Shown here one piece after another: positions 1 through 64,000 of a stretch of 64,000 nucleotides of DNA (position 1 is the first letter of the stretch; each line of letters begins with the position of its first letter). The notes beneath the pieces were generated by a model that was not told the DNA's origin, did no database searches, and saw only the letters and a list, made by a program, of their open reading frames with translations. The DNA lies in the NCBI RefSeq assembly GCF_022921115.1, contig NZ_CP095076.1, forward strand, positions 62,001 through 126,000, in the 5' to 3' direction. The stretch comes from Halobacillus amylolyticus (lineage in GTDB: Bacteria > Bacillota > Bacilli > Bacillales > Halobacillaceae). Both the position numbers and the translations under genes were made by a program.

Positions 1-1231
1 AAACGATAGCTTTGTAATAGTTCTCAATTCCTTTAGAGTCTGAAGTGTAACCGTTTGAAACGAAATTAGTTTTAAGTTGAGGTTTGTTTTTCATCCATAA
101 AATCTCCTCGTTCGGAGGGATAAGAGATTTCCAGTATTCTTTTTTAAAGCTTTCTTTGATACCGGATTTCCCCAAAATATTCGTATAGTGTTTAATGAAT
201 GTATTGAATCTTCTCCTAACTAATAACTCTCTTAAAAAGCCTTTCTGAGTGTCTAGTACATGATCTCCTAAATGACCACTGAAAATGTACTTAATATTAC
301 TTTGCTCCAAGAGGGGAGGAACAAGTTTAGCTAGTGCATGATTCAAGAAAGGGAAGGGTTCAGGATACTTACCTAGTACCTCCAGTCCGTCCTTAAAGCT
401 CCAATAATCATCTGCTTCTAATATAGTACTTTCTTTGGGAGGATACCTTCTCAGGGATTCCTTTATATAGGATGTTTCGTTAGCATCTGGATTTGAAAAG
501 TTTAGAGAATATGTATATGTATTCATAGGATTTAAATATCTTTTATTGTACGCAAAACTGTAAATACTATTTGAATCCAGCCCACCACTAAGAGAAAAGG
601 CAATCTTTTCATTTTTGATATCCGAAAAGTTTTTATCAATAGAATTCTCAAAGATGGTTTGAAAGGAATTGATTAAATCTTCCTCATTATCAAGATATCT
701 GTAATCGTTTTTCGGGAATTTATAATACATATATTTTTCCACTTTTTTATCATTAAGGTTAATGCATACAGCTTGTCCAGGCTCAACTCTAAAAATGTTT
801 TTGTATATTGTAGGGCTAGTAGCTGAGGGCCTTATAGATATATACCGTTCGATATATTCACTGTTCAATATTAAGTCTGATGAAGACTCTTCGAGTAGAT
901 GATCAATGTGGGATGACCATAAAACAGAGTTCTCATCAATACTATAAAATAAAGGTTTCAGTCCTAAAGGATCCTTTGCAAGAGTCAGGATATTTTTGTG
1001 AACATCAAATATAACTAGTGAAAACCCACCTTTAAAGTTATTTAAAAATGAAAATCCATTGACTAAGTATCGTTCAACAATTGTTTCAGCATGGAAATTG
1101 CTAAGTTCTCCATTTTTAAAAACGTAATAAGTTTTTTCACCTACAAATACTTTCTGTTGCTCTATGAATTTATTACTCTTTCTTGCATTTTGAAGATCCT
1201 CAAATGCGCTAGTTAGACCTAAAAAGGACAT
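1..1231 (-). CDS. Lasso peptide macrolactam synthetase (asparagine-synthase-like cyclase, C protein), partial
   Basis: The gene starts at an ATG (position 1231) and runs off the left edge, so about 410 residues are visible of a family that is usually near 600. The N-terminal part resembles a glutamine amidotransferase domain without a leading catalytic Cys (it begins MSFLGLTS). The ATP-pyrophosphatase motif SLSGGLDSNS lies about 240 residues in. In lasso-peptide pathways this enzyme adenylates an Asp or Glu side chain of the core peptide and closes the macrolactam ring. The call rests on context: a PqqD-like B1 and a transglutaminase-like B2 sit directly upstream on the same strand, 12 bp away. 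A stand-alone asparagine synthetase would not have these partners. No precursor gene is visible in the window. Confidence 0.8.
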   Translation of the reverse strand, partial: MSFLGLTSAFEDLQNARKSNKFIEQQKVFVGEKTYYVFKNGELSNFHAETIVERYLVNGFSFLNNFKGGFSLVIFDVHKNILTLAKDPLGLKPLFYSIDENSVLWSSHIDHLLEESSSDLILNSEYIERYISIRPSATSPTIYKNIFRVEPGQAVCINLNDKKVEKYMYYKFPKNDYRYLDNEEDLINSFQTIFENSIDKNFSDIKNEKIAFSLSGGLDSNSIYSFAYNKRYLNPMNTYTYSLNFSNPDANETSYIKESLRRYPPKESTILEADDYWSFKDGLEVLGKYPEPFPFLNHALAKLVPPLLEQSNIKYIFSGHLGDHVLDTQKGFLRELLVRRRFNTFIKHYTNILGKSGIKESFKKEYWKSLIPPNEEILWMKNKPQLKTNFVSNGYTSDSKGIENYYKAIV

Positions 1232-1243
1232 TGATCTTCTCCT

Positions 1244-1633
1244 TTAGCTTTTAAAAGTAGTTAAATACTTACTTCTGATATATTCTTCATTATCATTGAT
1301 AACTTTGCCATTGTATTCTAGCCAAGCATGAGCTTCAAAGGTTTCTCGTGCTATCCCTATATGAATAGCAATATCATAGCCTAGTTTTTTAATTAACATA
1401 TAGCCTACTAGTGACTTGTGAAGACATAAGGCCTTTGACTTAAGTGGATGATGCTGACAAACTGAATCTATATCCTTACATATTTGAACAATATCACTTG
1501 TTTCTGTGACCTTTTTACGGTAATTCTTATACTTCATATTTAAATCTTCTATGATTGGCTTTATTCCATAATCCTTTAATTTTTTATCCACCGAGTACAG
1601 TAGTACAAAGATTCTGACCTTATTTTTTTTCAT
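1244..1633 (-). CDS. Lasso peptide leader peptidase (transglutaminase-like, B2 protein)
   Basis: This 129-residue protein matches the size of stand-alone lasso B2 proteases. The cysteine-protease triad is readable: Cys in KALCLHKSL (about residue 69), His in EAHAWLEYNG (about residue 102), and Asp in KVINDNEE. The known role is to cut the leader peptide from the precursor once it is delivered by the B1 protein, next to the cyclase. The start overlaps the upstream B1 gene by 14 bp, which indicates translational coupling, and the cyclase follows after 12 bp. The N-terminus is rich in Lys and Tyr and has no signal peptide, so the protein should be cytoplasmic. Confidence 0.85.
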   Translation of the reverse strand: MKKNKVRIFVLLYSVDKKLKDYGIKPIIEDLNMKYKNYRKKVTETSDIVQICKDIDSVCQHHPLKSKALCLHKSLVGYMLIKKLGYDIAIHIGIARETFEAHAWLEYNGKVINDNEEYIRSKYLTTFKS

Positions 1634-1898
1634 TTGTTTCCATCACCAATTCGGCTTTTATTAGGGAATCGAGAAATTGTTGCACGTCATTCCTTAGAAC
1701 ATCCTCTGAGACATCAAATTTATTTAAAGCGCTTACAATTATATCGTTTATATTACATACATCATTCTCATCTATTAAACTCCAAATAAATTTTGAAAAA
1801 TTATCTAAGCTATAATACATACTGTTATTGTAATCGAATATAATTGATTGCTCTTCAGAGATGTCAGTTACATATACATCTTCTTTAATAGTATACAT
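1620..1898 (-). CDS. Lasso peptide leader-binding protein (PqqD-like RRE, B1 protein)
   Basis: This is a 92-residue PqqD-family protein. It has a beta-rich N-terminus (VYVTDISEEQSIIFDYNNSMYYSLD) followed by helices (FSKFIWSLIDEND, VLRNDVQQFLDSLIKAEL), as in RiPP recognition elements. Such proteins bind the leader of the precursor and present it to the B2 protease and the cyclase. GGAGG lies 9 bp before the ATG. It is the first gene of the visible operon. The roughly 160 bp upstream contain no ORF that looks like a lasso precursor, so the precursor is probably downstream of the cyclase, outside the window. Confidence 0.85.
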   Translation of the reverse strand: MYTIKEDVYVTDISEEQSIIFDYNNSMYYSLDNFSKFIWSLIDENDVCNINDIIVSALNKFDVSEDVLRNDVQQFLDSLIKAELVMETNEKK

Positions 1899-2061
1899 AA
1901 ATTACCTCCATATCTATTTATAGACATATAGTAACATTAGGATTTATAATTTGCAAAAAATTACATATATATTTTTCCTAAATTGACTAGTAACGAATCC
2001 ACACTCTTAATAAATTCGCACTCGCAATTCTTAAACACCGTCTAAGAAGGTACAGGATTAT

Positions 2062-2419
2062 ATGTTACGGGCGAAAGAAATTTCAAAAAAACATATTAAG
2101 ATTTTTGTTGATACATTAATAAAAGAGGATGTACAAGCACCACAAGTATCTGATGTAAGCATAAGTTATTCAAACATTTTCAGATAAATTACTAATGCTT
2201 CAAATGTCTCTGCTTATGTCTGCTGGAACAGTAAACTGTGCTACTTCTGCGGCTGCCAGTCAGCGAAGCAATCTCATGCTTAGTTATCAACGATTATCAT
2301 TAGAAGTTTCCCGACTTGCCAAAAGTGGGGTTGATATTATGATTAAAGACGGGTGGTTAGAACAACCACCCGGGATAAAAAAACGTAACAAATTAGCGAG
2401 AGATAAACAAAAAGGCTGA
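2062..2419 (+). pseudogene. DUF3231 family protein, C-terminal fragment with frameshift
   Basis: Two adjacent frames together encode about 118 residues that I recognise as the C-terminal half of a DUF3231 protein of Bacillaceae: RAKEISKKHIKIFVDTL, then FSDKLLMLQMSLL, AAASQRSNL, SGVDIMIKDGWLEQPPG. An in-frame stop lies just upstream of the ATG and the N-terminal repeat is absent. The frame changes near 2170, where removing one base of an AAA run restores the frame. Because half of the protein is missing, this is a true remnant and not only a base-calling error. A hairpin follows the stop. Confidence 0.75.
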
Positions 2420-2435
2420 TCTAAAAAAGATCAGC
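2415..2435 (+). terminator. Possible terminator hairpin after the DUF3231 fragment
   Basis: Eight-base stem GCTGATCT / AGATCAGC with a six-A loop, directly after the stop codon. The T-tail is weak (TTGTCC), so termination is uncertain. Confidence 0.4.
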
Positions 2436-2439
2436 TTGT

Positions 2440-2650
2440 CCCTCCATACTATAGCCTGATTGCCGGAGTGGCCCCTCAATCTACGAATCGTTTCCGTACC
2501 CCTTATAGGAAAAGGGTCTAGTTAAACACCCTATTTTCGGAAAATTTTATCACCTAAAAACCACAACTCTTCTTTGTGATGGAAAATCCTATACAAAAGG
2601 ACGCGTTATCGATAAACGCGCCGTTTGTTTGAAAGGATCTCTTAAAGTGT
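2440..2650. other. Non-coding stretch, possible degraded mobile-element end
   Basis: I see no ORF with a ribosome site here. The stretch contains the short palindromic segment CGCGTTATCGATAAACGCG near 2602-2620 and scattered direct repeats. It could be an old insertion-sequence end, given the broken gene beside it, but I recognise no transposase. Confidence 0.25.
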
Positions 2651-2651
2651 A

Positions 2652-2930
2652 TTATGAATCTTGAAATCCAAATGTACCTATAAGGAATGAAATAAGAAAT
2701 AATAATAAAATTAATATATTAAGTAGGATAAGAGAAATTCTAACACTACCCTTGCGCCCCAGATATGCACATACTATTCCTAGCACGCCAATAATAAAAG
2801 GGGAATAAACACTTAAGTTCATAATGTAATCAAAGAAGTTACCTCCCCATTGTGAAGGGTTATATACGAAGAGGAAAAATGTTAAAACTAAAAATATTGC
2901 GGATAAAATCGAAAAGAAATTTCTAATCAA
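2652..2930 (-). CDS. Small membrane protein of unknown function
   Basis: About 92 residues with three hydrophobic segments: FFSILSAIFLVLTFFLFVY at the N-terminus, SPFIIGVLGIVCAYLG in the middle, and ISLILLNILILLLFLISFLI near the C-terminus. A short charged loop, GRKGSVR, separates the last two. I recognise no family. The start is uncertain: a GGTGGTGGTG stretch can serve either as ribosome site for a TTG at 2930 or as a series of GTG starts up to 2942. The gene lies alone between the DUF3231 remnant and the protease/PLA2 cassette. Confidence 0.55.
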   Translation of the reverse strand: MIRNFFSILSAIFLVLTFFLFVYNPSQWGGNFFDYIMNLSVYSPFIIGVLGIVCAYLGRKGSVRISLILLNILILLLFLISFLIGTFGFQDS

Positions 2931-3156
2931 AATCACCACCACCGTGATATTTAATTATGTCATTCATCATGATGTAATATGGCCTTATAGAAGAAAGGTT
3001 TTGTAAGGCTACTGTCAACGTGTGAAGACAAAATTAGGAATGTTGTCTTTACCATTATATACAAAAGAAAATAACCTGACAAAAATATGGTTATTTTTAT
3101 ACGTTCAACATTATTCCTCTTTTCTCTGATTTTCTTCATCTGAATAAAATATTAAA

Positions 3157-3192
3157 AACCCTAAACATTCTAATAAATGAATGTTTAGGGTT
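3157..3192 (-). terminator. Strong intrinsic terminator of the protease/PLA2/Cys-rich peptide cassette
   Basis: Perfect 14-bp inverted repeat, AACCCTAAACATTC paired with GAATGTTTAGGGTT, with an 8-nt loop. On the minus strand it is followed by TTTTTAAT. It begins 17 bp after the stop of the Cys-rich peptide gene. Confidence 0.8.
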
Positions 3193-3208
3193 ACTTTTCT
3201 AATGTTGG

Positions 3209-3376
3209 TTAACAACCACAACTCTGGAATGTGTCAAGTCCGGTATTAGGGTAATATCGGAATTCAGCCGAACAACCTTCCATATAACAACAACTTGTAT
3301 GCTTATCGCAATATGTCATATAAGCTGCTTTTACTTCTTTATTTTTATCTGTATTATTTTTTTTATAATTGGCCAT
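3209..3376 (-). CDS. Cys-rich 55-residue peptide of unknown function
   Basis: The ORF starts at an ATG 6 bp after GGGAGGG, with a second ATG one codon upstream. The peptide has a Lys/Asn-rich N-terminal third (MANYKKNNTDKNKEVKAAY) and a C-terminal part with six Cys: one before DKHTS, a CC pair, one after YMEG, and a terminal CGC. There is no hydrophobic signal peptide, so the first third could act as a leader. It is the last gene before a strong terminator and follows the PLA2-like gene by 94 bp on the same strand, so it is likely co-transcribed. I recognise no family. It could be a RiPP precursor, a small zinc protein, or a partner of the PLA2-like protein. Confidence 0.6.
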   Translation of the reverse strand: MANYKKNNTDKNKEVKAAYMTYCDKHTSCCYMEGCSAEFRYYPNTGLDTFQSCGC

Positions 3377-3470
3377 CATTTTCCCTCCCCTTTTTGTATA
3401 TTAATATTTATTGTTCAAATCTAGAGATTTACTTTCCGTTTGAATTCAGTAATGCAGACAGTTAAGAGTG

Positions 3471-4228
3471 TTAGCAACCCATCTGGTTCATCTTAGCTCT
3501 AAAAGCTGTACGAATTACCGGAGGACCATACCCAGGCTCTCCATACGTACAATTAATTAAATTTTGGTCACAATCGCAACGACTTGGGTAACCTGAAAAA
3601 CTACGGTAACAGTAGTCGTGTGTTCTGCAACATGTGTCCAAGCTGTTTACTGTGCTGCCACTTCCACATCCTGCCCCACACCAATTATAATAGATAGGGA
3701 TTAACGGACCTCCAACCCAAGCTGGTTCCGAAAACACACAACAACCATTTCCCATACAAGGGACTCCATCGTACCAAGCTTCAGCAGATACCTCATTTTG
3801 AGACTCCGCCCCTCAAGAAACTCTACAATACTTGGAGCGGTTAAATTGTCAACCTCTGTAGGCTCTCCTTCGTCGAACACGATCTCGTTGTCCTCAATGA
3901 CAACAAGTCGAAGAGAGTTTCTGTTTTCAATTAGATGATATAGCCTTGCAAAGAAGGGGATTTCGTTGCTGCTAATAATCTCGGCTTTAGTATTTTTGTT
4001 AAACGTTATTACCTGCATCGTTACATCTACTTCTTTTTCAGTCCCAACACCCATAGTTAATTCTGCAGCACTCTGCTCCAAAATCGTACCGTCGAGTAGT
4101 TCAGTTAAATTTAAATGGTCTAATAACTTCTTAAACTGTTTGAAGTCTTCAGAAGGTAACCATTCTAAACCACTAACTGAGGACTTTCGAAAATTTAAAC
4201 CTCCAAGTTCCCAATTACTTTCTGCCAT
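3471..4228 (-). CDS. Phospholipase A2-like protein with unknown N-terminal domain (frameshifted in this sequence)
   Basis: The reading frame from the ATG at 4228 (AGAGGTG ribosome site) encodes about 145 residues of unknown type, rich in beta strands and acidic residues. After a GGGG run near 3810 the sequence must change frame once; one added G joins it to the downstream frame, giving about 252 residues. The C-terminal part carries the secreted phospholipase A2 signature: WCGAGCGSG (calcium-loop type), then DTCCRTHDYCY with the catalytic His-Asp pair, then CDC. Eleven Cys occur in the last 94 residues. PLA2 enzymes release the sn-2 fatty acid of phospholipids. There is no obvious signal peptide, so how it would be exported is unclear. 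A subtilisin-like protease gene lies upstream and a Cys-rich peptide gene downstream. Confidence 0.7.
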
Positions 4229-4399
4229 ATATTACTCACCTCTTTTTAGTATTGAAAGAACAATTATTGCTCTTTCTAATTAACTAAAGAGGGATTAGCA
4301 GTGAGGAAATAAACAGTTAGGATAAAGTTTATTGATTTTTTTTGAATCAACATAAGTTTTTTCATTAAAATTCATATTTTAAAGAATAAAAATGGGTAA

Positions 4400-5350
4400 T
4401 TACTTGCCAATCATTGAACTAGATAAGTCCAAAATGTTGTACTCCACTTTTTCATTAGTTTTAATAATCTTTGTATGTTCCATTAGTATTCTAAATATTT
4501 CTTCTTCTGTTATTTTCCTTGTCCAAAACCGTTCGTATTCCTCTATTAGTAATGCAATTGATCCTGCTACATGAGGAGATGCCATTGAGGTTCCTGATAA
4601 TTCTGTGTATCCTTTATCAATTGAAGTCGAAAATATACCTACACCAGGCGCATAAATAGAAACATCTTTATTAGTATTAGAGAAGGAAGCTACTTTTCTA
4701 ACCTCGTTTATAGAACCAACACTAATTACTTCTTTGTAAAAACTGGGGTACAGGTATTCTTTAGTTTTAATATTTCCATCACCTTCATTTCCAGCAGCTG
4801 CTACAATACTAATATTATTTTTCTTTGCTCGCTTTATAACCTGATGTAGTTCTGGATAAGTAGATTTTAATCCTAGGGACATACATATTACTCTGACTCT
4901 TTCATTGTTATAGCCTCGCCAATTAATTGCGTAGTTAATTGCCTCCACCAAAGCCTTTACACTACCAGTCCCTGTGTGATCAAGTGTTTTTAAAACTAAT
5001 AGGTTAGATTTTGGTGCTACTCCTACTACCCCGGTGTTATTTAATGACCCTGCTAGTATACCTGCTACGTGAGTTCCATGACCATTTAAATCTTGGTATA
5101 TGGATGCGTCCCCGTTATGATCTTCAGTAAAGTTATACCCTCCAACGATTCTTTCTTTAAGGTCTGGATGCTTAGTTTCACATCCTGAATCAAGTACAGC
5201 AATTATATTTCCATTCCCAGTGTATCCTTGTTTCCATTTCCATGGTGCCCCGATAGAAGTAATATTTGATGGTATTTCTTCTTCTATGGCAGTAATTATC
5301 CTTTTATCTAAAGGGAGTTGCTTAACGATATCATATGTCATAGTTTTCAC
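4400..5350 (-). CDS. Subtilisin-like serine protease (S8 family, intracellular type)
   Basis: The 316-residue protein has the full Asp-His-Ser triad: AVLDSGCETKHPDL, NGHGTHVAG and LSGTSMASPHVAG. The oxyanion region AAAGNEGDG is also present. It has no signal peptide and only a short N-terminal stretch (QLPLDKRI...IPSN) before the catalytic domain. Length and wording match intracellular serine proteases of Bacillus (IspA type), not secreted subtilisins. The family cleaves proteins in the cytoplasm after removal of a short N-terminal extension. It is the first gene of a minus-strand cassette, 171 bp upstream of the PLA2-like gene, so processing of the PLA2-like or Cys-rich product is a plausible role, though this is inference. 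Confidence 0.85.
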   Translation of the reverse strand: MKTMTYDIVKQLPLDKRIITAIEEEIPSNITSIGAPWKWKQGYTGNGNIIAVLDSGCETKHPDLKERIVGGYNFTEDHNGDASIYQDLNGHGTHVAGILAGSLNNTGVVGVAPKSNLLVLKTLDHTGTGSVKALVEAINYAINWRGYNNERVRVICMSLGLKSTYPELHQVIKRAKKNNISIVAAAGNEGDGNIKTKEYLYPSFYKEVISVGSINEVRKVASFSNTNKDVSIYAPGVGIFSTSIDKGYTELSGTSMASPHVAGSIALLIEEYERFWTRKITEEEIFRILMEHTKIIKTNEKVEYNILDLSSSMIGK

Positions 5351-5552
5351 TCCTTTATAAGTCTATAACTATAAAGAGGAAAAAGTGCAGCCCCTTAAAC
5401 AGGTTATTTATCTTTGACTTAAAATCTGACCTATTTAGTTAGGGGGATAAATCTCTCTGTAAAATAACTTTTATAAATCCATGGAGTAGAGTTTAAGTCG
5501 AAAACCTTTCCTTCACTTTTAAAGTAACTACTACTTAAAAGGAGGAAAAACT

Positions 5553-6896
5553 ATGGAATTATCGTTTGTTTTGTTGGATGTTGGGTTATTTGGTTTACTT
5601 ATGTCCATATTGGTAGTACTGAAAAAAATAGGACTATCATTTTCAAAGCAAGTAACGTTGGCCCTTTTGTTAGGAGTACTCTTTGGGGCGTTATTACACT
5701 GGACCCATTATGGACAAACTGAAATTTTAAACAAGAGTTTAGAGTGGATTGGAATAGTAGGGTATGGGTATGTAGATTTACTTAAGATGTTAATAATGCC
5801 TTTAATATTTGTATCCATTGTTATGGCCTTTGTGAAGAGTTCGTCAGGACGTAACTTAGGAAAAATGTCTTTTTCAGTAATTGGTATGCTAATTGGGACG
5901 ACAGCCATAGCAGCGATTATAGGGATTGGGGCTTCTTTGGTTTTTGATTTGGATACTTCAAACCTAAGATTCGGGGAAGAGGAATCCATTCGTTCAGAGA
6001 ACTTAGAAACCAGTTTAGATGATTTAAATAGTCAAACGATACCGGATAGAATCAGGGCTATTATCCCTCAGAACCCGTTCTTAGATTTTACTGGTAGTAG
6101 AAGCACGTCTACTATTGCTGTGGTAATTTTTTCTTCATTTATTGGTTTAGCTTTAATGAGGTTGGAAAAAACTTCCCTATTCCATGCAGATAAATTAATT
6201 GGAATATTCGATTCCTTGCAGCGACTAGTATTAAATTTGGTGAAAATTATTATAAGCTTTACTCCTTACGGTGTAATGGCTTTAATGACTAATATGGTAG
6301 CTTTAAGTAATTGGAACACAATCTGGGATTTAGGTAAGTTCTTAATTGCTTCATATATTGCATTAGGGGCAATGTTTATAGTTCATTTAATAATACTAGC
6401 CATAGCAGGTGTTAAACCAATGGATTATATAAAGAAAGTAAGTTCAGTTTTAACTTTTTCTTTTTCGTCTAGATCAAGCGCTGCCGCATTGCCTATGAAT
6501 GTTAAAACTCAAAAACAAGAATTTAATGTATCTGATGGTATTGCTAATTTCTCTGGATCTTTTGGTTTATCCATTGGCCAAAATGGATGTGCGGGAATTT
6601 ATCCGGCTATGTTAGCAGTCATGATTGCTCCAAGTGTAAATATAGATCCTACGAACCCAACTTTTTTAATTAACCTTGTTATAGTCGTAGCTATAAGTTC
6701 ATTTGGCGTAGTAGGGGTAGGAGGCGGAGCCACCTTAGCGGCATTAATCGTTTTATCGACATTAAATCTACCAGTAGGCTTGGCCGGATTGTTAATATCT
6801 ATTGAACCACTAATAGATATGGGGAGGACGGCTCTTAACGTTAGTGGCAGTATGACAGCTGGGATAACAACAAACAGGGTATTAAAGAAACAATAA
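5553..6896 (+). CDS. tcyP: L-cystine uptake protein, dicarboxylate/amino acid:cation symporter family
   Basis: The 447-residue multi-spanning membrane protein aligns in my reading with Bacillus subtilis TcyP along its length. Shared blocks include IPQNPFLDFTGSRSTSTIAVVIF, SFSSRSSAAALPMN, SFGLSIGQNGCAGIYPAMLAVM and IEPLIDMGRTALNVSGSMTAG. The SSRSS-type reentrant loop of the glutamate-transporter fold is present. TcyP imports cystine with sodium or protons as the driver. AAAGGAGG precedes the ATG, and a strong hairpin terminator follows, so it is a single-gene unit. Upstream I see no S-box or T-box leader. Cystine uptake matches the other thiol-related genes nearby (glutaredoxin, tRNA-Cys). Confidence 0.88.
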   Translation: MELSFVLLDVGLFGLLMSILVVLKKIGLSFSKQVTLALLLGVLFGALLHWTHYGQTEILNKSLEWIGIVGYGYVDLLKMLIMPLIFVSIVMAFVKSSSGRNLGKMSFSVIGMLIGTTAIAAIIGIGASLVFDLDTSNLRFGEEESIRSENLETSLDDLNSQTIPDRIRAIIPQNPFLDFTGSRSTSTIAVVIFSSFIGLALMRLEKTSLFHADKLIGIFDSLQRLVLNLVKIIISFTPYGVMALMTNMVALSNWNTIWDLGKFLIASYIALGAMFIVHLIILAIAGVKPMDYIKKVSSVLTFSFSSRSSAAALPMNVKTQKQEFNVSDGIANFSGSFGLSIGQNGCAGIYPAMLAVMIAPSVNIDPTNPTFLINLVIVVAISSFGVVGVGGGATLAALIVLSTLNLPVGLAGLLISIEPLIDMGRTALNVSGSMTAGITTNRVLKKQ

Positions 6897-6900
6897 ATAA

Positions 6901-6940
6901 AAGAAGTCGATATCCATAATGTGGATATCGACTTCTTTTT
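6901..6940 (+). terminator. Intrinsic terminator of tcyP
   Basis: Fifteen-base inverted repeat, AAGAAGTCGATATCC and GGATATCGACTTCTT, followed by TTTTAAAA. It lies between tcyP and the convergent RsoA-like gene, so it may serve both. Confidence 0.85.
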
Positions 6941-6951
6941 AAAACTTAATA

Positions 6952-7149
6952 TTATTCGGCTATTCTTTCTTTAAATTCAAAAAAACCTATGGTTTCAAGA
7001 TTTGTTATTTTTTCTGCGTTCTCTAAAATCTTTAATTTGATGGATTGTTCAAGGTCTTCTCTTTCTTCAAAATGAGTCTGGTACAATACTTTTTTAATCT
7101 TTGGCTCTAATAGGTTGATATACTCTAGTATTTCTTCCTGATTACTCAT
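6952..7149 (-). CDS. RsoA/YvrHa-like sigma co-factor (sigma region-2-type helical protein)
   Basis: I take the ATG at 7149 because GGAGGGG lies just before it; a longer frame to 7224 has no ribosome site. The 65-residue product (MSNQEEILEYINLLEPKIKKVL...) contains EEREDLEQSIKLKI, typical of the small region-2-like helical proteins that pair with split sigma factors in Bacillus (RsoA with SigO/YvrI). Region 2 melts the -10 element. The SigO-like partner lies 0.8 kb away on the other strand, and a YvrJ homologue follows. The assignment rests on sequence similarity from memory plus this neighbourhood. Confidence 0.65.
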   Translation of the reverse strand: MSNQEEILEYINLLEPKIKKVLYQTHFEEREDLEQSIKLKILENAEKITNLETIGFFEFKERIAE

Positions 7150-7217
7150 AGTACCCCTCCAGATGTTGTTGTTACTACCTAAAGTGAAAAAGGTAGTAAT
7201 TAATAAACGAATAAACA

Positions 7218-7231
7218 CGAACATATGTTCC
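7218..7231. promoter_or_regulatory. LexA (SOS) box
   Basis: CGAACATATGTTCC matches the Bacillus LexA/DinR consensus CGAACRNRYGTTYC at all 14 positions. It lies in the divergent region between the RsoA-like gene (minus) and the glutaredoxin gene (plus). Confidence 0.75.
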
Positions 7232-7330
7232 GTTATTTTTAAAATAAATGGTGTTTTATGTAATAAAATGCATGTTTATTTTTTAAAATTTCTATCACTT
7301 TACTAATTAAACAGAAGGAGGAGTGCGGAC

Positions 7331-7573
7331 ATGAAGGAAATAATAGTTTATACCAGCGCAACTTGTGGATTCTGCCAAAAACAAAAGGATTGGATGGAAA
7401 TGAACAACATTTCCTATGAGGAAAAGGATATTTTTAAAAATGAATTATACCGAGAGGAACTAATGAACCATGGGGGGAGGGGAACGCCATTTACAGTTAT
7501 AAAAACAAGCAAAGGTGTTTCTAAAGTCATGGGATTTAATCAAAAGCAGCTAGAAAAGGAGTTAATGATATAG
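7331..7573 (+). CDS. Glutaredoxin
   Basis: The 80-residue protein has the thioredoxin-fold redox motif CGFC at residues 12-15, the cis-Pro in GTPFTV (about residue 52), and a C-terminal GFNQKQLEKEL helix. This size and pattern fit glutaredoxin/NrdH-like dithiol reductases, which reduce disulfides of cytoplasmic targets at the expense of low-molecular thiols or thioredoxin reductase. AGAAGGAGG precedes the ATG. The next gene (76 aa, unknown) follows after 25 bp, so the two are probably co-transcribed. The upstream region carries a LexA box, which would make it SOS-linked. Confidence 0.9.
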   Translation: MKEIIVYTSATCGFCQKQKDWMEMNNISYEEKDIFKNELYREELMNHGGRGTPFTVIKTSKGVSKVMGFNQKQLEKELMI

Positions 7574-7598
7574 AAATGCCTCGATAGGAGGGACAGAT

Positions 7599-7829
7599 AT
7601 GCAACAACAGAATGATTTTTATTATGAAAGTCTATTTGAACGGTATACAGAATTGAGAAAGGATTTACATCGCTGTACTAAAAAATTAGATGTAGCTCAT
7701 AGTGAGGATATAGCTTTATATCAAGAGGTTTGTATGTTATTAGCCCAGCAAATAAACAACCTACGAAGCACTTGTTATGAAGTGTATTCCAAAGAGGATT
7801 GTCAAGAAAATTTAGATAAAGTGAAATAA
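7599..7829 (+). CDS. Hypothetical 76-residue helical protein
   Basis: Highly charged and predicted helical (YTELRKDLHRCTKKLDVAHSEDIALYQEVCMLLAQQINNLRS), with four Cys and no membrane segment. A good ribosome site (AGGAGGG) lies 7 bp before the ATG. It follows the glutaredoxin gene closely. I recognise no family. A region-4-like or anti-sigma role beside the SigO-like gene is possible but unsupported. Confidence 0.6.
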   Translation: MQQQNDFYYESLFERYTELRKDLHRCTKKLDVAHSEDIALYQEVCMLLAQQINNLRSTCYEVYSKEDCQENLDKVK

Positions 7830-7873
7830 ATTATTAGTCAATAGTTTATTTTTACAAAAATAGGTAATAAAAT

Positions 7874-7907
7874 AGACGTACCAGGAACATACGTTCCTGA
7901 TACGTCT
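7874..7907. promoter_or_regulatory. 34-bp palindrome containing a near-consensus LexA box
   Basis: Arms AGACGTA-C-CAGGAAC and GTTCCTG-A-TACGTCT pair except at one position. The centre, GGAACATACGTTCC (7884-7897), matches the LexA consensus at 13 of 14 positions. There is no T-run, so it is more likely an operator than a terminator. It lies 67 bp upstream of the SigO-like gene. Confidence 0.5.
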
Positions 7908-7973
7908 AGGATTTAATTCAATTTACTTTTATTAGACAGATAATTCAGAAATAAGCGGAAAGGTGGGGGCTCA

Positions 7974-8555
7974 ATGAGAGAAGAAACAATTAAATTCAAA
8001 GAGTTTAAAAGAGATAATGAGAAACTTATGGCTCAACCCATTGTGAGAAGATTTTTGGATGATGAGGAGAACTTGAAATTATTAAATGGATACTTGGAAG
8101 GAGATGAAAAGGCTGCTGCTTTATTAGATGAGAGATTTAAGCAACATCATAATAAGGCCAAAATAATAAATTACTTATCCAGCTTAATTTATTATTTCTC
8201 CATTGACTATGATAAGAGAGCTAAATTAAAGTCCTATAGATTTCCCCTGATATTGAATAAACGGCTAAATGTAAATGAGAAGGATAATTCCGAAGATCTC
8301 TTGGGTACTTTTGGTAGTGAAACGGTCCCATATGAAGAAATAGTGGATAATAAATACTTAGAAAATATTTTTACAAACAAATCACTTGCGAAGGCTATTA
8401 CTAAGCTTACTGACAAACAAAAGGAAATTGTCTCCTTGTTTTATATATATCAGTATTCCAATAAGGAAATTGCTGAATATCTAAAAGAAAGTGAGCAGAA
8501 TATCTCAAACCTAAAGAGGCGTGCATTAAAAACGCTATATAAATTTTCCTCGTAA
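7974..8555 (+). CDS. SigO/YvrI-like RNA polymerase sigma factor
   Basis: The 193-residue protein resembles Bacillus SigO (YvrI). The middle has INYLSSLIYYFSIDYDKR, typical of that group, and the C-terminus is a region-4 helix-turn-helix (ITKLTDKQKEIVSLFYIYQYSNKEIAEYLKESEQNISNLKRRALKTLYKF) that would read the -35 element. A complete region 2 is not evident, in line with a split sigma that needs RsoA for -10 recognition. Ribosome site AAAGGTGGGGG. The RsoA-like and YvrJ-like genes are close by, as in B. subtilis. A near-consensus LexA box precedes it. Confidence 0.75.
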   Translation: MREETIKFKEFKRDNEKLMAQPIVRRFLDDEENLKLLNGYLEGDEKAAALLDERFKQHHNKAKIINYLSSLIYYFSIDYDKRAKLKSYRFPLILNKRLNVNEKDNSEDLLGTFGSETVPYEEIVDNKYLENIFTNKSLAKAITKLTDKQKEIVSLFYIYQYSNKEIAEYLKESEQNISNLKRRALKTLYKFSS

Positions 8556-8613
8556 TGTTAATTTTTTTTAATATACTCCTCTCTTAGATATAAGAGAGGA
8601 AAATATAACTGAT

Positions 8614-8684
8614 GGTAGTATAGCCAAGTGGTAAGGCAAAGGTCTGCAAAACCTTCATCCTCGGTTCGAATCCGAGTACTACCT
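8614..8684 (+). tRNA. tRNA-Cys (anticodon GCA)
   Basis: A 71-nt cloverleaf can be folded. The acceptor stem is GGTAGTA/TACTACC with discriminator T, the D-arm is AGCCAAGTGGTAAGGC, the anticodon stem is AAGGT-CTGCAAA-ACCTT with anticodon GCA, and the T-arm is TCGGTTCGAATCCGA. CCA is not encoded. A tRNA-Cys in plasmid-like DNA is unusual; it could supplement translation of the Cys-rich proteins to its left or be a remnant of an integration site. Confidence 0.92.
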
Positions 8685-8744
8685 CTATAATCTACTAATG
8701 AAGACATGAAATCCGAATATATATTTTGAAAGTGGGTGATTGGT

Positions 8745-8894
8745 TTGGAACCGAATTATTGGGTTGCTTTAATAGGAAACTTAGGGTTCCCTATCGTAGT
8801 AACATTTTATCTGTTGATGCGATTGGAAAGGAATTTTAATCAGCTAGAACAGGTAGTTGAAGAACTAATATCGGAAATCCGAAAAAATAAATAA
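8745..8894 (+). CDS. yvrJ: YvrJ family small membrane protein
   Basis: This 49-residue ORF begins with EPNYWVALIGNLGFPIVVTFYLL followed by MRLERNFNQLEQVVEELI, which matches the YvrJ family (one membrane segment with the GFPIVVT motif, then a short coiled-coil tail). I choose the TTG at 8745 because AAAGTGGGTG is correctly spaced upstream; a GTG at 8736 is also possible. In B. subtilis yvrJ sits beside the SigO/RsoA genes, which fits this neighbourhood. Its function is not known. Confidence 0.8.
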   Translation: MEPNYWVALIGNLGFPIVVTFYLLMRLERNFNQLEQVVEELISEIRKNK

Positions 8895-8931
8895 AGATAA
8901 TTTTCAATTAACACACATGGGCGACTGCACT

Positions 8932-9390
8932 AGGGATTGATCGAAAAGCAAAGAGCGCTTTTCGTCATTCCCTACGTGTCGCTTCGGTACTAAACAGACC
9001 GATAACCACGGACTGTAAGGCTAACGCCAACATTCCGTAGGTTCCTGTTCTGTTTGCCTTCCGGCCATACCGAACGAGTCGAACGTCAAAATCGAATACA
9101 TAAATCGTATAGCAGGCGCACGCCTGCTTTTCATTATGGTTATTTTTCCTTTTGCACTCCGAATCGTAAAACAGCACAAATCTTCTAACCTTCCAATGGG
9201 GCAGGAACCGTATGCCTTTCCCCATTGGAAGCTAAGAAGATTAAAAAACCGTCAATACACTTTCACGGCATAGCCTACGCTTTCGCTACGGTATTCCATG
9301 ATGTATTGACGGTTTTTTATGTGTGTTTTGAGATTCTCCATAGCAAAAGGGAAAAATAATCCCCTTTAGGGGACTTACTCCGTTTCGGAG
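8932..9390. other. Hairpin-rich non-coding region
   Basis: No convincing ORF. Several strong inverted repeats follow one another. At 8932-8973 AGGGA/TCCCT encloses CGAAAAG/CTTTTCG. At 9111-9128 AGCAGGCG/CGCCTGCT has a 2-nt loop and a T-tail. At 9179-9242 AATCTTCT/AGAAGATT encloses a perfect 12-bp stem, CTTCCAATGGGG. At 9243-9318 there is a perfect 17-bp stem, AAAAAACCGTCAATACA. At 9361-9390 there are two small ones. The density suggests folded single-stranded DNA (single-strand origin or lead-region promoter) or a structured RNA. Confidence 0.6.
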
Positions 9391-9429
9391 TTGCAAAATC
9401 AAAAATAATTTCAAAGGAGAGAAAAGCAA

Positions 9430-9636
9430 ATGATTGTAAATCTAAATGATGTCCAAGCAGACGAAGGAAAACATTTTGTTCATACCAGAAAAGGAGGAAG
9501 TCGAAATGCTGAAAGAATAGAAGGTAAATCTGCATGGTGTGTGCAGTATGAACAAACCGATGGAAACAAAGTTCCCTTGTCTTGGGTAGAAAAAGGTCTT
9601 GTTGTTGAAGTGGAAAAGAAAAGAGAAGAACGATAG
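9430..9636 (+). CDS. Hypothetical plasmid protein, 68 residues
   Basis: A small beta-rich protein (MIVNLNDVQADEGKHFVHTRKGG..., SAWCVQYEQTDGNKVPLSWVEKGLVVEVEKKREER) with a charged C-terminus. AAAGGAG precedes the ATG with good spacing. It may be in one unit with the next gene (42 bp gap). I recognise no family; the SWVEKGLV stretch looks like a small SH3-like barrel strand, which is only an impression. Confidence 0.6.
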   Translation: MIVNLNDVQADEGKHFVHTRKGGSRNAERIEGKSAWCVQYEQTDGNKVPLSWVEKGLVVEVEKKREER

Positions 9637-9677
9637 ATAAATTTATTTTTTTAAAATTTCAAATAGGAGTGAATATC

Positions 9678-10193
9678 ATGAGGAATGAATTTGTTCATCC
9701 AATAGTGGTTCCAGATGAAAAGTCGAAGGTTATAGCAAAAGCCGAGGTTCCTGAAAGGGTTAAAAACGTCACCAAAACATTAAAACCACTTGTGGGGGAA
9801 AATGTTTCACTAGCTGTTTTAGAGAAAGAAATGTTTAAACACAAGCCTATCCTTTCCATGAACGAGCTTAGAGACATCACGGATCCTGAAGGTAAGATTG
9901 ATTTTTTGGGTAAAAGTTTTCCCATCTATATTAAACAAGGAGACGATTGGGTTTATCCTGATTACACCATGTTAATTAATCTTCATTTGATCGAGGATAA
10001 CGGTGGTTTCTCTGAAAATTCAGTCGTCAGGGTCAATTCCCTTAAATATGAGGGAGTTGAGGAAACAGAACAAGGCTTGCGTCGTGTGTACGTTGATTTG
10101 TGTGAAAAATCAAATCAAGTGGAGAAGGAAAAAGAGCAAGAAAAGGAATACAGGCGTTCTATAAAAAACCATGATTGTGAACTCGAACTGTAG
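9678..10193 (+). CDS. Hypothetical plasmid protein, 171 residues
   Basis: I choose the ATG at 9678 because AGGAG lies 8 bp upstream; an in-frame GTG at 9669 overlaps that ribosome site. The N-terminal part is rich in Val and Lys (VPDEKSKVIAKAEVPERVKNVTKTLK). The middle (YIKQGDDWVYPDYTMLINLHLIEDN) is beta-rich, and the C-terminal 30 residues are highly charged (EKEKEQEKEYRRSIKNHD). There is no membrane segment or known motif. It precedes the SprT-like gene on the same strand. Confidence 0.6.
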   Translation: MRNEFVHPIVVPDEKSKVIAKAEVPERVKNVTKTLKPLVGENVSLAVLEKEMFKHKPILSMNELRDITDPEGKIDFLGKSFPIYIKQGDDWVYPDYTMLINLHLIEDNGGFSENSVVRVNSLKYEGVEETEQGLRRVYVDLCEKSNQVEKEKEQEKEYRRSIKNHDCELEL

Positions 10194-10308
10194 CCCGGCT
10201 AACCATAAAAATAATTTATCTTATAAACCAAATGAAGGGATATGAAAGTTCATGAATAATTCAAGGCGGGGGATTTATTTTCCCCTCTGATATAATGAAT
10301 TTATGAAA

Positions 10309-10326
10309 TTGAACCATATGGTTCAA
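10309..10326. promoter_or_regulatory. Perfect 18-bp palindrome (likely operator) upstream of the SprT-like gene
   Basis: TTGAACCATATGGTTCAA is a perfect palindrome 17 bp upstream of the ATG at 10344. A TATAAT sits just before it at 10291-10296, so a bound repressor would cover the transcription start region. Confidence 0.55.
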
Positions 10327-10343
10327 AAAGGGAGGTCAACAAT

Positions 10344-11042
10344 ATGCCTGAAATTCATGAGGTGAATATAGATCAAATCACACAGGAGCTGCATAACGCT
10401 TTTTACTTGTTCAATCAGCACTATTTTAATAATGAGCTTCCGACTCCGGCTATAACAATTCAATCATCGGGTCACAAAAGGAAGTCGATGGGATGGTGCA
10501 CGGTTGTCCCCGTTTGGGGTGACAAAGAAGGCAAAACCAAAATGTACGAAATCAATCTATCAGCAGAGTTTCTTGATCTGGACTTTTACGAAACAATGGA
10601 CACTCTGCTTCATGAAATGGTGCATCTTTACCACAAAGTCCATAACATACAGGATTGCAGCCGCAAAGGGACATATCACAATAAGCATTTTAAAAAGAAG
10701 GTATTAGAGATCGGGTTTGAATATCAAAACGATAAACCTGACGCTAAGCATGGGTGGACTTATGCAAGACTTGGACAGAAAGTTAAAGATGAAATTTCAA
10801 ACATGAATATAAGCGCTGATGTATTTACGATCTCCCGGCGTGGTTCCATATATTTTAACGCTCTTGAGAATGGCCAGTCGGCGGGGGAAGCTGAAATGCA
10901 ATCAGGAAGGGAGACTTCATCGGCAGGGAAGCCTTCTTCATACAAATGGGTATGTTCAGGTTGCGGGCTTATTATGCGGTCATCAAAAAAAGAAGTGAAT
11001 GTAAAATGCGGTGACTGTGATATAACCCTAGAAAAGCAATAG
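10344..11042 (+). CDS. SprT-like zinc metalloprotein with C-terminal zinc ribbon
   Basis: The 232-residue protein has the SprT-family core: FNQHYFNNELPTPAI, a beta region ending in YEINLSAEFLDL, and the zinc-binding motif LLHEMVHLYH at about residues 92-101, followed by HNKHFKK. The C-terminus has a four-Cys zinc ribbon (WVCSGCGLI and VKCGDCD). SprT-like proteins are putative metalloproteases; eukaryotic Spartan cuts DNA-protein crosslinks. Copies are common on Gram-positive mobile elements. The ribosome site is GGGAGGTC. The palindrome at 10309 suggests repression. Codon use is somewhat richer in GC than the neighbours. Confidence 0.85.
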   Translation: MPEIHEVNIDQITQELHNAFYLFNQHYFNNELPTPAITIQSSGHKRKSMGWCTVVPVWGDKEGKTKMYEINLSAEFLDLDFYETMDTLLHEMVHLYHKVHNIQDCSRKGTYHNKHFKKKVLEIGFEYQNDKPDAKHGWTYARLGQKVKDEISNMNISADVFTISRRGSIYFNALENGQSAGEAEMQSGRETSSAGKPSSYKWVCSGCGLIMRSSKKEVNVKCGDCDITLEKQ

Positions 11043-11260
11043 AAATTTGGCTTTCTCTTTCTTCCGGAATCATGGCCGAAAACCATTGTTCGTCTTTTCG
11101 GACTTGGCCAATCAACCAGGGCAAAATATCGTTCGTCTTTTTTAATCAATTTGTCCTGGTAATCCGGAGAAAAAGAGACGGTTTTTCGTTACAAAGACGA
11201 ACATTTCCTAATAAGAAATTAAAATTTCAAGTACTATAATGAAAAGGGAGTTTTGTTATT
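11043..11260. other. Non-coding spacer with repeated TTCGTCTTT motif
   Basis: No ORF. GTTCGTCTTTT occurs directly at 11088-11098 and 11131-11141, and its inverse AAAGACGAAC at 11193-11202. CCGGAAT/ATCCGG pieces flank them. This may be a regulatory or structured element. Confidence 0.4.
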
Positions 11261-11773
11261 ATGAAAACATGCTGCTACTGCGGAAGTAAAGTCGAATTAT
11301 ATGAACAATATTACTACTACTGCGACTTTTGCGAGATGAAAATTGACAAGGCAGATGTACAACAAGACAGCAAGCGGAAAAACTTCTTGCCAGAGTCCCA
11401 ACCATCCAATATTGATGCAGAGAAGTCCACGCCTGAATTAATGACCTATACAACGATTGAACTTTTGTTTATGTTAAAAATCGCTCGTAAAGAGCGATCA
11501 GAAACCTACCATGCTCGTCATACGTTTATTCAAGCCATGAAAACGGGTGCTGATGAGTTTCAAGACGGTGAACGTTACACCTATGAACTGTATGATTACT
11601 GGACAAGAAAGTGCTTTGTACTAGAAAATTTGATACGTGAACGGATTGGATACATCCCGCACAAATTAACAGAATCCTATATTCAAAATCTTTCAGCAAG
11701 AATGGAAGAATCAACAAAAAAGAGGATGACCCTCAGGAAAGCAAGAAGTATTCAGGAAGCACAAAATAAATAA
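11261..11773 (+). CDS. Hypothetical plasmid protein with N-terminal zinc ribbon
   Basis: 170 residues. The N-terminus has a treble pattern CCYCGSKVELYEQYYYYCDFCEM (C-x2-C ... C-x2-C), a likely zinc ribbon. The rest is helical: TPELMTYTTIELLFMLKIARKERSETYHARHTFIQAM and FVLENLIRERIG. Proteins of this type recur on Bacillus plasmids next to conjugation genes, but I know no function. Ribosome site GGGAG 12 bp before the ATG; a terminator follows 48 bp after the stop. Confidence 0.65.
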   Translation: MKTCCYCGSKVELYEQYYYYCDFCEMKIDKADVQQDSKRKNFLPESQPSNIDAEKSTPELMTYTTIELLFMLKIARKERSETYHARHTFIQAMKTGADEFQDGERYTYELYDYWTRKCFVLENLIRERIGYIPHKLTESYIQNLSARMEESTKKRMTLRKARSIQEAQNK

Positions 11774-11820
11774 CTTGAAGGAAATAGTGTCTGGCAACCA
11801 ATAAGCCGTTTGAACTTAAA

Positions 11821-11864
11821 AAAATAGCCGACTTCTCTTAACGTACAGGAGACCGGCTATTTTT
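11821..11864 (+). terminator. Intrinsic terminator
   Basis: Ten-base stem AAAATAGCCG/CGGCTATTTT with a continuing T-run, after the zinc-ribbon protein gene. Confidence 0.75.
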
Positions 11865-12002
11865 GTATCAAATTTTGCTTAGCTTGATGGGCATGTGGCT
11901 GTATCCCTCAAAGAGTTATTTGATAAAAGGGGGTTATGGATTTTTCCCAATCCATGTCCTAAAATTACACGTATCTCGGAGTACCCCCATTAAAAAACAT
12001 AA

Positions 12003-12302
12003 TTACCATAACCCCGGTAAGGGGTTTCCATCATAATCTCCTGTGACTTCGACTTCTGCTTCCTGGGTAGTTTTATTCTTATATGGGTCGTCGGGATCAA
12101 TAAACTTCCGACACTTGGCATGTAACCAAATGTTCATCGGACGGTTATTAACGATTTCAATTTCATCAATGTCTGCATCCGTATACCTTGAGAGATATTC
12201 CTCAATGATTTCTGGCAAGTCTTCTTCGTTGATCTCAAATTTCCGTTCAACAAACCCTTCCTTGCTGTAGTATTTTATTGGATATACATCACGTATTGCC
12301 AT
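12003..12302 (-). CDS. Hypothetical acidic protein, 99 residues
   Basis: I place the start at the ATG at 12302 (MAIRDVYPIKYYSKEG) because GAAGGTGG lies 6 bp upstream; six more codons are open before it. The protein is acidic (EINEEDLPEIIEEYLSRYTDADIDEIEIV) with one Cys in HAKCRKF. No family recognised. It is the last minus-strand gene before the divergent plus-strand block. Confidence 0.6.
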   Translation of the reverse strand: MAIRDVYPIKYYSKEGFVERKFEINEEDLPEIIEEYLSRYTDADIDEIEIVNNRPMNIWLHAKCRKFIDPDDPYKNKTTQEAEVEVTGDYDGNPLPGLW

Positions 12303-12453
12303 GAGTCCACCTTCTTTCATTTTTCTTTTGCTCCCAAGAAACTATAAACCATAAACCTTCCTAATCTGGTAGCATGAGGACAATACCAACAAATAGAACA
12401 ACGACAAAAAAAAGATATGGTCCGGCTTCATAAGCCCCCTCGCCGTATAGTCA

Positions 12454-12873
12454 TTAAACACGAATGACCGTTTGAATAGGAACAAACCCGTCAAGTAAAT
12501 AGTGATCAGACCCTTCACCATATACGACTGCACAAACGTTTTGAAAACCATCATTTTTCGATTGAATCAAATCTAACGTATCTTGAAAAAGACTTTCTCC
12601 TAACATATCTTTACTAACGTGGTCCATATATAGACGATCACAAGATTTAATACGAGCATATTCATTGATGAATTCATCAATAGTCAATATGTTGAGGTTA
12701 TGATCTTGGTATTCTATTAATTCTTTGATGTATAAATTTCTCTGGTGATTTGAATATCCTTCGATACCATCAACAAAAACGACATTCAAACCCTTATTAG
12801 CATCATGCAAAGCTCGTTTTCGTAACATGACAGACTTTCCACTTCCGGTTTTACCGATAATTTGTTGCTTCAA
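12454..12873 (-). CDS. Small P-loop ATPase of unknown function
   Basis: The 139-residue protein opens with a Walker A motif, IIGKTGSGKSVMLRKRAL, at residues 5-20. A Walker-B-like stretch (LNVVFVDGIEG) and NILTIDEF follow. It is too short for a VirB4 or coupling ATPase and looks like a minimal RecA/FtsK-type P-loop domain. It follows the AbrB gene by 14 bp and may be translated from the same message. A role in the conjugation apparatus is suggested only by position. Confidence 0.65.
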   Translation of the reverse strand: MKQQIIGKTGSGKSVMLRKRALHDANKGLNVVFVDGIEGYSNHQRNLYIKELIEYQDHNLNILTIDEFINEYARIKSCDRLYMDHVSKDMLGESLFQDTLDLIQSKNDGFQNVCAVVYGEGSDHYLLDGFVPIQTVIRV

Positions 12874-12887
12874 GATTTATCTCTCCT

Positions 12888-13169
12888 TCATGAATGAACA
12901 TGCATCTCGTTTTCGAGCTGATCTTTAAGAATCTCCATTCCCTTAAGACTTAACACGAGACCACCTTCAAATTCCACATTGTTGTCATTAACCTCTCCTG
13001 TAATAATACATTCCCTTTGAGCTTTATATTTCTGCAAAATAATCTTATCGTCTTCCACAAAAATCTCCATAGAGTCTTTAATCTTAATATCCATGGTTCT
13101 CCGTAGTTCCATTGGAATAACGACACGACCTAATTCATCAATTTTTCTTACGACACCTGTACTTTTCAT
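12888..13169 (-). CDS. AbrB family transcriptional regulator
   Basis: The 93-residue protein starts with the classical AbrB swapped-hairpin domain MKSTGVVRKIDELGRVVIPMELRRTMDI and SMEIFVEDDKIILQKY. The C-terminal half has CIITGEVNDNNVEF, as in AbrB/Abh proteins. AbrB proteins bind flexible AT-rich DNA and repress in growth phase. AAGGAG precedes the ATG. Located at the distal end of the conjugation operon, it could be a plasmid-encoded controller of transfer genes. Confidence 0.9.
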   Translation of the reverse strand: MKSTGVVRKIDELGRVVIPMELRRTMDIKIKDSMEIFVEDDKIILQKYKAQRECIITGEVNDNNVEFEGGLVLSLKGMEILKDQLENEMHVHS

Positions 13170-13202
13170 AATATAACTACTCCTTTATAAATTTAATAAT
13201 TG

Positions 13203-14756
13203 TTATACAGACGTTAATTGATTCTTCAAATCATCTACCTTTTGATTTAATTCTTCAATCTTTTGAGAAATTTCTTCCTGCTTTTCTTTATCATCTGTGT
13301 CATCTAATTCCTTTTTCAGCTGGGCTTTTTCATTTTCAGCCGCATAAATTTGCTTCTGTAAATCAAGGGCCTTATCCATACGTTTTTGTAATTCCTCACT
13401 AGGGGTTTCTAACCCTTGAACAAACTCTTCAGCCTTTTCAACATCGCCAAGTTGTAAATAAGCTGTTAAAACAGCATTTATTTGTTCATTATTTAAAGTC
13501 ATACCTTCATGTAAAGAAGTAATCTGTCCCCAATCCTCCTGTAACATAGCCAGGTAAAGAGAGGCTGTATCATTTGGCTTTTCTAGCCCCTGTATCAAGT
13601 CTTCTAATTCCTTTTGTTTTTCCTCTTGATAAAGTTTTTCAGCAACTTCCCCCGCCATTTTAGGGTCGTTCTGTATGGCCTTATCCATCTTCCCTGCTTC
13701 AACATACAAATGGTTTAGAATCTTTCGATCAGCTTCCTTGAGGTTTCCATACCCGATTTCTTCTAATTTTTTTATTGTGCTTTCAGGATTCTCAAAAAAA
13801 GAGTCACGGTAGATGGTAACTATTTCCCCTTTTGCCTGTGACTGCTGGGATGCTGTTGCTGTATTGGTTTGGGACTTCTCGTTAATATTGGACAAAAAGA
13901 CACTCAGGATTATGGCACAGAGAACGGCACCTGCTAACGCACCGTATAACTTTTTATCGCTTTTACCACTCTTTTTAACCCTTTGATTTTCACTTGGTTC
14001 ACCTTCAGAGTCTTCTTCTAAACTTGCAACCATTTCCTGCCGGCTCTCTTTCAACTCTCCATCTCTTTTTATCTTAGCTTTTGACAACAATGAAGCCCAC
14101 TTACTTTGATTTAGCGCAGTTTGTGCTTTTTCTTTTTTCCTCATATCAATGCGGTAGATTTCTCCATTGATATACTCTTCCATTTCTTCAAGGGTTTTTG
14201 CTTTGAGATAGAGCTTTTCAGCAAAATGAATCACATTTTCATTTTGTTCAAGGAAGTCCGCGCGCCGGGGCTTTCCAAACACACGGGTCATAGATGTGAG
14301 AGATAAAATCACCAATTCTTTTATGGCCTGGACGTTATCTTTTTGTTCATAAAGCTCAAAGGCATCGTGTTCAATAACCATACTTTTCATTGTCTGATCA
14401 TGCGGGTCAATAGCAAAGTTTTCTTTTTGCCAAAGGACGTTCACGTCCTCCCTTTTAGCCATTTCAATTAAAGACCGGTAGTAGTAAATCTTTTCTTCTA
14501 AGAAGAGAGTCCTCAAGTAATCAAACATTTTCAAACCTTTTAAGCTATACTCAAAAATAACCTGGCCGTTCCGGCTTTCTATATTCTGAGCTGTAATAAA
14601 GTGAGGGTCATCCGAAATGGAGTCCATCTTATTTGTATAAGATTCTTCAATTTCCTCTCGGTTTTCAGTTTTATATTCATCTGCCGGTTGATAAAAGCGG
14701 AAGACATCTCCATTGACTTCTATTGTGCCGTTTTTGTTAGCAACAGTACGATACAT
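13203..14756 (-). CDS. EssB/YukC-like membrane protein in the conjugation operon
   Basis: 517 residues with an architecture like EssB/YukC of type VII secretion. There is a soluble N-terminal pseudokinase-like domain (LKGLKMFDYLRTLFLEEKIYYYRSLIEMAK, then VNVLWQKENFAID, AIKELVILSLTSMTRVFG). One membrane segment follows at about residues 275-292 (LYGALAGAVLCAIILSVFLS). Outside is a helical repeat region (ASLYLAMLQEDW, AVLTAYLQLGDVEKAEEFV) ending in a long coiled coil. EssB is a core scaffold of the Ess/Yuk channel; here no WXG100 or EssC gene is near. Similarity is by eye, so the fold call is tentative. Confidence 0.6.
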   Translation of the reverse strand: MYRTVANKNGTIEVNGDVFRFYQPADEYKTENREEIEESYTNKMDSISDDPHFITAQNIESRNGQVIFEYSLKGLKMFDYLRTLFLEEKIYYYRSLIEMAKREDVNVLWQKENFAIDPHDQTMKSMVIEHDAFELYEQKDNVQAIKELVILSLTSMTRVFGKPRRADFLEQNENVIHFAEKLYLKAKTLEEMEEYINGEIYRIDMRKKEKAQTALNQSKWASLLSKAKIKRDGELKESRQEMVASLEEDSEGEPSENQRVKKSGKSDKKLYGALAGAVLCAIILSVFLSNINEKSQTNTATASQQSQAKGEIVTIYRDSFFENPESTIKKLEEIGYGNLKEADRKILNHLYVEAGKMDKAIQNDPKMAGEVAEKLYQEEKQKELEDLIQGLEKPNDTASLYLAMLQEDWGQITSLHEGMTLNNEQINAVLTAYLQLGDVEKAEEFVQGLETPSEELQKRMDKALDLQKQIYAAENEKAQLKKELDDTDDKEKQEEISQKIEELNQKVDDLKNQLTSV

Positions 14757-14777
14757 GCTTTTTCCCTCCCTGATCCA

Positions 14778-15437
14778 TTATTGCAAAGGTGGCAGTTTCT
14801 TAATTTTATTCTTTACATTATCGCTATCCCATAGATAAATAGCACTTTCTCGTGATAATGGTGGAAAATCGTTTATTATTAATTTTCCCTCATTTGTTTT
14901 CAAAAACGTATATTGGTTGTAGTATTGTAAATCGACTGATTCGGTTTCAGACTCGTTAATCTTAAAAACCAACTCGTGAATCTTTGATTTCTCATGATTT
15001 ATAATTTCAGGATTTTCTAATTTAAGGTTTGTGAATGTAGGAGAGACTTTATTGTACTTCGACTCAAAAAGTTCAGCTTTTTTTAAATGTAGCTCAACCT
15101 TTATTTGTTCAGTATTACTTGTTACATGCTCCCCGTACTTTTCCAAAAAAGGATGAATTACTATCTTTTGAGCAAGGGGTTTTGTCTTTTTACGAATTTC
15201 TTCAGATGTTTCCCCTTTTTTTTCTTTTAACCGTTCATTTACTTTTGCAATAAACTCTTTTTCCTTTTCGTTTACAAAAAATATCATTTCCTTCGCTAAA
15301 GAAATATCCTCTTTTGTAAATATAGGCTTATCAGGTTTACTTTCACTTTTAGCCTCTGATTTTTCTTCCCCAGCATTAGAACACCCCGTAATCAGAAATA
15401 CAGCAGCAGTTATTAGTAAAACCATAATCTTTTTCAC
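14778..15437 (-). CDS. Lipoprotein, conjugation operon
   Basis: 219 residues, GTG start with AAAGGAG upstream. The N-terminus KKIMVLLITAAVFLITGCSNAG is a lipoprotein signal peptide with lipobox LITGC, so the mature protein is anchored outside the membrane by its Cys. The following 40 residues are Lys/Glu-rich linker. The remainder is a mixed alpha-beta domain with no recognised motif. Flanked by the EssB-like and VirB6-like genes in a row of minus-strand conjugation genes. Confidence 0.75.
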   Translation of the reverse strand: MKKIMVLLITAAVFLITGCSNAGEEKSEAKSESKPDKPIFTKEDISLAKEMIFFVNEKEKEFIAKVNERLKEKKGETSEEIRKKTKPLAQKIVIHPFLEKYGEHVTSNTEQIKVELHLKKAELFESKYNKVSPTFTNLKLENPEIINHEKSKIHELVFKINESETESVDLQYYNQYTFLKTNEGKLIINDFPPLSRESAIYLWDSDNVKNKIKKLPPLQ

Positions 15438-15458
15438 AAAACATTCTCCTTTCTGTCC

Positions 15459-16493
15459 TTAACGTCTTCCTGCATAACGTACAACATTTTTAACGCCAGA
15501 TGATACTGCACGACCAGAACCGGTTGATCCACCAAACTGATTCAGCAAAGAGGGAACAGACAACGCTAATATAAAGAACGCAATACCATAAAGCATGGCT
15601 CCTTGCTCAAGGGAGACTAACTGCTTAAATCCTAGTGCGTAACACAACGTTTGAAGTGAAAAAGTTAACACATTGCTTATCAATGTTTTTAACCAAATGT
15701 TGAAGAAGTTGTATGTGTCATTTACAATCGTTGGAATAGCGATTACTCCCGTGATAAACAACAAAGTAAAAAGGGCATATCGATAAAGATAAGCAATCGC
15801 AAAAACAATGAGGATTACTGCTAAAAAAAGCGATAAAACGATGCCGTAGGCGGGGGAATTTACTGCGAGAGCGATGGCAATATCTTTCCCACTGACAACC
15901 GACTCTCCGAGTGCTTCAGCAATATACCGTTGAAGTTCCATGACCCATTCAAAAAATTTAGTGTAAACCCCTAATAGTATCCCGCCGGCGAGGAGTTGCC
16001 ATAATTTTTCTTGAAGAATGTTCATCCCTTCTTCAGCCTGCCCCATATATAAAACTGTGATCTTCATGGCATGATATAGCAGGAAAATGGATGCCATCGT
16101 CCAAGACAAAGTTTCAAAGCCATACATAAACCACAAATTATCAGCATCTGTTGTAATATTTTTAGGGGTTTTCACGATATCGGATATTTGGTCGACACCT
16201 GCTTTCACCAATCCAACCATATTTGAGAACAGGAAAGCTCCAGATACATGACAGGTCACGTCATACCAAGCACAGTCAAAAGTGTTGGATGAGTAGTTGT
16301 ACTTATCAAGCCCAATGTCTTTCATATAAGATTTGAGATGTTCTACTTTTCTGCCAGTGTTACCAGTTTCTTGTTTATATTGTTCTATCACATCATCATA
16401 GAACCCACCGGGTTCCGCAAATACGGAAGAATTAGTGATAACAAAGGCCCCTATAACAATAAATATTGAGATAATGAACACTCTCTTTGCCAT
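15459..16493 (-). CDS. VirB6/TrbL-like conjugation channel membrane protein
   Basis: I choose ATG 16493 because AAGGGGGG lies directly upstream and a signal peptide follows (MAKRVFIISIFIVIGAFVI...VFAEP). The mature part has an extracytoplasmic loop with two Cys (FDCAWYDVTCH) and then about six membrane segments, including ALAVNSPAYGIVLSLFLAVILIVFAIAYLYRYALFTLLFI. This pattern fits polytopic VirB6/TrbL proteins that form the inner-membrane part of type IV secretion channels. The C-terminus is Gly/Ser-rich and basic. It lies just downstream of a small membrane protein gene. Confidence 0.7.
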   Translation of the reverse strand: MAKRVFIISIFIVIGAFVITNSSVFAEPGGFYDDVIEQYKQETGNTGRKVEHLKSYMKDIGLDKYNYSSNTFDCAWYDVTCHVSGAFLFSNMVGLVKAGVDQISDIVKTPKNITTDADNLWFMYGFETLSWTMASIFLLYHAMKITVLYMGQAEEGMNILQEKLWQLLAGGILLGVYTKFFEWVMELQRYIAEALGESVVSGKDIAIALAVNSPAYGIVLSLFLAVILIVFAIAYLYRYALFTLLFITGVIAIPTIVNDTYNFFNIWLKTLISNVLTFSLQTLCYALGFKQLVSLEQGAMLYGIAFFILALSVPSLLNQFGGSTGSGRAVSSGVKNVVRYAGRR

Positions 16494-16504
16494 ACCTACC
16501 CCCC

Positions 16505-16747
16505 TTAAATTTGAGACAATAGAAACACAAGTAGGATCAAAAACACACCAACAATTTTCCATAATCTCAATAGTGTATTTTTCTTGATTTCAATGATTTC
16601 ATCTTCATTTAACGACTGGCCGTATCTTAACTCATATTCACGGTTTGCTTTATCGATTTCATTTTTTGCCAACCGATCGATGGCCGCCAGTATTTTCTTT
16701 CTTATATGTCCTGAGATGAGCAAAACTTTTTCCATAAATGCTTTCAT
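16505..16747 (-). CDS. Small single-span membrane protein, conjugation operon
   Basis: 80 residues: a basic helical N-terminal part (KVLLISGHIRKKILAAIDRLAKNEIDKANREYELRYGQSL) and one C-terminal membrane segment (LWKIVGVFLILLVFLLSQI). AGGAGAG precedes the ATG. It lies 11 bp upstream of the VirB6-like gene. No family recognised. Confidence 0.65.
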   Translation of the reverse strand: MKAFMEKVLLISGHIRKKILAAIDRLAKNEIDKANREYELRYGQSLNEDEIIEIKKNTLLRLWKIVGVFLILLVFLLSQI

Positions 16748-16769
16748 GTCATCTCTCCTAACTCAACCT

Positions 16770-17312
16770 CTATTTTTCTAATTCATTAAAAAATTTAAGG
16801 GAATTTTCTATCGGACGTAAATCGTGATTATTAACCTTTAACTCCCCATTTTCCTGAACAAAGGTCACTTTCGACATAAGAAAGTACGTCGTATATTGGG
16901 AAGGGTCTTCCACCTCCACATCTACCCCCCCTAGGGAAGCTTTATAAATCGCATAGACGAGGTATGTCCCTTTCTCTTGTTGTCGAACAGATATATTATA
17001 AATATCAATCTCTTCAAGCTCTGCTCGTTCGTGACTCATCCCTCGTTCCATGTTCTCTGTTTTGTTAAGGTAACTTTCCGTCATATAGCTTTTAGCATTA
17101 CCTTCCATCAAAGCTGATAAGTATTCTTCGGTTTTGGTATAAACCTCCTGATTCATTGATGCTGTGGTTTTTAATTCTGTAACCTGACGGGAGAGTTCTT
17201 GATTTTTAGCTTGTAAATCTCCGTATTTTGTATAGAAATTGAAGAAGAAGATGCTAACGATCACAAGCAGAAAAATCAGTATGATTGAAAGTAAGTTTAA
17301 ATGTTTTAGCAT
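16770..17312 (-). CDS. VirB8/TcpC-like membrane-anchored protein, conjugation operon
   Basis: 180 residues with one N-terminal membrane segment (LLSIILIFLLVIVSIFFFNFY), a short coiled coil (LQAKNQELSRQVTEL), and an extracytoplasmic alpha-beta domain. In that domain, TEEYLSALMEGNAKSYM and TYLVYAIYKASLGGVDVEVE resemble the NTF2-like fold of VirB8/TcpC proteins. Such proteins link the parts of the transfer channel outside the membrane. The fold assignment is by pattern only. AAAGGGG lies before the ATG. Confidence 0.55.
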   Translation of the reverse strand: MLKHLNLLSIILIFLLVIVSIFFFNFYTKYGDLQAKNQELSRQVTELKTTASMNQEVYTKTEEYLSALMEGNAKSYMTESYLNKTENMERGMSHERAELEEIDIYNISVRQQEKGTYLVYAIYKASLGGVDVEVEDPSQYTTYFLMSKVTFVQENGELKVNNHDLRPIENSLKFFNELEK

Positions 17313-17341
17313 CTATTCAACCCCTTTTTTTAGCATCAATA

Positions 17342-18424
17342 CTACATTCCGTTTAGACTAGGGACATTGTGAACATCCAAATAATCTCCCGGCTTTACTC
17401 GTTCGCCGAACAGATTCCCTAATTGGATTTCAAAGTGTAAATGAGTACCAGTTGAACTTCCTGTTGTTCCACAAACGCCAACTTGTTGTTTGGCCTTCAC
17501 TTGATCCCCTTTCTGTACACTTAATTCAGACATATGTGCGTATGCACTATATACATTGTTTTGGTGCTTGATGATCACTAGATTACCGTACCCTCCGTTA
17601 TTAAATTGGGCATAAACCACTTCTCCCTGTTGGGCAGCCAATATAGGATCTGGCTTCTCACAATCAAAATCTAACCCTTTATGAAATTCAACAGATCCAT
17701 CTGGCCAAGTGCGATAACCGAACTCGGAAGTAATATAAGGATCCGTTGTAGGTAAAACAAATCCATCACTATTCGTTACTGTACAGTGCATGATTAACCC
17801 TCCAAGCTGACTGGAGTACTTTTTGATGGTAGGGATCCAATGGGCATTTAAGTTGTTAGGGTCGTTCTTAACCCCAATAGGAGCGTATTTCTGACCAACC
17901 TGTTCAATCGTAAAAAGACCTTCTGCATAATAATTATCATAAAGATTATCAGCCATGGCATCTAAACCAGCTTGAAGGCTGTCATAGCGAAAAAAATCAT
18001 TAATAGTTGAGTTATATAATCCCCCGGGATTGTTATAATTCTCCACTAAGTTGGATGTTCCAAATCCTGTTTCGTGAAAGGCAATAGAAGCCAGGAGTAC
18101 CGGATCAAGGTTATATTTCTCAGCAACCTCAATGAATATATCCCCTTTTCCGGTGAAGACACCTGCATCCTGGAATTGACTTATGTACAATTCCCTATTC
18201 AGTTCCCCATCAGGTTGGCAAGTTGCATAAGATCCGGTATGGTCATTCAGAATGTCCTTGTTTGCTTCAGGATTTTCTTTATCAAACCCTTCACTTTGAG
18301 GGAAAAAGATAAAGATACTTGCAAGTAAGCAAATAACGCCAACAGCCAGACAAGCTATCCCTACCGGGGATAGCACGGCTTTCATTATGATCGTTGCAAG
18401 TATGCTTTTCCCTGTTTCTTTCAT
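17342..18424 (-). CDS. Bifunctional peptidoglycan hydrolase (glucosaminidase-type plus M23 peptidase), VirB1-like
   Basis: The start is set at ATG 18424 after AAAGGGTG. The 360-residue protein has one membrane segment near residue 25. A lysozyme-like/glucosaminidase domain follows (VAEKYNLDPVLLASIAFHETGFGTSNLVENYNNPGG). The C-terminal LytM/M23 zinc peptidase has H and D in FHKGLDFD and the HLHFE motif near the end. Such two-domain wall hydrolases open the cell wall for conjugation channels in Gram-positive bacteria (VirB1, CwlT-like). It lies between the VirB4 and VirB8-like genes. Confidence 0.88.
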   Translation of the reverse strand: MKETGKSILATIIMKAVLSPVGIACLAVGVICLLASIFIFFPQSEGFDKENPEANKDILNDHTGSYATCQPDGELNRELYISQFQDAGVFTGKGDIFIEVAEKYNLDPVLLASIAFHETGFGTSNLVENYNNPGGLYNSTINDFFRYDSLQAGLDAMADNLYDNYYAEGLFTIEQVGQKYAPIGVKNDPNNLNAHWIPTIKKYSSQLGGLIMHCTVTNSDGFVLPTTDPYITSEFGYRTWPDGSVEFHKGLDFDCEKPDPILAAQQGEVVYAQFNNGGYGNLVIIKHQNNVYSAYAHMSELSVQKGDQVKAKQQVGVCGTTGSSTGTHLHFEIQLGNLFGERVKPGDYLDVHNVPSLNGM

Positions 18425-18436
18425 GCCTGACACCCT

Positions 18437-20305
18437 TTATACATAATCATGAATGGATTTTTTCTCTTTCCATAAATGGTAAACCAGATCATTCATTTGG
18501 ACTTCTAACTTAATTTTCTTAGATCCCGTATAGAAAATGCCTTTTCCGGCTTGTTCATCTTGAGATCCTTCCTTTAAGATAAGGACACTTCGTTCTTGTT
18601 TACTGAATGTATTACCTAATTCCTCTTCTAAATATTTCAATTCTTCTTCTGCCATCGGCAGATATAATCGTTGGATGGATTGAGTAATGACGGCTTCGCC
18701 ATAATTTCGATATTCATCCCTTGCTGATAAAAAGTCCTTAATCGACTGGGAAGCTGTGATAATACCTGTATTGAATGAACGTAAAACTTTCATCATATAG
18801 TGAACATAGTTCATAGCTAAAGGCACTTTCGGATCAGCAATGATATGTGCTTCATCAATAAACACATTCGTTTCTTGTTCACGATCCTCCATGACCTGAT
18901 TGGTTGTATGCGAAAGAATATTATAAAATAAAATTCTCTGTATTTTATCTTGGTTCTGCAATGCCTTTAAATCGTAGTTGACCAGGTCGCTATCAATATT
19001 AGCGTTTGTAGGACCATTCAAAAGATCGCTGTACATACCAAAAACATAAGCTTCTAATGTTGTGTGAAACTCTAACATTTTTTCATAAACAGTGGGATTT
19101 TCTTCTTTGTCATCTTCGATCAAATCATATAAATCTTCTAAAACAGGAAAGTCTTCTGACTCTAATCTCGTTGTATCTGTCGTATCGGTGATTCCAGCTT
19201 TTTCTTCATATAATCTTTGAATATATCTAGACAAAATATCTTCTTGAAGGTCATTCATAGAAGGATATATTAAGCGAAACATGGTTAACAAGTGACTAAT
19301 TTTTGTTAAAAGAACACTTCCCATTTCTACATCTTCCATGTCTTCATCGGATATAGATGGTAAATCAAACGGGTTGACCCGTTTCCCTCCTTTCAATTGG
19401 AACTTTACCCAGGTTCCTCCCATGTCTTCAAAAATACGCCCAAAGTCACCTTTAGGATCAATCGCAATAACCTTCCTGCCAAGCATGTATTTGTTAAGCA
19501 TGTTAATCAGCAAATAAGTTGTCTTTCCAGAGCCAGAAATTCCAATAACAAATTCATGTCGATTTAATAATTTTGTATCGTCAACGATCACCACATTACC
19601 TGTCGAAATGTTTTTTCCTTTGATATCCCCTTTTTCATCGAACATTTCATTTTCGTGAAAAGGGAAAAAGTACCCCACAGCTTCTGAATTCATCATCTTG
19701 TACGTTAATTCTTTTACGTAGTTATAGTTAAGGGGCAAGAAGGAATTAAACGCATCAATCGCACGGTCTGTCGGATTGTGAATAACTCCAATGGATTCAA
19801 AACGAGATTTAACCCGTAACGTCAGTTGATCCAACTCGTTTAAGTCCTTTGCAACCAAATGGATTAAAGTATGAAATAGGTAGATTTTATCGCTGGAATA
19901 CGTTAAGCTTTTAAGCATTTCCTTGGCTGAATCAATTTGTGCGTCTGCTTCTATCTCGGTCTCATCATCAGCAAATCGATTATTTTTTTTCATCCTATTT
20001 TGCTTAATAGACTTGATAAGATTATCTTTTACTTCTCCTATGGAATATTCCTTAATGTAGTTGACAATCGAAATATTCTCCGACATTTCAGAGATTTGCT
20101 GGACTTTCCTTTGATCCTGAACAGGGTCATAATTGACGACTAGAAGGGTTCTCGTGTAATTTGATCCCGTTCTGACATACGTTTCTTTTTCTTTGATACT
20201 ATCTGGTGAAATGGCTGTTAGGAGGTTCTGGTTTTGAACAATCGATTCTTCTGCCTTTTCTCTTTTATGTTTGGTTGGCTTAAAAAGCGTAGAGAGCAGT
20301 CCCAC
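18437..20305 (-). CDS. virB4: VirB4-like conjugation ATPase
   Basis: 622 residues starting at GTG after GAGGTG. It has Walker A (FVIGISGSGKTTYLLINML) near residue 250, followed by AIDPKGDFGRIFE, and Walker B (NVFIDEAHIIADPKVPLAM) with the ITASQSIKDF motif III. These are the hallmarks of VirB4/TraE/ConE ATPases that power channel assembly and substrate transfer. The N-terminal 240 residues match the VirB4 N-domain. The VirB3-like gene lies 12 bp upstream. Confidence 0.92.
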   Translation of the reverse strand: MGLLSTLFKPTKHKREKAEESIVQNQNLLTAISPDSIKEKETYVRTGSNYTRTLLVVNYDPVQDQRKVQQISEMSENISIVNYIKEYSIGEVKDNLIKSIKQNRMKKNNRFADDETEIEADAQIDSAKEMLKSLTYSSDKIYLFHTLIHLVAKDLNELDQLTLRVKSRFESIGVIHNPTDRAIDAFNSFLPLNYNYVKELTYKMMNSEAVGYFFPFHENEMFDEKGDIKGKNISTGNVVIVDDTKLLNRHEFVIGISGSGKTTYLLINMLNKYMLGRKVIAIDPKGDFGRIFEDMGGTWVKFQLKGGKRVNPFDLPSISDEDMEDVEMGSVLLTKISHLLTMFRLIYPSMNDLQEDILSRYIQRLYEEKAGITDTTDTTRLESEDFPVLEDLYDLIEDDKEENPTVYEKMLEFHTTLEAYVFGMYSDLLNGPTNANIDSDLVNYDLKALQNQDKIQRILFYNILSHTTNQVMEDREQETNVFIDEAHIIADPKVPLAMNYVHYMMKVLRSFNTGIITASQSIKDFLSARDEYRNYGEAVITQSIQRLYLPMAEEELKYLEEELGNTFSKQERSVLILKEGSQDEQAGKGIFYTGSKKIKLEVQMNDLVYHLWKEKKSIHDYV

Positions 20306-20317
20306 AAATAATCACCT

Positions 20318-21355
20318 CTATTTAAACGTTTCTGAAGCTCTTTTTCTGACTAATTCATCTAATTCTTTACTGGTATCCTTCCCAACCACAACTGGAGATT
20401 GAGATTTGGCCTTTTTAACAATCCCTTCCCCCTGCGATTGAGCATTTTCAAAATCAATACATGTATAGATTAACCGTATAAGATCATCGTTTTTTAAAAT
20501 GTTTGCTGTAAGCTTCTCGTAACCAGAAAGCATATTTTCTAATTTGAATTGAATGTGATTTGCCTTCATCTCAATAGTATCGTAGGCATTCGCTTTATTT
20601 GGAACAGAGATGCTTACATAGCGCTTTCTCGTCACCATGGACTTGTTCTTTTGTATATCTTCAATTTGTTCCATATAGGCTTCTTTGACTTTTCTTAAGG
20701 TTGCCCGATCCTCTCGACCTGTTTCTTTTATCCAAGCAGAATAGGAAGCTAAATTAATAGGTTGAGCAATTTGTTCTACCTGGATTTGCTTTTCTTCTAA
20801 CTCATTAATAAAGTTCTGATAAGAAACGAGAACATCGTCCTGATCTATTTCATTCATCAAAGATAAGTTAATACTTGATACTTCAATGATTTTTACAAGA
20901 CGATTGTCTTTCGTTTCAATACAACCGTTAGCAATGTTTTTGACTGGGATCTTCACTCTGGTATCCCCAGCGCCTTCTTTTGTTGTCGCCATCGTCATTG
21001 CCCCTTTTGAATAATAAAAATCCTTTACACGCCTTTTGTAATTCATTCTCCATAAGAGTTTGTATTGCAGCAGCGATATATTTTTTCGTTCGGGATGCTT
21101 ACTCACTTGTAAAATCAACATGATCATCGTAGGCGTAAGAGAAATAATAATAATCACCTGATTGACTGAGCCCGTCATCACGTAATAAACAATCACGATA
21201 GCTACAGACAGCATAACGGCCGGTGCCAAAATCAGTAAGTCCAGGAAGGCTAAACTACCAATGAGATATTTTTTAGAGTCAATATTCATCGGCAGTTCAA
21301 CTTTTCCTTCTTGCCTAAGTCGTTCTTTTCGATCTGTAAACAATTCTCTTGACAT
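20318..21355 (-). CDS. PrgI/VirB3-like membrane protein with extended cytoplasmic domain
   Basis: 345 residues. The N-terminal 100 residues carry two membrane segments (LIGSLAFLDLLILAPAVMLSVAIVIVYYV and QVIIIISLTPTMIMLILQV), in the style of PrgI/TcpE/VirB3 proteins. A soluble domain follows. Part of it (NRLVKIIEVSSINLSLMNEIDQDDVLVSYQNFINEL) resembles the N-domain of VirB4/TraC proteins. The pairing with a full VirB4 immediately downstream supports a role as its membrane anchor. GGCGGG precedes the ATG. Confidence 0.7.
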   Translation of the reverse strand: MSRELFTDRKERLRQEGKVELPMNIDSKKYLIGSLAFLDLLILAPAVMLSVAIVIVYYVMTGSVNQVIIIISLTPTMIMLILQVSKHPERKNISLLQYKLLWRMNYKRRVKDFYYSKGAMTMATTKEGAGDTRVKIPVKNIANGCIETKDNRLVKIIEVSSINLSLMNEIDQDDVLVSYQNFINELEEKQIQVEQIAQPINLASYSAWIKETGREDRATLRKVKEAYMEQIEDIQKNKSMVTRKRYVSISVPNKANAYDTIEMKANHIQFKLENMLSGYEKLTANILKNDDLIRLIYTCIDFENAQSQGEGIVKKAKSQSPVVVGKDTSKELDELVRKRASETFK

Positions 21356-21366
21356 ATTATCCCGCC

Positions 21367-21591
21367 TTACAAGTTCGTATCGATGTATTCAACGATCGGT
21401 CCTGCAAGCAGGAACACGATTACACCAAAGGCACAGAGAACAAGTCCTTTTTTGAACTTAGGCCCGGAATGGTCGTCTCCAGCCCAAACCCCAATTGCAC
21501 AAATAAGAAGTCCGATAGCAAATACAGTAAGAAACGTTGTTTGCAAATCGGCGAAAAGAATATCTAAAAACTGTCCAATTCTATTAAACAT
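21367..21591 (-). CDS. VirB2/TrbC-like small membrane protein
   Basis: 74 residues with two hydrophobic segments (TTFLTVFAIGLLICAIGVWAG and GLVLCAFGVIVFLLAGPIV) separated by a short charged loop, DDHSGPKFKK. This size and layout fit VirB2/TrbC/TcpD-type pilin-like subunits found at the start of conjugation operons. AAAGGAG precedes the ATG. It lies 12 bp upstream of the VirB3-like gene. Confidence 0.65.
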   Translation of the reverse strand: MFNRIGQFLDILFADLQTTFLTVFAIGLLICAIGVWAGDDHSGPKFKKGLVLCAFGVIVFLLAGPIVEYIDTNL

Positions 21592-21677
21592 GCGCCATTC
21601 TCCTTTCTACCACTGTAATTCCCTTACATTCTACCATTATTTGTCGGAACAAACAGTCTCATGTCAAATAACTGCAT

Positions 21678-21833
21678 CTATGAATGTAATAAACCCAACT
21701 GTCCGTGTTCCTCGACCGTTTTCTCAAACAACCTTACCAACACATCATCATTTGTTTGTTCCCAAAGAGATAAGTTATCTCCAGTGATAACAAAAAGCCA
21801 CTCGATCAAATGTCCACGTTCAGATGAAGTCAT
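21678..21833 (-). CDS. Small BH0509-like protein, 51 residues
   Basis: The ORF MTSSERGHLIEWLFVITGDN... starts at an ATG 7 bp after AAGGAGGG, a very strong ribosome site. ERxxLIEWLxxxTG with acidic continuation (WEQTNDDVLVRLFEK) resembles the short BH0509-type proteins of Bacillus phages and plasmids. Function unknown. It heads the conjugation operon on the minus strand. Confidence 0.6.
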   Translation of the reverse strand: MTSSERGHLIEWLFVITGDNLSLWEQTNDDVLVRLFEKTVEEHGQLGLLHS

Positions 21834-21933
21834 AGGTTCCCTCCTTTTTTATATCTCTAATAACATTGTATCAGGAATGAAGATGGCTGTAAATAAAAAA
21901 CAGCATAAGATTACTGTTTTTATTTAAGTCCCT

Positions 21934-22575
21934 TTATAATCTTAAATTTTCACATATTTGGGCGGCTATTAAGTTTATGTAATATAAATAACCGACGTTC
22001 ATTTCCTTCGCATTACTATGAAACCTTTTTTTAACACCCTTACTAAAAGTCAAAGTCATAAAATCTGTTTCCTCTGATCTAAAATCATTTATGTTTATTT
22101 GTTTATTCATTATATAGTGAGCAAAAAGGCTACTAACCGCAATCGAATTATCATTACAATAGGATGTTATTTTGCTTTTTACGTTCGTGTCGATTTTTAT
22201 TTGGATATTTTCTTTTTGGGTCTCATATTCAGAAACATCCTCTTTTAGCTTATCCCTTCCTAGAAAAGAGCTATAATGTTTATAAAAATAATCACATAGC
22301 AGATATCCAAAAAACATCCTAATAGATAAACCGTATCGATCTATGCTTTCTAATTTTTTCTTAAACTGCTGGTTTACAGTTATATTAGTAGCATGGTTTA
22401 AGTCATGAATACTTGTTTTTATTTCATATATTTTTTCCTTCGAGAGATCACTATCAAGAATACGAGTCAAAGCAAGCGAAATAACATTCCTTTTACTTGT
22501 ACCCATCCTCTTTGCTAATTGATCTATAATGTCGTTAATCTCATTATTTAGCAATATTCCTACCTTTGATTCCAT
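21934..22575 (-). CDS. Hypothetical protein with ribbon-helix-helix-like N-terminus, possible copy or transfer regulator
   Basis: 213 residues. The first 50 residues (VGILLNNEINDIIDQLAKRMGTSKRNVISLALTRIL) look like a CopG/Arc-type ribbon-helix-helix. A similar element recurs at about 125 (IQIKIDTNVKSKITSYCNDNSIAVSSLFAHYIMNK). There are no membrane segments. It is transcribed divergently from the rep gene across a 366-bp spacer that contains GTGATA inverted repeats, so it is a candidate repressor of replication or transfer. Function is inferred from position only. Confidence 0.6.
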   Translation of the reverse strand: MESKVGILLNNEINDIIDQLAKRMGTSKRNVISLALTRILDSDLSKEKIYEIKTSIHDLNHATNITVNQQFKKKLESIDRYGLSIRMFFGYLLCDYFYKHYSSFLGRDKLKEDVSEYETQKENIQIKIDTNVKSKITSYCNDNSIAVSSLFAHYIMNKQININDFRSEETDFMTLTFSKGVKKRFHSNAKEMNVGYLYYINLIAAQICENLRL

Positions 22576-22589
22576 ATCTTCCCCCCTAA

Positions 22590-22941
22590 CCTTATTTCAT
22601 TTACAGGAAAGTTTTGTTATACTGATTTTAAGATAGTGTATCAGGAATATAGTATAAGCATACCAAGTGATAGTTTATATCACAAATTACTATTTATTAA
22701 ATTATCTAAAATAAAAAAATTCCCTGCCCCCACCTAGTTTCATTTGGTTCTAGTCGCCAAACAAGCACCAAATGAAACCCCAAATCAAAGGAGGGAAAAA
22801 CAGAGAATCTTTATATCATGTATAATTATATCCTACTTAATTATAGCAAACTTATACATGGAAGTGAAGATAAAACCTTTGTTTTCCCTTGTCATATTTT
22901 AGGTGTTTTAGGTGACAGGAAAAAAACGGAGGTTTTTTATT
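22590..22941. other. Rep upstream region with inverted repeats
   Basis: It holds GTGATAGTTTATATCAC (22667-22683) and a hairpin with arms GTTTCATTTGGT and ACCAAATGAAAC near 22738-22781. A run of A precedes the hairpin. A GGAGGG follows, then a 43-codon ORF at 22818. These are likely rep control elements. Confidence 0.5.
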
Positions 22942-22949
22942 ATGTTTAA
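22818..22949 (+). CDS. Possible 43-residue leader peptide overlapping the rep start
   Basis: The ORF (MYNYILLNYSKLIHGSEDK...) ends with its TAA inside the second and third codons of rep, an arrangement that would allow translational coupling. Its own ribosome site is poorly spaced (AGGAGGG about 22 bp upstream), so translation is doubtful. Confidence 0.3.
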   Translation: MYNYILLNYSKLIHGSEDKTFVFPCHILGVLGDRKKTEVFYYV

Positions 22950-24063
22950 CTCTTGGAAACAGTTTATTACATGGGAGAAAGAAACTAAGGATACCATTGA
23001 TTTTAAAAAGTCTTATGTAGATGTTATTGGTGAAAAAGGCGATATTGTCTCGGGTTTGTTTCTTGCTCAAATTGTTTACTGGTACCTGCCAAACAAAGAC
23101 GGAAAATCAAAACTGCGAATCAAGAAGGAAGGACACTATTGGATCGCCAAAGAAAAGAAAGAATGGTATGAAGAAATAAGACTCACCCCTGCTAATTATC
23201 GAACAGCAATGAAAAGACTTGTTGAGGAAAATCTAGTAGTTAAAAAGATTTTTAAATTCGATAGTAAAACTGTTACACATATTCGTTTAAACATACCAGA
23301 ATTCTTAAAACGGCTGAACCATGTGATGAAAGATCGCGAAGATCAAATTGATGATGATGTAAGTGACTTTGAAGAATACATTCAGGATGAAATAAATAAA
23401 GAAACTTCCCCAGATTCCACGTCTGACATGGGATATGTTGAATCAACACATCCAGAAATGTTGAATCAACACATCCAGAAGTGTCGATTCAACACGTCTA
23501 GACATGTTGAATCAACTCGTCCTTTAACAGAGAATACAGAAGAGAATACAACAAAGAATACAAACATAGATTCTTTTCATTCATCATCATCAATAGATAG
23601 AAAAAATACCATACATAGAGAAACACCCACGAAAAAAAATGATGATGATGATGAAAACATAAATAAATGTAATCTCCTAATCAATGAAAATAGTTGTTTT
23701 CAATATCTCTATCATTATCTTGAGAAAAAGAAGATTGCTAACAAGGATATAACACAAACAATTATTAAATGCTCCGAAAAGGAAATTACATCATTCACAA
23801 AAGCTGATCTTGATAAGCAATGGCTACGAGTAATTGATCAGCTTGAAAAGGGAAGTATTACGGTTTTTAGTAAATTCTTTGTTAATGGTCTAGCTATGAT
23901 ATTAAAAAATAAGAACATTAGAAAAAACCATCATGATCAAGTTCAACGAGATCAAGCTAAAGCTACAGAAAGAATACGGTCTAGGCAGCAATTAAGATCA
24001 AACCTTTATTATGACTGGTTAGAAAATAATGAAGAAGATTTTAATGAATCTGAAGACTATTAA
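22942..24063 (+). CDS. rep: Plasmid replication initiator (RepA/DnaD-type winged helix)
   Basis: I choose ATG 22942, 9 bp after CGGAGG. The 373-residue protein has the N-terminal winged-helix region common to Gram-positive theta Rep proteins (VIGEKGDIVSGLFLAQIVYWYLPNK..., KEWYEEIRLTPANYRTAMKRLVEENLV). A low-complexity middle and a DnaD-like C-terminal helical domain (ITSFTKADLDKQWLRVIDQLEKG...) follow. The middle encodes four tandem 23-bp DNA repeats (23435-23526), a likely replication origin inside the gene. Together with partition genes this defines the element as a plasmid. The 219-residue gene downstream may be co-transcribed. Confidence 0.8.
   Translation: MFNSWKQFITWEKETKDTIDFKKSYVDVIGEKGDIVSGLFLAQIVYWYLPNKDGKSKLRIKKEGHYWIAKEKKEWYEEIRLTPANYRTAMKRLVEENLVVKKIFKFDSKTVTHIRLNIPEFLKRLNHVMKDREDQIDDDVSDFEEYIQDEINKETSPDSTSDMGYVESTHPEMLNQHIQKCRFNTSRHVESTRPLTENTEENTTKNTNIDSFHSSSSIDRKNTIHRETPTKKNDDDDENINKCNLLINENSCFQYLYHYLEKKKIANKDITQTIIKCSEKEITSFTKADLDKQWLRVIDQLEKGSITVFSKFFVNGLAMILKNKNIRKNHHDQVQRDQAKATERIRSRQQLRSNLYYDWLENNEEDFNESEDY
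23435..23526 (+). repeat. Tandem 23-bp iterons inside rep (candidate oriV)
   Basis: Units 1 and 2 (23435-23457, 23458-23480) are identical and begin ATGTTGAATCAACACATCC. Unit 3 (23481-23503) and unit 4 (23504-23526) are diverged. Each contains a TTGAATCAA-like dyad. Because 23 is not a multiple of three, the copies are read in different frames, so selection must act on the DNA. A degenerate fifth unit may precede at about 23412. Confidence 0.75.
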
Positions 24064-24086
24064 ACTATTTACAAGGGGTTGATAAC

Positions 24087-24746
24087 TTGATTTCAACAGA
24101 TATTAAGGCGCAATACGAAAAGGATTATGAAGCTTTTAAAAAGGAATGGTCCGAAGAAGATGAGGAACTCATGTGTGCTGGACAGCTCAGTTATTGGGTT
24201 TATTGGCTAAGTCAATCGGCTGAAGAAGAGAGGGATTTCGATAAAAAGAATAAGTTATTCACCCTTAAACATAATTGTATGGTGCTGCTTAAGAAAAGTC
24301 GGTACACTCAATTAAGAAAATACCAACCTAAAAAAGAGGTTAATACAAAATTATGTGACGGCCATAGAAAAATCATAAAGGATGAAGGTCATAATATTCA
24401 CTGGTATCTACATAATCGGAAAGAGGAAATACTTACGTGCCCGAACTGTCAGAAGATGAACAAAGGGAAGTACAGTAATTATTACAGCTTGTTTTCGTTA
24501 GCCATTCTTAATGGCGATAGTAAGATTCTATACATTTTCTATGCTCCTTATCCCGTTATGAAAAAGTCGTTTCCACCTCTAAGGAATTTAAGATCAGTGA
24601 AACGGTATAGAGGTAATGAATTTGGGAGAATTAGGATAAATAGTCAAGACAACAAGAAATTAGAGAATATATTCTCTGTGGAGGATATCATTCAGGAAGT
24701 CACTAAAAGCTATGACCAGCTGGCAAAGCACCTTCATACAGAATAA
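24087..24746 (+). CDS. Hypothetical protein with zinc-binding Cys/His cluster
   Basis: 219 residues with a TTG start 10 bp after AAGGGG. The middle has LCDGHRKIIKDEGHNIHWYLHNRKEEILTCPNCQKMNKGKYSNYYSLF, a C-x2-H ... C-x2-C zinc-finger-like cluster. The N-terminal third is acidic and helical. It follows rep by 23 bp on the same strand and may be co-transcribed. I recognise no family. Confidence 0.6.
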   Translation: MISTDIKAQYEKDYEAFKKEWSEEDEELMCAGQLSYWVYWLSQSAEEERDFDKKNKLFTLKHNCMVLLKKSRYTQLRKYQPKKEVNTKLCDGHRKIIKDEGHNIHWYLHNRKEEILTCPNCQKMNKGKYSNYYSLFSLAILNGDSKILYIFYAPYPVMKKSFPPLRNLRSVKRYRGNEFGRIRINSQDNKKLENIFSVEDIIQEVTKSYDQLAKHLHTE

Positions 24747-24768
24747 TAAGCCTATTTAAAATGTTTTT

Positions 24769-25152
24769 TTATTCGTACCAGGAGCGATTCGTTTGTTTGT
24801 GCGGTTTCGATAAAGAGCCATATAAGTATTCTTGCATAGCATTTTTGGTAAGTTCCTGAAGCTCATTGGATGATAATTCTATAATTCCTTCATGGTCAAG
24901 TGTTTTCCACTTGTAAGGGTGGATCTCGCCTTTTGGTTTTAATGGCTTAACATCAATATGGTGTTTTAAATACATCTGTTGCCTTACGTGGTTGAGATCA
25001 GTTTGTACGGATTCCATAACCGCATCCAATTTATCTAAATAAACATTCCTTGTTTTAAAATCATCAAAGAGTTTTTGATCACGGTTAAACACTTTTAAGA
25101 CAAGGGGCAGCGTAATATACTTCATTAAAATATTTTCCATGTCTGGATCCAT
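24769..25152 (-). CDS. Hypothetical protein, 127 residues
   Basis: The start is set at ATG 25152 after GAAGGTG. The protein is helical (MENILMKYITLPLVLKVFNRDQKLFDDFKTRNVYLDKLDAVMESVQTDLNHVRQQMYLKHHI) with a C-terminal part ending in SKPHKQTNRSWYE. There are no membrane segments or known motifs. It is convergent with the zinc-cluster gene. Confidence 0.55.
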   Translation of the reverse strand: MDPDMENILMKYITLPLVLKVFNRDQKLFDDFKTRNVYLDKLDAVMESVQTDLNHVRQQMYLKHHIDVKPLKPKGEIHPYKWKTLDHEGIIELSSNELQELTKNAMQEYLYGSLSKPHKQTNRSWYE

Positions 25153-25248
25153 ATTAATCACCTTCTTAGTATTATTATAGCTTTAAGAAAAAGATCCAAT
25201 GGATTTAAGGGTGTTGACTTGTATAATGGCTCTGGAATTGGAACGGCA

Positions 25249-25827
25249 TCATTCCTTTGAAAATAAACGCTTAAAGAAACCAGGCTTTTTAGATTCATCC
25301 TCTTCCTCTTCTTGTTTGCTGGATGCTGCTATTTGTCGTTTTGTTTCAAGTGTTTGATTAATGGCATTCATAAGCTGTTCATCTCTTTGCTGCAATCGAT
25401 TGTCAAGATATTCTTGCTGTTGATCCAAACGGTTAATTAATTCTTTATTTAGGTCGATCATTTGTTGCATTTGCTCTTCCTGTTGCTCCTGAAACTCCCT
25501 AAATTTATCGTAACTGATATAACGCTGTTCAGGTGATACATCAGTTGTGTCACGGGGTGACACATCATTCTGTTGAACCCATGACATGACGGCATTTGAT
25601 GCCTGTTCTAGTGTCATATCAGGGTGGTTTTTGGTTTCCATCAATCTACGCATCACCATAACATCTTTATCAAAATAACCTCGATGCCCTTTTTCATTTT
25701 TATGAAAACGATAGCCAGCTTTGTGTAATACGTTCGCGTATTTTCTTAGCGTGGATAATTTTAAATTGAGAATCGAAGCTACATCACTAGCATTATAAAT
25801 AGTCACTTTTTGTGTATCATCTGACAT
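25249..25827 (-). CDS. MerR-like/DUF3967 plasmid DNA-binding protein
   Basis: 192 residues. The N-terminus is a MerR-like winged helix (TIYNASDVASILNLKLSTLRKYANVLHKAGYRFHKNEKGHRGYFDKDVMVMRRLM). The middle carries a coiled coil (FREFQEQQEEQMQQMIDLNKELINRLDQQQEYLDNRL), and the C-terminus ends in KPGFFKRLFSKE, typical of DUF3967 proteins. Such proteins occur beside plasmid partition and replication genes and probably bind DNA. An inverted repeat TGTGTCAC-GGG-GTGACACA lies inside the gene (25546-25564), and GTGATATA motifs lie upstream, so self-regulation is possible. Confidence 0.8.
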   Translation of the reverse strand: MSDDTQKVTIYNASDVASILNLKLSTLRKYANVLHKAGYRFHKNEKGHRGYFDKDVMVMRRLMETKNHPDMTLEQASNAVMSWVQQNDVSPRDTTDVSPEQRYISYDKFREFQEQQEEQMQQMIDLNKELINRLDQQQEYLDNRLQQRDEQLMNAINQTLETKRQIAASSKQEEEEDESKKPGFFKRLFSKE

Positions 25828-25860
25828 AACACTACCCCCTCATTCAAATTGATTATAACA

Positions 25861-25939
25861 GCTATATCACTCCCTGACACAACCTAAAACAAAAATGCTT
25901 TTTTCATAGGGCATACGAAGTGATATAGGGGTTATATCA
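25861..25939. promoter_or_regulatory. GTGATATAG-type motif cluster upstream of the DUF3967 gene
   Basis: GCTATATCAC at 25861-25870 and the dyad TGATATA-GGGGT-TATATCA at 25921-25939. The same motif occurs as perfect or near-perfect inverted repeats at 22667-22683 and 26767-26798. Confidence 0.5.
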
Positions 25940-26137
25940 TATGTTTTTATTATTCGAAAGAAAGGGATCAAATTCCTTTGTTGTAAAACGGCTTTTATTG
26001 TAGAAACCATTAACTGGTGAAACTGGAAGTGTTATGATAGAGGCATGCAGTAGTCGGGTTTTTCTCAAGGGGTGGTCGGCGCACTCCCGTTGTTTGTTGT
26101 GTCTTGCGACATGCTATAACGGAAGGGGGTGTGCCAT

Positions 26138-26227
26138 ATGACTGTATACCAGATCATTATGGTGTCGTTGGCAACAGCGTCACTCATTGTGGCTATACTG
26201 TCGCTTTTTCATAAAAAAAAGAAATAG
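26138..26227 (+). CDS. Type I toxin, small hydrophobic peptide (TxpA/BsrG or holin-like family)
   Basis: A 29-residue peptide: MTVYQIIMVSLATASLIVAI and then LSLF followed by HKKKK. It has the single hydrophobic span and basic tail of the MTVYx-type toxins encoded on Bacillus phages and plasmids. A probable promoter lies at TTAACT-17 bp-TATGAT (about 26010-26038), leaving a roughly 95-nt structured leader with AGGGGGTG before the ATG. The gene's end overlaps a convergent antisense RNA. Such toxins insert into the membrane when the antitoxin RNA is lost, which keeps the plasmid in the population. Confidence 0.8.
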   Translation: MTVYQIIMVSLATASLIVAILSLFHKKKK

Positions 26228-26375
26228 ACCCCCCTTGAGTTAACGGCTCCGGTGGTCTATTTCTAATCCACTAACGCCGACCCCCCTTGCAGGGGAAATC
26301 GACTTATTGCTGACCGGAGGTATGCCCTTACCTTCGGTCTTTCTTTATTTTATGGTGGAATACTGTTTCTATGCT
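26208..26375 (-). ncRNA. Candidate antitoxin RNA of the type I toxin-antitoxin pair
   Basis: On the minus strand a promoter with TATAAT (about 26379-26384) and an upstream TTTGTA-like -35 can start an RNA near 26375. It ends at a hairpin (GAAATAGACC/GGTCTATTTC, about 26221-26263) followed on that strand by a run of T at about 26212-26219. The RNA would overlap the 3' end of the toxin message by base pairing. Ends are estimated. Confidence 0.65.
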
Positions 26376-26415
26376 TATTATAGCACGGAATGAATCATTA
26401 CAAACAGTATATGGA

Positions 26416-26622
26416 TTAAAATTCTCTACTGGAAGAAATATTGCGGTACAAAGATATAACCTGTTCATGCTTTTTATTCCATTGTTCATCGTTCATCAAT
26501 GGTATATTAAAGGCGTTCTCCATGGTTGTCATCAGGTCCGATAGTTCATTTGTTTTCTTTTCTTTACTCCAATCAGAGTCCAGGATCATTTCATAATGTT
26601 TACGAATATCATTTAATTCCAT
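26416..26622 (-). CDS. Hypothetical protein, 68 residues
   Basis: Short helical, charged protein (MELNDIRKHYEMILDSDWSKEKKTNELSDLMTTMENAFNIP...) with AAAGGTTGATGGT before the ATG. It follows parR by 41 bp on the same strand and could be part of the partition operon. No family recognised. Confidence 0.55.
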   Translation of the reverse strand: MELNDIRKHYEMILDSDWSKEKKTNELSDLMTTMENAFNIPLMNDEQWNKKHEQVISLYRNISSSREF

Positions 26623-26663
26623 ACCATCAACCTTTTTAGTTGAGACGCTTAAAGCGTCTCTTA

Positions 26664-26942
26664 TTACTTCCCTAAGTTCAACATATCATCTGACATATCC
26701 TCAAAATCGTCGTTATCCTCACTGCTTACCGTTGCTTCCTCATTCGTGATATGACGTGTTGTATCAGGTGATATAGCCCTTGACTGTGCTATATCACCTT
26801 GATCAAATTTCTCTTTTAATAAGCGAAGGGCCATACGAATGTATTTTGACTGCTGCCTTTTCGGAAGTTGGTTTAAGAATTTATGGATATCAGCATCTTC
26901 TTCCAGATCATAAGAGAAAAGCTTTCGTTCAGTTGTACTCAT
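26664..26942 (-). CDS. parR: ParR-like centromere-binding protein
   Basis: 92 residues, 4 bp downstream of the parM-like gene. The N-terminal part (DADIHKFLNQLPKRQQSKYIRMALRLLKEKFDQ) fits a ribbon-helix-helix DNA-binding domain, and the C-terminus is acidic (SSEDNDDFEDMSDDMLNLGK), as in ParR proteins that contact the actin filament. Order parM-parR and an iteron-like centromere upstream complete a type II partition system. The gene contains a perfect 11-bp inverted repeat, GGTGATATAGC...GCTATATCACC (26767-26798), possibly a regulator site. Confidence 0.75.
   Translation of the reverse strand: MSTTERKLFSYDLEEDADIHKFLNQLPKRQQSKYIRMALRLLKEKFDQGDIAQSRAISPDTTRHITNEEATVSSEDNDDFEDMSDDMLNLGK
26767..26798. 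repeat. Perfect 11-bp inverted repeat inside parR
   Basis: GGTGATATAGC and GCTATATCACC separated by 10 bp. It shares the GTGATATAG core with motifs near rep and upstream of the DUF3967 gene. Confidence 0.7.
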
Positions 26943-26946
26943 GCAA

Positions 26947-27984
26947 TCATCCTTTCTTTGCTATAGCATGAGCAAATTTATAATATCCTTCCACATTGGC
27001 TAATTGACTGTTTTCAACAATTTCAAGGGTATCTTCCCCAAAATCAACGCTGAATTGTTGAGCAACAATTTGTGAACCTCCACCTGTCACAATGAATTGA
27101 TCAATATGATCTCGACTAGCAAGCGTCCGATCAACTTTAGATATTAACGTATCAACAAAGTCATTAATTGCTTGATTAGCTTCTTTTTCAAATGGAATCT
27201 TCTTTCGTGCAGAAAGCTCAACTGTGTAATTATTACGGATACCTTCCTCAATCATGGATTCATCCAAGTTCTTTGCATCATGTTCTTTCCGTATTTGGTT
27301 AGCGATGGATTTGTAAACATCAATCATACCTTCATAATAGGTTTCTGATTCATCTTCTATACGCTTCATGTTCTTATACGTATCAAGAATCGTTGTCCCT
27401 GCTCCAAAGTCCAATACTGATAGGGTACTCGTTTTCAAGTCTTTATGAATTTTAGCATCATCGGTCATATACAGATTGAGCAGCGTTCCTAATGGCTGTT
27501 CCAGAATTCGAACATCTTTCACATTTACGACTTTCTCCATATCACCACGGGTAATTAAATGTTTCCCTGTTAAAAATTCTTTAAGCTGACTGTCAGCTGA
27601 GGTTTTAATTTCCCGAGACGGCATGCCGGTGACCACCACAACGTCCTTTAAGACATCTTCTTCAAAATCACTAGCCAATTCGGCCAGTATGAACTGAGAT
27701 AAAAGCTTAAATCGTTTACTGTCATAACGGTTGTTATGTGTGTAAGTATTAAGAAGCTTACGAGCTTCTACTGCTTCTTTGATACCCTCGCCCCACACAT
27801 ATGAGGTACCTTCATCCATCGGTGACTTGAAGATCTGATATTCCTTTTCGCCTCCGAACTGTTCTGCTATGGAACTGTCACCGAGAGCACTTTCCTTTGC
27901 AATCATACTTGGTGCGATTAGAGTTCTTTTTTCACTTTTTGCTTTCACAAAACCGTTTCCAACATCAAAGGCAAATATCTTCAT
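26947..27984 (-). CDS. parM: ParM/Alp-like plasmid segregation actin
   Basis: 345 residues of the actin-like ATPase fold: phosphate-1 loop FAFDVGNGFVKAKS, phosphate-2 VLDFGAGTTILDTY near residue 190, and the adenosine motif IVTGGGSQIVAQ near residue 300. Proteins of this family form dynamic filaments that push sister plasmids apart. GAGGTGAGCAAAGG precedes the ATG. It is co-transcribed with parR, and the AT-rich repeated region upstream is the likely parC. Confidence 0.9.
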   Translation of the reverse strand: MKIFAFDVGNGFVKAKSEKRTLIAPSMIAKESALGDSSIAEQFGGEKEYQIFKSPMDEGTSYVWGEGIKEAVEARKLLNTYTHNNRYDSKRFKLLSQFILAELASDFEEDVLKDVVVVTGMPSREIKTSADSQLKEFLTGKHLITRGDMEKVVNVKDVRILEQPLGTLLNLYMTDDAKIHKDLKTSTLSVLDFGAGTTILDTYKNMKRIEDESETYYEGMIDVYKSIANQIRKEHDAKNLDESMIEEGIRNNYTVELSARKKIPFEKEANQAINDFVDTLISKVDRTLASRDHIDQFIVTGGGSQIVAQQFSVDFGEDTLEIVENSQLANVEGYYKFAHAIAKKG

Positions 27985-28002
27985 CCTTTGCTCACCTCAA
28001 TA

Positions 28003-28145
28003 TATATTGTAGTATATCCTAATTACTTAATTCCAATATAATATATTACAGTATATAATACAAGATATAATTAAATTTAAATCATATTTGAGTATATACT
28101 ACAGGATATTTTATAACACAGTATGAGTTACAGTATATACTAAGG
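28003..28145. repeat. Candidate parC centromere upstream of parM
   Basis: Very AT-rich stretch with four copies of a TACAGTATATA-type element: TTGTAGTATAT at about 28008, TTACAGTATATAA at 28047, the inverse AGTATATACTACAGG at 28091 and TTACAGTATATAC at 28128. It sits between the parM start and the divergent spacer. Such repeats bind ParR and also repress the operon. Confidence 0.7.
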
Positions 28146-28178
28146 AAGTAGAAAAAAGTAAACCTGAGTTGAACAGGT

Positions 28179-28904
28179 TTACATCGTTAATTCCATACTT
28201 TTTTCCTTGGACTTCTCATGATCTTTACCGGTATCTTTTTCATGTTTTTTCTCTAGATCAGATTTGTTATTTAATTTCTTTTCAATGTCTTGGAACTTTT
28301 TAAGTTCCTGACCATATTTTTGTGGGTTTCGTTGTATCACATAAATGGCTTTTCTGATTTGTTGAGTTTTCATTTTGTCGATTTTTTGATTGAGTTTACT
28401 TTCTAACTTATTTACTTTATCAAGAGCTGATTTATGCCGTCTTGGATTTTTTTCAAGATGAATTCGTAAAGTGTCCAGCTTATTTTTAGTTTCAACGACT
28501 TTCAATACATACCGTCTTGGATTTTTCTTTAATACATCAATGGCTTTATTTAAATCTTTATTTTTTCTTTTTTCCATTGCGTTCGTAATTTTATTTTCAG
28601 CACCATTAATTTTAGCTAATTCTGTTTTATATTTACGTGGGTTTTGGTTTAATTCATTTTTTAGATCGTTTAGTTTTTCCTTCGCAGTAGATAATTCCTT
28701 AAAAGATAAATTACTTAAATTCGCCTTTTGATTTTTAGTAGGTGTGTCTTTATCTATAGAGGATATGCGTTTTCCAGAATCATGATTTTGGTCTAGTGAC
28801 ATTTCAGGTTTTGAATGTCTGGATGGACTCATATTTCTTGCTTTATCAAATAGTTCTTCTAGAATTTCATAAAGTTGTTGATTTACATGATCTTTCGCAT
28901 CCAT
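28179..28904 (-). CDS. Coiled-coil protein with NPRRY repeats, unknown function
   Basis: 241 residues, strongly basic and helical. From about residue 80 on, a unit of roughly 35-40 residues recurs four times, each with a helix break of the type NPRKY, NPRRY, NPRRH or NPQKY followed by a Lys/Glu-rich helix. A disordered polar N-terminus (SPSRHSKPEMSLDQNHDSGK) precedes. It is encoded divergently from the relaxase together with two other small helical proteins, so a relaxosome or DNA-coating role is possible but not shown. CGGAGG precedes the ATG. Confidence 0.6.
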   Translation of the reverse strand: MDAKDHVNQQLYEILEELFDKARNMSPSRHSKPEMSLDQNHDSGKRISSIDKDTPTKNQKANLSNLSFKELSTAKEKLNDLKNELNQNPRKYKTELAKINGAENKITNAMEKRKNKDLNKAIDVLKKNPRRYVLKVVETKNKLDTLRIHLEKNPRRHKSALDKVNKLESKLNQKIDKMKTQQIRKAIYVIQRNPQKYGQELKKFQDIEKKLNNKSDLEKKHEKDTGKDHEKSKEKSMELTM

Positions 28905-28919
28905 TCAAAAAACCTCCGT

Positions 28920-29177
28920 TTATTTTTTATACTTGTCGGGTTTATTTTGATTAATATAGTTTGCAAATACTTTAAATAGTTCCTCCCGATCTTCCATCGT
29001 TAAATGTTCCATTTCAAAATACTTTTCTGCTAACGCCCCTGTTTGAATTAAACGATTAGCTCTTTTTTTCCGTTCCTTATCATTAGCAAATCGTTCAATT
29101 TGTCTTTTTCGTTCTTTCAACTGAGAAATCCTTTTTTCTTTTTCCGAAATGGGTCTTTTTTTAACCATTGTTTTCAT
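28920..29177 (-). CDS. Small basic helical protein, relaxase-adjacent
   Basis: 85 residues, Lys/Arg-rich (KKRPISEKEKRISQLKERKRQIERFANDKERKKRANRLIQTGALAEKYFEMEHLTMEDREELFKVF). The segment RLIQTGALAEKYFEM is typical of the small mobilization accessory proteins (MobC/TraD-like) that accompany MobA/MobL relaxases, so I suggest an accessory role. It overlaps the upstream gene by 17 bp. Confidence 0.6.
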   Translation of the reverse strand: MKTMVKKRPISEKEKRISQLKERKRQIERFANDKERKKRANRLIQTGALAEKYFEMEHLTMEDREELFKVFANYINQNKPDKYKK

Positions 29178-29418
29178 TTAAAACTTCAGTTTTTTCCTGT
29201 ACATCTTTAGATTCATTTTCGAAATATTGCTGAGCATTTCCCTTTAAAGAATCAATAACTTCTTTAGCCTGGTCAATATCTTCAATATCCCATGTATCCA
29301 TTAAATATTGACCGATTTCTTTTTGTGCTTTTTCAATATAATGTTTTTGACGATTTTGCATTTGTTTGATTTTCTCTTCAAGCTTCTGAGCTTGTGATAA
29401 AGGATCTCGTTTTGTCAT
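29161..29418 (-). CDS. Small coiled-coil protein, relaxase-adjacent
   Basis: The start is set at ATG 29418 after AAGGAG. The 85-residue product (MTKRDPLSQAQKLEEKIKQMQNRQKHYIEKAQKEIGQYL...) is helical and resembles small mobilization accessory proteins of Gram-positive plasmids, which often carry QKLEEKIKQM-type coils. It is divergent from the relaxase, across the candidate oriT. Confidence 0.6.
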   Translation of the reverse strand: MTKRDPLSQAQKLEEKIKQMQNRQKHYIEKAQKEIGQYLMDTWDIEDIDQAKEVIDSLKGNAQQYFENESKDVQEKTEVLNENNG

Positions 29419-29499
29419 TAGAAATTCTCCTTTATGGTTTATGTTTAAGAATATTATACAATTTAACAACTGGAAAGTCTACCATTTCCAACCAAAATG

Positions 29500-29660
29500 T
29501 GATACAATGATCACTAAGGATTTTTTCTTAGTGCCCATTTATACCCCTTGACAGGGGAAAATGGGAACTCGCTTTTCGCTCGAATAAATCTCTGGCGATA
29601 ATATAATTTTGTCTTACGTCAATTGACCCGCAGGGGCTAAAAGATAAGGAGGTGAAAGGA
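29500..29660. other. Candidate oriT region
   Basis: The spacer between the divergent relaxase and accessory genes holds an inverted repeat at 29534-29565 (CCCATT...CCCC-TTGACA-GGGG..AATGGG). AACTCGCTTTTCGCTCG follows. MOBQ relaxases usually nick next to such a repeat upstream of their own gene. I cannot place the nick site. Confidence 0.5.
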
Positions 29661-29661
29661 T

Positions 29662-31602
29662 ATGTCATATTTTTTGTTTATGGCTCAGGTTATTAATAAG
29701 TCTGATCGTTCTGCTGTAGCTTGTGCTGCATATCGTAGTGGTGAATCTCTTTATTCAGAACGTGATGGATTAACCAAAAATTATAAAGAACGTGAAGTTC
29801 AACCAGAATCTTATATTCTTTCACCTGAAAACTCACCTGATTGGGCTAAGAATCGCGAGAGATTATGGAATGAAGTCGAGAAGACTGAAAAGCAAATTAA
29901 TTCACAAATAGCAAGAGAAATTGTTGTTGCATTGCCAAAAGAATTATCCAAAGAAAACCAATCTGATTTGCTTTTAGAATTCTGTAAAGAAAATTTTTCT
30001 GAAGAAGGAATGGTTGCAGACGTTTCTATTCATCGAGATAAAGATCATAATCCACATGCACATATCATGCTTACCATGCGACCTTTTAATGAAGATGGAA
30101 CATGGGGTAATAAAAGGAAAAAGGTAAACGGTAAATCTGAACATTTAACAAATTGGAATAGAAAAGAAACATTAGTTAATTGGAGGAAAAACTTCGCTGA
30201 AAAGATAAATGAGAAATATAAAGAATTAGATTTGGAGAACAGAGTTTCACATGAAAGTTATGAAAAACAAGGAATCGATAAAGTAGCTCACATTCGATTA
30301 AAAAGAGAAGATTATCAATTTGAAAAACGTGTGAAAGAAGAAGCTGAAAAAACAAGGAAGCCATATGAACCGGCTACGTACTACGGGAAATTAAATAAGG
30401 AAATTTATGAAATCAACAAAGAACTAGATTCTCATAAAGAAAAGCAAAAAGTTGTTACGACTGATGATGCTAAAACCAATAACAACATTAATAAATCGTT
30501 AAAAGAAATTCGTAAAAATCAATCACTGAATGATGTACAAAAGTCAGCTTTAGTTATGGTTGCTAAACGAGCAAAATCATATGTAGATTTTGCTGTTGCA
30601 AACAAAGTGTATAAGGAGATTTCCGAAGGAAGTTGGCAGAAGAAGTTAGAAAATCAAAGACTAAAAATTCAAGCTGAAAAGAACCTTGTGAACAAGGCTC
30701 ATCATGTTTACAAAGAAAACCCTAAAGAAGTCGGTTATTATGGATTTAATCCTTCTTCTTATAAGGAGCAAATGAAAGAAAAAATTGACCAACTTAAGAA
30801 AAGAGAAAGAAGTTACAACGATGAGAAGGCGAAATTTGAAGCTGTTCTCAAGAAAGCTGAACTGGCACATGAAATTCAAAAAGGGTTTACAGAACAAGAA
30901 TTTAAGCATCTTTACCCAGATGCCGCTGACAAATACAAACCTGAGGAAAAATATCACGCTGTTCAGTATTTCAAAGACACAGGAAGACTGATGGACGAAA
31001 AGAACGTTCAAAGCTATGCGAAAGATAAAGATACGTCGACAACCGTTCAGGTTCCTTCTATTTTGTCTCAAACAAGAAATATCTCAAAAAGTATATTCAT
31101 TCTTGATCGTGCACTCAATAAGCAAAGTCGTAATCGAACCGAAGCTTTAAAACAAAAGCAATTCGACGAAGCATATAAAGCCAGCAATAAAATAGAGCAA
31201 TATACATTGCAGAAAAAGAATCTATCTAAAGAAATTGAAGGGAACAAGAAGCTCCTGAAATCAGCGCTAGACAAACATTATGGATATGATACACAAATCA
31301 CTAATACTGAAGCGTTAATCCAGTTAAATACGAAGATTACGGATGGAAGAAGTAAAGGAAACATCCGTCAGGACATTAAGCAGATTCAAGCAGATAACAA
31401 CCATGTAAAAGGAAAAGGTAATTACGATCAGACGCCTCAACAAAAAATTGAAAGTCAGTATATGAGCCATGTCGCTGATGGCATGCTGCAATCCCTAGAT
31501 GAAATTCAAAAGGCTAATGAAGAGCAGAAGTATAGGAAAGAGCCAACGAAGAAGAGAAGGCGTGGTAAACAACGCAGGAAAGATGATGAACTAGAACTCT
31601 AA
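29662..31602 (+). CDS. mobA: MobA/MobL-type conjugative relaxase (MOBQ family)
   Basis: 646 residues. The N-terminal relaxase domain has SAVACAAYRSGESLYSERD (motif I region), the Tyr-containing start SYFLFMAQVINK, and the metal-binding histidine motif HRDKDHNPHAHIMLTMRPF (motif III) near residue 135. The rest is long, charged and helical, ending in a basic tail KKRRRGKQRRKDDELEL. Such enzymes nick oriT and lead the DNA strand into the recipient. The ribosome site is AAGGAGGTG. The coupling-protein gene follows after 19 bp. Confidence 0.9.
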   Translation: MSYFLFMAQVINKSDRSAVACAAYRSGESLYSERDGLTKNYKEREVQPESYILSPENSPDWAKNRERLWNEVEKTEKQINSQIAREIVVALPKELSKENQSDLLLEFCKENFSEEGMVADVSIHRDKDHNPHAHIMLTMRPFNEDGTWGNKRKKVNGKSEHLTNWNRKETLVNWRKNFAEKINEKYKELDLENRVSHESYEKQGIDKVAHIRLKREDYQFEKRVKEEAEKTRKPYEPATYYGKLNKEIYEINKELDSHKEKQKVVTTDDAKTNNNINKSLKEIRKNQSLNDVQKSALVMVAKRAKSYVDFAVANKVYKEISEGSWQKKLENQRLKIQAEKNLVNKAHHVYKENPKEVGYYGFNPSSYKEQMKEKIDQLKKRERSYNDEKAKFEAVLKKAELAHEIQKGFTEQEFKHLYPDAADKYKPEEKYHAVQYFKDTGRLMDEKNVQSYAKDKDTSTTVQVPSILSQTRNISKSIFILDRALNKQSRNRTEALKQKQFDEAYKASNKIEQYTLQKKNLSKEIEGNKKLLKSALDKHYGYDTQITNTEALIQLNTKITDGRSKGNIRQDIKQIQADNNHVKGKGNYDQTPQQKIESQYMSHVADGMLQSLDEIQKANEEQKYRKEPTKKRRRGKQRRKDDELEL

Positions 31603-31621
31603 CATGAAAGGATGGTATAAA

Positions 31622-33865
31622 GTGAAAAAACGGAAGTTAAAAAAAGGTGCATGGCAGAAAATCACTGTTGTTTTTCTAACGTCAATAGTTGTAGCTTACA
31701 TCATAAGTGCTTTGTTATATGTTTTAGCGGCGGGTGTGAGCATTAAAGATGCATTAATGGATTATCAATCTGTCTTTAACTTTTTACAAACAACAAACTC
31801 TCAAAACTTGTTAATTGTCAGCGTCTTATCCTTCTTGTTTTTAGGATGGTTTCTTAAAACTACAGATATTTTTGAAAAAACCTATGAAGATGCTTCTTCT
31901 CATGGTGTTCACGGCCAGGGGAGAATGGGGACAGTCGATGAATACATTCAAAGCGGTATCATCTCTAAAAGAAAACATGCACAGTATGACCCAAAGGATT
32001 ACAATGTTGCACTTTCGGCAGAAGAAGGCATTATTCTTGCAAGAGACCCTAAAAAAAATAATCTTATTATCGTACCTAATGATTCAAAAGCCAACAACCG
32101 GAATGTTATTGTGGTAGGATCTCCTGGTTCTGCTAAAGGTCAAGGCTACGTTTTAACCAATCTTATCAATAATAGAACCGATACAATCATTACGACCGAT
32201 CCAAAAGGTGAACTGCATAGAGATACAGCACAATTAAAACGGGATCAGGGATTTGCAGTTTTTCAAATTGACTTTCTTGATTTTATGCAGAGTGGGCATA
32301 ACCCTTTAGATTATGTTTTCTCTGATATTGATGCGCAAAAGGTTTCTATGACTATGGCAAAAAACTCAACAGAAGATGGAAAGTTCGACTTCTTTATGGA
32401 GCGTGCTCAAAAGATGCTGCAAGGGTTAATTACTTATTGCAAAGGTATTAACCCAAAGGCCAATATGAACGATGTGGTTGAGGTTTTTAACGATTATGTT
32501 AATCCCGATATTGAAACGTTTAGTGACTTTGTCGAAAATGATGTAGGCAAAGGTCATGAAGCTTACCACATATTAAAAGGGTTGACCTCCTTAACATCTA
32601 ATACAAGGTCGAGTGTTTTGTCCAATTTTTCATCGGTTATTTCGATCTTTCAAATTAATATGGTCAATCGTATGACGAGAACGAGTGACTTTAACTTCTA
32701 TGACTTCCAAAAACAAAAAAGCATTCTCTATGTCAAAATTCCAATGCGTAAGAACCCCTTCCAGGCTATAACAGCAACCTTTTTCGACCAATTGATTGAT
32801 GCTTTTTACAGTATAGCTGATAAGCAACCGGATGGGAAACTCCCCATTAAAGCTACCTTTTTGTTAGATGAATTTCAAAACATCGGAAGGCTCAACGGGT
32901 ATGAAGAGACTCTTGCCACCTGTCGAGGGTTAAATATATCCATGCAAACCATCATTCAAGACTTAGCAAAAATGGAGCTTCTCTATAAGAAAGAAGGCGT
33001 GCGTTCGATTGTTAGTAATCATGCCATTCGGCTTTTCTTAAAAACAGGAGATCCCGAAACAGCAAAATACTTTTCCAGTTTAACAGAACCACAAACTGTC
33101 AAATACAACACAGGCGGCATTAGTGAACCCGGCGGGCTTCTTAATACTAAAGGAAAAACGAGTGTGAGTGAAAACGAGCAGTACCAAAAGAAAGAATTAA
33201 TTAGTGCCGGCAGACTAGCAAACTTAGCTGATGACGAGTGTTTCATTCTATCATCTGAAGCTAATCCCATCCATGCCAAAAAAGCCTTTCAATATATCAT
33301 CTATAAAGGCTTTTTGTTCGATAAAAAACGGAAGCCTTGTTATGAGAAAAACAGAAAACGCTATATTAAAGATTTTCATTTAACTCCCTATGAAATAGAA
33401 ACTTCAGAAAATCAGGAGATTGAAAGGCAACCTGAAGTGGAAGTTGAGCAAGATAAGCAAATGCAAGATGAGTATGAAGAAAATAAAAAGCCGGAAAATT
33501 TATCTGATAAGGACTTTTCAGATGAAGACGAAGACAATGACCATTCTGACGAACTGACAGAAGAGGAGTTGTCCATGCTTTATGGTAATCAAGATAATGA
33601 GGAACCAGAAGTCGAACAAGAGGAAAGGGGTGAAAGTATTACTTCCGAACTGCAAAGCACACTAGATGAAATTGAAAGTGAACTTGATGACCTTGACACA
33701 GATGAAAATGAAATCGATCAGGAAGCATTAGATGATGCTATTAATGAAATCGCTGAGGATGATGACACAGAGGAAAACCAAACAGAAGATAAATCAAAGG
33801 TTGAAGATGAAGAAGACAAGCGCAAAGAAGATACTACTTCTGTTCCTGATGAGTTACCGATGTAA
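31622..33865 (+). CDS. VirD4/TraG-type coupling protein
   Basis: I choose GTG 31622 because AAAGGATGG is spaced for it; an ATG at 31604 has no ribosome site. 747 residues: two N-terminal membrane segments, Walker A NVIVVGSPGSAKGQGYVLTN near residue 165, TTDPKGELHRDT, and Walker B IKATFLLDEFQNIG. These define type IV coupling ATPases that bring the relaxase-DNA complex to the channel. The last 150 residues are extremely acidic (EEDDTEENQTEDKSKVEDEEDK). It follows the relaxase directly and precedes topB. Confidence 0.92.
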   Translation: MKKRKLKKGAWQKITVVFLTSIVVAYIISALLYVLAAGVSIKDALMDYQSVFNFLQTTNSQNLLIVSVLSFLFLGWFLKTTDIFEKTYEDASSHGVHGQGRMGTVDEYIQSGIISKRKHAQYDPKDYNVALSAEEGIILARDPKKNNLIIVPNDSKANNRNVIVVGSPGSAKGQGYVLTNLINNRTDTIITTDPKGELHRDTAQLKRDQGFAVFQIDFLDFMQSGHNPLDYVFSDIDAQKVSMTMAKNSTEDGKFDFFMERAQKMLQGLITYCKGINPKANMNDVVEVFNDYVNPDIETFSDFVENDVGKGHEAYHILKGLTSLTSNTRSSVLSNFSSVISIFQINMVNRMTRTSDFNFYDFQKQKSILYVKIPMRKNPFQAITATFFDQLIDAFYSIADKQPDGKLPIKATFLLDEFQNIGRLNGYEETLATCRGLNISMQTIIQDLAKMELLYKKEGVRSIVSNHAIRLFLKTGDPETAKYFSSLTEPQTVKYNTGGISEPGGLLNTKGKTSVSENEQYQKKELISAGRLANLADDECFILSSEANPIHAKKAFQYIIYKGFLFDKKRKPCYEKNRKRYIKDFHLTPYEIETSENQEIERQPEVEVEQDKQMQDEYEENKKPENLSDKDFSDEDEDNDHSDELTEEELSMLYGNQDNEEPEVEQEERGESITSELQSTLDEIESELDDLDTDENEIDQEALDDAINEIAEDDDTEENQTEDKSKVEDEEDKRKEDTTSVPDELPM

Positions 33866-33889
33866 TAATAACTTTATAAGGAGATTGAC

Positions 33890-36072
33890 TTGAAAATGGG
33901 ATCCGTATTAATTCTAGCAGAAAAACCGAGTCAGGCTACGGCTTATGCAAGTGCTTTCCAGAACACGAGCAAAAAAGACGGACATATAGAGGTTAATGAT
34001 CGCCGTTATTTTAACGACAAAGCTGTTATTACATGGGGAATCGGTCATTTGGTTTCTTTAGTAATGCCTGGTGCTTACAAAAAGGAATGGGAAAGATGGA
34101 GTTTAGAACATCTTCCCATTCTTCCAGATCATTATAAATTTGAGGTGCCCAAAGATAAGAAAAAGCAATTTAATATTGTGAAGGGCTTACTACAGAAAGC
34201 AAGTGAAATTGTCGTGGCTACTGATGCCGGAAGGGAAGGTGAAAATATTGCTCGCAGTATTATTCGGAAAGCCGGAGCTGAAAATAAGCCTACAAAACGG
34301 TTATGGATTAATTCATTAGAAGTCGAGGAAATTCAAAAAGGGTTTGAGAACCTTCATTCAGGAAATAAGTATTTGTCTATCTATGAAGAAGCGCAAGCCC
34401 GTCAAATTGGGGATTGGCTCGTTGGGATGAACGCTTCCCCTTATATTCGCTGCTGTTGCAGAAAAAGGGGATTCGGGAAACGTTCAGTTTGGGAAGGGTT
34501 CAGACACCAACGTTGTATTTGATCTACACCCGACAACAAGAGATACATAATTTCAAGCCGGAACCGTTTTATGAACTCTTTGCAAATATCAAAGTTGAAA
34601 ACGGTACATTTCAAGCAAAATATAAAGATCGTTTTGCCAAAAAAGATGACCTAACAAATTTCATGAAAGATCAAGGTTTACAATCCGAAGAAAACACCAC
34701 GATTACTAAGCTCACCAAAGAATCAAAGAAAACCAAATCCCCTAAATTGCACAGTCTTTCCACCTTGCAGACAAAGGCAAATAAAAAGTGGAAATATAGT
34801 CCCACGGACGTATTGAAAATCATGCAAAACCTTTATGAAAAAAAGCTGTTAACGTATCCACGGACGGATTCTAATTATATTACTGAAAGTGAGTTCGCCT
34901 ACCTCAAAAGTAATTTTTCAGCATATCAATCTGTTGCCGGAGTGTCATTTGATATGGCGTTCCCTGATCCCCAGAAGCGTTATGTCAATGGTTCAAAGGT
35001 ACAGGAACATTTTTCCATAGTCCCGACGAAGACGATTCCCAAAGCGCAAACCATTGAAGGACTCAATGAAAAAGAAAGGAATATTTACTTTGAAGTTCTC
35101 CTTAATACATTGGCCATGTTTGCACCGGACTACCTTTATGAAGAGACAAAGGTTGAAGTTGATGTAAAAGGGGTCGTTTTCCATGCAAAAGGTAAGGTTG
35201 AGAAAGACAGGGGATGGAAAGCATTGTTTGCTAATGAACAAAGCAAGAAGACTGATCGAGAGCAGGAAACCAAATTACCATCGTTATCAGAAGGTGAGGG
35301 CGCACTGGTTTCACCTAAAATCAAGGATGGTATGACGCAGCCCCCAAAACCATACACGGAAGGTCAGCTCATCAATATGATGAAAACGTGCGGAAAAGCG
35401 ATTGATGATAGTGACTCACAGCAAATCCTAAAAGATATTGAAGGGCTTGGAACGGAAGCAACCAGAGCGAACATCATTGAAACCTTGAAAAAACAGCAGT
35501 ATATCAGCATTAAGAAAAATAAAGTAGAGGTCACAAAGAAAGGTGAAATCCTCTGTCAGTCGGTCGAAGGGACACTTTTATCAAAAGCTGAAATGACAGC
35601 CAAATGGGAGCAGTTTTTGCGGCTGATCGGTGAGGGGCAAAAAACGAAAGAGGGATTTTTAAAAAACATCGACAAATTCATCCATGAATTAATGAATAAA
35701 ACGCCTGAATCGTTAGATTCAACAACTATTGAACAGAGAATTGAAGAATCGAAGCAAGAAATAAGTCTCGGGAAATGTCCGTCTTGCCAGAAAGGAAATG
35801 TAGTTGATAAACGAAAATTTTTCGGTTGCACGGAATATAAAAACGGCTGCCGTTTCACATTTCCGAAAAAGATAGCAAGCAAAAATATATCAGAAGCCAA
35901 CGTTAAAAAGTTATTGGCTAAAGGGAAAACCAATCTCATCAAGGGATTTGCAAGCAAAAAGGGAAAGTCCTTTGATGCCTATCTCATATGGGAGGATGCA
36001 GCAGCCGGAAAAATCAAGTTTGAGTTTGATAATAAAAAGTCAGGACGAAAGAAAAAATATACAATTTCCTGA
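33890..36072 (+). CDS. topB: DNA topoisomerase III (frameshifted in this sequence)
   Basis: Two frames join to one TopB of about 727 residues. The first frame has the Toprim start VLILAEKPSQATAYASAF and VATDAGREGENIAR. The second has FSLGRVQTPTLYLIYTRQ, the active-site region LLTYPRTDSNYI and a C-terminal four-Cys zinc part (GKCPSCQKGNVV). The break is in a CCCC run near 34438; one added C gives NASPLYSLLLQKKG, the usual family sequence. TTG 33890 is the best start, 6 bp after AAGGAG. TopB is common on conjugative plasmids, where it resolves single-strand entanglements. Confidence 0.85.
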
Positions 36073-36090
36073 TTGGAAGAGGTGATTATT

Positions 36091-36354
36091 TTGGAGTGGC
36101 AGAGGTGCCCCAGATGCAATAGTCGTAGAGTAGGTGAGCGCGGTTCCTTAGGTTGTTTTGGAACCATTTTCATAGTAGGCATATCTATTGGAATAGCATA
36201 TATCTCAACATTTTATATATTCGATATTCTTAGCGTATTGATTTTTGCGGTAATACTAGCTGCTTTAATCTGGTTAAGAGACAAAATGTTTCTTCACCTT
36301 TATTGTAAGGACTGCGAACTGGTTTTTACGCCGTCAAATAAAGATGCATCATAA
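36091..36354 (+). CDS. Small membrane protein with N-terminal zinc ribbon
   Basis: 87 residues from TTG 36091 (AGAGGTG 8 bp upstream). It opens with WQRCPRCNSRRVGE, has two adjoining membrane segments (GTIFIVGISIGIAYISTFYIF and LSVLIFAVILAALIWL), and ends with LYCKDCELVF. The two CxxC pairs can form one zinc ribbon across the membrane hairpin on the cytoplasmic side. Function unknown. Confidence 0.6.
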   Translation: MEWQRCPRCNSRRVGERGSLGCFGTIFIVGISIGIAYISTFYIFDILSVLIFAVILAALIWLRDKMFLHLYCKDCELVFTPSNKDAS

Positions 36355-36381
36355 AATGTAAATAGAGAGGGATGAAAAATA

Positions 36382-36984
36382 GTGAGCATTTTGGGTTATG
36401 AAGTTAAATCTGTAAACCCAACAGAAAACAATTTTAGTTATCGACTTGGTCAATACGATTGTTATGCACTAAGGAAAGGGGTTTGTTCTTTATATTTAAG
36501 TGAAGAAGAAGCTCAAAAAGTAAAAGAAAAAGAGGGACATTGTATTGGTGAAAGCAATGTTATGTTTTGTAGGGATTTAGCAAAGAGCTTACTTAATAAA
36601 GATTACTTTAACACACCTCGCTTTCAAGAGGAAGTGATGTCAATTAAGATGCATATAAGGTCATGTGGGCATTATACGTTCACAGATGGACAACACAGGA
36701 CATGCATTGCTAAACATCTAAATATCTCATCCATATTTGCTGAAGTGGAAAAAAGTGAATGGAGTCACGAATTCCAATGCCCAGCATGCTATCAAAAAGA
36801 AGAACAAGAGATAGAAAATAGAAAGTTAGTTAATAAGATTAAGAATATGGCAAAGAAGTTAATTAACAAAAGTACTAATGAGTTACCATCAGATATTATT
36901 GATGAGGATTATATGGAATTTAACAAGGAAACGCCAAAATGGACTTCACAATATATAAGTGAAAGGGATGGTAAGCATGACTAA
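36382..36984 (+). CDS. Hypothetical protein with DGQHR-type motif
   Basis: 200 residues with a GTG start after AGAGAGGG. The centre has YTFTDGQHRTCIAKHLNI, the DGQHR/ParB-like nuclease-fold signature also seen in DndB-like proteins. A C-terminal CPACYQKEE and several other Cys (YDCYALRKGVC, FCRD, RSCGHY) suggest a metal or redox site. Downstream overlaps the next gene by 8 bp. Function is not known; the fold suggests nucleic acid binding. Confidence 0.6.
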   Translation: MSILGYEVKSVNPTENNFSYRLGQYDCYALRKGVCSLYLSEEEAQKVKEKEGHCIGESNVMFCRDLAKSLLNKDYFNTPRFQEEVMSIKMHIRSCGHYTFTDGQHRTCIAKHLNISSIFAEVEKSEWSHEFQCPACYQKEEQEIENRKLVNKIKNMAKKLINKSTNELPSDIIDEDYMEFNKETPKWTSQYISERDGKHD

Positions 36985-37324
36985 GATAAATATGAATCAT
37001 GAAGATAATTCGTACAAGGAGCTTTTAAATGATGTGAAATCAGAGTACCCTAATGATTCTAAGGAACAAATACAGGCTCTTAAAAGGCAACATAATTCAC
37101 TTTATGAGTTAATGGGTAGCCTTGATGTTGCGGTAACAGAAATAAGAAAAAGAGATCTTGGAAATAGTATTAATCTTGGTAATCTAAATGTAGAAATGTT
37201 GTATCAAGCGCTGTTCACTTTATCATATCTCCTCCCAAACGATTTGCCGGATCATAAGTATAAAGAAGCTTTAAACAAGATTAATCCAGTTACTGAGGAA
37301 ATCATTAAGAATAGACAAATATAG
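36977..37324 (+). CDS. Hypothetical protein, 115 residues
   Basis: The start is set at ATG 36977, which overlaps the preceding gene by 8 bp and has AAGGGATGG upstream. It is helical and acidic (YKELLNDVKSEYPNDSKEQIQALKRQHNSLYELMGSLDVAVTEIRKRD). Probably co-expressed with the DGQHR protein. No family recognised. Confidence 0.55.
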   Translation: MTKINMNHEDNSYKELLNDVKSEYPNDSKEQIQALKRQHNSLYELMGSLDVAVTEIRKRDLGNSINLGNLNVEMLYQALFTLSYLLPNDLPDHKYKEALNKINPVTEEIIKNRQI

Positions 37325-37343
37325 ACAATGGTTATCAGCTATG

Positions 37344-37378
37344 AAATAAAGCCACGTTTTCAAATCGTGGCTTTATTT
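37344..37378 (+). terminator. Intrinsic terminator
   Basis: Thirteen-base stem AAATAAAGCCACG/CGTGGCTTTATTT after the 115-residue gene. Confidence 0.75.
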
Positions 37379-37480
37379 CTGTTCAATTAGAGTACACCCT
37401 GTACGCACAAAACAAAACCCTGTAATATCAAGGTATAAAATGTTCATTCAGGGTTGTTCAAACCAATTGAGGTGAAAGTA

Positions 37481-37831
37481 ATGATATTTGGCTATGCACG
37501 AGTAAAGTCAAACGAGCAAAATTTAGATCGTCAGATTAAAGAATTAGAAGCTTTACGGGTGTGGAAGATATTGTTATTGAAAAAGAAAGTGAGGTTATGT
37601 CCAGGCCACAGTTTGAAAAACTATTGAAGCAAATACGCAAACATGATGTTGTGGTCTGTCATGATTTAACACGTTTTGGGCGATCACAGATTCATATTTT
37701 TACAAGTGATTAAAGAATTATGAGAGAAGCAAGCAGGTCTTGTGACTTTAAAAGAACGAATTGACACGAAGGGAGATAATCGATACAGCGATTTGATTGT
37801 TTCTATCTTTTCTGCAACGACAGAATTTTAA
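37481..37831 (+). pseudogene. Serine recombinase (resolvase) remnant
   Basis: The frames together read IFGYARVKSNEQNLDRQIKEL, then a frame change in a GGG run near 37557, VEDIVIEKESEVMSRPQFEKLL, DVVVCHDLTRFGRS, another frame change, then QVIKEL, a TGA stop, QAGLVTLKERIDTKGDNRYSD. It ends early at SATTEF, lacking the helix-turn-helix. With several lesions it is a genuinely decayed Tn3-type or Hin-type resolvase. It marks an old mobile-element boundary at the plasmid backbone/cargo junction. Confidence 0.8.
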
Positions 37832-38061
37832 AGGAAAAAGAGAAGGGTACTTAATTTGGATTCTTAATGTTAAAATGATAGATGTTTTAATGAAGAGTCC
37901 TATAGAGGATAACCGAGCATTATAGTACCATAATGGAACAACAACTAGCGATACCCCAGTATTTTGAAGAAAAGGGTGATTACTTTACAACATGCTGTAA
38001 CCTAGAAAACCCTATTTAAAAGGTATCTGCTGAAAAGGGACATACACACGGGGGGGTAATT
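37832..38061. other. Spacer without recognised genes
   Basis: No ORF with a ribosome site was found before the GGGGGGG ribosome site of the next gene. I see no clear repeats. Confidence 0.4.
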
Positions 38062-38853
38062 ATGAAATTAAATTTAGATCACTTCAGTGTTTTTTATCTC
38101 AATTTTGATAAGGTATTTGAAATAGCAATGTTGCTTGATAATAAGGTTCCTACTCAAGAAGACCAAAATGAGCAAAAAACACATACAACTAAACTCACTG
38201 CCAGGTTAAAAGCAATGCTATCTACTATTTTTACAGCTGAAGGCGAAGGATCCTACGAATTTTCAAAGGCCACTGGTCTAAACAAAACTGTAGAAATCAA
38301 AACCACGAATGCTGTTATCTTAAGAAGTTTAATTTCTGCAATAAAAGTAGTTGACGGAGACATAGATAAAGCTAATGAAGGCCAATTAGTTCTAATCAAT
38401 GATATTGAATTATCTTTATCTAACGAAGAAGAGACACGACAAATGAAACTAGTCAAACAAGGAGTTTTAGATCGATTTACACATGAAGATATATCAATAG
38501 GGGAACTGATGAAAACAATAGGTGAAGATCATTCGTATTTAATCACTGCCAAGAAAAATAGTGAACAATATCTTTTTAAAATACCTTCAGAGGTGCAAAA
38601 TGAGTTTGAAAATAATTACACAATCGACGACTTATTTGTCGGAAATGTTTCGCTTATAGGAATTTACAAAGGAAATAGAGAAATAAGGGACTTAAAGAGC
38701 ACGTTTAGTTATTTGACTCAAAATGATACAAGTGTTGATGATGAGGAGATAGAAGAATCCAGTGAAAGTGAGTCCGGAGTAGAGAAGGATCATAATAACG
38801 AGATGTATAGATATCTGGATTTATTGGCAATTGTTCAAAGGCTTGAATTTTAG
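38062..38853 (+). CDS. Hypothetical protein, partner of the AAA+ ATPase
   Basis: 263 residues, ribosome site GGGGGGGT. The first half begins LNLDHFSVFYLNFDKVFEIAMLLDNKV and contains TAEGEGSYEFSKATGLNKTVEIKTTNAVILRSLISAI, followed by an acidic C-terminus (DDEEIEESSESESGVEKD). The layout recalls DUF6414-like proteins seen in defence-rich regions, but I am not certain. The AAA+ gene follows after 18 bp, so the two are surely one unit. Confidence 0.6.
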   Translation: MKLNLDHFSVFYLNFDKVFEIAMLLDNKVPTQEDQNEQKTHTTKLTARLKAMLSTIFTAEGEGSYEFSKATGLNKTVEIKTTNAVILRSLISAIKVVDGDIDKANEGQLVLINDIELSLSNEEETRQMKLVKQGVLDRFTHEDISIGELMKTIGEDHSYLITAKKNSEQYLFKIPSEVQNEFENNYTIDDLFVGNVSLIGIYKGNREIRDLKSTFSYLTQNDTSVDDEEIEESSESESGVEKDHNNEMYRYLDLLAIVQRLEF

Positions 38854-38871
38854 TCAGAAAGGACCTTAATT

Positions 38872-40056
38872 TTGAGTAAAGAAACTATTTACGTTTACAA
38901 TAAAGATGAATATCAGAATTACATAAAAAGCAGGGAAGAAGATAGAATCCCTGTTTTGAGCTTAGCGAAATTTGGTATTGGTCTTGAAAAAACAGACGTT
39001 GACTTTGAATGTGATATTGATCTCACCAGTACTGTAACTGCACTTACTAATAAGAACTTTCAAACTATGAAGTATAACGTTGAGCAATTACTTTACCAAA
39101 TTACGGAAAACCATGAGAATGTTCGTTTTTTGGTAGAATCAAAATACGAGCAAGTCGCCCTTCAAGAGCTTAGTCTGTTCTTCAGGTACCGTGAGTTCAT
39201 TAATATGAATGAAAGTAAAGATTTAGATAAGGTTGAAGAAGAACAACCACTCTCTGAATCAATTAACAAAGTAATTGATTTAAATAAAACTAGACTTAAG
39301 AGCCTGTTTAAGACCATTGAAAAAGATTTGGTTGGTCATCATAAATTCAAAGACATTCTAAAAAGAGAAATCAGTATGTTTAAGTTTTTCAATACAAAAA
39401 TAAATGATTTACCTATAATGTCAGTATTTTTACTTGGTCCATCGGGAGTAGGTAAGACTGAGATTGCACGTATCTTGCATGGGTTTCTTGATGGTAATAA
39501 TCCGTTAGCGAAAATTAACTTTGCTAACTACAAAAGTGAAAGTTCATTAGCAAGCTTAATTGGTAGTCCTCCAGGATATGTGAACAGTGAAGCTGAAAGT
39601 GACCTAGTACAAAAGATAAGTAAAAGTAATGCAGGGGTGCTTTTAGTAGATGAATTTGAAAAAGCTGATCCTGCAGCTCACAACTTTTTCCTTCAACTGT
39701 TAGAGGAAGGTAAATTTGACGATGCGATGGGACGTGTTCACGATCTAAATGGCTACATTATTATATTTACCTCAAATTTAGATAAACAAAATTACAAGGA
39801 GAAAATCCCTCCAGAATTACGGTCTAGATTTAATGTAGTGAACCGATTTAATGCTTTATATTTTGAAGAGAAAAAAGAATTTGCTACAAACATTTTAGAG
39901 TCTTATATAAGGAAGAGTGGCAAAAGAATGACCAATAGTGACAGAGAAGAAATTCTTGCTAAAATAGACTTTAAAGGTGAAGATAATCTTAGAAATATAC
40001 AAAAAAATATTAGGGTTGCATTTTACCTTTGTCTTAAGGATAAAGGTAAAATATAA
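38872..40056 (+). CDS. Clp/AAA+ (AAA_2-type) ATPase, single domain
   Basis: 394 residues with a TTG start after AAAGGAC. The N-terminal 140 residues are unknown. Then comes a ClpA/B second-type AAA+ module: DLVGHHKFKDILKREI, Walker A VFLLGPSGVGKTEIARIL, SLIGSPPGYVN, Walker B AGVLLVDEFEKADPAAHNFFLQLLEEGKFDDAMGR, sensor IIIFTSNL and arginine finger ELRSRF. Clp modules usually come in full unfoldases with ClpP loops; here it is stand-alone with its own N-domain, so substrate remodelling in a dedicated small system is likely. Confidence 0.8.
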   Translation: MSKETIYVYNKDEYQNYIKSREEDRIPVLSLAKFGIGLEKTDVDFECDIDLTSTVTALTNKNFQTMKYNVEQLLYQITENHENVRFLVESKYEQVALQELSLFFRYREFINMNESKDLDKVEEEQPLSESINKVIDLNKTRLKSLFKTIEKDLVGHHKFKDILKREISMFKFFNTKINDLPIMSVFLLGPSGVGKTEIARILHGFLDGNNPLAKINFANYKSESSLASLIGSPPGYVNSEAESDLVQKISKSNAGVLLVDEFEKADPAAHNFFLQLLEEGKFDDAMGRVHDLNGYIIIFTSNLDKQNYKEKIPPELRSRFNVVNRFNALYFEEKKEFATNILESYIRKSGKRMTNSDREEILAKIDFKGEDNLRNIQKNIRVAFYLCLKDKGKI

Positions 40057-40117
40057 ATTAACTCTCTAATCTATGTTTTTAAAGGAATTAATAAACGGGG
40101 TTTAAAGAGATACAAAA

Positions 40118-40155
40118 AGATCATACATATTAGTCAAGACTAACATGTATGATCT
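40118..40155 (-). terminator. Terminator between convergent genes
   Basis: Eighteen-base arms (AGATCATACATATTAGTC and GACTAACATGTATGATCT) pairing at 17 positions. The minus-strand side is followed by TTTTTGT. Confidence 0.65.
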
Positions 40156-40160
40156 CCTCT

Positions 40161-40316
40161 TTATCTAACTACTAAGGTTGAATTTTCTTTTCTGCTTTGG
40201 TGACTTTTATAATAATAAGGATCTTGGGGAGTTTTTCCATTTTCCTTTACTGTGATTCCATTCTCTTCTAAATAATCAAGAACGGATTTTAAAAGGACGT
40301 TTTCTTTTTCTGCCAC
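40161..40316 (-). CDS. Small hypothetical protein, 51 residues
   Basis: GTG start 7 bp after AAGGAGG. The product begins MAEKENVLLKSVLDYLEENG and continues ITVKENGKTPQDPYYYKS, then a basic tail. Its ribosome site lies inside the end of the upstream membrane-protein gene, so the two are coupled. Unknown family. Confidence 0.6.
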   Translation of the reverse strand: MAEKENVLLKSVLDYLEENGITVKENGKTPQDPYYYKSHQSRKENSTLVVR

Positions 40317-40318
40317 TT

Positions 40319-41387
40319 TTATGTCCTCCTTACACCATCTTTATTATTATTATATTCTACTTCAATGGATTGTTCAATCTCCAAAAGCCTAATAAAGGAG
40401 TCCATTAATGACTTGTCGTTTACATTTTCGTTATTATCTACAGTTATTACAAAAATGCTTGGTTTACCTCTCATAAGGACCTTTCGAGTAACATATAATC
40501 TTTTTTCTTTATCAGGTACACCATTTTTTTTCTTATAGTTAAAGGAATAAAACTCGCCATCGTCTAAAATACCTCTCAAAATCCCTGTTTTAGCCTTCTC
40601 AAATAAATCTTGCGTTTTACCTTCATTACCTTTTTCAAGAAGGTCTACATCTCTAACCTTTGAATTGTCTACTCGTTGTAGAAACTCATCTATAAGTCCA
40701 CCTGCTAAAACAAGAAGTGCAAATTTTATTACATCATTTTTGTTGTATTCAATATCCTTTCCCGACAATTCCTTTCTTATTTCAGTAAAAAATTGGATTA
40801 AAGGTTTTTTGTCCTCTAATTGGTTATATGTAGCGTGGAACATATATCGCGCAGTGTTAAATTTATCTAATGTATGTTTTGGAATGTGATAATAGTTCTG
40901 GAGTATTGTATTGTGATCTTTATTTTCCATTACTAAGCCTAAGGAATGATTAATTTTTATAGTTACATCTGTATCTCCTGATCCATCTTGGAAATAATAA
41001 TCGTAAAGCTCAACTGCTACTACATTCGAATTGTTCATTATGAACTTTTCGAAAACTTTTAAAACATTTTCATTATGAGCATGTACATTTATTTTGGTCA
41101 TTTCTTTCCATAGAGATTTTGCGTGATCTTTTAGGTTTTCACGCTGCTCAGTATTTTCATCTTTTAACCTCCTTATTTCTCTTTCTTTATCATTAATTTT
41201 TTCTTTGTTGTGGTGCGTAATAAAATAAGCTACCCCAAAGCCTACATAAACAAGAATAAAAAGGTACCCTTTTTTTAATTTGAAGGATTCGGTCATCACA
41301 CTATCAACGCTCATAACTGTAAATATAAAGGCCATTAAAGGTCCAACTATAAAAAAACATATCCAGATAATAACGGTCAGAACCTTA
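40319..41387 (-). pseudogene. Membrane-anchored protein of unknown function, main part, interrupted at its 5' end by the IS21 element
   Basis: The visible frame opens at an internal ATG (41335, MAFIFTVMSVDS) but stays open to the IS border. Removing the IS and one 8-bp target copy joins it in frame to an ATG at 43873 and gives 370 residues. The protein has two N-terminal membrane segments (VLTVIIWICFFIVGPLMAFIF and GYLFILVYVGFGVAYFI), a coiled coil (EKINDKEREIRRLKDENTEQRENL), and a soluble C-terminal domain without recognised motif. It lies convergent to the AAA+ pair. Expression could still start at 41335 with one membrane span lost. Confidence 0.75.
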
Positions 41388-41547
41388 CCTAAATTTGTTT
41401 ATGGCATTCTAGAAATGTAGGTAATGGCAGTCAGTTTATGTAGGTGTTCTTCGAACATGAAGACATAAAAAATCCACTTGCCAACCTCTCCCAATAACTT
41501 TAAACTCCTCGTTGGACCAACAACGTTCAGCAGGAGGTAATTAGGAG

Positions 41548-43047
41548 ATGTTACAAGTGGAACAGATCGATTATATCAGATTGGAAGCTAATCAAAAAGG
41601 TTGTACATATTCAGGTGTAGCCAGTCGTATGAATTTAGATCCTAGAACTGTAAAAAAGTATGCGGATCAAGAAAAGTTTGAGCAACGCGGTAAGGTTGTA
41701 CGGCCTTCACCTATCATGGACCCTGTTAAACCAATAGTAGATAAGTGGATTAAAGAGGATCTGAAAAAGAAAAAGAAAAATCATCGAACAGCAAAACGAA
41801 TGTACCAACAATTAGTAAAGAATCATAGCTTCAAGGGATCAGCGCGCACTGTGCGAGATTACGTATCTAAGAGAAAAAGAGAATTGAAAGAATATATCGA
41901 GGAATCCTCTTTGCCATTGGATTCCACACCAGGAACAGCTCAAGTGGATTTTGGTACGGCTCCTTTCGAATACAATAACGTAGTGATCGATCTTCCGTAT
42001 TTAGTTATGTCGTTCCCTTTCAGCAACTGTTTCTACTTTCAAGTATTTCCTTCGGAAAACACAGAATGTTTATTAGAAGGGTTGCAGCGCATGTTTCATT
42101 ACATGGGTGGTGTCCCTCGTACGATACGCTTTGATAACCTTTCTCCGGCGGTAAAGAAAATTGGTGCAAAAGGAGAGCGCGAGCTCACCGAGACATTTGA
42201 GCGTTTTGTCTTACATTACGGATTCCAGTATGAATTCTGTAACCCTGGAAAAGGAAATGAAAAAGGGCATGTGGAAGCGATGGTGAAATATGTGCGAAAC
42301 AATTTCCTACTTCCTGAATGCTTTATTACTGATTTAGACCATTTCAATGAAGCACAATGGCAATTAGCAGAAGAAGATCGTGATAGGCTCCATTACGACA
42401 AGAATGTTCTTCAATCTGTTTTGTTTTCGGAGGATGAAGAAGAATGGCTTATTCTCCCTGAAAAGAAATTCGAGTGTGCTCGTAGAGAGGAAGTAACAGC
42501 TGATAAGACTGGTATGGTTACAGTTGATAAAAAACTATATTCAACTTCTCCACGCTTTGCGAAGGAAAAAGTACGTGTGCAAATTAGTTACAACGAAATT
42601 ATGATTCTTAATGATCATAATGAAATCATCGTTAAACACAGTCGTTTATATGGTGCCAAGAGAAAATCAATGGTTTGGCAGCCGTATCTACATTTACTTT
42701 CGCGACGACCAAGAGCTATAAAATATACCAACTTATATGAGCAATTTCCACCGATATGGACGGACTATCTCATGAACTGTACAGAAGAAGAACAAAAAGA
42801 AGCCTTACGGCTTTTGGGAACTCTATTAAAGAATAATGATTTCAGTCTACTAAATAAGGCGTTAAAACAAGCATCATCGCATGGTCACCCTAGTTCAGAT
42901 CATATTAAACATTGTTTTTATACATTGCGAAAAGACAATCGCCTCTATCAAGAGGTGGAACCTAAGGTTAAAGTTCCACCCGTTCCGGAAGCTACCAGAG
43001 GACTCTCTCATTATGACGCTTTCTTTAAACAGGAGGTGACAACATGA
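41548..43047 (+). CDS. istA: IS21-family transposase IstA
   Basis: 499 residues. N-terminal helix-turn-helix (GCTYSGVASRMNLDPRTVKKYADQ), then the DDE integrase core with TAQVDFGTAPFEY (first Asp), IRFDNLSPAV (second Asp) and NEKGHVEAMVKYVRNNF (Glu). The C-terminal beta region follows. IstA carries out strand cleavage and joining with IstB as helper. AGGAGG lies upstream, and istB overlaps by 4 bp (ATGA). Confidence 0.95.
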   Translation: MLQVEQIDYIRLEANQKGCTYSGVASRMNLDPRTVKKYADQEKFEQRGKVVRPSPIMDPVKPIVDKWIKEDLKKKKKNHRTAKRMYQQLVKNHSFKGSARTVRDYVSKRKRELKEYIEESSLPLDSTPGTAQVDFGTAPFEYNNVVIDLPYLVMSFPFSNCFYFQVFPSENTECLLEGLQRMFHYMGGVPRTIRFDNLSPAVKKIGAKGERELTETFERFVLHYGFQYEFCNPGKGNEKGHVEAMVKYVRNNFLLPECFITDLDHFNEAQWQLAEEDRDRLHYDKNVLQSVLFSEDEEEWLILPEKKFECARREEVTADKTGMVTVDKKLYSTSPRFAKEKVRVQISYNEIMILNDHNEIIVKHSRLYGAKRKSMVWQPYLHLLSRRPRAIKYTNLYEQFPPIWTDYLMNCTEEEQKEALRLLGTLLKNNDFSLLNKALKQASSHGHPSSDHIKHCFYTLRKDNRLYQEVEPKVKVPPVPEATRGLSHYDAFFKQEVTT

Positions 43048-43763
43048 GGGAACAAATTGAACAGCACGCGAAACGTTTGAAACTCAGTTGGATTCGCGAA
43101 CACTATCACCAAATTGAGGCCGATACCCATGAAGAATATTTACTCAAGCTTTTTGAAAAAGAAGTTGAGAATCGGGAAGAGCGTAAAGTACAACTATTAT
43201 TGAGTCAAGCCCAGCTCCCTAAAACAAGCAACCACCCTTATGTTTGGGACCATATTCAAATCCCTCAAGGGATTGATCGAGATACTATATTAAATGGAGA
43301 ATTCATCAAAGAGAAGGAAAATATGATTTTTTATGGTGGAGTGGGAACCGGTAAAACCTACTTGGCAACGTTGGTTGGTCTGAATGCCATACACAGGTTT
43401 GGCAGTAAAGTGAAGTTCTATACTGTGGCATCGTTAGTGAACCAGCTCATTGAAGCCAATCAAAAAGAAACGCTACCTAAGCTTTTAAAGCAATTGAAAA
43501 AGCTAGATCTCCTCATCTTAGATGAGTTGGGTTACATTCCCTTGAACAAAGAAGGAGCAGAGCTCCTGTTTCAAGTTATATCAATGTGTTACGAGACAAA
43601 GAGCCTTATCATTACAACGAACTTACAGTTTGGCCAGTGGAATCACGTTTTCGGTGACCCTATATTAACAGAGGCGGTCATTGATCGCCTTATCCATCAC
43701 TCTCACTTAACCGTATTTACGGGCGAGAGTTTCAGGTACAAGGAGTCTTTATTACATCAGTAA
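43044..43763 (+). CDS. istB: IS21-family transposition helper ATPase IstB
   Basis: 239 residues of the DnaC/IstB AAA+ type: Walker A FYGGVGTGKTYLATLVGLNAI near residue 100, Walker B LDLLILDELGYIPLNKEGAELLFQVI, and IITTNLQFGQWN (sensor). IstB loads on target DNA and directs IstA. Its start overlaps the istA stop, and AGGAGGTG lies inside the end of istA. Confidence 0.95.
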   Translation: MREQIEQHAKRLKLSWIREHYHQIEADTHEEYLLKLFEKEVENREERKVQLLLSQAQLPKTSNHPYVWDHIQIPQGIDRDTILNGEFIKEKENMIFYGGVGTGKTYLATLVGLNAIHRFGSKVKFYTVASLVNQLIEANQKETLPKLLKQLKKLDLLILDELGYIPLNKEGAELLFQVISMCYETKSLIITTNLQFGQWNHVFGDPILTEAVIDRLIHHSHLTVFTGESFRYKESLLHQ

Positions 43764-43837
43764 AATTGAGGTGGCGAGTGGCATGCATTTTCGAATGCCA
43801 TTTCATACATATTTCGCTTGCCAAATACACCTAAATT

Positions 43838-43873
43838 AGCATCTGATATTTTGTTTAACAATGTTTTAAACAT
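43838..43873 (-). pseudogene. 5' fragment of the membrane protein gene split by IS21
   Basis: ATG at 43873 preceded by GGGGGAAG encodes MFKTLLNKISDA. With the target-repeat copy 43830-43837 it continues in frame into the main part beyond the IS (NLGKVLTVIIW...). Confidence 0.7.
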
Positions 43874-43879
43874 TGGCTT

Positions 43880-44126
43880 CCCCCTAATAATAATTTGCAA
43901 GAGCAAAAAAGTACCATCTGTAGTTTAAATAATTTAAGTATTTTGTTTTGATGCTTAGTGGGTGAGGATTTAAAGTATTATACACGAGATGGGATCTAAT
44001 TTTTAGAAAAAATGTATTTAACGTTGTAATTCCGCATTTTCTGACGCTCCCCCTATTTTGGCTAACTGCTTTTGAACTATATAGTAGGAGAAAGGAAGAA
44101 CTCTTTTTCGAGGAAATTATTGAGAG
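43880..44126. other. Spacer without recognised genes
   Basis: AT-rich. The 3' end contains CGCATTTTCTGACGCTCCCCC near 44031-44051, possibly a Tn3-like end given the adjacent resolvase. No ORF supported. Confidence 0.35.
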
Positions 44127-44681
44127 TTAACGGTTACTTAAATATCTATAAAAAGTAGCCCTGCTAATGTCAGCTGCATTCAGTATCTCCTCTATACTAT
44201 ACTCTTTACTATCATACATGCGAAAGGCCATATCCAGCTTGGATTTGTCTTTTTTTGGTCGACCACCTTTTCTTCCCCGAGTTCGAGCAGCATCCAATCC
44301 GGATTTTGTTCTTTCAGATATAATGTCGCGTTCAAATTGAGCCAGACCACTGAAGATTGTAAAAACAAGTTTCCCCATCGCTGTTGTTGTATCAATGTTT
44401 TCGTTTATGGAAACAAAGTTAATGTCCTTGTCCTGGAAGTCATTAATGAGATCCACCAAGTGTTTTGTACTACGGCCAATACGATCGAGTTTATAAACGA
44501 CCACTGTATCTCCTTCGCGTAGATACTTCATCATTTCCATGAATGCTGGCCGATCTTCTTTTGTTCCGGTGATTTTTTCTGAATAGATATTTTTCTCTTC
44601 TACGCCATATTTCTTTAACGCGTCAAATTGCATATGTAAATTTTGATCTTTTGTACTGACCCGGGCATACCCAAATAACAT
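44127..44681 (-). CDS. Serine resolvase/invertase (Tn3 TnpR/Pin type)
   Basis: 184 residues: catalytic Ser in FGYARVSTKDQNL, the resolvase core DTVVVYKLDRIGRSTKHLVDLIN, AMGKLVFTIFSGLAQFERDIISERT, and a C-terminal helix-turn-helix (EYSIEEILNAADISRATFYRYL). It is complete, unlike the remnant at 37.5 kb. It could resolve plasmid multimers or be left from a Tn3-family transposon, as no tnpA is in the window. A candidate res site lies directly upstream. Confidence 0.9.
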   Translation of the reverse strand: MLFGYARVSTKDQNLHMQFDALKKYGVEEKNIYSEKITGTKEDRPAFMEMMKYLREGDTVVVYKLDRIGRSTKHLVDLINDFQDKDINFVSINENIDTTTAMGKLVFTIFSGLAQFERDIISERTKSGLDAARTRGRKGGRPKKDKSKLDMAFRMYDSKEYSIEEILNAADISRATFYRYLSNR

Positions 44682-44744
44682 ATTTTGTAACTCCTTTTGA
44701 AATTCGTTACTTATATATTATCAAAAAGGATATTCAGTGTATAT

Positions 44745-44850
44745 ATTGATATTTTGTTTTTGATACGACTTTTGAAACTAGAATATCAAGGATAAATTAA
44801 TAAATTTTCTTCTTCGTATTTCTGTATCAAAAACGAACGTTATTGATACT
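44745..44850. promoter_or_regulatory. Candidate res site upstream of the resolvase
   Basis: It contains GTTTTTGATACG (about 44756) and the dyad GTATCAA...TTGATAC (about 44825-44850), which share the TTGATAC half-site in opposite orientation. This layout resembles paired resolvase subsites. Confidence 0.5.
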
Positions 44851-45049
44851 AAGATACCTTTATAAATAAAAAGGTATCTTCTACAAACAGACCATATTGT
44901 GGAGTAACGCATTGCGAGATTATGGGGTTTTAACATAATTACTATTAAATTATATGGCAGGATAGTAGAAGACATCGAGATAATATCCTTTATTTGTAAA
45001 CAATTTGCCTTTAGAATTTAAATAAATCAATGAATTAAGTATATTTTCT

Positions 45050-45085
45050 TTCTAATTGAATCAAGTTAAATATATTCAATTAGAA
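45050..45085. promoter_or_regulatory. Operator-like inverted repeat upstream of cadD
   Basis: Perfect 12-bp arms TTCTAATTGAAT and ATTCAATTAGAA separated by 12 bp, ending 18 bp before the cadD ATG. Half-sites carry ATTCAA as in CadC/ArsR operators. Confidence 0.6.
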
Positions 45086-45103
45086 CTTTGATTGAGGTGT
45101 GTT

Positions 45104-45715
45104 ATGGTTCAAACAATTGTCACAGCAGTTATAATATATGGAGCGACTGCGTTAGATTTATTCGTTTTATTATTAATCTTTTTTGCGAGAGCCAAGACTC
45201 GAGAGCAATATAGAGATATTTATATAGGCCAGTATTTAGGTTCATTTGTTTTGATTGGTATTAGCTTGTTCTTAGCATATGTCTTAAATTTTGTTCCCGA
45301 AAAATGGGTTCTGGGACTGCTTGGATTGATTCCTATTTATTTTGGCTTGAAAGTTGCAATTTTTGGAGATTCTGATGAAGAAATAGTAGAAGAACAATTA
45401 GAAAAAAGAGGATTAAGTAAATTAGTAAAAACTGTTTCATTGGTAGTAATAGGAAGTTGTGGCGCTGATAATATAGGATTGTTTGTTCCGTATTTTATAA
45501 CTTTGAACAGTAGGGAACTACTAATAACTTTAATTGTATTTATCCTTTTAATTTATTTATTAGTACTCACAGCACAAAAGCTTTTAAACATTGGAGGTAT
45601 CGAAGAAGTAGTTGAAAAATACAGCAGATGGGCTATGGCAATAATTTATATTGGTTTAGGTGTGTTTATTATTTTCGAAAACAAAACAATACAAACCATA
45701 GTTTCTTTTTTCTAA
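45104..45715 (+). CDS. cadD: CadD-type cadmium resistance transporter
   Basis: 203 residues (start ATG 45104 with GAGGTG upstream) with five or six membrane segments. It contains ATALDLFVLLLIFFARAK at the start and IGSCGADNIGLFVPYF in the middle, the signature of the CadD family related to LysE transporters. The family gives cadmium resistance by efflux or binding. It lies alone on the plus strand behind an operator-like repeat. Confidence 0.88.
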   Translation: MVQTIVTAVIIYGATALDLFVLLLIFFARAKTREQYRDIYIGQYLGSFVLIGISLFLAYVLNFVPEKWVLGLLGLIPIYFGLKVAIFGDSDEEIVEEQLEKRGLSKLVKTVSLVVIGSCGADNIGLFVPYFITLNSRELLITLIVFILLIYLLVLTAQKLLNIGGIEEVVEKYSRWAMAIIYIGLGVFIIFENKTIQTIVSFF

Positions 45716-45880
45716 AGAAATTAGGTCTTCAGGAAAGACTAGCTTATTCTAATCTGGTCTTTTTTACTTTTTCGACTTATCATTACATGGGTGTTTTTGG
45801 ACGTATCTTCGATTAAATTCAATAAATTAAAGGTATATTTTTATATAAACTAGAAATTAGCTACTCAAGGGGGGATATGT

Positions 45881-46057
45881 ATGCCTGAAAAGTTGTTTGC
45901 CCAATGTGAGCATTGTCATCACTTGTTTTTATCCAAATCTGTTCAAATGGATAAACAGACCTTCCAAAATTCAGCTATGGAAAACAATAACGAACCTTGC
46001 CCCATTTGCCTAGAGACTACAAAGGTTGACAAAAGTAATTTGAAATTTCATAAATAG
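45881..46057 (+). CDS. Small zinc-ribbon protein, 58 residues
   Basis: ATG at 45881 after AAGGGGGG. The product starts MPEKLFAQCEHCHHLFLS and later has EPCPICLETTK, two CxxC pairs that can form one zinc ribbon. No family recognised. The location between cadD and the DD-carboxypeptidase suggests metal-linked accessory function only by position. Confidence 0.65.
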   Translation: MPEKLFAQCEHCHHLFLSKSVQMDKQTFQNSAMENNNEPCPICLETTKVDKSNLKFHK

Positions 46058-46109
46058 GTTCGCGCGAAATAACACTTCCTAGCTGTAAATCGTCGTAATA
46101 AATAATGCT

Positions 46110-46316
46110 ACGACTTATTGCTGAAATATCCAGTTTAATCTTATTATGAATCTCGAATGAGGGCCATAGATTCTTTCTAATTTAGGGTTGTAAGCGTGAG
46201 TCAAAGATGTTGGCGAGACCCGAATAGTTAGATGCAATAGGAGTTGTAACCCCTTTATAGATTTTTCATGGCTTTTTCGATCTAACCCCAAAGATTCGAT
46301 CGAAAAAGCCTTTTTT
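46110..46316 (+). other. Structured non-coding stretch ending in a strong terminator
   Basis: The last part (46270-46316) is a perfect 13-bp stem, GGCTTTTTCGATC/GATCGAAAAAGCC, with six T on the plus strand. The preceding 160 bp contain GGGTTGTAAGCGTGAGTC and GGCGAGACCC pieces that could fold. A small RNA or leader is possible; I match no known riboswitch. Confidence 0.45.
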
Positions 46317-46522
46317 GTGCCCCCTATCATGATGAGGAAGGTTTAATTTTCTTTGGTGGGGACGTATAGTACGAGGTTTGAAGTAAGTCCTGGGCTTGGA
46401 CTTTTTCGAACCGCAGTACTGGATGATTTTTACTTTAATCAAACTCTATTGGAAACCCTTGGCATGCAAGGGTTCATTTATCGTTACCAAGCATACCAAT
46501 ATTTATTAAAATCGATAAGTGA

Positions 46523-47686
46523 TTAGAACGAAAGAGTATTCAATAACAACGGGGTGTGCAATGTCTTACCAAGGAAAGATACTACCCTTGGGAGGTTTCC
46601 GAGAACTACCCCTACCGCATCAACGTTCTTAGATGCTGAATCTTGTTCCTTCATTACCTTTTCTTTTTTAGGTTCAACCTTATCCAATTTAAGGGATGTT
46701 AGGACTGAACCATTTTTTTGATCAATAACCTTTAACTTTCCATTTTTTACTTCTTTAGTTACCTTTCTATTTAAGGGTTTTGTAAAGGATAGTTTTTCGG
46801 GGACCTTATACTTTACGCCATCAACTATAAACGTGGTTCCTTCGGAGATAGTAGAAGTTTGAAAACTTCTGAATCCATAGTCTAGTAGTTTTGTAGTGTC
46901 TTTATAAGCCCCTCTTTGGAAATTGCTATTTAAGGTGATCACTATTAAGCTTATGTTTTCTCTTTCTGCTGTAGTTGCCAATGTAAATCCTGATTGGTTA
47001 ACAAATCCTGTCTTTCCACCAGTTACTCCTTTATATGGATTTTGCCTCATTAACTTATGATGAGTATAAAGAGTAGTATCCCAAGATTCGCCGTTCCATT
47101 TTAGTTTCTTTGTGCCAAATATTTCTCTAAACACTTCATTCTTCATTGCATACTGTGTAATTTTAGCTAAATCCTCCGCAGTAGTTACATGTTGAGCATC
47201 AAAAAGACCGTGTGGATTTACAAAATTGGTATTTTTAACGCCAACGACGTTCTTCAAATACTGGTTGATCTCAGTGGAGAAACGCTCTACACTCCCACTC
47301 AAATGTTCCGCAATCGCAACACCCGCATCATTACCGGAATTAATCAGCAGCCCTTGAAGCAACTTTTTTAGGGTAACTTGTTCCCCTTCCTCCAAATAGA
47401 CTTTTGTTCCAACCGTGTTTCTTGCATTTTCACTAACGGTGACAACGTCATCTAAATTACCCGTTTCTATCGCATAGATAGCTGTTGCAATTTTGGTTAG
47501 ACTAGCCGGATACATTTTTTTACTGGCATTTTTTTCGTAGAGCACTTCGCCCGTCTCTGAGTCTATCATGATAGCAGCTTCGCTCATTAAATTTGATTGG
47601 AATTTATCTGATGCACCAAAAGCTGTTGAGACAATTGATACATTCATAATAACCATCATGGCTACAATTAATGTGATTCTTTTCAT
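46523..47686 (-). CDS. D-alanyl-D-alanine carboxypeptidase (PBP5/DacF type)
   Basis: 387 residues; start at ATG 47686 after CAGGGG. Signal peptide (KRITLIVAMMVIMNVSIVSTAFG), then the three serine-peptidase motifs: SxxK in PASLTKIATA, SGN in INSGNDAG and KTG in GGKTGFVN. A C-terminal beta domain and an amphipathic end follow. The family trims the terminal D-Ala of peptidoglycan stems. Its place in a metal island is unusual, but its form is complete. Confidence 0.92.
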   Translation of the reverse strand: MKRITLIVAMMVIMNVSIVSTAFGASDKFQSNLMSEAAIMIDSETGEVLYEKNASKKMYPASLTKIATAIYAIETGNLDDVVTVSENARNTVGTKVYLEEGEQVTLKKLLQGLLINSGNDAGVAIAEHLSGSVERFSTEINQYLKNVVGVKNTNFVNPHGLFDAQHVTTAEDLAKITQYAMKNEVFREIFGTKKLKWNGESWDTTLYTHHKLMRQNPYKGVTGGKTGFVNQSGFTLATTAERENISLIVITLNSNFQRGAYKDTTKLLDYGFRSFQTSTISEGTTFIVDGVKYKVPEKLSFTKPLNRKVTKEVKNGKLKVIDQKNGSVLTSLKLDKVEPKKEKVMKEQDSASKNVDAVGVVLGNLPRVVSFLGKTLHTPLLLNTLSF

Positions 47687-47704
47687 GTTGATACCCCTGT
47701 CCAA

Positions 47705-48240
47705 AGTTTTTTCTGTACCACAAAGTCACTGAATTAGATAAAAATGCTAGTTTCAAATGTATCAAGCTTTGTGGTTGCTCAAAAAGCATTAAAGGTGCTA
47801 GATTACATAATATCACTAACTTATAAGTAGAGTGTATTGATTAAATGCTTGTAATGAATACTTAAAATCATTAACCCTTTTGTAATAAAACTGGTGAATG
47901 TTTCCACTCTCATGATGGTCACTTTGTTTTTCCTCTAAACAACTTACACATGGTCCCAATGCGTTAAGGGATAAGATGAGTAGGGATGACCATATAATAT
48001 GGAAGTTTCTAGCGTTATTAATGGTTTTCCCTTAGGTAGTTGAATCAGTCGCATAAAAAACAGGCTGTTGAGATGATCCCAACAGCCTGTGAGGTAAGTA
48101 GTTTTTAATTATTGGTCCTAAGTAGCAATTGTTTAGTATCGTTAGAGACATATATTTTTTTATTTTAGATCCATAAAGTGAGATGGTAAGGGTAAGTTCT
48201 TTTATTTCTTTTTCTCGAATGTTTTCTTTTAAAGAGGTTA
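47705..48240. other. Intergenic region with a minus-strand terminator
   Basis: No supported ORF in this 0.5-kb spacer. The only clear structure is the hairpin at 48060-48090. The 48100-48240 part is T-rich. Confidence 0.4.
48060..48090 (-). terminator. Intrinsic terminator of the ZIP gene
   Basis: Stem ACAGGCTGTTG/CAACAGCCTGT with TTTTTTATG on the minus strand. Confidence 0.75.
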
Positions 48241-48246
48241 TTTTGC

Positions 48247-48951
48247 TCAGCTTAATGTTAAATATAAATAGATACCCCCAACTCCTACCATACCCACAAT
48301 AAGGCTATACATCCAGGAAGATTGTTTTATAGACTCTTTAAAAATTTCCTGTATGGCAACCATGAGAATAATGGAAATCGTTATATTTACAATGAAGGCT
48401 AACAAAAAAGGGAAACTAATATCGATAAATTGCCCCAATAGAGATCCTATGATGATGGGGAGTGTAACAACCATTGTACACAACATCCAGGTTAGAATCC
48501 CAAACCCCGATAAAAATAAGGGTGTGAATATGATAATCCCCTCGGGAATGTTATGTAAAAGGAGAGTTAGCACCATGGCACCAGCTAACTCTGAACCTAT
48601 ATTTGAACCAAGTACAAATCCCATTGGAAAGTTATGAACAGAAATACTAATGGTTAAGATAATACCTGTTCGAACAAAGATATCTTTTTGAGGGCTTCGG
48701 GTAATGATTGTAACCTTATCTAAAGAGTGATGAATACACCGAAAAAGAGTGATGCCAGCAATGGCCCCTACAAAAAATACTCCCCATCCCCCCAGGCGGA
48801 GACTTTCAGGAATCATTTCAAAAGCTAACAATCCAATGATAAGGCCCGTGCATAAAGCGTATATAAAGCTTTGTTGAACTCCTTTAAAAATCCAAGCAAA
48901 AATTCCGCCGATTCCTATTCCTAATCCAGAGGCAAAAGCCCCATAATCCAT
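48247..48951 (-). CDS. ZIP-family divalent metal transporter
   Basis: 234 residues with eight likely membrane segments. The two metal-binding histidine motifs of ZIP proteins are present: ISVHNFPMGFVLGSNIG and LLHNIPEGIIIFTPLF. ZIP proteins usually carry zinc or other divalent metals into the cytoplasm. It is divergent from the CzrA-like repressor gene and may share its control region. Confidence 0.88.
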   Translation of the reverse strand: MDYGAFASGLGIGIGGIFAWIFKGVQQSFIYALCTGLIIGLLAFEMIPESLRLGGWGVFFVGAIAGITLFRCIHHSLDKVTIITRSPQKDIFVRTGIILTISISVHNFPMGFVLGSNIGSELAGAMVLTLLLHNIPEGIIIFTPLFLSGFGILTWMLCTMVVTLPIIIGSLLGQFIDISFPFLLAFIVNITISIILMVAIQEIFKESIKQSSWMYSLIVGMVGVGGIYLYLTLS

Positions 48952-49037
48952 GCAGTTCCCATTCTATCTCTCCATAGTTGTTTTGACATTAATCAGAAGC
49001 GTAAAATGAATGTATCCCCCTAATAACTTATTTATGT

Positions 49038-49091
49038 TTGACGTTGATTTATCATGCGTGTAATATGTTCATATGTTAATATATACATATG
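49038..49091 (+). promoter_or_regulatory. Promoter and ArsR-type operator of the czrA-czcD unit
   Basis: TTGACG (49038-49043), 17 bp, TAATAT (49061-49066). The dyad CATATGT-TAATATAT-ACATATG (49070-49091) begins just after the -10, so repressor binding would block transcription start. Confidence 0.75.
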
Positions 49092-49128
49092 TAGAGGGGA
49101 TAACTTCAGAAAGGGAGAGATATTGCTA

Positions 49129-49509
49129 ATGAATGATGCAACACAAACGAAAAATAATAGTAAAGCCGTGGTAACAGAGTTACGTGATTTTGAGGAAAAA
49201 GTGGACGACAGTTTCCTAAAAGAACTTGATGAGGAAACATTATTTGTCGTTTCACAAACCTTTAAAGCATTGTGCCATCCTACGAGAATTCGGATTCTCC
49301 ATTTACTGTTTCAAAATGAATATGCTGTGAACGAAATTGCTGAACATCTAAGCCTAAGTCAATCAACAGTTTCCCATCAGCTAACTTTTCTAAAGAACTT
49401 ACGGTTAGTAAAATTCCGCAGAGATGGGAAAAGTCTGTATTATTCCCATGATGATGAACATGTTATGAATATGCTAAACCAAACGATTAAGCACGCCAGT
49501 CACTGTTAA
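49129..49509 (+). CDS. czrA: ArsR/SmtB-family metal-sensing repressor (CzrA-like)
   Basis: 126 residues from ATG 49129 (AGGGAGAG upstream). It has the winged helix [54 protein letters not shown]. The C-terminal helix [18 protein letters not shown] has the D...H...H..H pattern of the alpha-5 zinc site in CzrA/SmtB. Such proteins release DNA when zinc, cobalt or cadmium binds. The czcD exporter gene follows after 41 bp, and the likely operator lies upstream. Confidence 0.88.
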
Positions 49510-49550
49510 TAAACATTTAAGAATAAGGGATTAACATAGGAGGTATGAGT

Positions 49551-50497
49551 TTGGGACACGATCATGGCCATGATCATACGCATGGCGCAAACAAAAAAGC
49601 TTTAATGATTAGTTTTATTATTATTACTTTGTATATGATTGTAGAAGCTATTGGGGGGTCTTAACCAATAGTCTTGCTCTCTTAGCTGACGCAGGTCATA
49701 TGCTAAGTGACTCCGTCTCGTTAGGGGTTGGCCTTTTAGCCTTTATAATGGGAGAAAAAGTAGCCAACTATAGCAAGACTTACGGATATAAACGGTTTGA
49801 AATCCTAGCTGCCCTCTTCAACGGAGTTACACTCATATTAATTGCATTGTACATTTTTTATGAAGCTTTTCAGCGATTTGCAGATCCCCCTGAAGTTGCT
49901 TCCGTTGGAATGCTGACGATAGGTATCATCGGTCTCCTTGTAAACGTAATTGTTGCTTGGATTTTGATGCGTCAGGGGGATACCAAGGAAAACATAAACT
50001 TGCGAGCTGCTTTTCTACATGTATTAGGTGATTTATTAGGATCTGTGGGTGCTGTTATTGCTGCGCTACTCATCATGTTCTTGGGATGGGGCTGGGCAGA
50101 CCCTCTTGCAAGTGTCATTGTAGCTGTCCTTGTATTAATTAGTGGTTGGCGTGTAGCCAAAGATTCTGTTCATGTTCTGATGGAAGGGACACCTAAAAAC
50201 GTAAACATCCAAGACATCACCGATACGATAGAGGCGATTCCTGAGATTTTAGGGATTCATGATTTACACGTATGGAGTATTACAAGTGGACAAAATGCTC
50301 TCTCCTGCCATGCTGTAGTTACGGAGAATTTAACAGTCCAAGAGTGTCAGGAACTATTAAGAAACGTTGAGTCCCAACTAAAGGATAAAGATATTGGCCA
50401 TGTAACGGTCCAAATGGAAACACGTGAACACCCTCATGATGATTCTCTTTTATGTAAAAATGAAGGTGAAGATCATTCTCACCAACATGACCATTAA
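49551..50497 (+). CDS. czcD: CzcD-type cation diffusion facilitator (frameshifted in this sequence)
   Basis: The frame opens at TTG 49551 (AGGAGGT 6 bp upstream; ATG 49545 is in frame but too close). It reads MGHDHGHDHTHG, then a first membrane segment. A GGGGGG run near 49660 breaks the frame; one more G gives EAIGGVLTNSLALLADAGHML, the expected family sequence. The rest is complete to a His-rich tail (HSHQHDH), about 315 residues in total. CDF proteins export zinc, cadmium or cobalt in exchange for protons. Controlled most likely by the CzrA-like repressor upstream. Confidence 0.85.
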
Positions 50498-50502
50498 ATC
50501 GT

Positions 50503-50535
50503 ATGCCTCCACTGCTTAGCTTTGGGGGCATTTTT
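50503..50535 (+). terminator. Intrinsic terminator of the czrA-czcD unit
   Basis: ATGCCTCC paired with GGGGGCAT (one G-U) and a T-run. Confidence 0.65.
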
Positions 50536-50873
50536 GGGGGAGAAAAGTGATCTCTCTTTCGTTTTTGAACACTTTCAAACAATTTTCAGATTGGAAAGCC
50601 TTCTTCATCGTTAAGGTGTTATTCTGATTAAGAATTCGTTAAGAAAAAGGGGATAAGCATGAGTGAAAGGATATTCATTCCATTTATCTAAATTGAAGAA
50701 ACATGTTAGGTAAATAGACCTTTACGGTGGATTCGCTCACGGGACCAGTATCTTTAAGTCACGTCAGAAGGAGGAGTCATAAAGAGGTAGGAGTAGACAT
50801 TGAAATGGATGCTATTGTTAGAGACTTAAGAAAACTCCTTTTAAAAAGGTAAAGATTGTGAAAGGAAGATTCG
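50536..50873. other. Spacer with short gene remnants
   Basis: No complete ORF. Near 50785-50852 the frame VGVDIEMDAIVRDLRKLLLKR follows a GGAGGAG, perhaps the end of a lost gene. I cannot identify it. Confidence 0.35.
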
Positions 50874-51485
50874 ATGAATAAAAAACTGTTAGCTTCGTTT
50901 ATGGTATTCGCATTGATAGTAAGTATGCTCCCAATGAAGAGCGCAGAAGCACACTCTGTATTACAAAACTCCACGCCTAAGGAAGGGGCAACACTAGAAG
51001 AAACCGTTAAACGAATAGAATTATCTTTTAATACTAAAATTGAAAACGGGAGTACTCTTTATGTTCTAAATCAAAAAGAAGAAAAAATCAAACCAAGCTC
51101 GGTAAACTTAAACGATAATGTCTTACAAGCTAATTTTGAAGAAAACCTTCCATCGGGAACGTATCAGGTAAATTGGAAGATCCTTGGAGCAGATGGTCAT
51201 TTAATTAAAAACCAATACAGATTTACGATATCGGCGGCCCAAGAGTCTTCACCAGATAAAGAACAAGACAATCAAGAGACTAAAGATAAAACAACTCAAG
51301 AGCCTGAGACTTCAAAACCAGATGATTCAACCTTGGTACAAGAGACAGATGAAAGAAATGGTTCACAGCAAGTTGATAATAATGAATCGAGTCCATCTCC
51401 ATTCATGTATGGGATCATTATCTTTATAACCATTGCTGGGGCCTTTTTATTGTTCTGGATGCTGTTTAGCAAGAGAAAGAAATAA
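50874..51485 (+). CDS. copC: CopC-domain copper resistance protein, membrane anchored
   Basis: 203 residues. Signal peptide (KKLLASFMVFALIVSMLPMKSAEA) cut before HSVLQNSTPKEGA, the CopC N-terminus in which the first His helps bind Cu(II). The beta-sandwich ends with LGADGHLIKNQYRFTI. A Glu/Lys/Asp linker and a C-terminal membrane segment (FMYGIIIFITIAGAFLLFWMLF) with KRKK tail anchor it. The copD gene follows after 18 bp, as in YcnJ-like systems. Confidence 0.88.
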   Translation: MNKKLLASFMVFALIVSMLPMKSAEAHSVLQNSTPKEGATLEETVKRIELSFNTKIENGSTLYVLNQKEEKIKPSSVNLNDNVLQANFEENLPSGTYQVNWKILGADGHLIKNQYRFTISAAQESSPDKEQDNQETKDKTTQEPETSKPDDSTLVQETDERNGSQQVDNNESSPSPFMYGIIIFITIAGAFLLFWMLFSKRKK

Positions 51486-51503
51486 GGAGGGTGATACAAA
51501 GTC

Positions 51504-52650
51504 ATGATATTTTTATTGACGTTATCTGAAGTCTTATTGTATATTTCTTTTTCCATTTTAATTGGAGCACTCATTCTGTTACTCGTTCCGGAGAATCATA
51601 AACCACCGATTCACGTTCCTAAAAAACATTGTACATAGCCACAGGAATTATCCCTCTAGCTGCTTTATTTCCCGTTATTCGAACAACGGCCATCTTCTCG
51701 GCAGATCGGGATATGTGGTTCATTTTTAAAAATGTCTTACTTACGTTTGAAGTGGGTCAATCCTGGGTGTTCATTACCCTTATTTCAGCGCTTCTTATTC
51801 GAGTTTTACTACCTAAAAACTTCAAATCTAATCCCATATTGCTTGGTTTAGCTCTATTATTGACATTGTTAATGCTTGTTGGCTACACACGATCCAGTCA
51901 TGCAGCATCTATCACAGAGTGGCAGGGTTTTCTAGCCCATACGTTTCATTTTTTAGCTGTCACGGTGTGGATAGGGATTCTTTTTGTAGCAAGTTGGTTT
52001 TCAAAGACAAAGGAGAATTGGTTACGATTTCTTAAATGGTTTACCCCGGTTGCAGTGGTTTGTTTGGTTATTGTTTCTGTGGCAGGCTATTTTACGATGA
52101 GTATTGATATTAATTCATACGACTATCCTAATGCCTCCATTTTTCAAGAGTATCAGAATAGTTTAACCGTAAACTATGGACAAGCCTTGCTTTTTAAGCA
52201 TTTATTCATGGTTTCATTAGTATTATTCGCGATAATTAATGGAATTATTTTTCGAAAAAGGAACAATGATGCATCTTTTAACCCCTTGAAATGGGCACGA
52301 TTAGAAAGTATCTATGCGTTGGTTATTTTTGGCCTGACCGCATTCATGGGGCAGTCATGGCCTCCGCATCAAATCTATAGTTTAATAAAGTCTTATGGGG
52401 CTTCCCCCTATACACAACTTTTACGCAAAGTGATCTAGTTGAAACCATTCAAAATGCAGAGTCTTTAAAGATATTTAACGTAAGCTTTTCTTTTGGACCC
52501 ATGAGTCTTCTTTTAGGTATTATGGGCGTGTTATTTACGGCGATAACTATTATGGCAGCCGTTAAACGGGAATCGGTAGCCATGACTTCAAGCGCTACCT
52601 TACTTATGGTTTTATCATTCTATTTTGCTTTGATGATAGGAGTTCAATAA
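51504..52650 (+). CDS. copD: CopD-like copper transport membrane protein (two frameshifts in this sequence)
   Basis: Three frames join into one protein of about 382 residues with eight or nine membrane segments, as in CopD or the C-terminal half of YcnJ. The first break is in an AAAAAA run near 51625 (one A more gives VPKKTLYIATG). The second is in a TTTT run near 52420 (one T more gives YTQLFTQSDLVETI). Conserved parts include SHAASITEWQGFLAHTFHFLAVTVWIG. CopD takes copper across the membrane from CopC. It shares a unit with copC. Confidence 0.8.
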
Positions 52651-52654
52651 TATA

Positions 52655-52683
52655 AAGGCCTTTTGTCACAGACAAAAGGCCTT
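52655..52683 (+). terminator. Intrinsic terminator of copC-copD
   Basis: Perfect 13-bp stem AAGGCCTTTTGTC/GACAAAAGGCCTT with a 3-nt loop. Confidence 0.7.
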
Positions 52684-52729
52684 GAAACATTAAAATATTC
52701 TAACTATAAAAAGGAGAATCTATGTTTTC

Positions 52730-53104
52730 ATGAAATCAGCTCATAAACTTCCTTATTTTTTTATTGTTATTTACATTGTGTTGTTTTATATTTCCAGTTT
52801 CATTACGAGCTTACTACTAGGTCCTAAAAACATGATCTTTCTTACTTCACTGGTTGTTATATACTGGTTTATAGCCACTACTCTTATGAGATTTTTTAGC
52901 AAACCCCAAAGGTTGAAGCAGCTCCTTCTTAAAACAACCATTAGTGTAGGGGTAATTATGTTAGTTACTTCACTCCAACAAGCGCTTTTTATTAATATCC
53001 CTTACAGCTCTAGCCTTTTGTTTTTCGCTATGAGCTTAATCCTATTGTTATTGCTACACACCTTGTATTTCAGGTGGAAGTTAACTTCAAATATCCCTGA
53101 CTAG
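52730..53104 (+). CDS. Hypothetical membrane protein, four spans
   Basis: 124 residues with four hydrophobic segments (YFFIVIYIVLFYISSFITSLLL, MIFLTSLVVIYWFIATTLM, TTISVGVIMLVTSLQQALF, LLFFAMSLILLLLLHTLYF) and short basic loops. AAGGAG is upstream, though a 3-codon ATG frame lies between it and this ATG. No family recognised; located after the copper genes. Confidence 0.6.
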   Translation: MKSAHKLPYFFIVIYIVLFYISSFITSLLLGPKNMIFLTSLVVIYWFIATTLMRFFSKPQRLKQLLLKTTISVGVIMLVTSLQQALFINIPYSSSLLFFAMSLILLLLLHTLYFRWKLTSNIPD

Positions 53105-53219
53105 ATCATGTAAAAAAGAGAATTCTTTTTATGATCGATCCATCTTTTTGTCCGGACAAGTTTGTTGAATATCTTGTGTAAAAGGTTAAAAACGATTAAA
53201 AAAGAAGTGAGGGTTGGTT

Positions 53220-53540
53220 ATGACGATTATATTATTCCTTTTAGCTGGGTTAGCTGAAATTGGTGGTGGGTATCTTATTTGGCTGTGGTTAAGAGAAGGA
53301 AAACCTTTTTATTGGGGGATGTTAGGCGGCTTATCCTTAGCTATGTATGGTGTTATAGCTACGTTTCAAACGTTCCCTTCTTTTGGGAGAGTTTATGCGG
53401 CCTACGGAGGTGTTTTTATTATATTGTCTGTCCTTTGGGGATGGGGTATTGATAAAAAAACGCCTGATTTTTATGACTGGGTAGGTGCGGGTATATGCTT
53501 AGTTGGAGTTTCTATTATGTTGTTTGCCCCACGCCAATAA
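53220..53540 (+). CDS. ynfA: YnfA/UPF0060 family small membrane protein
   Basis: 106 residues, start ATG 53220. Four membrane segments with [24 protein letters not shown] and [18 protein letters not shown], followed by [20 protein letters not shown], all typical of the UPF0060/YnfA family, which is related to small multidrug-type transporters. Substrate unknown. The next gene begins 17 bp downstream. Confidence 0.9.
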
Positions 53541-53557
53541 AAAAGGAGGTTATCAAA

Positions 53558-53758
53558 GTGATCATACAGTCAAATATGTCACCCAAAGCTATCGTTGAAG
53601 TTTGGGGAAATACAATCGATGTTTTTAAGAAATACAATATTCCACTAGCTGAAAAAACTTTAGGAACAATGGTTGAAGCTAATGCATTGACTCCTTTACT
53701 TCAAGAACTCAATGCTATTGTTGGAAGTTCAACGACTACTTGTATAGAAGGTGGCTGA
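53558..53758 (+). CDS. ScdA N-terminal-like (DUF542-like) small protein without the Cys pair
   Basis: 66 residues; GTG start 7 bp after AAAGGAGG. The sequence MSPKAIVEVWGNTIDVFKKYNIPLAEKTLGTMVEANALTPLLQELNAIVG follows the layout of the N-terminal domain of iron-sulfur repair proteins (ScdA/RIC). The usual CC after KYGIDF is replaced by LAE. A Cys occurs near the end (TTTCIEGG). It may be a non-metal variant of that fold. Probably co-transcribed with ynfA. Confidence 0.55.
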   Translation: MIIQSNMSPKAIVEVWGNTIDVFKKYNIPLAEKTLGTMVEANALTPLLQELNAIVGSSTTTCIEGG

Positions 53759-53858
53759 CAAATGCCATCTCATAAGGAGTAGGTTACTCCTTTAATCGTA
53801 CATATTCTAGTTCCACAAAAGGGACGCGATTGCTAAATAACGAAACAACCTTTTAAAA

Positions 53859-53891
53859 AAAGCCGCATTCTTTCATTGAAAATGCGGCTTT
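53859..53891 (-). terminator. Terminator between convergent units
   Basis: Eleven-base stem AAAGCCGCATT/AATGCGGCTTT; the minus strand continues with a T-run (TTTTTTAAAAGG). Confidence 0.7.
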
Positions 53892-53913
53892 CAGACGTTG
53901 AAGGCAAGTAACT

Positions 53914-54767
53914 TTATTTGCACTGAACAGTTTCTACCAACGTGACAAGACTATCATGCTTTTCTTTTGTTAATTCTTTTATCTTATTAACAATATGGCT
54001 AACTTCTTTAACCGTAAGACTTGGGGGAAGTGTAATGGTTACATCTATTATAACCTTACTACCTGAAGTCCTTGCTTTTATGTCCTTCACACCTTCGACT
54101 TCATCAATATTGGAAATAGTCTCCTTGTATTTTTGTATGTCATCAGGGTTAATTCCATCTGTTAAAATCAAAGAGGTTTCCTCAAAAATCTCCCATGCTG
54201 CCCATAGGATTACAAGACCAATCACAACACCTGTAATTGGATCCAACCAAGGAAGACCAACTGTGCTCCTAATACTCCAATCCCCGTACCAATACTCACT
54301 AAAGCATCGGAAAAGTTGTCTTTTGCAATGGCCTTTAAACCTTGGCTATTGGCTTTAGAAGCTATATTACGGTTTATAAAATAAACAATAAACATGAAGG
54401 CCCCACTTCCAAAGGCAATCCAAGAAGCCAAGGGGTCTGGGGTAGCGTAATTATTATTAATAATGGAACGAGTTGTATCAAATAAAATTTGAAAACCGAT
54501 CGTAGCAATGACAAACGAGGCGAGTAGGGAAGCAACGTTTTCAGCCCGTAAATGTCCATAGGGATGATTATCATCACGCTGTTTTTTAGCTATGTATAAC
54601 CCGATTATAAGCGCTACGGAGGTAACAATATCGGTAAGGTTATTTAAACCGTCTGCTAGTAACGCCACAGAGGCAGCTTGCAATGCAATTATAATTTTAA
54701 TGGCAGCAACCAGTAGATAGGCAAATGTACTAAACCATGCTCCAAACCTAGGGCTGTTCAGTTTCAT
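53914..54767 (-). CDS. Second cation diffusion facilitator transporter (frameshifted in this sequence)
   Basis: Two frames join to about 284 residues. The first has VALLADGLNNLTDIVTSVALIIGLYIAKKQRDDNHPYGHLRAENVASLLASF (the CDF core with metal-binding DxxxD and HxxxH-type pattern). The second carries DPITGVVIGLVILWAAWEIFEETSLILTDG and a C-terminal cytoplasmic domain. A missing base near 54265 breaks it; one G more gives AQLGLPWLDPITG. CDF proteins of this branch (MntE/FieF-like) export manganese, iron or zinc. GGAGG precedes the ATG. Confidence 0.82.
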
Positions 54768-54860
54768 GTTTGTTCCTCCCTTACTTTCTTCCCTATATGT
54801 TCCACCCCAAAAAATGATTTATTCGGATTTAACGAGATTGGGGATCGTATAATTATTAAA

Positions 54861-54891
54861 AAATCCCCTTCCAAAAAGGAAAAGGGGATTT
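54861..54891 (-). terminator. Terminator after cadA
   Basis: Ten-base stem AAATCCCCTT/AAGGGGATTT with TTTTTAATAATT on the minus strand. It suggests the downstream CDF gene has its own transcription. Confidence 0.75.
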
Positions 54892-54895
54892 ATAT

Positions 54896-57009
54896 TTAAT
54901 CACCATATTTTGACTTCATTAATCGTAAGGAATTTAAAATGACAATAAGCGTGGCTCCCATGTCAGCGAATATTGCCAACCATAGAGTCAACCAACCGGG
55001 TATAACGAGTAACAAAGCTATAACTTTTATTCCAAGAGCAAAGGTCACATTTTGTTTAATCACATTTAAAGCCTTCCGGCTTAAGGATATGGTATAAGGA
55101 AGCTTATCTAAATCATCAGCCATCAATGCGATATCGGCTGTTTCTAGGGCTGTATCTGTTCCAGCTCCTCCCATAGCCACACCAACCGTAGCTGTTGCTA
55201 AGGCAGGGGCATCATTGACACCGTCTCCAACCATGGCCACATTTCCATGTTGTTCCCGAAGAGACTTAATGGCATCCAGTTTATCTTGGGGCAAGAGTTC
55301 AGCTTTCACTTCGGTTATCCCTAACTGTTGACCAATGGCCTTTCCTGTACCTTCATTATCTCCTGTTAACATCACCGTCTTTTTAACACCTAACTTGTGC
55401 AGTTTTTGAAGGATGGACGGACTATCCTTGCGAACTTGATCAGCCACAGCTATTAAGCCGTTTATTTCTTGTTCGTTTCCAACCAGCATGACAGTTTTAC
55501 CCTGTGTTTGTAGGTCTTTGACTTGTTGTTGTATTTCGTTTGAAATAGAGCTTAGTTCATGGAATAAAGATGGACTTCCAATATAGTACGTTGTTTGTTT
55601 GATGGATGCTTTTGCACCTTTGCCTGTAATGGATTGGAAATCTTCAGCTGTATAGGACTCCGTATTATCCTGTTCAGCCTTACGAATAATTGCTGAAGCA
55701 AGGGGGTGTTGTGAATATTCTTCAATAGCAGCTGCAACACCTAATAACTTTTCCTTTTCGATTCCTGATATAGACACTATATCTGTAACTTCAGGGACAC
55801 CTTCAGTGAGGGTCCCCGTCTTATCAAAAGCCACGACTTTTAAGCGACCGGTTTCCTCTAAATGAATTCCACCTTTGATAAGCACGCCCCTACGTGCAGC
55901 ATTTCCAATCGCCGTAACAATGGCGACTGGAGTTGAAATAACAAGCGCGCAAGGACAACCAACAACTAAAACAGCTAGACCCTGATAAATCCATTCGGAC
56001 CATACCCCACCCATGAAAAGGGGAGGAATAACACCGACAAGGAAAGCAATTGTGATAATAGCCGGAGTATAGTATTTGGCAAATTTATCGACAAACTGTT
56101 GAGACGGTGCCTTTTCAGCTTGTGCTTCCTCAACTAGATGAATGATTTGCGAAATCGTTGTATCTTCTACGTGCTTGGTCACACGAACTTCCAGTACACC
56201 TTCTTCATTTAACGTTCCGGCAAATACTTCATCGCCAACATTTTTATGGGCTGGTATGGATTCTCCTGTTATCGCTGATTGATTAATTGATGACTGACCT
56301 TTGACGACCTCACCATCCATAGCGATTTTCTGCCCTGGTTTGATAAGCATAACATCATCGATTCGAACATCCTCAACATCCATTTCCATAACTTCATCGC
56401 CACGTTTAATGGTAGCTCTATTAGGGGCAATATCCATTAGAGAACGAATGGACTGGCGTGCCTTATCCATGGAGTAGCCTTCCAGTGCTTCACTCAAAGC
56501 AAATAAGAAAACAACAACAGCACCTTCCCCCATTCCCCAATAACGGCAGCACCGATAATAGCTATGGTCATTAAGGTTTTCATATCAAATTGGAACTTAG
56601 TTAGGTTCTTCAGACCTACCTTGAATAATTCAAAACCACCAACTAAGATCGCTGTCGCAAACGTTCCAATCGTTATGACGTTATCTTCACCTAATTGAAA
56701 CGATAGTACATATCCAATCACGATGAATAATAAAGAAACCATCGTCATGACATTTCCACGGTTCTTCCAAAAAGGCTCCTTCTTCTCTGGCTGTCGTTGG
56801 CGTTCAGGATAAACTTTGATTCCATCAAAGGCTCCTGCCTGTTCCAATTGTTCAACCGATGCATCTCCGTGGACTGTTATTTTAGATGCGCCAAAGTTAA
56901 GATTGACATCATTAACGGTTTGAATATCGCGTATGTTTTTTTCAAATTTAGCAGCACAATTGGTACAGGATAATCCTTGAAGACGATAAACGTTTTTATG
57001 ATCTTCCAT
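54896..57009 (-). CDS. cadA: Cadmium/zinc-exporting P1B-type ATPase (frameshifted in this sequence)
   Basis: Two frames make about 704 residues. The first has a metal-binding domain ([17 protein letters not shown]) and first membrane helices. The second has TGES, the CPC ion-binding motif in [12 protein letters not shown], phosphorylation site DKTGTLTEG, and hinge [19 protein letters not shown] run near 56527 breaks the frame; one G more gives [18 protein letters not shown], the family sequence. CadA pumps Cd, Zn or Pb out using ATP. Start ATG 57009 (AAGGTG) overlaps cadC by 14 bp. Confidence 0.9.
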
Positions 57010-57385
57010 TAGAATCACCTTCTTTTGAATGAATCATCGCGATAGACACTAACTGATGTACATGGTCATCAGCTAGAGAATAAAAGACAAGCTTCCCCTC
57101 TTTTCGATACTTAGCCAATTTCATATTTCGTAATAATCGTAGATGATGGGAAGCCGTTGCCGTGGTTGAACCAATGATGTTGGCCACATCACACACGCAT
57201 AGTTCCGTTTCCAATGTTAAAGCATAGGCAATTTTTAAACGTGTGGCATCGGATAATGCCTTAAAAATCAACTCTACACCCTGAACGTTATCCATTTGAG
57301 GTTGTATCCGGTTAACGATCTCTTCATCGTAACAAAATGTATCACACGTATCAGGAGATCCTGTGTTCACTATATCTTTACTCAT
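56996..57385 (-). CDS. cadC: CadC-type ArsR-family repressor
   Basis: 129 residues from ATG 57385 (AAGGGTG upstream). The DNA-binding part reads FKALSDATRLKIAYALTLETELCVCDVANIIGSTTATASHHLRLLRNMKLAKYRKEGKLVFYSL, with the ELCVCD motif whose two Cys sense cadmium or lead in CadC. An N-terminal Cys pair (DTCDTFC) completes the alpha-3N site. The repressor should control itself and cadA from the operator just upstream. Confidence 0.93.
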   Translation of the reverse strand: MSKDIVNTGSPDTCDTFCYDEEIVNRIQPQMDNVQGVELIFKALSDATRLKIAYALTLETELCVCDVANIIGSTTATASHHLRLLRNMKLAKYRKEGKLVFYSLADDHVHQLVSIAMIHSKEGDSNGRS

Positions 57386-57398
57386 TTTATCACCCTTA

Positions 57399-57418
57399 TT
57401 CAAATGTTTATTTGATTA
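57399..57418. promoter_or_regulatory. CadC operator
   Basis: TTCAAATGTTTATTTGATTA is close to the known CadC operator pattern (TCAAATA...TATTTGA) and lies 14 bp upstream of the cadC start. Confidence 0.65.
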
Positions 57419-57678
57419 TTTGTTTATATTTTATGCGTTTACAGCGCATATGTCAACGCAGGGTATGCACCAATTATGTCACTGTTGGTTTATTGAGGAG
57501 GTTTATCCCCTTGGTCTGTGGACCAAACTTATAAGTAAACACAAAACGTACTTCAAAAAGTTTATAAAGCATGTTAAATTCAAAGACAACGTTTGGTTAC
57601 ATAGTTTCTTGAAAAATACCAATTCGGAATTTTTTTCTATGAAGTAGGAAATGGCCGAAAAACAAGGAGATTAAAAAT

Positions 57679-58617
57679 ATGAAAGTAAAGAATCGAGTAA
57701 ACATACTAGGTTTAACACTGTTCTTGTTTACCTTTTTACCCATTCAAGCATTTGCTCATAACCCAGATGTAAGGGCAACTGGTGAAGGGAATTTATTTCA
57801 ACAGTACACTTGGTTCGAGATACTGAATCCCATTTTACTTTTGTCTTTAATAGTGGTTTACATTGCTTACCTTAGGATAATGCGTAAAATATCAGAGAAA
57901 CGTTTAGGAGAACGTAATCTTAGGAAAAAGATATGTTTTCAATTAGGTTTATTAACCACTTATATTTCATTAGCAGGTCCTCTTGCTATCTTATCTAACA
58001 ATCTTATATTTAGTGCGCATATGCTTCAAACATCTTTGATGTATATTGTTATGCCACCCCTTATTCTATTAGGTATGCCGCGAGGGTTTTATCACTTTTT
58101 GGACGAAAAAATATTCAAACCAAAGATCTTACGTATTTTAAAGTCTCCTTTGATTAATTTAATATTATTTAATGCACTTTGGTCCTTTTATCATATACCA
58201 TCCATCTATGAATACTTTCTAGAGGAATTTATTCTATTGGAGATCTTACATATTGTCTTGAACACATCTGCATTCTTAATGTGGATCCAAGTTTTGGCCC
58301 CAGAAGGTCAAATTAACGACATGTCCTATTTAAAGAAACTTGGTTATATGTTTGCGAATGGACTGTTAATAACACCAGCCTGTGCTTTAATTATTTTTGG
58401 GGGAGATGTAATATATCCTTCTATCTATGAATCACCCCAACTTTTCCCATGGCTTGGCCCACTACAGGATCAGCGACTAGGGGGTATCATTATGAAGGTC
58501 GTTCAGGAGTTTTCCTATGGTACGGCGATAACCTATGTATTCTTTAAATGGGCACGATTGGAGAGAGCGAAGGATGCACAAATTGATGAGTTACCAGATC
58601 AGCCTGTGAACGAGTAA
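57679..58617 (+). CDS. ctaG: CtaG-type cytochrome c oxidase assembly factor
   Basis: 312 residues with an N-terminal signal-like segment (ILGLTLFLFTFLPIQAFAH) and seven membrane segments. Typical parts: FSAHMLQTSLMYIVMPPLILLGMPR, WSFYHIPSIYEYFLE, HIVLNTSAFLMWIQVLAPEG and DQRLGGIIMKVVQEFSYG with conserved His. In Bacillus CtaG is needed for assembly of the CuA/CuB centres of caa3 oxidase, so it links the copper genes to respiration. AAGGAG precedes the ATG, and a terminator follows. Confidence 0.92.
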   Translation: MKVKNRVNILGLTLFLFTFLPIQAFAHNPDVRATGEGNLFQQYTWFEILNPILLLSLIVVYIAYLRIMRKISEKRLGERNLRKKICFQLGLLTTYISLAGPLAILSNNLIFSAHMLQTSLMYIVMPPLILLGMPRGFYHFLDEKIFKPKILRILKSPLINLILFNALWSFYHIPSIYEYFLEEFILLEILHIVLNTSAFLMWIQVLAPEGQINDMSYLKKLGYMFANGLLITPACALIIFGGDVIYPSIYESPQLFPWLGPLQDQRLGGIIMKVVQEFSYGTAITYVFFKWARLERAKDAQIDELPDQPVNE

Positions 58618-58655
58618 TTTTATTTGTTTCTTTAATAGTAATTCTTCCATTTATT

Positions 58656-58684
58656 AGGCACTCTTTCACAGAGTGCCTTTTGTT
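58656..58684 (+). terminator. Intrinsic terminator of ctaG
   Basis: AGGCACTCT/AGAGTGCCT stem with a T-rich tail (TTTTG). Confidence 0.75.
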
Positions 58685-58836
58685 ATTTTCAGGGATCACA
58701 TTTTAGTTTTAAAATGAGAGATGACATTATGCCAACATTCAAATAATTATTTGAATGGATATATATTTGGGTGTTAAACTATAATCGGTTGAATTGAAGA
58801 AGTTTAGTAGATTTTTTTCAAGAAAGGAGCTCTTTT

Positions 58837-58965
58837 ATGATGGATCCATTTTTTTTGTCTATAACACTCATGGCTGTAGGTATCTCTATGATATACACGA
58901 TATTCATAGTCATCCTTTTAAAAAGAAATAAGAGAAAAAAAGAGAGTGATCGTAGAAAGCCTTAA
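58837..58965 (+). CDS. Small membrane peptide, 42 residues
   Basis: ATG 7 bp after AAAGGAG. One hydrophobic segment (LSITLMAVGISMIYTIFIVI) and a strongly basic tail (KRNKRKKESDRRKP). Family unknown; it may be a subunit-like accessory peptide. Confidence 0.6.
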   Translation: MMDPFFLSITLMAVGISMIYTIFIVILLKRNKRKKESDRRKP

Positions 58966-59075
58966 ATGTCATGGAATCGTTATAATCATGCGTAAACCCC
59001 AATCAATTTTCATGATAGGGTTGTTCTAAATCTAGCGTATCTTGCTAAAAAATAAACGGTTAAGGAGTGAAACCC

Positions 59076-59771
59076 ATGTCTAAAAAGAATCCGATGCCTA
59101 TAATTATGGTAGTTACTTTAGTTGTTGTAGGGTTGATTTCAGCCCTTGTTGTATTAGGTAATCAAAAACAAAGTGCAGGAGAAAGCAATAGCAATAGCAC
59201 TACTGTAAGTGAATCCCCTTCGATAAAAAAACACCCCACTATGGGAGAGGATAATGCACCTGTACAAATCATTGAATTCGGTGATTATAAATGCCCTGCC
59301 TGCAAGAAATGGAGTGAGCGTGTGTATCCGCAATTAAAAGAGGAATTCATCGACACAGGAAAAGCCAATTTTACTTATATTAATACCCCGTTTCATGGAG
59401 AAGGATCTAAATTAGCTGCCCAAGCTGGAGAAGCCGTTTACAAACAAAAACCGGAAGCTTTTTGGGATTTTCATAAAGCTCTTTTTGAGGCCCAGCCAGA
59501 CGTAAATCATGATCAAAAATGGTTGTCAGATGAAAAAGTTCTTGAGGTAGCTGAGGAAAGTGTTCCTTCCATAGATCTAACACAAATGAGACAGGATCTT
59601 CACTCAGGCGCCATTTCTCAAGAAGTTCAAAACGATACGGATCTGGTCAACGAATATGACGTCCAACAAACTCCAACCATCATGATCAATGGTCAAATCT
59701 TAGAAAACCCGTTTGATTACAAAGCAATAACTAGTTTAATCAACCAAAATCTTGAGGACAATAATGGATAA
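59076..59771 (+). CDS. bdbD: BdbD-type extracytoplasmic thiol-disulfide oxidoreductase (DsbA family)
   Basis: 231 residues; ATG 59076 after AAGGAGTG. One N-terminal membrane anchor (PIIMVVTLVVVGLISALVVL), then a DsbA fold with CPAC in EFGDYKCPACKKW near residue 80 and cis-Pro in QQTPTIMINGQ. The family oxidises Cys pairs outside the cell membrane. The bdbC gene overlaps its end by 8 bp. Confidence 0.92.
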   Translation: MSKKNPMPIIMVVTLVVVGLISALVVLGNQKQSAGESNSNSTTVSESPSIKKHPTMGEDNAPVQIIEFGDYKCPACKKWSERVYPQLKEEFIDTGKANFTYINTPFHGEGSKLAAQAGEAVYKQKPEAFWDFHKALFEAQPDVNHDQKWLSDEKVLEVAEESVPSIDLTQMRQDLHSGAISQEVQNDTDLVNEYDVQQTPTIMINGQILENPFDYKAITSLINQNLEDNNG

Positions 59772-60192
59772 GGCTATGGAAAATAGGAAAAACCGTCCGT
59801 CTTATCTTCTCTACATGGCTTGGATCATCTCTGTCCTTGCCACCCTTGGTAGTCTCTACTTTAGTGAAATTCGGGGATTTGTTCCTTGTGAGCTCTGTTG
59901 GGTTCAGCGAATTTTTATGTATCCAATGAGTATCATCCTTGGCATTGCTACCTTTTTCAATGATCGAAAAGTAATCAAATATGTATTACCTTTATCCATC
60001 ATTGGAGGACTTGTTTCCATCTTTCATTACATGGAGCAGAAGGTACCTGGGTTTGCTAAAATAAAGCCCTGTACGCAAGGGGTTCCTTGTAGTTCTGAAT
60101 ACATCAATTGGTTTGGCTTTATCACCATTCCCTTTTTAGCTTTACTTGCATTCAGCCTCATTAGTATATTGCTGCTGTCGGTAAGGAAATGA
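59764..60192 (+). CDS. bdbC: BdbC-type disulfide bond formation membrane protein (DsbB family)
   Basis: 142 residues; ATG 59764 overlaps bdbD by 8 bp. Four membrane helices with the two Cys pairs of DsbB proteins: PCELCWVQRIFMYP and CTQGVPCSSEYINWFGF. It reoxidises BdbD and passes electrons to quinone. It forms a pair with bdbD. Confidence 0.93.
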   Translation: MDKAMENRKNRPSYLLYMAWIISVLATLGSLYFSEIRGFVPCELCWVQRIFMYPMSIILGIATFFNDRKVIKYVLPLSIIGGLVSIFHYMEQKVPGFAKIKPCTQGVPCSSEYINWFGFITIPFLALLAFSLISILLLSVRK

Positions 60193-60287
60193 TACGTAAC
60201 AAAGGGTGATTAGCCAAAACAACTCCACGGGTATTTACAATAGATAACTTAAAAGGCATAGAACCTTTTGAATTGTGAGGTTTGTGT

Positions 60288-61910
60288 ATGACAAACATTA
60301 AATGTGAATGCGGTCATGTGAATCCAGAGGGAACGGTACTATGTGAAGCTTGTGGTAAGCCTACAGTAAACCAGTATACCGATGGGGTCGATAATCAATC
60401 CTTATTAAATATGAGATATGATGGGAGTGCCAGGAGATCCCAAACGTATAATCGCACAATCATCGATAAAGTATGGAATTTTTTTTCGTCAGTTAAGGTT
60501 GGAGTGTGGCTCATTGTACTTACTTTGGTCGCCTCGGCAGTTGGAACGATATTTCCACAAGAAATGTACATACCTCCTGGTGTTAGTGCCTCAACCCATT
60601 ATGCAGATCAATATGGTTTAGCAGGGCAAATTTATTATCAGCTAGGCTTTCATAATTTATATAGCTCCTGGTGGTACATGCTTTTACTAGCAATGATCGG
60701 CATTTCTATTGTTATTGCTAGTATCGATCGGTTTGTTCCCCTTTATAAAACACTGAGAATACAAAAACCTAAACGTCATGATTTATTTATGAAAAAGCAA
60801 AGAATATTCGGCGTGACGGAATCTAGTTTTATTGATGGAGAGAAATTGAAGGGAAATCTGAAAAAGAGGCATTTTAAGATTAAAGAGCAAGATGGTCATC
60901 TCTTGGCAGAGAAAAACCGTTTTTCCAGATGGGGACCTTATGTCAATCACATTGGATTAATCATCTTTCTACTGGGGACGTTGCTCAGATTCATTCCTGC
61001 CCTTTATGTAGATGATTACATTTGGGTCCGAGAGGGTGAGACGGCTGTTATAAACGGCACAGAGGGACAATATTACATCAAGAATGAAAAGTTTATTCTG
61101 GAAACATATGACGAGGACGATGAACGATTTCAGGAAGCCCTTCAAAACAATGGGGGTCCAGTACCGAAGATCTATCAAACGAATGCTGTTATTTATAAAA
61201 GAACAGATCCTATTGTAGTCGGCGGAAATCCTGAGCTTGAAAAAATTAAAGAGGATCAGATCCGTGTGAATCATCCCATTAAGTTTGGGGGATTTGCTCT
61301 TTACCAGGCAAGCTATCAATTAAATGAATTTAAAGAAATGACGTTCAAGATTCATGATAAAAACAATGAAGACAGCTCTTATGGGCAATTTACTGTGAAC
61401 TTGGCCGAGCCGAAATCAGAGTACCAACTTGAAAGTGGCTATAGGGTGGTACTTGATTCTTACTATCCGGAATATGAACTCCAAGACGGTGAACCGGTGT
61501 CTGTATCTAAATATCCAAAAAACCCCGCATTTGTATTCAACGTATATCCACCGGGCGAATCGGAACCTGAGATAAGTTTTGTGGGAATCGGTGTCAATGT
61601 AGATGGGACGGGTGAAAACAACTATAAAATAGGCTTAACTGACTTTGATGTAAGGGATGTAACCGGACTGACTGTTCGAAAGGATTATACGCTTCCTTTC
61701 ATTGCGTTAGGTGGAGCTATCTTTATGATTGGCGTCATTCAAGGAATGTACTGGAATCATAGACGGATATGGATTAAACCAAAGGAAAATGGAATATGGA
61801 TCGCTGCCCATACGAACAAGAACTGGTTTGCATTAAGACGAGATATTGAACGGGTGATTGACGGTACGGGGATAGAGTCCCCTAAGGATCAACAAGAGGT
61901 GGATAATTAG
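60288..61910 (+). CDS. resB: ResB-type cytochrome c biogenesis protein with N-terminal zinc ribbon
   Basis: 540 residues. The first 30 residues (CECGHVNPEGTVLCEACGKP) are a four-Cys zinc ribbon, as in many Bacillus ResB proteins. ResB membrane segments follow (KVGVWLIVLTLVASAVGTIFP, SSWWYMLLLAMIGISIVIAS, YVNHIGLIIFLLGTLL) and a large external domain, with a last span near residue 475. ResB and ResC form the system-II haem-transfer complex that attaches haem to cytochrome c. ATG 60288 has TGAGG upstream. resC follows after 31 bp. Confidence 0.92.
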   Translation: MTNIKCECGHVNPEGTVLCEACGKPTVNQYTDGVDNQSLLNMRYDGSARRSQTYNRTIIDKVWNFFSSVKVGVWLIVLTLVASAVGTIFPQEMYIPPGVSASTHYADQYGLAGQIYYQLGFHNLYSSWWYMLLLAMIGISIVIASIDRFVPLYKTLRIQKPKRHDLFMKKQRIFGVTESSFIDGEKLKGNLKKRHFKIKEQDGHLLAEKNRFSRWGPYVNHIGLIIFLLGTLLRFIPALYVDDYIWVREGETAVINGTEGQYYIKNEKFILETYDEDDERFQEALQNNGGPVPKIYQTNAVIYKRTDPIVVGGNPELEKIKEDQIRVNHPIKFGGFALYQASYQLNEFKEMTFKIHDKNNEDSSYGQFTVNLAEPKSEYQLESGYRVVLDSYYPEYELQDGEPVSVSKYPKNPAFVFNVYPPGESEPEISFVGIGVNVDGTGENNYKIGLTDFDVRDVTGLTVRKDYTLPFIALGGAIFMIGVIQGMYWNHRRIWIKPKENGIWIAAHTNKNWFALRRDIERVIDGTGIESPKDQQEVDN

Positions 61911-61941
61911 CCTCTAAGGAGGCCATCAAGGAGGGTATACA

Positions 61942-63122
61942 ATGGAATTAACTATAATAAGCAGTAACTTGCTTTATGCTGCTTTTATTATCTATCTAAT
62001 TGCTACATTTTTCTTCGGAGGAACGATTCGTGATAGGAAAAGGAAGAGTGCGAGGACGGCGGGCAACATTGGCATAGCATTGACTATAATAGGGTTCCTT
62101 AGTCAAGTCGGCTACTTCTTTACAAGATGGGTTGCGAGTAATCACGTACCTGTTAGTAATTTGTATGAATTTACAACATTTTTTGGCATGATGCTTGTCC
62201 TGGCGTTTATTGTTATGTATTTTATTTACCGTATCAACATTCTAGGGCTGTTTGCACTACCTATTGCCCTGTTAATTATTGCTTTTGCGAGTATGTTTTC
62301 AAGTGAAATATCCCCACTTGTTCCATCATTGCAGTCCCATTGGCTGTATATCCATGTAACAACGGCATCACTTGGGGAAGCTATTTTATCGATTAGTTTT
62401 GTCGCAGGATTGATCTTTCTAATCCGCCAAACGGATCAAAGTAAAGGATCTAAGCATACTTTTTGGTTAGAGAGCGTGATTTATATGCTAGCTGCAGCTT
62501 TAGCGTTCATCATCATCTCTTCAACCTTTAATGCGATGAATTATGAAGCCACCTTCGAAGCCCCTATTGAAGGACAACCTGTGGAGATTACTTACCAAAT
62601 GCCAGCTATAGCTGGGCCAACGGACGGCGAGTTACTTACTGATAATATGAACCCACTTTTTAATGTGCCAGAGTGGATGCGTGGTGTGGATGCAGCTGTT
62701 AAATTCAATACGATCCTATGGGCTTTCCTTGGGGGCTTGTTCTTTACTGGCTGGTACGCTTAATTTTAAGAAAGCGCATTGGGGCAGCAATTCAGCCTCT
62801 CTTGAAAAAAGTGAATCCAGAACTTGTTGATGAAATATCTTATCGCGCAGTGGCTATCGGGTTCCCTATTTTTACACTAGGTGCGCTGATTTTTGCGATG
62901 ATATGGGCCCAAGAAGCTTGGAGCCGTTTCTGGGGATGGGATCCTAAAGAAGTGTGGGCTTTAATTACCTTCTTTTTCTATGCTGCTTTCCTGCACCTCA
63001 GACTCTCAAGAGGATGGCATGGAACGAAATCAGCATGGCTTGCTGTAGGAGGGTTTGCCATCATTATGTTTAACTTACTCGCTGTAAACTTAATTATATC
63101 TGGTTTACATTCCTACGCGTAA
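61942..63122 (+). CDS. resC: ResC/CcsA-type cytochrome c biogenesis protein (frameshifted in this sequence)
   Basis: Two frames join to about 393 residues. The first carries helices with [15 protein letters not shown]. The second carries the tryptophan-rich haem motif [33 protein letters not shown] and His in [16 protein letters not shown] run near 62733 breaks the frame; one G more gives [16 protein letters not shown]. CcsA/ResC presents haem outside the membrane with ResB. AGGAGGG precedes the ATG. Confidence 0.9.
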
Positions 63123-63278
63123 GCAGGAAGTTTTATACTGGGATTTAAAATGCTTGCTCTGGATCAGGCAACATCTTCTGACGAGTGCATAACTACACGC
63201 TTCTAATTATACGGTCATTGCTGTTTACTGGGAAAAGATCTAAGATCATAGATCACTAAAGAAAGGCGTGTTTTAAAA

Positions 63279-63830
63279 GTGAAAAATCGTCGCAAGCGAT
63301 TGATCATGCGTATCTCCATATTAAGTGTATTTGCCCTTCTCATAGGATTTGTCCTATATCAGAACTTCACAAAAAATTCAGGGGTCGTCAATGCCGGAGA
63401 TATGGCCCCTGATTTTAAACTGGAGACCCTTGATGGGGAAACTATTCAACTTAGCGATTACCGGGGACAAGGTGTATTTCTCAATGTATGGGCAACCTAC
63501 TGTAAACCCTGCGAGAAAGAAATGCCCTTCATAGAAAATCAATATCAAATTTTTAAAGATAAAGGTGTGCAGGTTCTCTCTGTCGATGTAGGAGAAAGTG
63601 CTGTAACGGTACAAGCATTTGTCGATCGTAAAGGAATGACGTTCCCCGTGTTAATGGACTACGGTGAGGAATTACTAGATGCATACGGAATTGGACCTAT
63701 CCCGGTTACTTTCTTAATCGATGAAAACGGCAGGGTCGTGGATCGCATTACGGCTGGAATGACGGAAAAAGAGATCCATGGATATATGAAGAGAATTCAA
63801 CCGGATGACTGGAAAGAATCAGATGACTGA
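63279..63830 (+). CDS. resA: ResA-type membrane-anchored thiol-disulfide reductase
   Basis: 183 residues, GTG start. N-terminal anchor ([21 protein letters not shown]), then a thioredoxin fold: [32 protein letters not shown] with CKPC, and cis-Pro in [10 protein letters not shown]. ResA keeps the CxxCH Cys of apocytochrome c reduced before haem attachment. Here it stands after resB and resC, not before them as in B. subtilis. ccdA overlaps its end by 8 bp. Confidence 0.92.
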
Positions 63831-64000
63831 TATCAATCTACTATTAGCCTTTGGAGCAGGGTTTTTATCATTTATTTCGCCTTGTAATCTACCCTTATAT
63901 CCTGCATTTTTATCTTATATTACTGGGATGTCCCTAGATGATTTACAGGATAAAAAATTGTTGGCACAGAAACAACCCTTGCTTCACACCTTGTTTTTTC
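63823..64000 (+). CDS. ccdA: CcdA-type electron-transfer membrane protein, partial
   Basis: The visible N-terminus ([35 protein letters not shown]) has the Ser-Pro-Cys motif of the CcdA/DsbD-beta family; the second Cys lies beyond the window. CcdA passes electrons from cytoplasmic thioredoxin to ResA. It overlaps resA and completes the system-II haem-attachment set. Confidence 0.9.

What the first reader, a model, noticed from the sequence alone, without database searches (positions are those of the whole stretch)
3157..5350. Three-gene cassette: subtilisin-like protease, PLA2-like protein and a Cys-rich peptide
All three genes are on the minus strand, and the last is followed by a strong terminator. 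The PLA2-like protein keeps the His-Asp catalytic motif (CCRTHDYCY), while the protease is of the intracellular type and neither protein has a clear signal peptide. A protease, a lipid-cutting enzyme and a six-Cys peptide together suggest a toxin, a bacteriocin or an envelope-active system that I do not know as a described unit.
Basis: partly seen in the sequence, partly recalled or inferred. Interest (0 to 1): 0.75.

Follow-up and report, generated by a model that had tools for sequence, protein, structure and literature searches.

The report
Toxin-like cassette with its own tRNA
The protease, the phospholipase-like protein and the cysteine-rich peptide belong to a larger, recurrent and apparently undescribed bacterial gene cassette that also carries its own transcription factor, a glutaredoxin and a private cysteine tRNA, as if built to make a burst of cysteine-rich, probably antibacterial, proteins.

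Summary
The three genes are real, but they are one end of a larger module. Within 6 kb lie a SigO-like sigma factor, its RsoA-like partner, a holin-like YvrJ protein, a glutaredoxin and the window's only tRNA gene, tRNA-Cys(GCA). The module recurs on ten named plasmids of six genera (tRNA-Cys on nine) and in 14 further loci of Bacilli. Of 25 loci with sigma plus glutaredoxin, 19 carry tRNA-Cys and none another tRNA. In a sigma-chosen sample, 5 of 7 loci with glutaredoxin and 0 of 56 without it carry tRNA-Cys. A promoter matrix built from sites of two relatives places its four best sites in the 64-kb window before PLA2, protease, glutaredoxin and RsoA. The six-Cys peptide is a family of ten known here. 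Peptides and PLA2-like precursors share a motif (EVxxQA) just before their cysteine-rich part, a candidate cleavage site for the protease. Best reading: a sigma-controlled, often plasmid-borne cassette making leaderless, disulphide-rich toxin-like proteins, with private cysteine supply, protease maturation and perhaps holin-like release. Antagonism, cleavage and release are inferred. In the window the PLA2 gene is split between two frames; the nearest relatives are intact.

The parts
4400..5350 (-). S8 protease of intracellular-subtilisin type; proposed maturation protease
   Evidence: PF00082 E 3.3e-57; ISP structures E 2.6e-85; homologues in 19 of 25 sigma+glutaredoxin loci
5372..5401 (-). 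predicted cassette promoter of the S8 gene
   Evidence: second-best site of the 64-kb window with a matrix of L008+L202 sites
3701..4228 (-). N-domain of the PLA2-like protein (own frame; its match to the relative ends at residue 142)
   Evidence: 46% identity over 140 aa to the intact Siminovitchia terrae protein
3471..3755 (-). PLA2-like catalytic domain, in another frame than the N-domain
   Evidence: PF08398 E 1.9e-5; 57% identity to the intact relative; His-Asp, second Asp and Cys pattern invariant in 11 relatives
4285..4315 (-). predicted cassette promoter of the PLA2-like gene
   Evidence: best site of the window
3209..3379 (-). six-Cys peptide, member of a family with a conserved V-x-x-Q leader motif (the window copy has A for Q)
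   Evidence: 10 aligned members
3157..3192 (-). terminator-like hairpin after the peptide gene
2652..2942 (-). 96-aa hydrophobic membrane protein, candidate immunity protein; probable start a little inside
   Evidence: 41% identity to the gene directly after PLA2 in S. terrae; third copy beside the halocin-like gene of L146
6952..7224 (-). RsoA-like sigma subunit; likely start near 7149 (inferred from homology)
   Evidence: 48% over 46 aa to the S. terrae homologue; the profile was seeded with it
7179..7209 (-). predicted cassette promoter of the RsoA-like gene
   Evidence: tied third/fourth site of the window
7273..7302 (+). predicted cassette promoter of glutaredoxin
   Evidence: tied third/fourth site of the window
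7331..7573 (+). glutaredoxin
   Evidence: PF00462 E 3.8e-11
7599..7829 (+). small Cys-containing protein (x76), recurrent, role unknown
   Evidence: profile hits in 12 of 25 cassette loci, seeds included, some weak
7974..8555 (+). SigO-like sigma factor (region 4 detected)
   Evidence: PF08281 E 5.6e-11; 35% identity to S. terrae homologue
8556..8586 (+). weak promoter-like match before tRNA-Cys
   Evidence: 12 of 16 positions; not among the best sites of the window; overlaps an inverted repeat
8614..8685 (+). tRNA-Cys(GCA), the only tRNA gene of the window
   Evidence: Rfam tRNA 69.7 bits
8736..8894 (+). YvrJ family, holin-like small membrane protein
   Evidence: PF12841 E 1.3e-14
5553..6896 (+). 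dicarboxylate/L-cystine symporter family; possible extra cystine supply, not a conserved cassette part
   Evidence: PF00375 E 2.9e-99; plasmid hits annotated L-cystine transporter; beside no other cassette

Best explanation
It is a mobile production cassette for leaderless, cysteine-rich, toxin-like proteins. A SigO/RsoA-type two-subunit sigma factor recognises a shared promoter and switches on, together, the cargo (PLA2-like precursor and six-Cys peptide), an intracellular-subtilisin-type protease, a glutaredoxin and, in at least two clades, a private tRNA-Cys. tRNA-Cys and glutaredoxin keep cysteine incorporation and thiol state in step with a burst of cargo whose mature parts are 11-12% Cys. 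Cargo carries a leader or N-domain ending in a motif like EVxxQA; the protease cuts there and frees the cysteine-rich domain, which folds by disulphides outside. Exit is by the holin-like YvrJ (with an amidase in some cassettes), as proposed for Bcn5-type bacteriocins. The PLA2 domain then attacks membranes of competing bacteria, and the small membrane protein beside it may give immunity. Shown by computation: the linkage, the tRNA specificity, the shared promoter motifs, the shared motif in cargo, the conserved PLA2 catalytic residues. Inferred: that the sigma acts on these promoters, cleavage at the motif, release, antibacterial action, immunity, and that the tRNA serves the cargo.
Against: No antibacterial activity, cleavage or release is known. 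6 of 25 sigma+glutaredoxin loci show no tRNA-Cys and 6 no S8 in the stretch read; L010 keeps the motif without S8 nearby. 7 of 18 PLA2-chosen loci lack tRNA-Cys; L074, L079 and L081 have tRNA-Cys and PLA2 but no sigma in the stretch read, and L202 has tRNA-Cys, YvrJ and S8 but no sigma, glutaredoxin or PLA2 in 38 kb. L208 is decayed (sigma in pieces, PLA2 ORF of 68 aa). The window's own Cys peptide lacks the Q and its motif score is not significant (p 0.11); 11 of 33 PLA2 linkers were dropped for want of a clear motif; the halocin-like cargo of L146 lacks it (p 0.61). Among small ORFs the motif is hardly enriched. The promoter consensus was first seen by eye in window, L008 and L202 together, so the left-out test is not fully blind; in that clade an AT-rich dyad scored slightly higher (43.5 against 42.5, null maximum 41.5). 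The window's tRNA-Cys has only a weak promoter match; the strict window-type motif does not transfer to other clades (1 of 3 hits near starts); single-locus motif searches in 8 of 10 loci did not exceed their shuffles. In the window the PLA2 gene is frame-disrupted, so this copy may be inactive. Most of the 25 loci were picked through PLA2, glutaredoxin or tRNA-Cys.
Confidence: 0.57

Rival explanations
1. The module serves the producer itself rather than warfare: a stress, developmental or sporulation regulon whose Cys-rich proteins build or remodel the cell or spore surface.
For: SigO/RsoA without tRNA-Cys is widespread in Bacilli (56 of 59 sigma-chosen loci lack glutaredoxin) and in B. subtilis controls oxdC-yvrL and yvrJ (PMC8103513, passages); short PLA2-like proteins are common on chromosomes; a small acid-soluble spore protein gene lies in the stretch read in 2 of 10 plasmids (L010, L211).
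Against: The module is often plasmid-borne, with variable N-domains, several cargo paralogues in some loci (L072, L075, L076, L084) and sometimes a small membrane protein beside it, as in antagonism clusters; no spore gene recurs in the other eight plasmid stretches as annotated.
Confidence: 0.22
2. The tRNA-Cys is not for cargo translation: it is a protected or decoy tRNA, for example against a tRNA-cleaving toxin or phage, or a leftover integration site of a mobile element.
For: Cassette tRNAs form their own lineages; mobile elements often use tRNA genes (general knowledge).
Against: Only Cys occurs (0 other tRNAs in 25 loci), recognised by ARAGORN as tRNA-Cys(GCA); it sits between or just before cargo genes (L010, L007, L081) and has a cassette promoter site in L006, L007, L073, L008, L202; I saw no nuclease recurring in the annotated stretches; integration would leave various tRNAs.
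Confidence: 0.12
3. An anti-phage abortive system: the sigma switches on protease and phospholipase that kill the infected cell.
For: The S8 protease has partial PADLOC matches to subtilase and IetS models.
Against: No PADLOC match at E 0.001 for the other 8 of 9 proteins tested; a disulphide-rich PLA2 would likely be inactive in the reducing cytoplasm; tblastn of the S. terrae PLA2-like protein found nothing in 50,697 phage records.
Confidence: 0.06

Closest known systems
Bcn5 bacteriocin module of Clostridium perfringens pIP404 (UviA sigma, UviB BhlA-family holin, amidase, leaderless bacteriocin)
   Same: Own sigma factor, small holin-like protein, an amidase gene near it in some (L009, L207, L208), cargo without Sec signal, plasmid-borne (PMC9527704, passages).
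   Different: Two-subunit SigO/RsoA type, YvrJ instead of BhlA family, PLA2-like and six-Cys cargo, S8 protease, glutaredoxin and tRNA-Cys; no Bcn5-like peptidase domain found in the cargo.
SigO-RsoA-YvrJ of Bacillus subtilis
   Same: Split sigma (regions 4 and 2 on separate proteins) with yvrJ in the regulon (PMC8103513, passages).
   Different: [quoted passage not shown] no tRNA, glutaredoxin, S8 or PLA2 is mentioned there.
Secreted phospholipase A2 superfamily (PF00068, PF08398)
   Same: Ca-loop-like CG segment, His-Asp pair, second Asp, Cys pattern, three-helix fold.
   Different: Preceded by a variable N-domain and a protease-like linker; no signal peptide.
Halocin C8-type precursors (NF040679)
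   Same: N-domain followed by a Cys-rich C-terminal peptide; L146 carries such a 226-aa protein in place of PLA2 (weak, E 0.13).
   Different: Here PLA2-like cargo and sigma/tRNA module; weak similarity only.
Subtilase maturation proteases of lantibiotics such as ElxP or LicP (recalled, no call)
   Same: S8 protease coded beside a leader-bearing, Cys-containing precursor.
   Different: Closest solved relatives here are intracellular subtilisins; no modification enzyme seen in the cassette.

Membership tests
Bcn5/UviAB bacteriocin module | sigma factor gene in the cluster | tested here: met
   (but of SigO type)
Bcn5/UviAB bacteriocin module | BhlA/UviB-family holin | tested here: not met
   the small membrane protein matches YvrJ PF12841; no BhlA match at E 0.1
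Bcn5/UviAB bacteriocin module | Bcn5-family bacteriocin (MpaA-like peptidase domain) | tested here: not met
   Pfam finds only PLA2 families above chance in the cargo
SigO-RsoA two-subunit sigma | region-4 protein plus separate small partner encoded together | tested here: met
   sigma and RsoA-like genes together in 25 of 25 sigma+glutaredoxin loci
SigO-RsoA two-subunit sigma | both subunits needed for transcription | not testable with these tools
   needs bench work
Secreted PLA2 superfamily | His-Asp catalytic pair and Cys scaffold | tested here: met
   invariant H215, D216, D232 and Cys in 11 sequences; PF08398 above cut-off for the window domain
Secreted PLA2 superfamily | phospholipase activity | not testable with these tools
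   assay needed
Intracellular subtilisin (ISP) | closest relatives ISP, no signal peptide, catalytic Asp/His/Ser motifs | tested here: met
   motifs read (DSG, GHGTHVAG, GTSMASPH)
Halocin C8-like | match to NF040679 above cut-off | tested here: not met
   L146 cargo 11.8 bits against 200; no match for the window's proteins
Known anti-phage defence | system match in PADLOC | tested here: not met
   only subtilase/IetS models for the protease

The most novel reading that the evidence does not exclude
A new class of mobile antagonism cassette that brings its own translational supply: a private, sigma-controlled tRNA-Cys plus glutaredoxin dedicated to the burst synthesis of leaderless disulphide-rich toxins, with unrelated cargo families (PLA2-like, six-Cys peptide, a protein of about 113 aa, perhaps a halocin-like one) matured by one protease at a common EVxxQA motif. 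It would be a case of a mobile element matching tRNA supply to the amino-acid make-up of one toxin payload.
Probability: 0.45. Interest if true: 0.92.

Novelty: new variant of a known kind. Interest (0 to 1): 0.82.

Why it matters
It suggests that mobile elements can carry a private tRNA for the one rare amino acid their payload needs, under the payload's own sigma factor. It gives a testable two-subunit sigma regulon outside oxdC, a common processing motif linking unrelated cargo, and a family of bacterial pro-PLA2 proteins that may be antibacterial. Searching for lone tRNA-Cys beside glutaredoxin and RsoA would find further cargo.

Full report
What is there. The window is bases 62001-126000 of a 145,254-base contig (C2) beside a 4,154,097-base one. 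On the minus strand lie an S8 protease (4400-5350), an N-domain ORF (3701-4228), a PLA2-domain ORF (3471-3755) and a 56-aa six-Cys peptide (3209-3379), then a terminator-like hairpin (3157-3192). The protease is closest to intracellular subtilisins. The N-domain and PLA2 domain are one protein in the nearest relatives (S. terrae L004, 263 aa; P0002-P0005) but lie in two overlapping frames here; 34 other ORFs of 190 aa or more are single, and one other locus (L081) shows a similar split.

The larger module. Next to the three genes are an RsoA-like gene (6952-7224), glutaredoxin (7331-7573), a small protein (7599-7829), a SigO-like sigma factor (7974-8555), tRNA-Cys (8614-8685), the only tRNA gene of the window, and YvrJ (8736-8894). 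SigO-RsoA is a known split sigma whose regulon includes yvrJ (PMC8103513, passages).

Recurrence. tblastn of the PLA2 domain hit 21 of 72,556 plasmid records at E 0.01. Ten annotated plasmid regions of Priestia, Geobacillus, Halobacillus, Bacillus, Salimicrobium and Parageobacillus carry sigma, RsoA, YvrJ, glutaredoxin and PLA2; seven carry S8 and nine tRNA-Cys (L006-L010, L203, L207-L209; not L211). One of them, L208, is decayed (sigma in pieces, PLA2 ORF of 68 aa). Counter-cases: four other plasmid regions picked for tRNA-Cys are different things, namely ordinary tRNA arrays (L204, L205, L210) and a lone tRNA-Cys beside a longer S8 protease on P. megaterium pBM700 (L206). One search found 116 plasmid records with a tRNA-Cys-like match; only these and the cassette ones were looked at. 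Searching 397 genomes of the order and 398 of the class (partly the same genomes) with the PLA2 alignment gave 148 and 64 genomes with any match, mostly short chromosomal forms of about 90-130 aa; the long forms with N-domain were followed up.

Statistics. In 84 loci with a sigma of this type, glutaredoxin and tRNA-Cys are both/first only/second only/neither in 19/6/2/57 (p 9e-12), PLA2 and tRNA-Cys in 20/5/1/58. Most of these were found through PLA2, glutaredoxin or tRNA-Cys and so are biased. Fairer is the sample chosen by the sigma factor alone (stretches for all hits of 106 bits or more except those already held, plus one of 91 bits; four hits of 92-101 bits not fetched): of 59 stretches, glutaredoxin in 3, tRNA-Cys in 2 of those 3 and in 0 of the other 56; three of the 56 have a tRNA-Ser. 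The third, L192, is a contig of genome G099, whose contig C39 has tRNA-Cys and PLA2 (L079). Putting back the four loci already held (window, L073, L083, L084) gives 5 of 7 against 0 of 56 (p 3e-6). So the sigma pair is common and the tRNA-Cys goes with the glutaredoxin/PLA2 version of it. Misses among 25: no tRNA-Cys in L075, L082, L083, L086, L192, L211. Of 18 PLA2-chosen loci, 11 have tRNA-Cys, 12 sigma, 9 glutaredoxin, and none another tRNA.

The tRNA. All copies read GCA. 28 cassette tRNAs are less alike (mean identity 0.83) than 20 from ordinary arrays (0.93), and the two sets differ (0.80); the window's copy is 98.6% identical to that of L202 (a 90-kb contig of a congener) and at most 85.9% to an array copy. 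Congeners keep an array tRNA-Cys. Some cassettes have two (L071, L084, L203). Cys content in the window: PLA2 piece 11 of 94, peptide 6 of 56, against 0-2 Cys in the S8, sigma, YvrJ, glutaredoxin and transporter proteins.

Shared control. By eye the upstream regions of window, L008 and L202 share TGTTTAW, a 15-16-base spacer and CTCTTTA. Tested by leaving out each locus in turn: with sites from L008 and L202 only, the four best sites of the whole window on both strands are 56 bp before the PLA2 ORF, 21 before S8, 28 before glutaredoxin and 30 before the likely RsoA start. The consensus used to pick training sites came from looking at all three loci, so the test is not fully blind. The left-out L008 gives an operon for a secreted 135-aa protein and ABC transporter, glutaredoxin, tRNA-Cys, PLA2 and RsoA. 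Another clade shows GGTTGTAA-16-TTCTTTAT before tRNA-Cys, PLA2, glutaredoxin and S8, with some unlabelled sites ranking between. The strict window pattern does not transfer to other clades, and eight of ten single-locus tests were not above their shuffles. The peptide has no site of its own and lies 91 bp after the PLA2 ORF, so it is probably co-transcribed.

Release and immunity. YvrJ is short with one hydrophobic stretch, like BhlA holins (my reading of the sequence; several YvrJ copies fall below the hydrophobicity mark). Bcn5 bacteriocins with sigma, holin and amidase but no Sec signal are the closest working analogue (PMC9527704, passages). Amidase genes stand near YvrJ in L009 and L207 and near the glutaredoxin in L208. 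A 92-110-aa membrane protein lies beside the cargo in three loci only.

Verdict. Repeated linkage, a single tRNA species and shared promoters make the module real in my judgement; its being an antagonism cassette with private cysteine supply is the best reading, not a proven one.

Noticed in passing
window 1244-1898 and L212 13699-16095: PqqD-like and transglutaminase-like genes (lasso-peptide B1/B2 type) with, upstream on the plasmid, an ABC transporter and a piece resembling (by my reading) the asparagine-synthase-like lasso cyclase: a likely lasso-peptide cluster next to the cassette.
   Followed up: partly
L006 5895-10048, L008 6952-10331, L209 11587-15573, L211 6680-10629: Recurrent operon in the same plasmids: secreted 123-135-aa protein, about 670-aa membrane protein, ABC ATPase and, in most, a membrane protein of about 200 aa; cassette promoter site in front in L006 and L008. 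Looks like a second bacteriocin-type unit under the same sigma.
   Followed up: partly
L146 12127-12807: Cassette with sigma, RsoA, glutaredoxin, tRNA-Cys, YvrJ and S8 but a 226-aa protein with a halocin-C8-like Cys-rich end instead of PLA2 (NF040679 E 0.13).
   Followed up: partly
L073 15207-15563, L074 10271-10603, L006 2195-2536: Family of about 113-aa leaderless proteins with a VEAQAS start, promoter site in front in two of three; unknown third cargo type.
   Followed up: partly
L081 4408-5156: ORFs of 185 and 95 aa overlap in different frames, the second with the PLA2 domain: the same arrangement as in the window, in another genus. Decay or frameshifting not tested.
   Followed up: no
L206 8582-10102 (pBM700): Lone tRNA-Cys directly before a different, longer S8 protease on P. 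megaterium pBM700; about eleven other Priestia plasmid records show the same kind of hit. No sigma or glutaredoxin seen nearby.
   Followed up: no
L201 (own chromosome): The host chromosome has its own SigO/RsoA/YvrJ set without tRNA-Cys or glutaredoxin nearby.
   Followed up: no
own chromosome (C1): The Tyr-Trp-His-Gln-Gly-Cys tRNA array present in 10 of 10 congeners was not seen in this assembly; part of the chromosome reads N, so nothing follows about tRNA-Cys number.
   Followed up: partly
loci L030-L043, L046-L067: Short PLA2-like proteins of about 90-130 aa are common on chromosomes of Bacilli, in one genus often next to tRNA arrays; role unknown.
   Followed up: no
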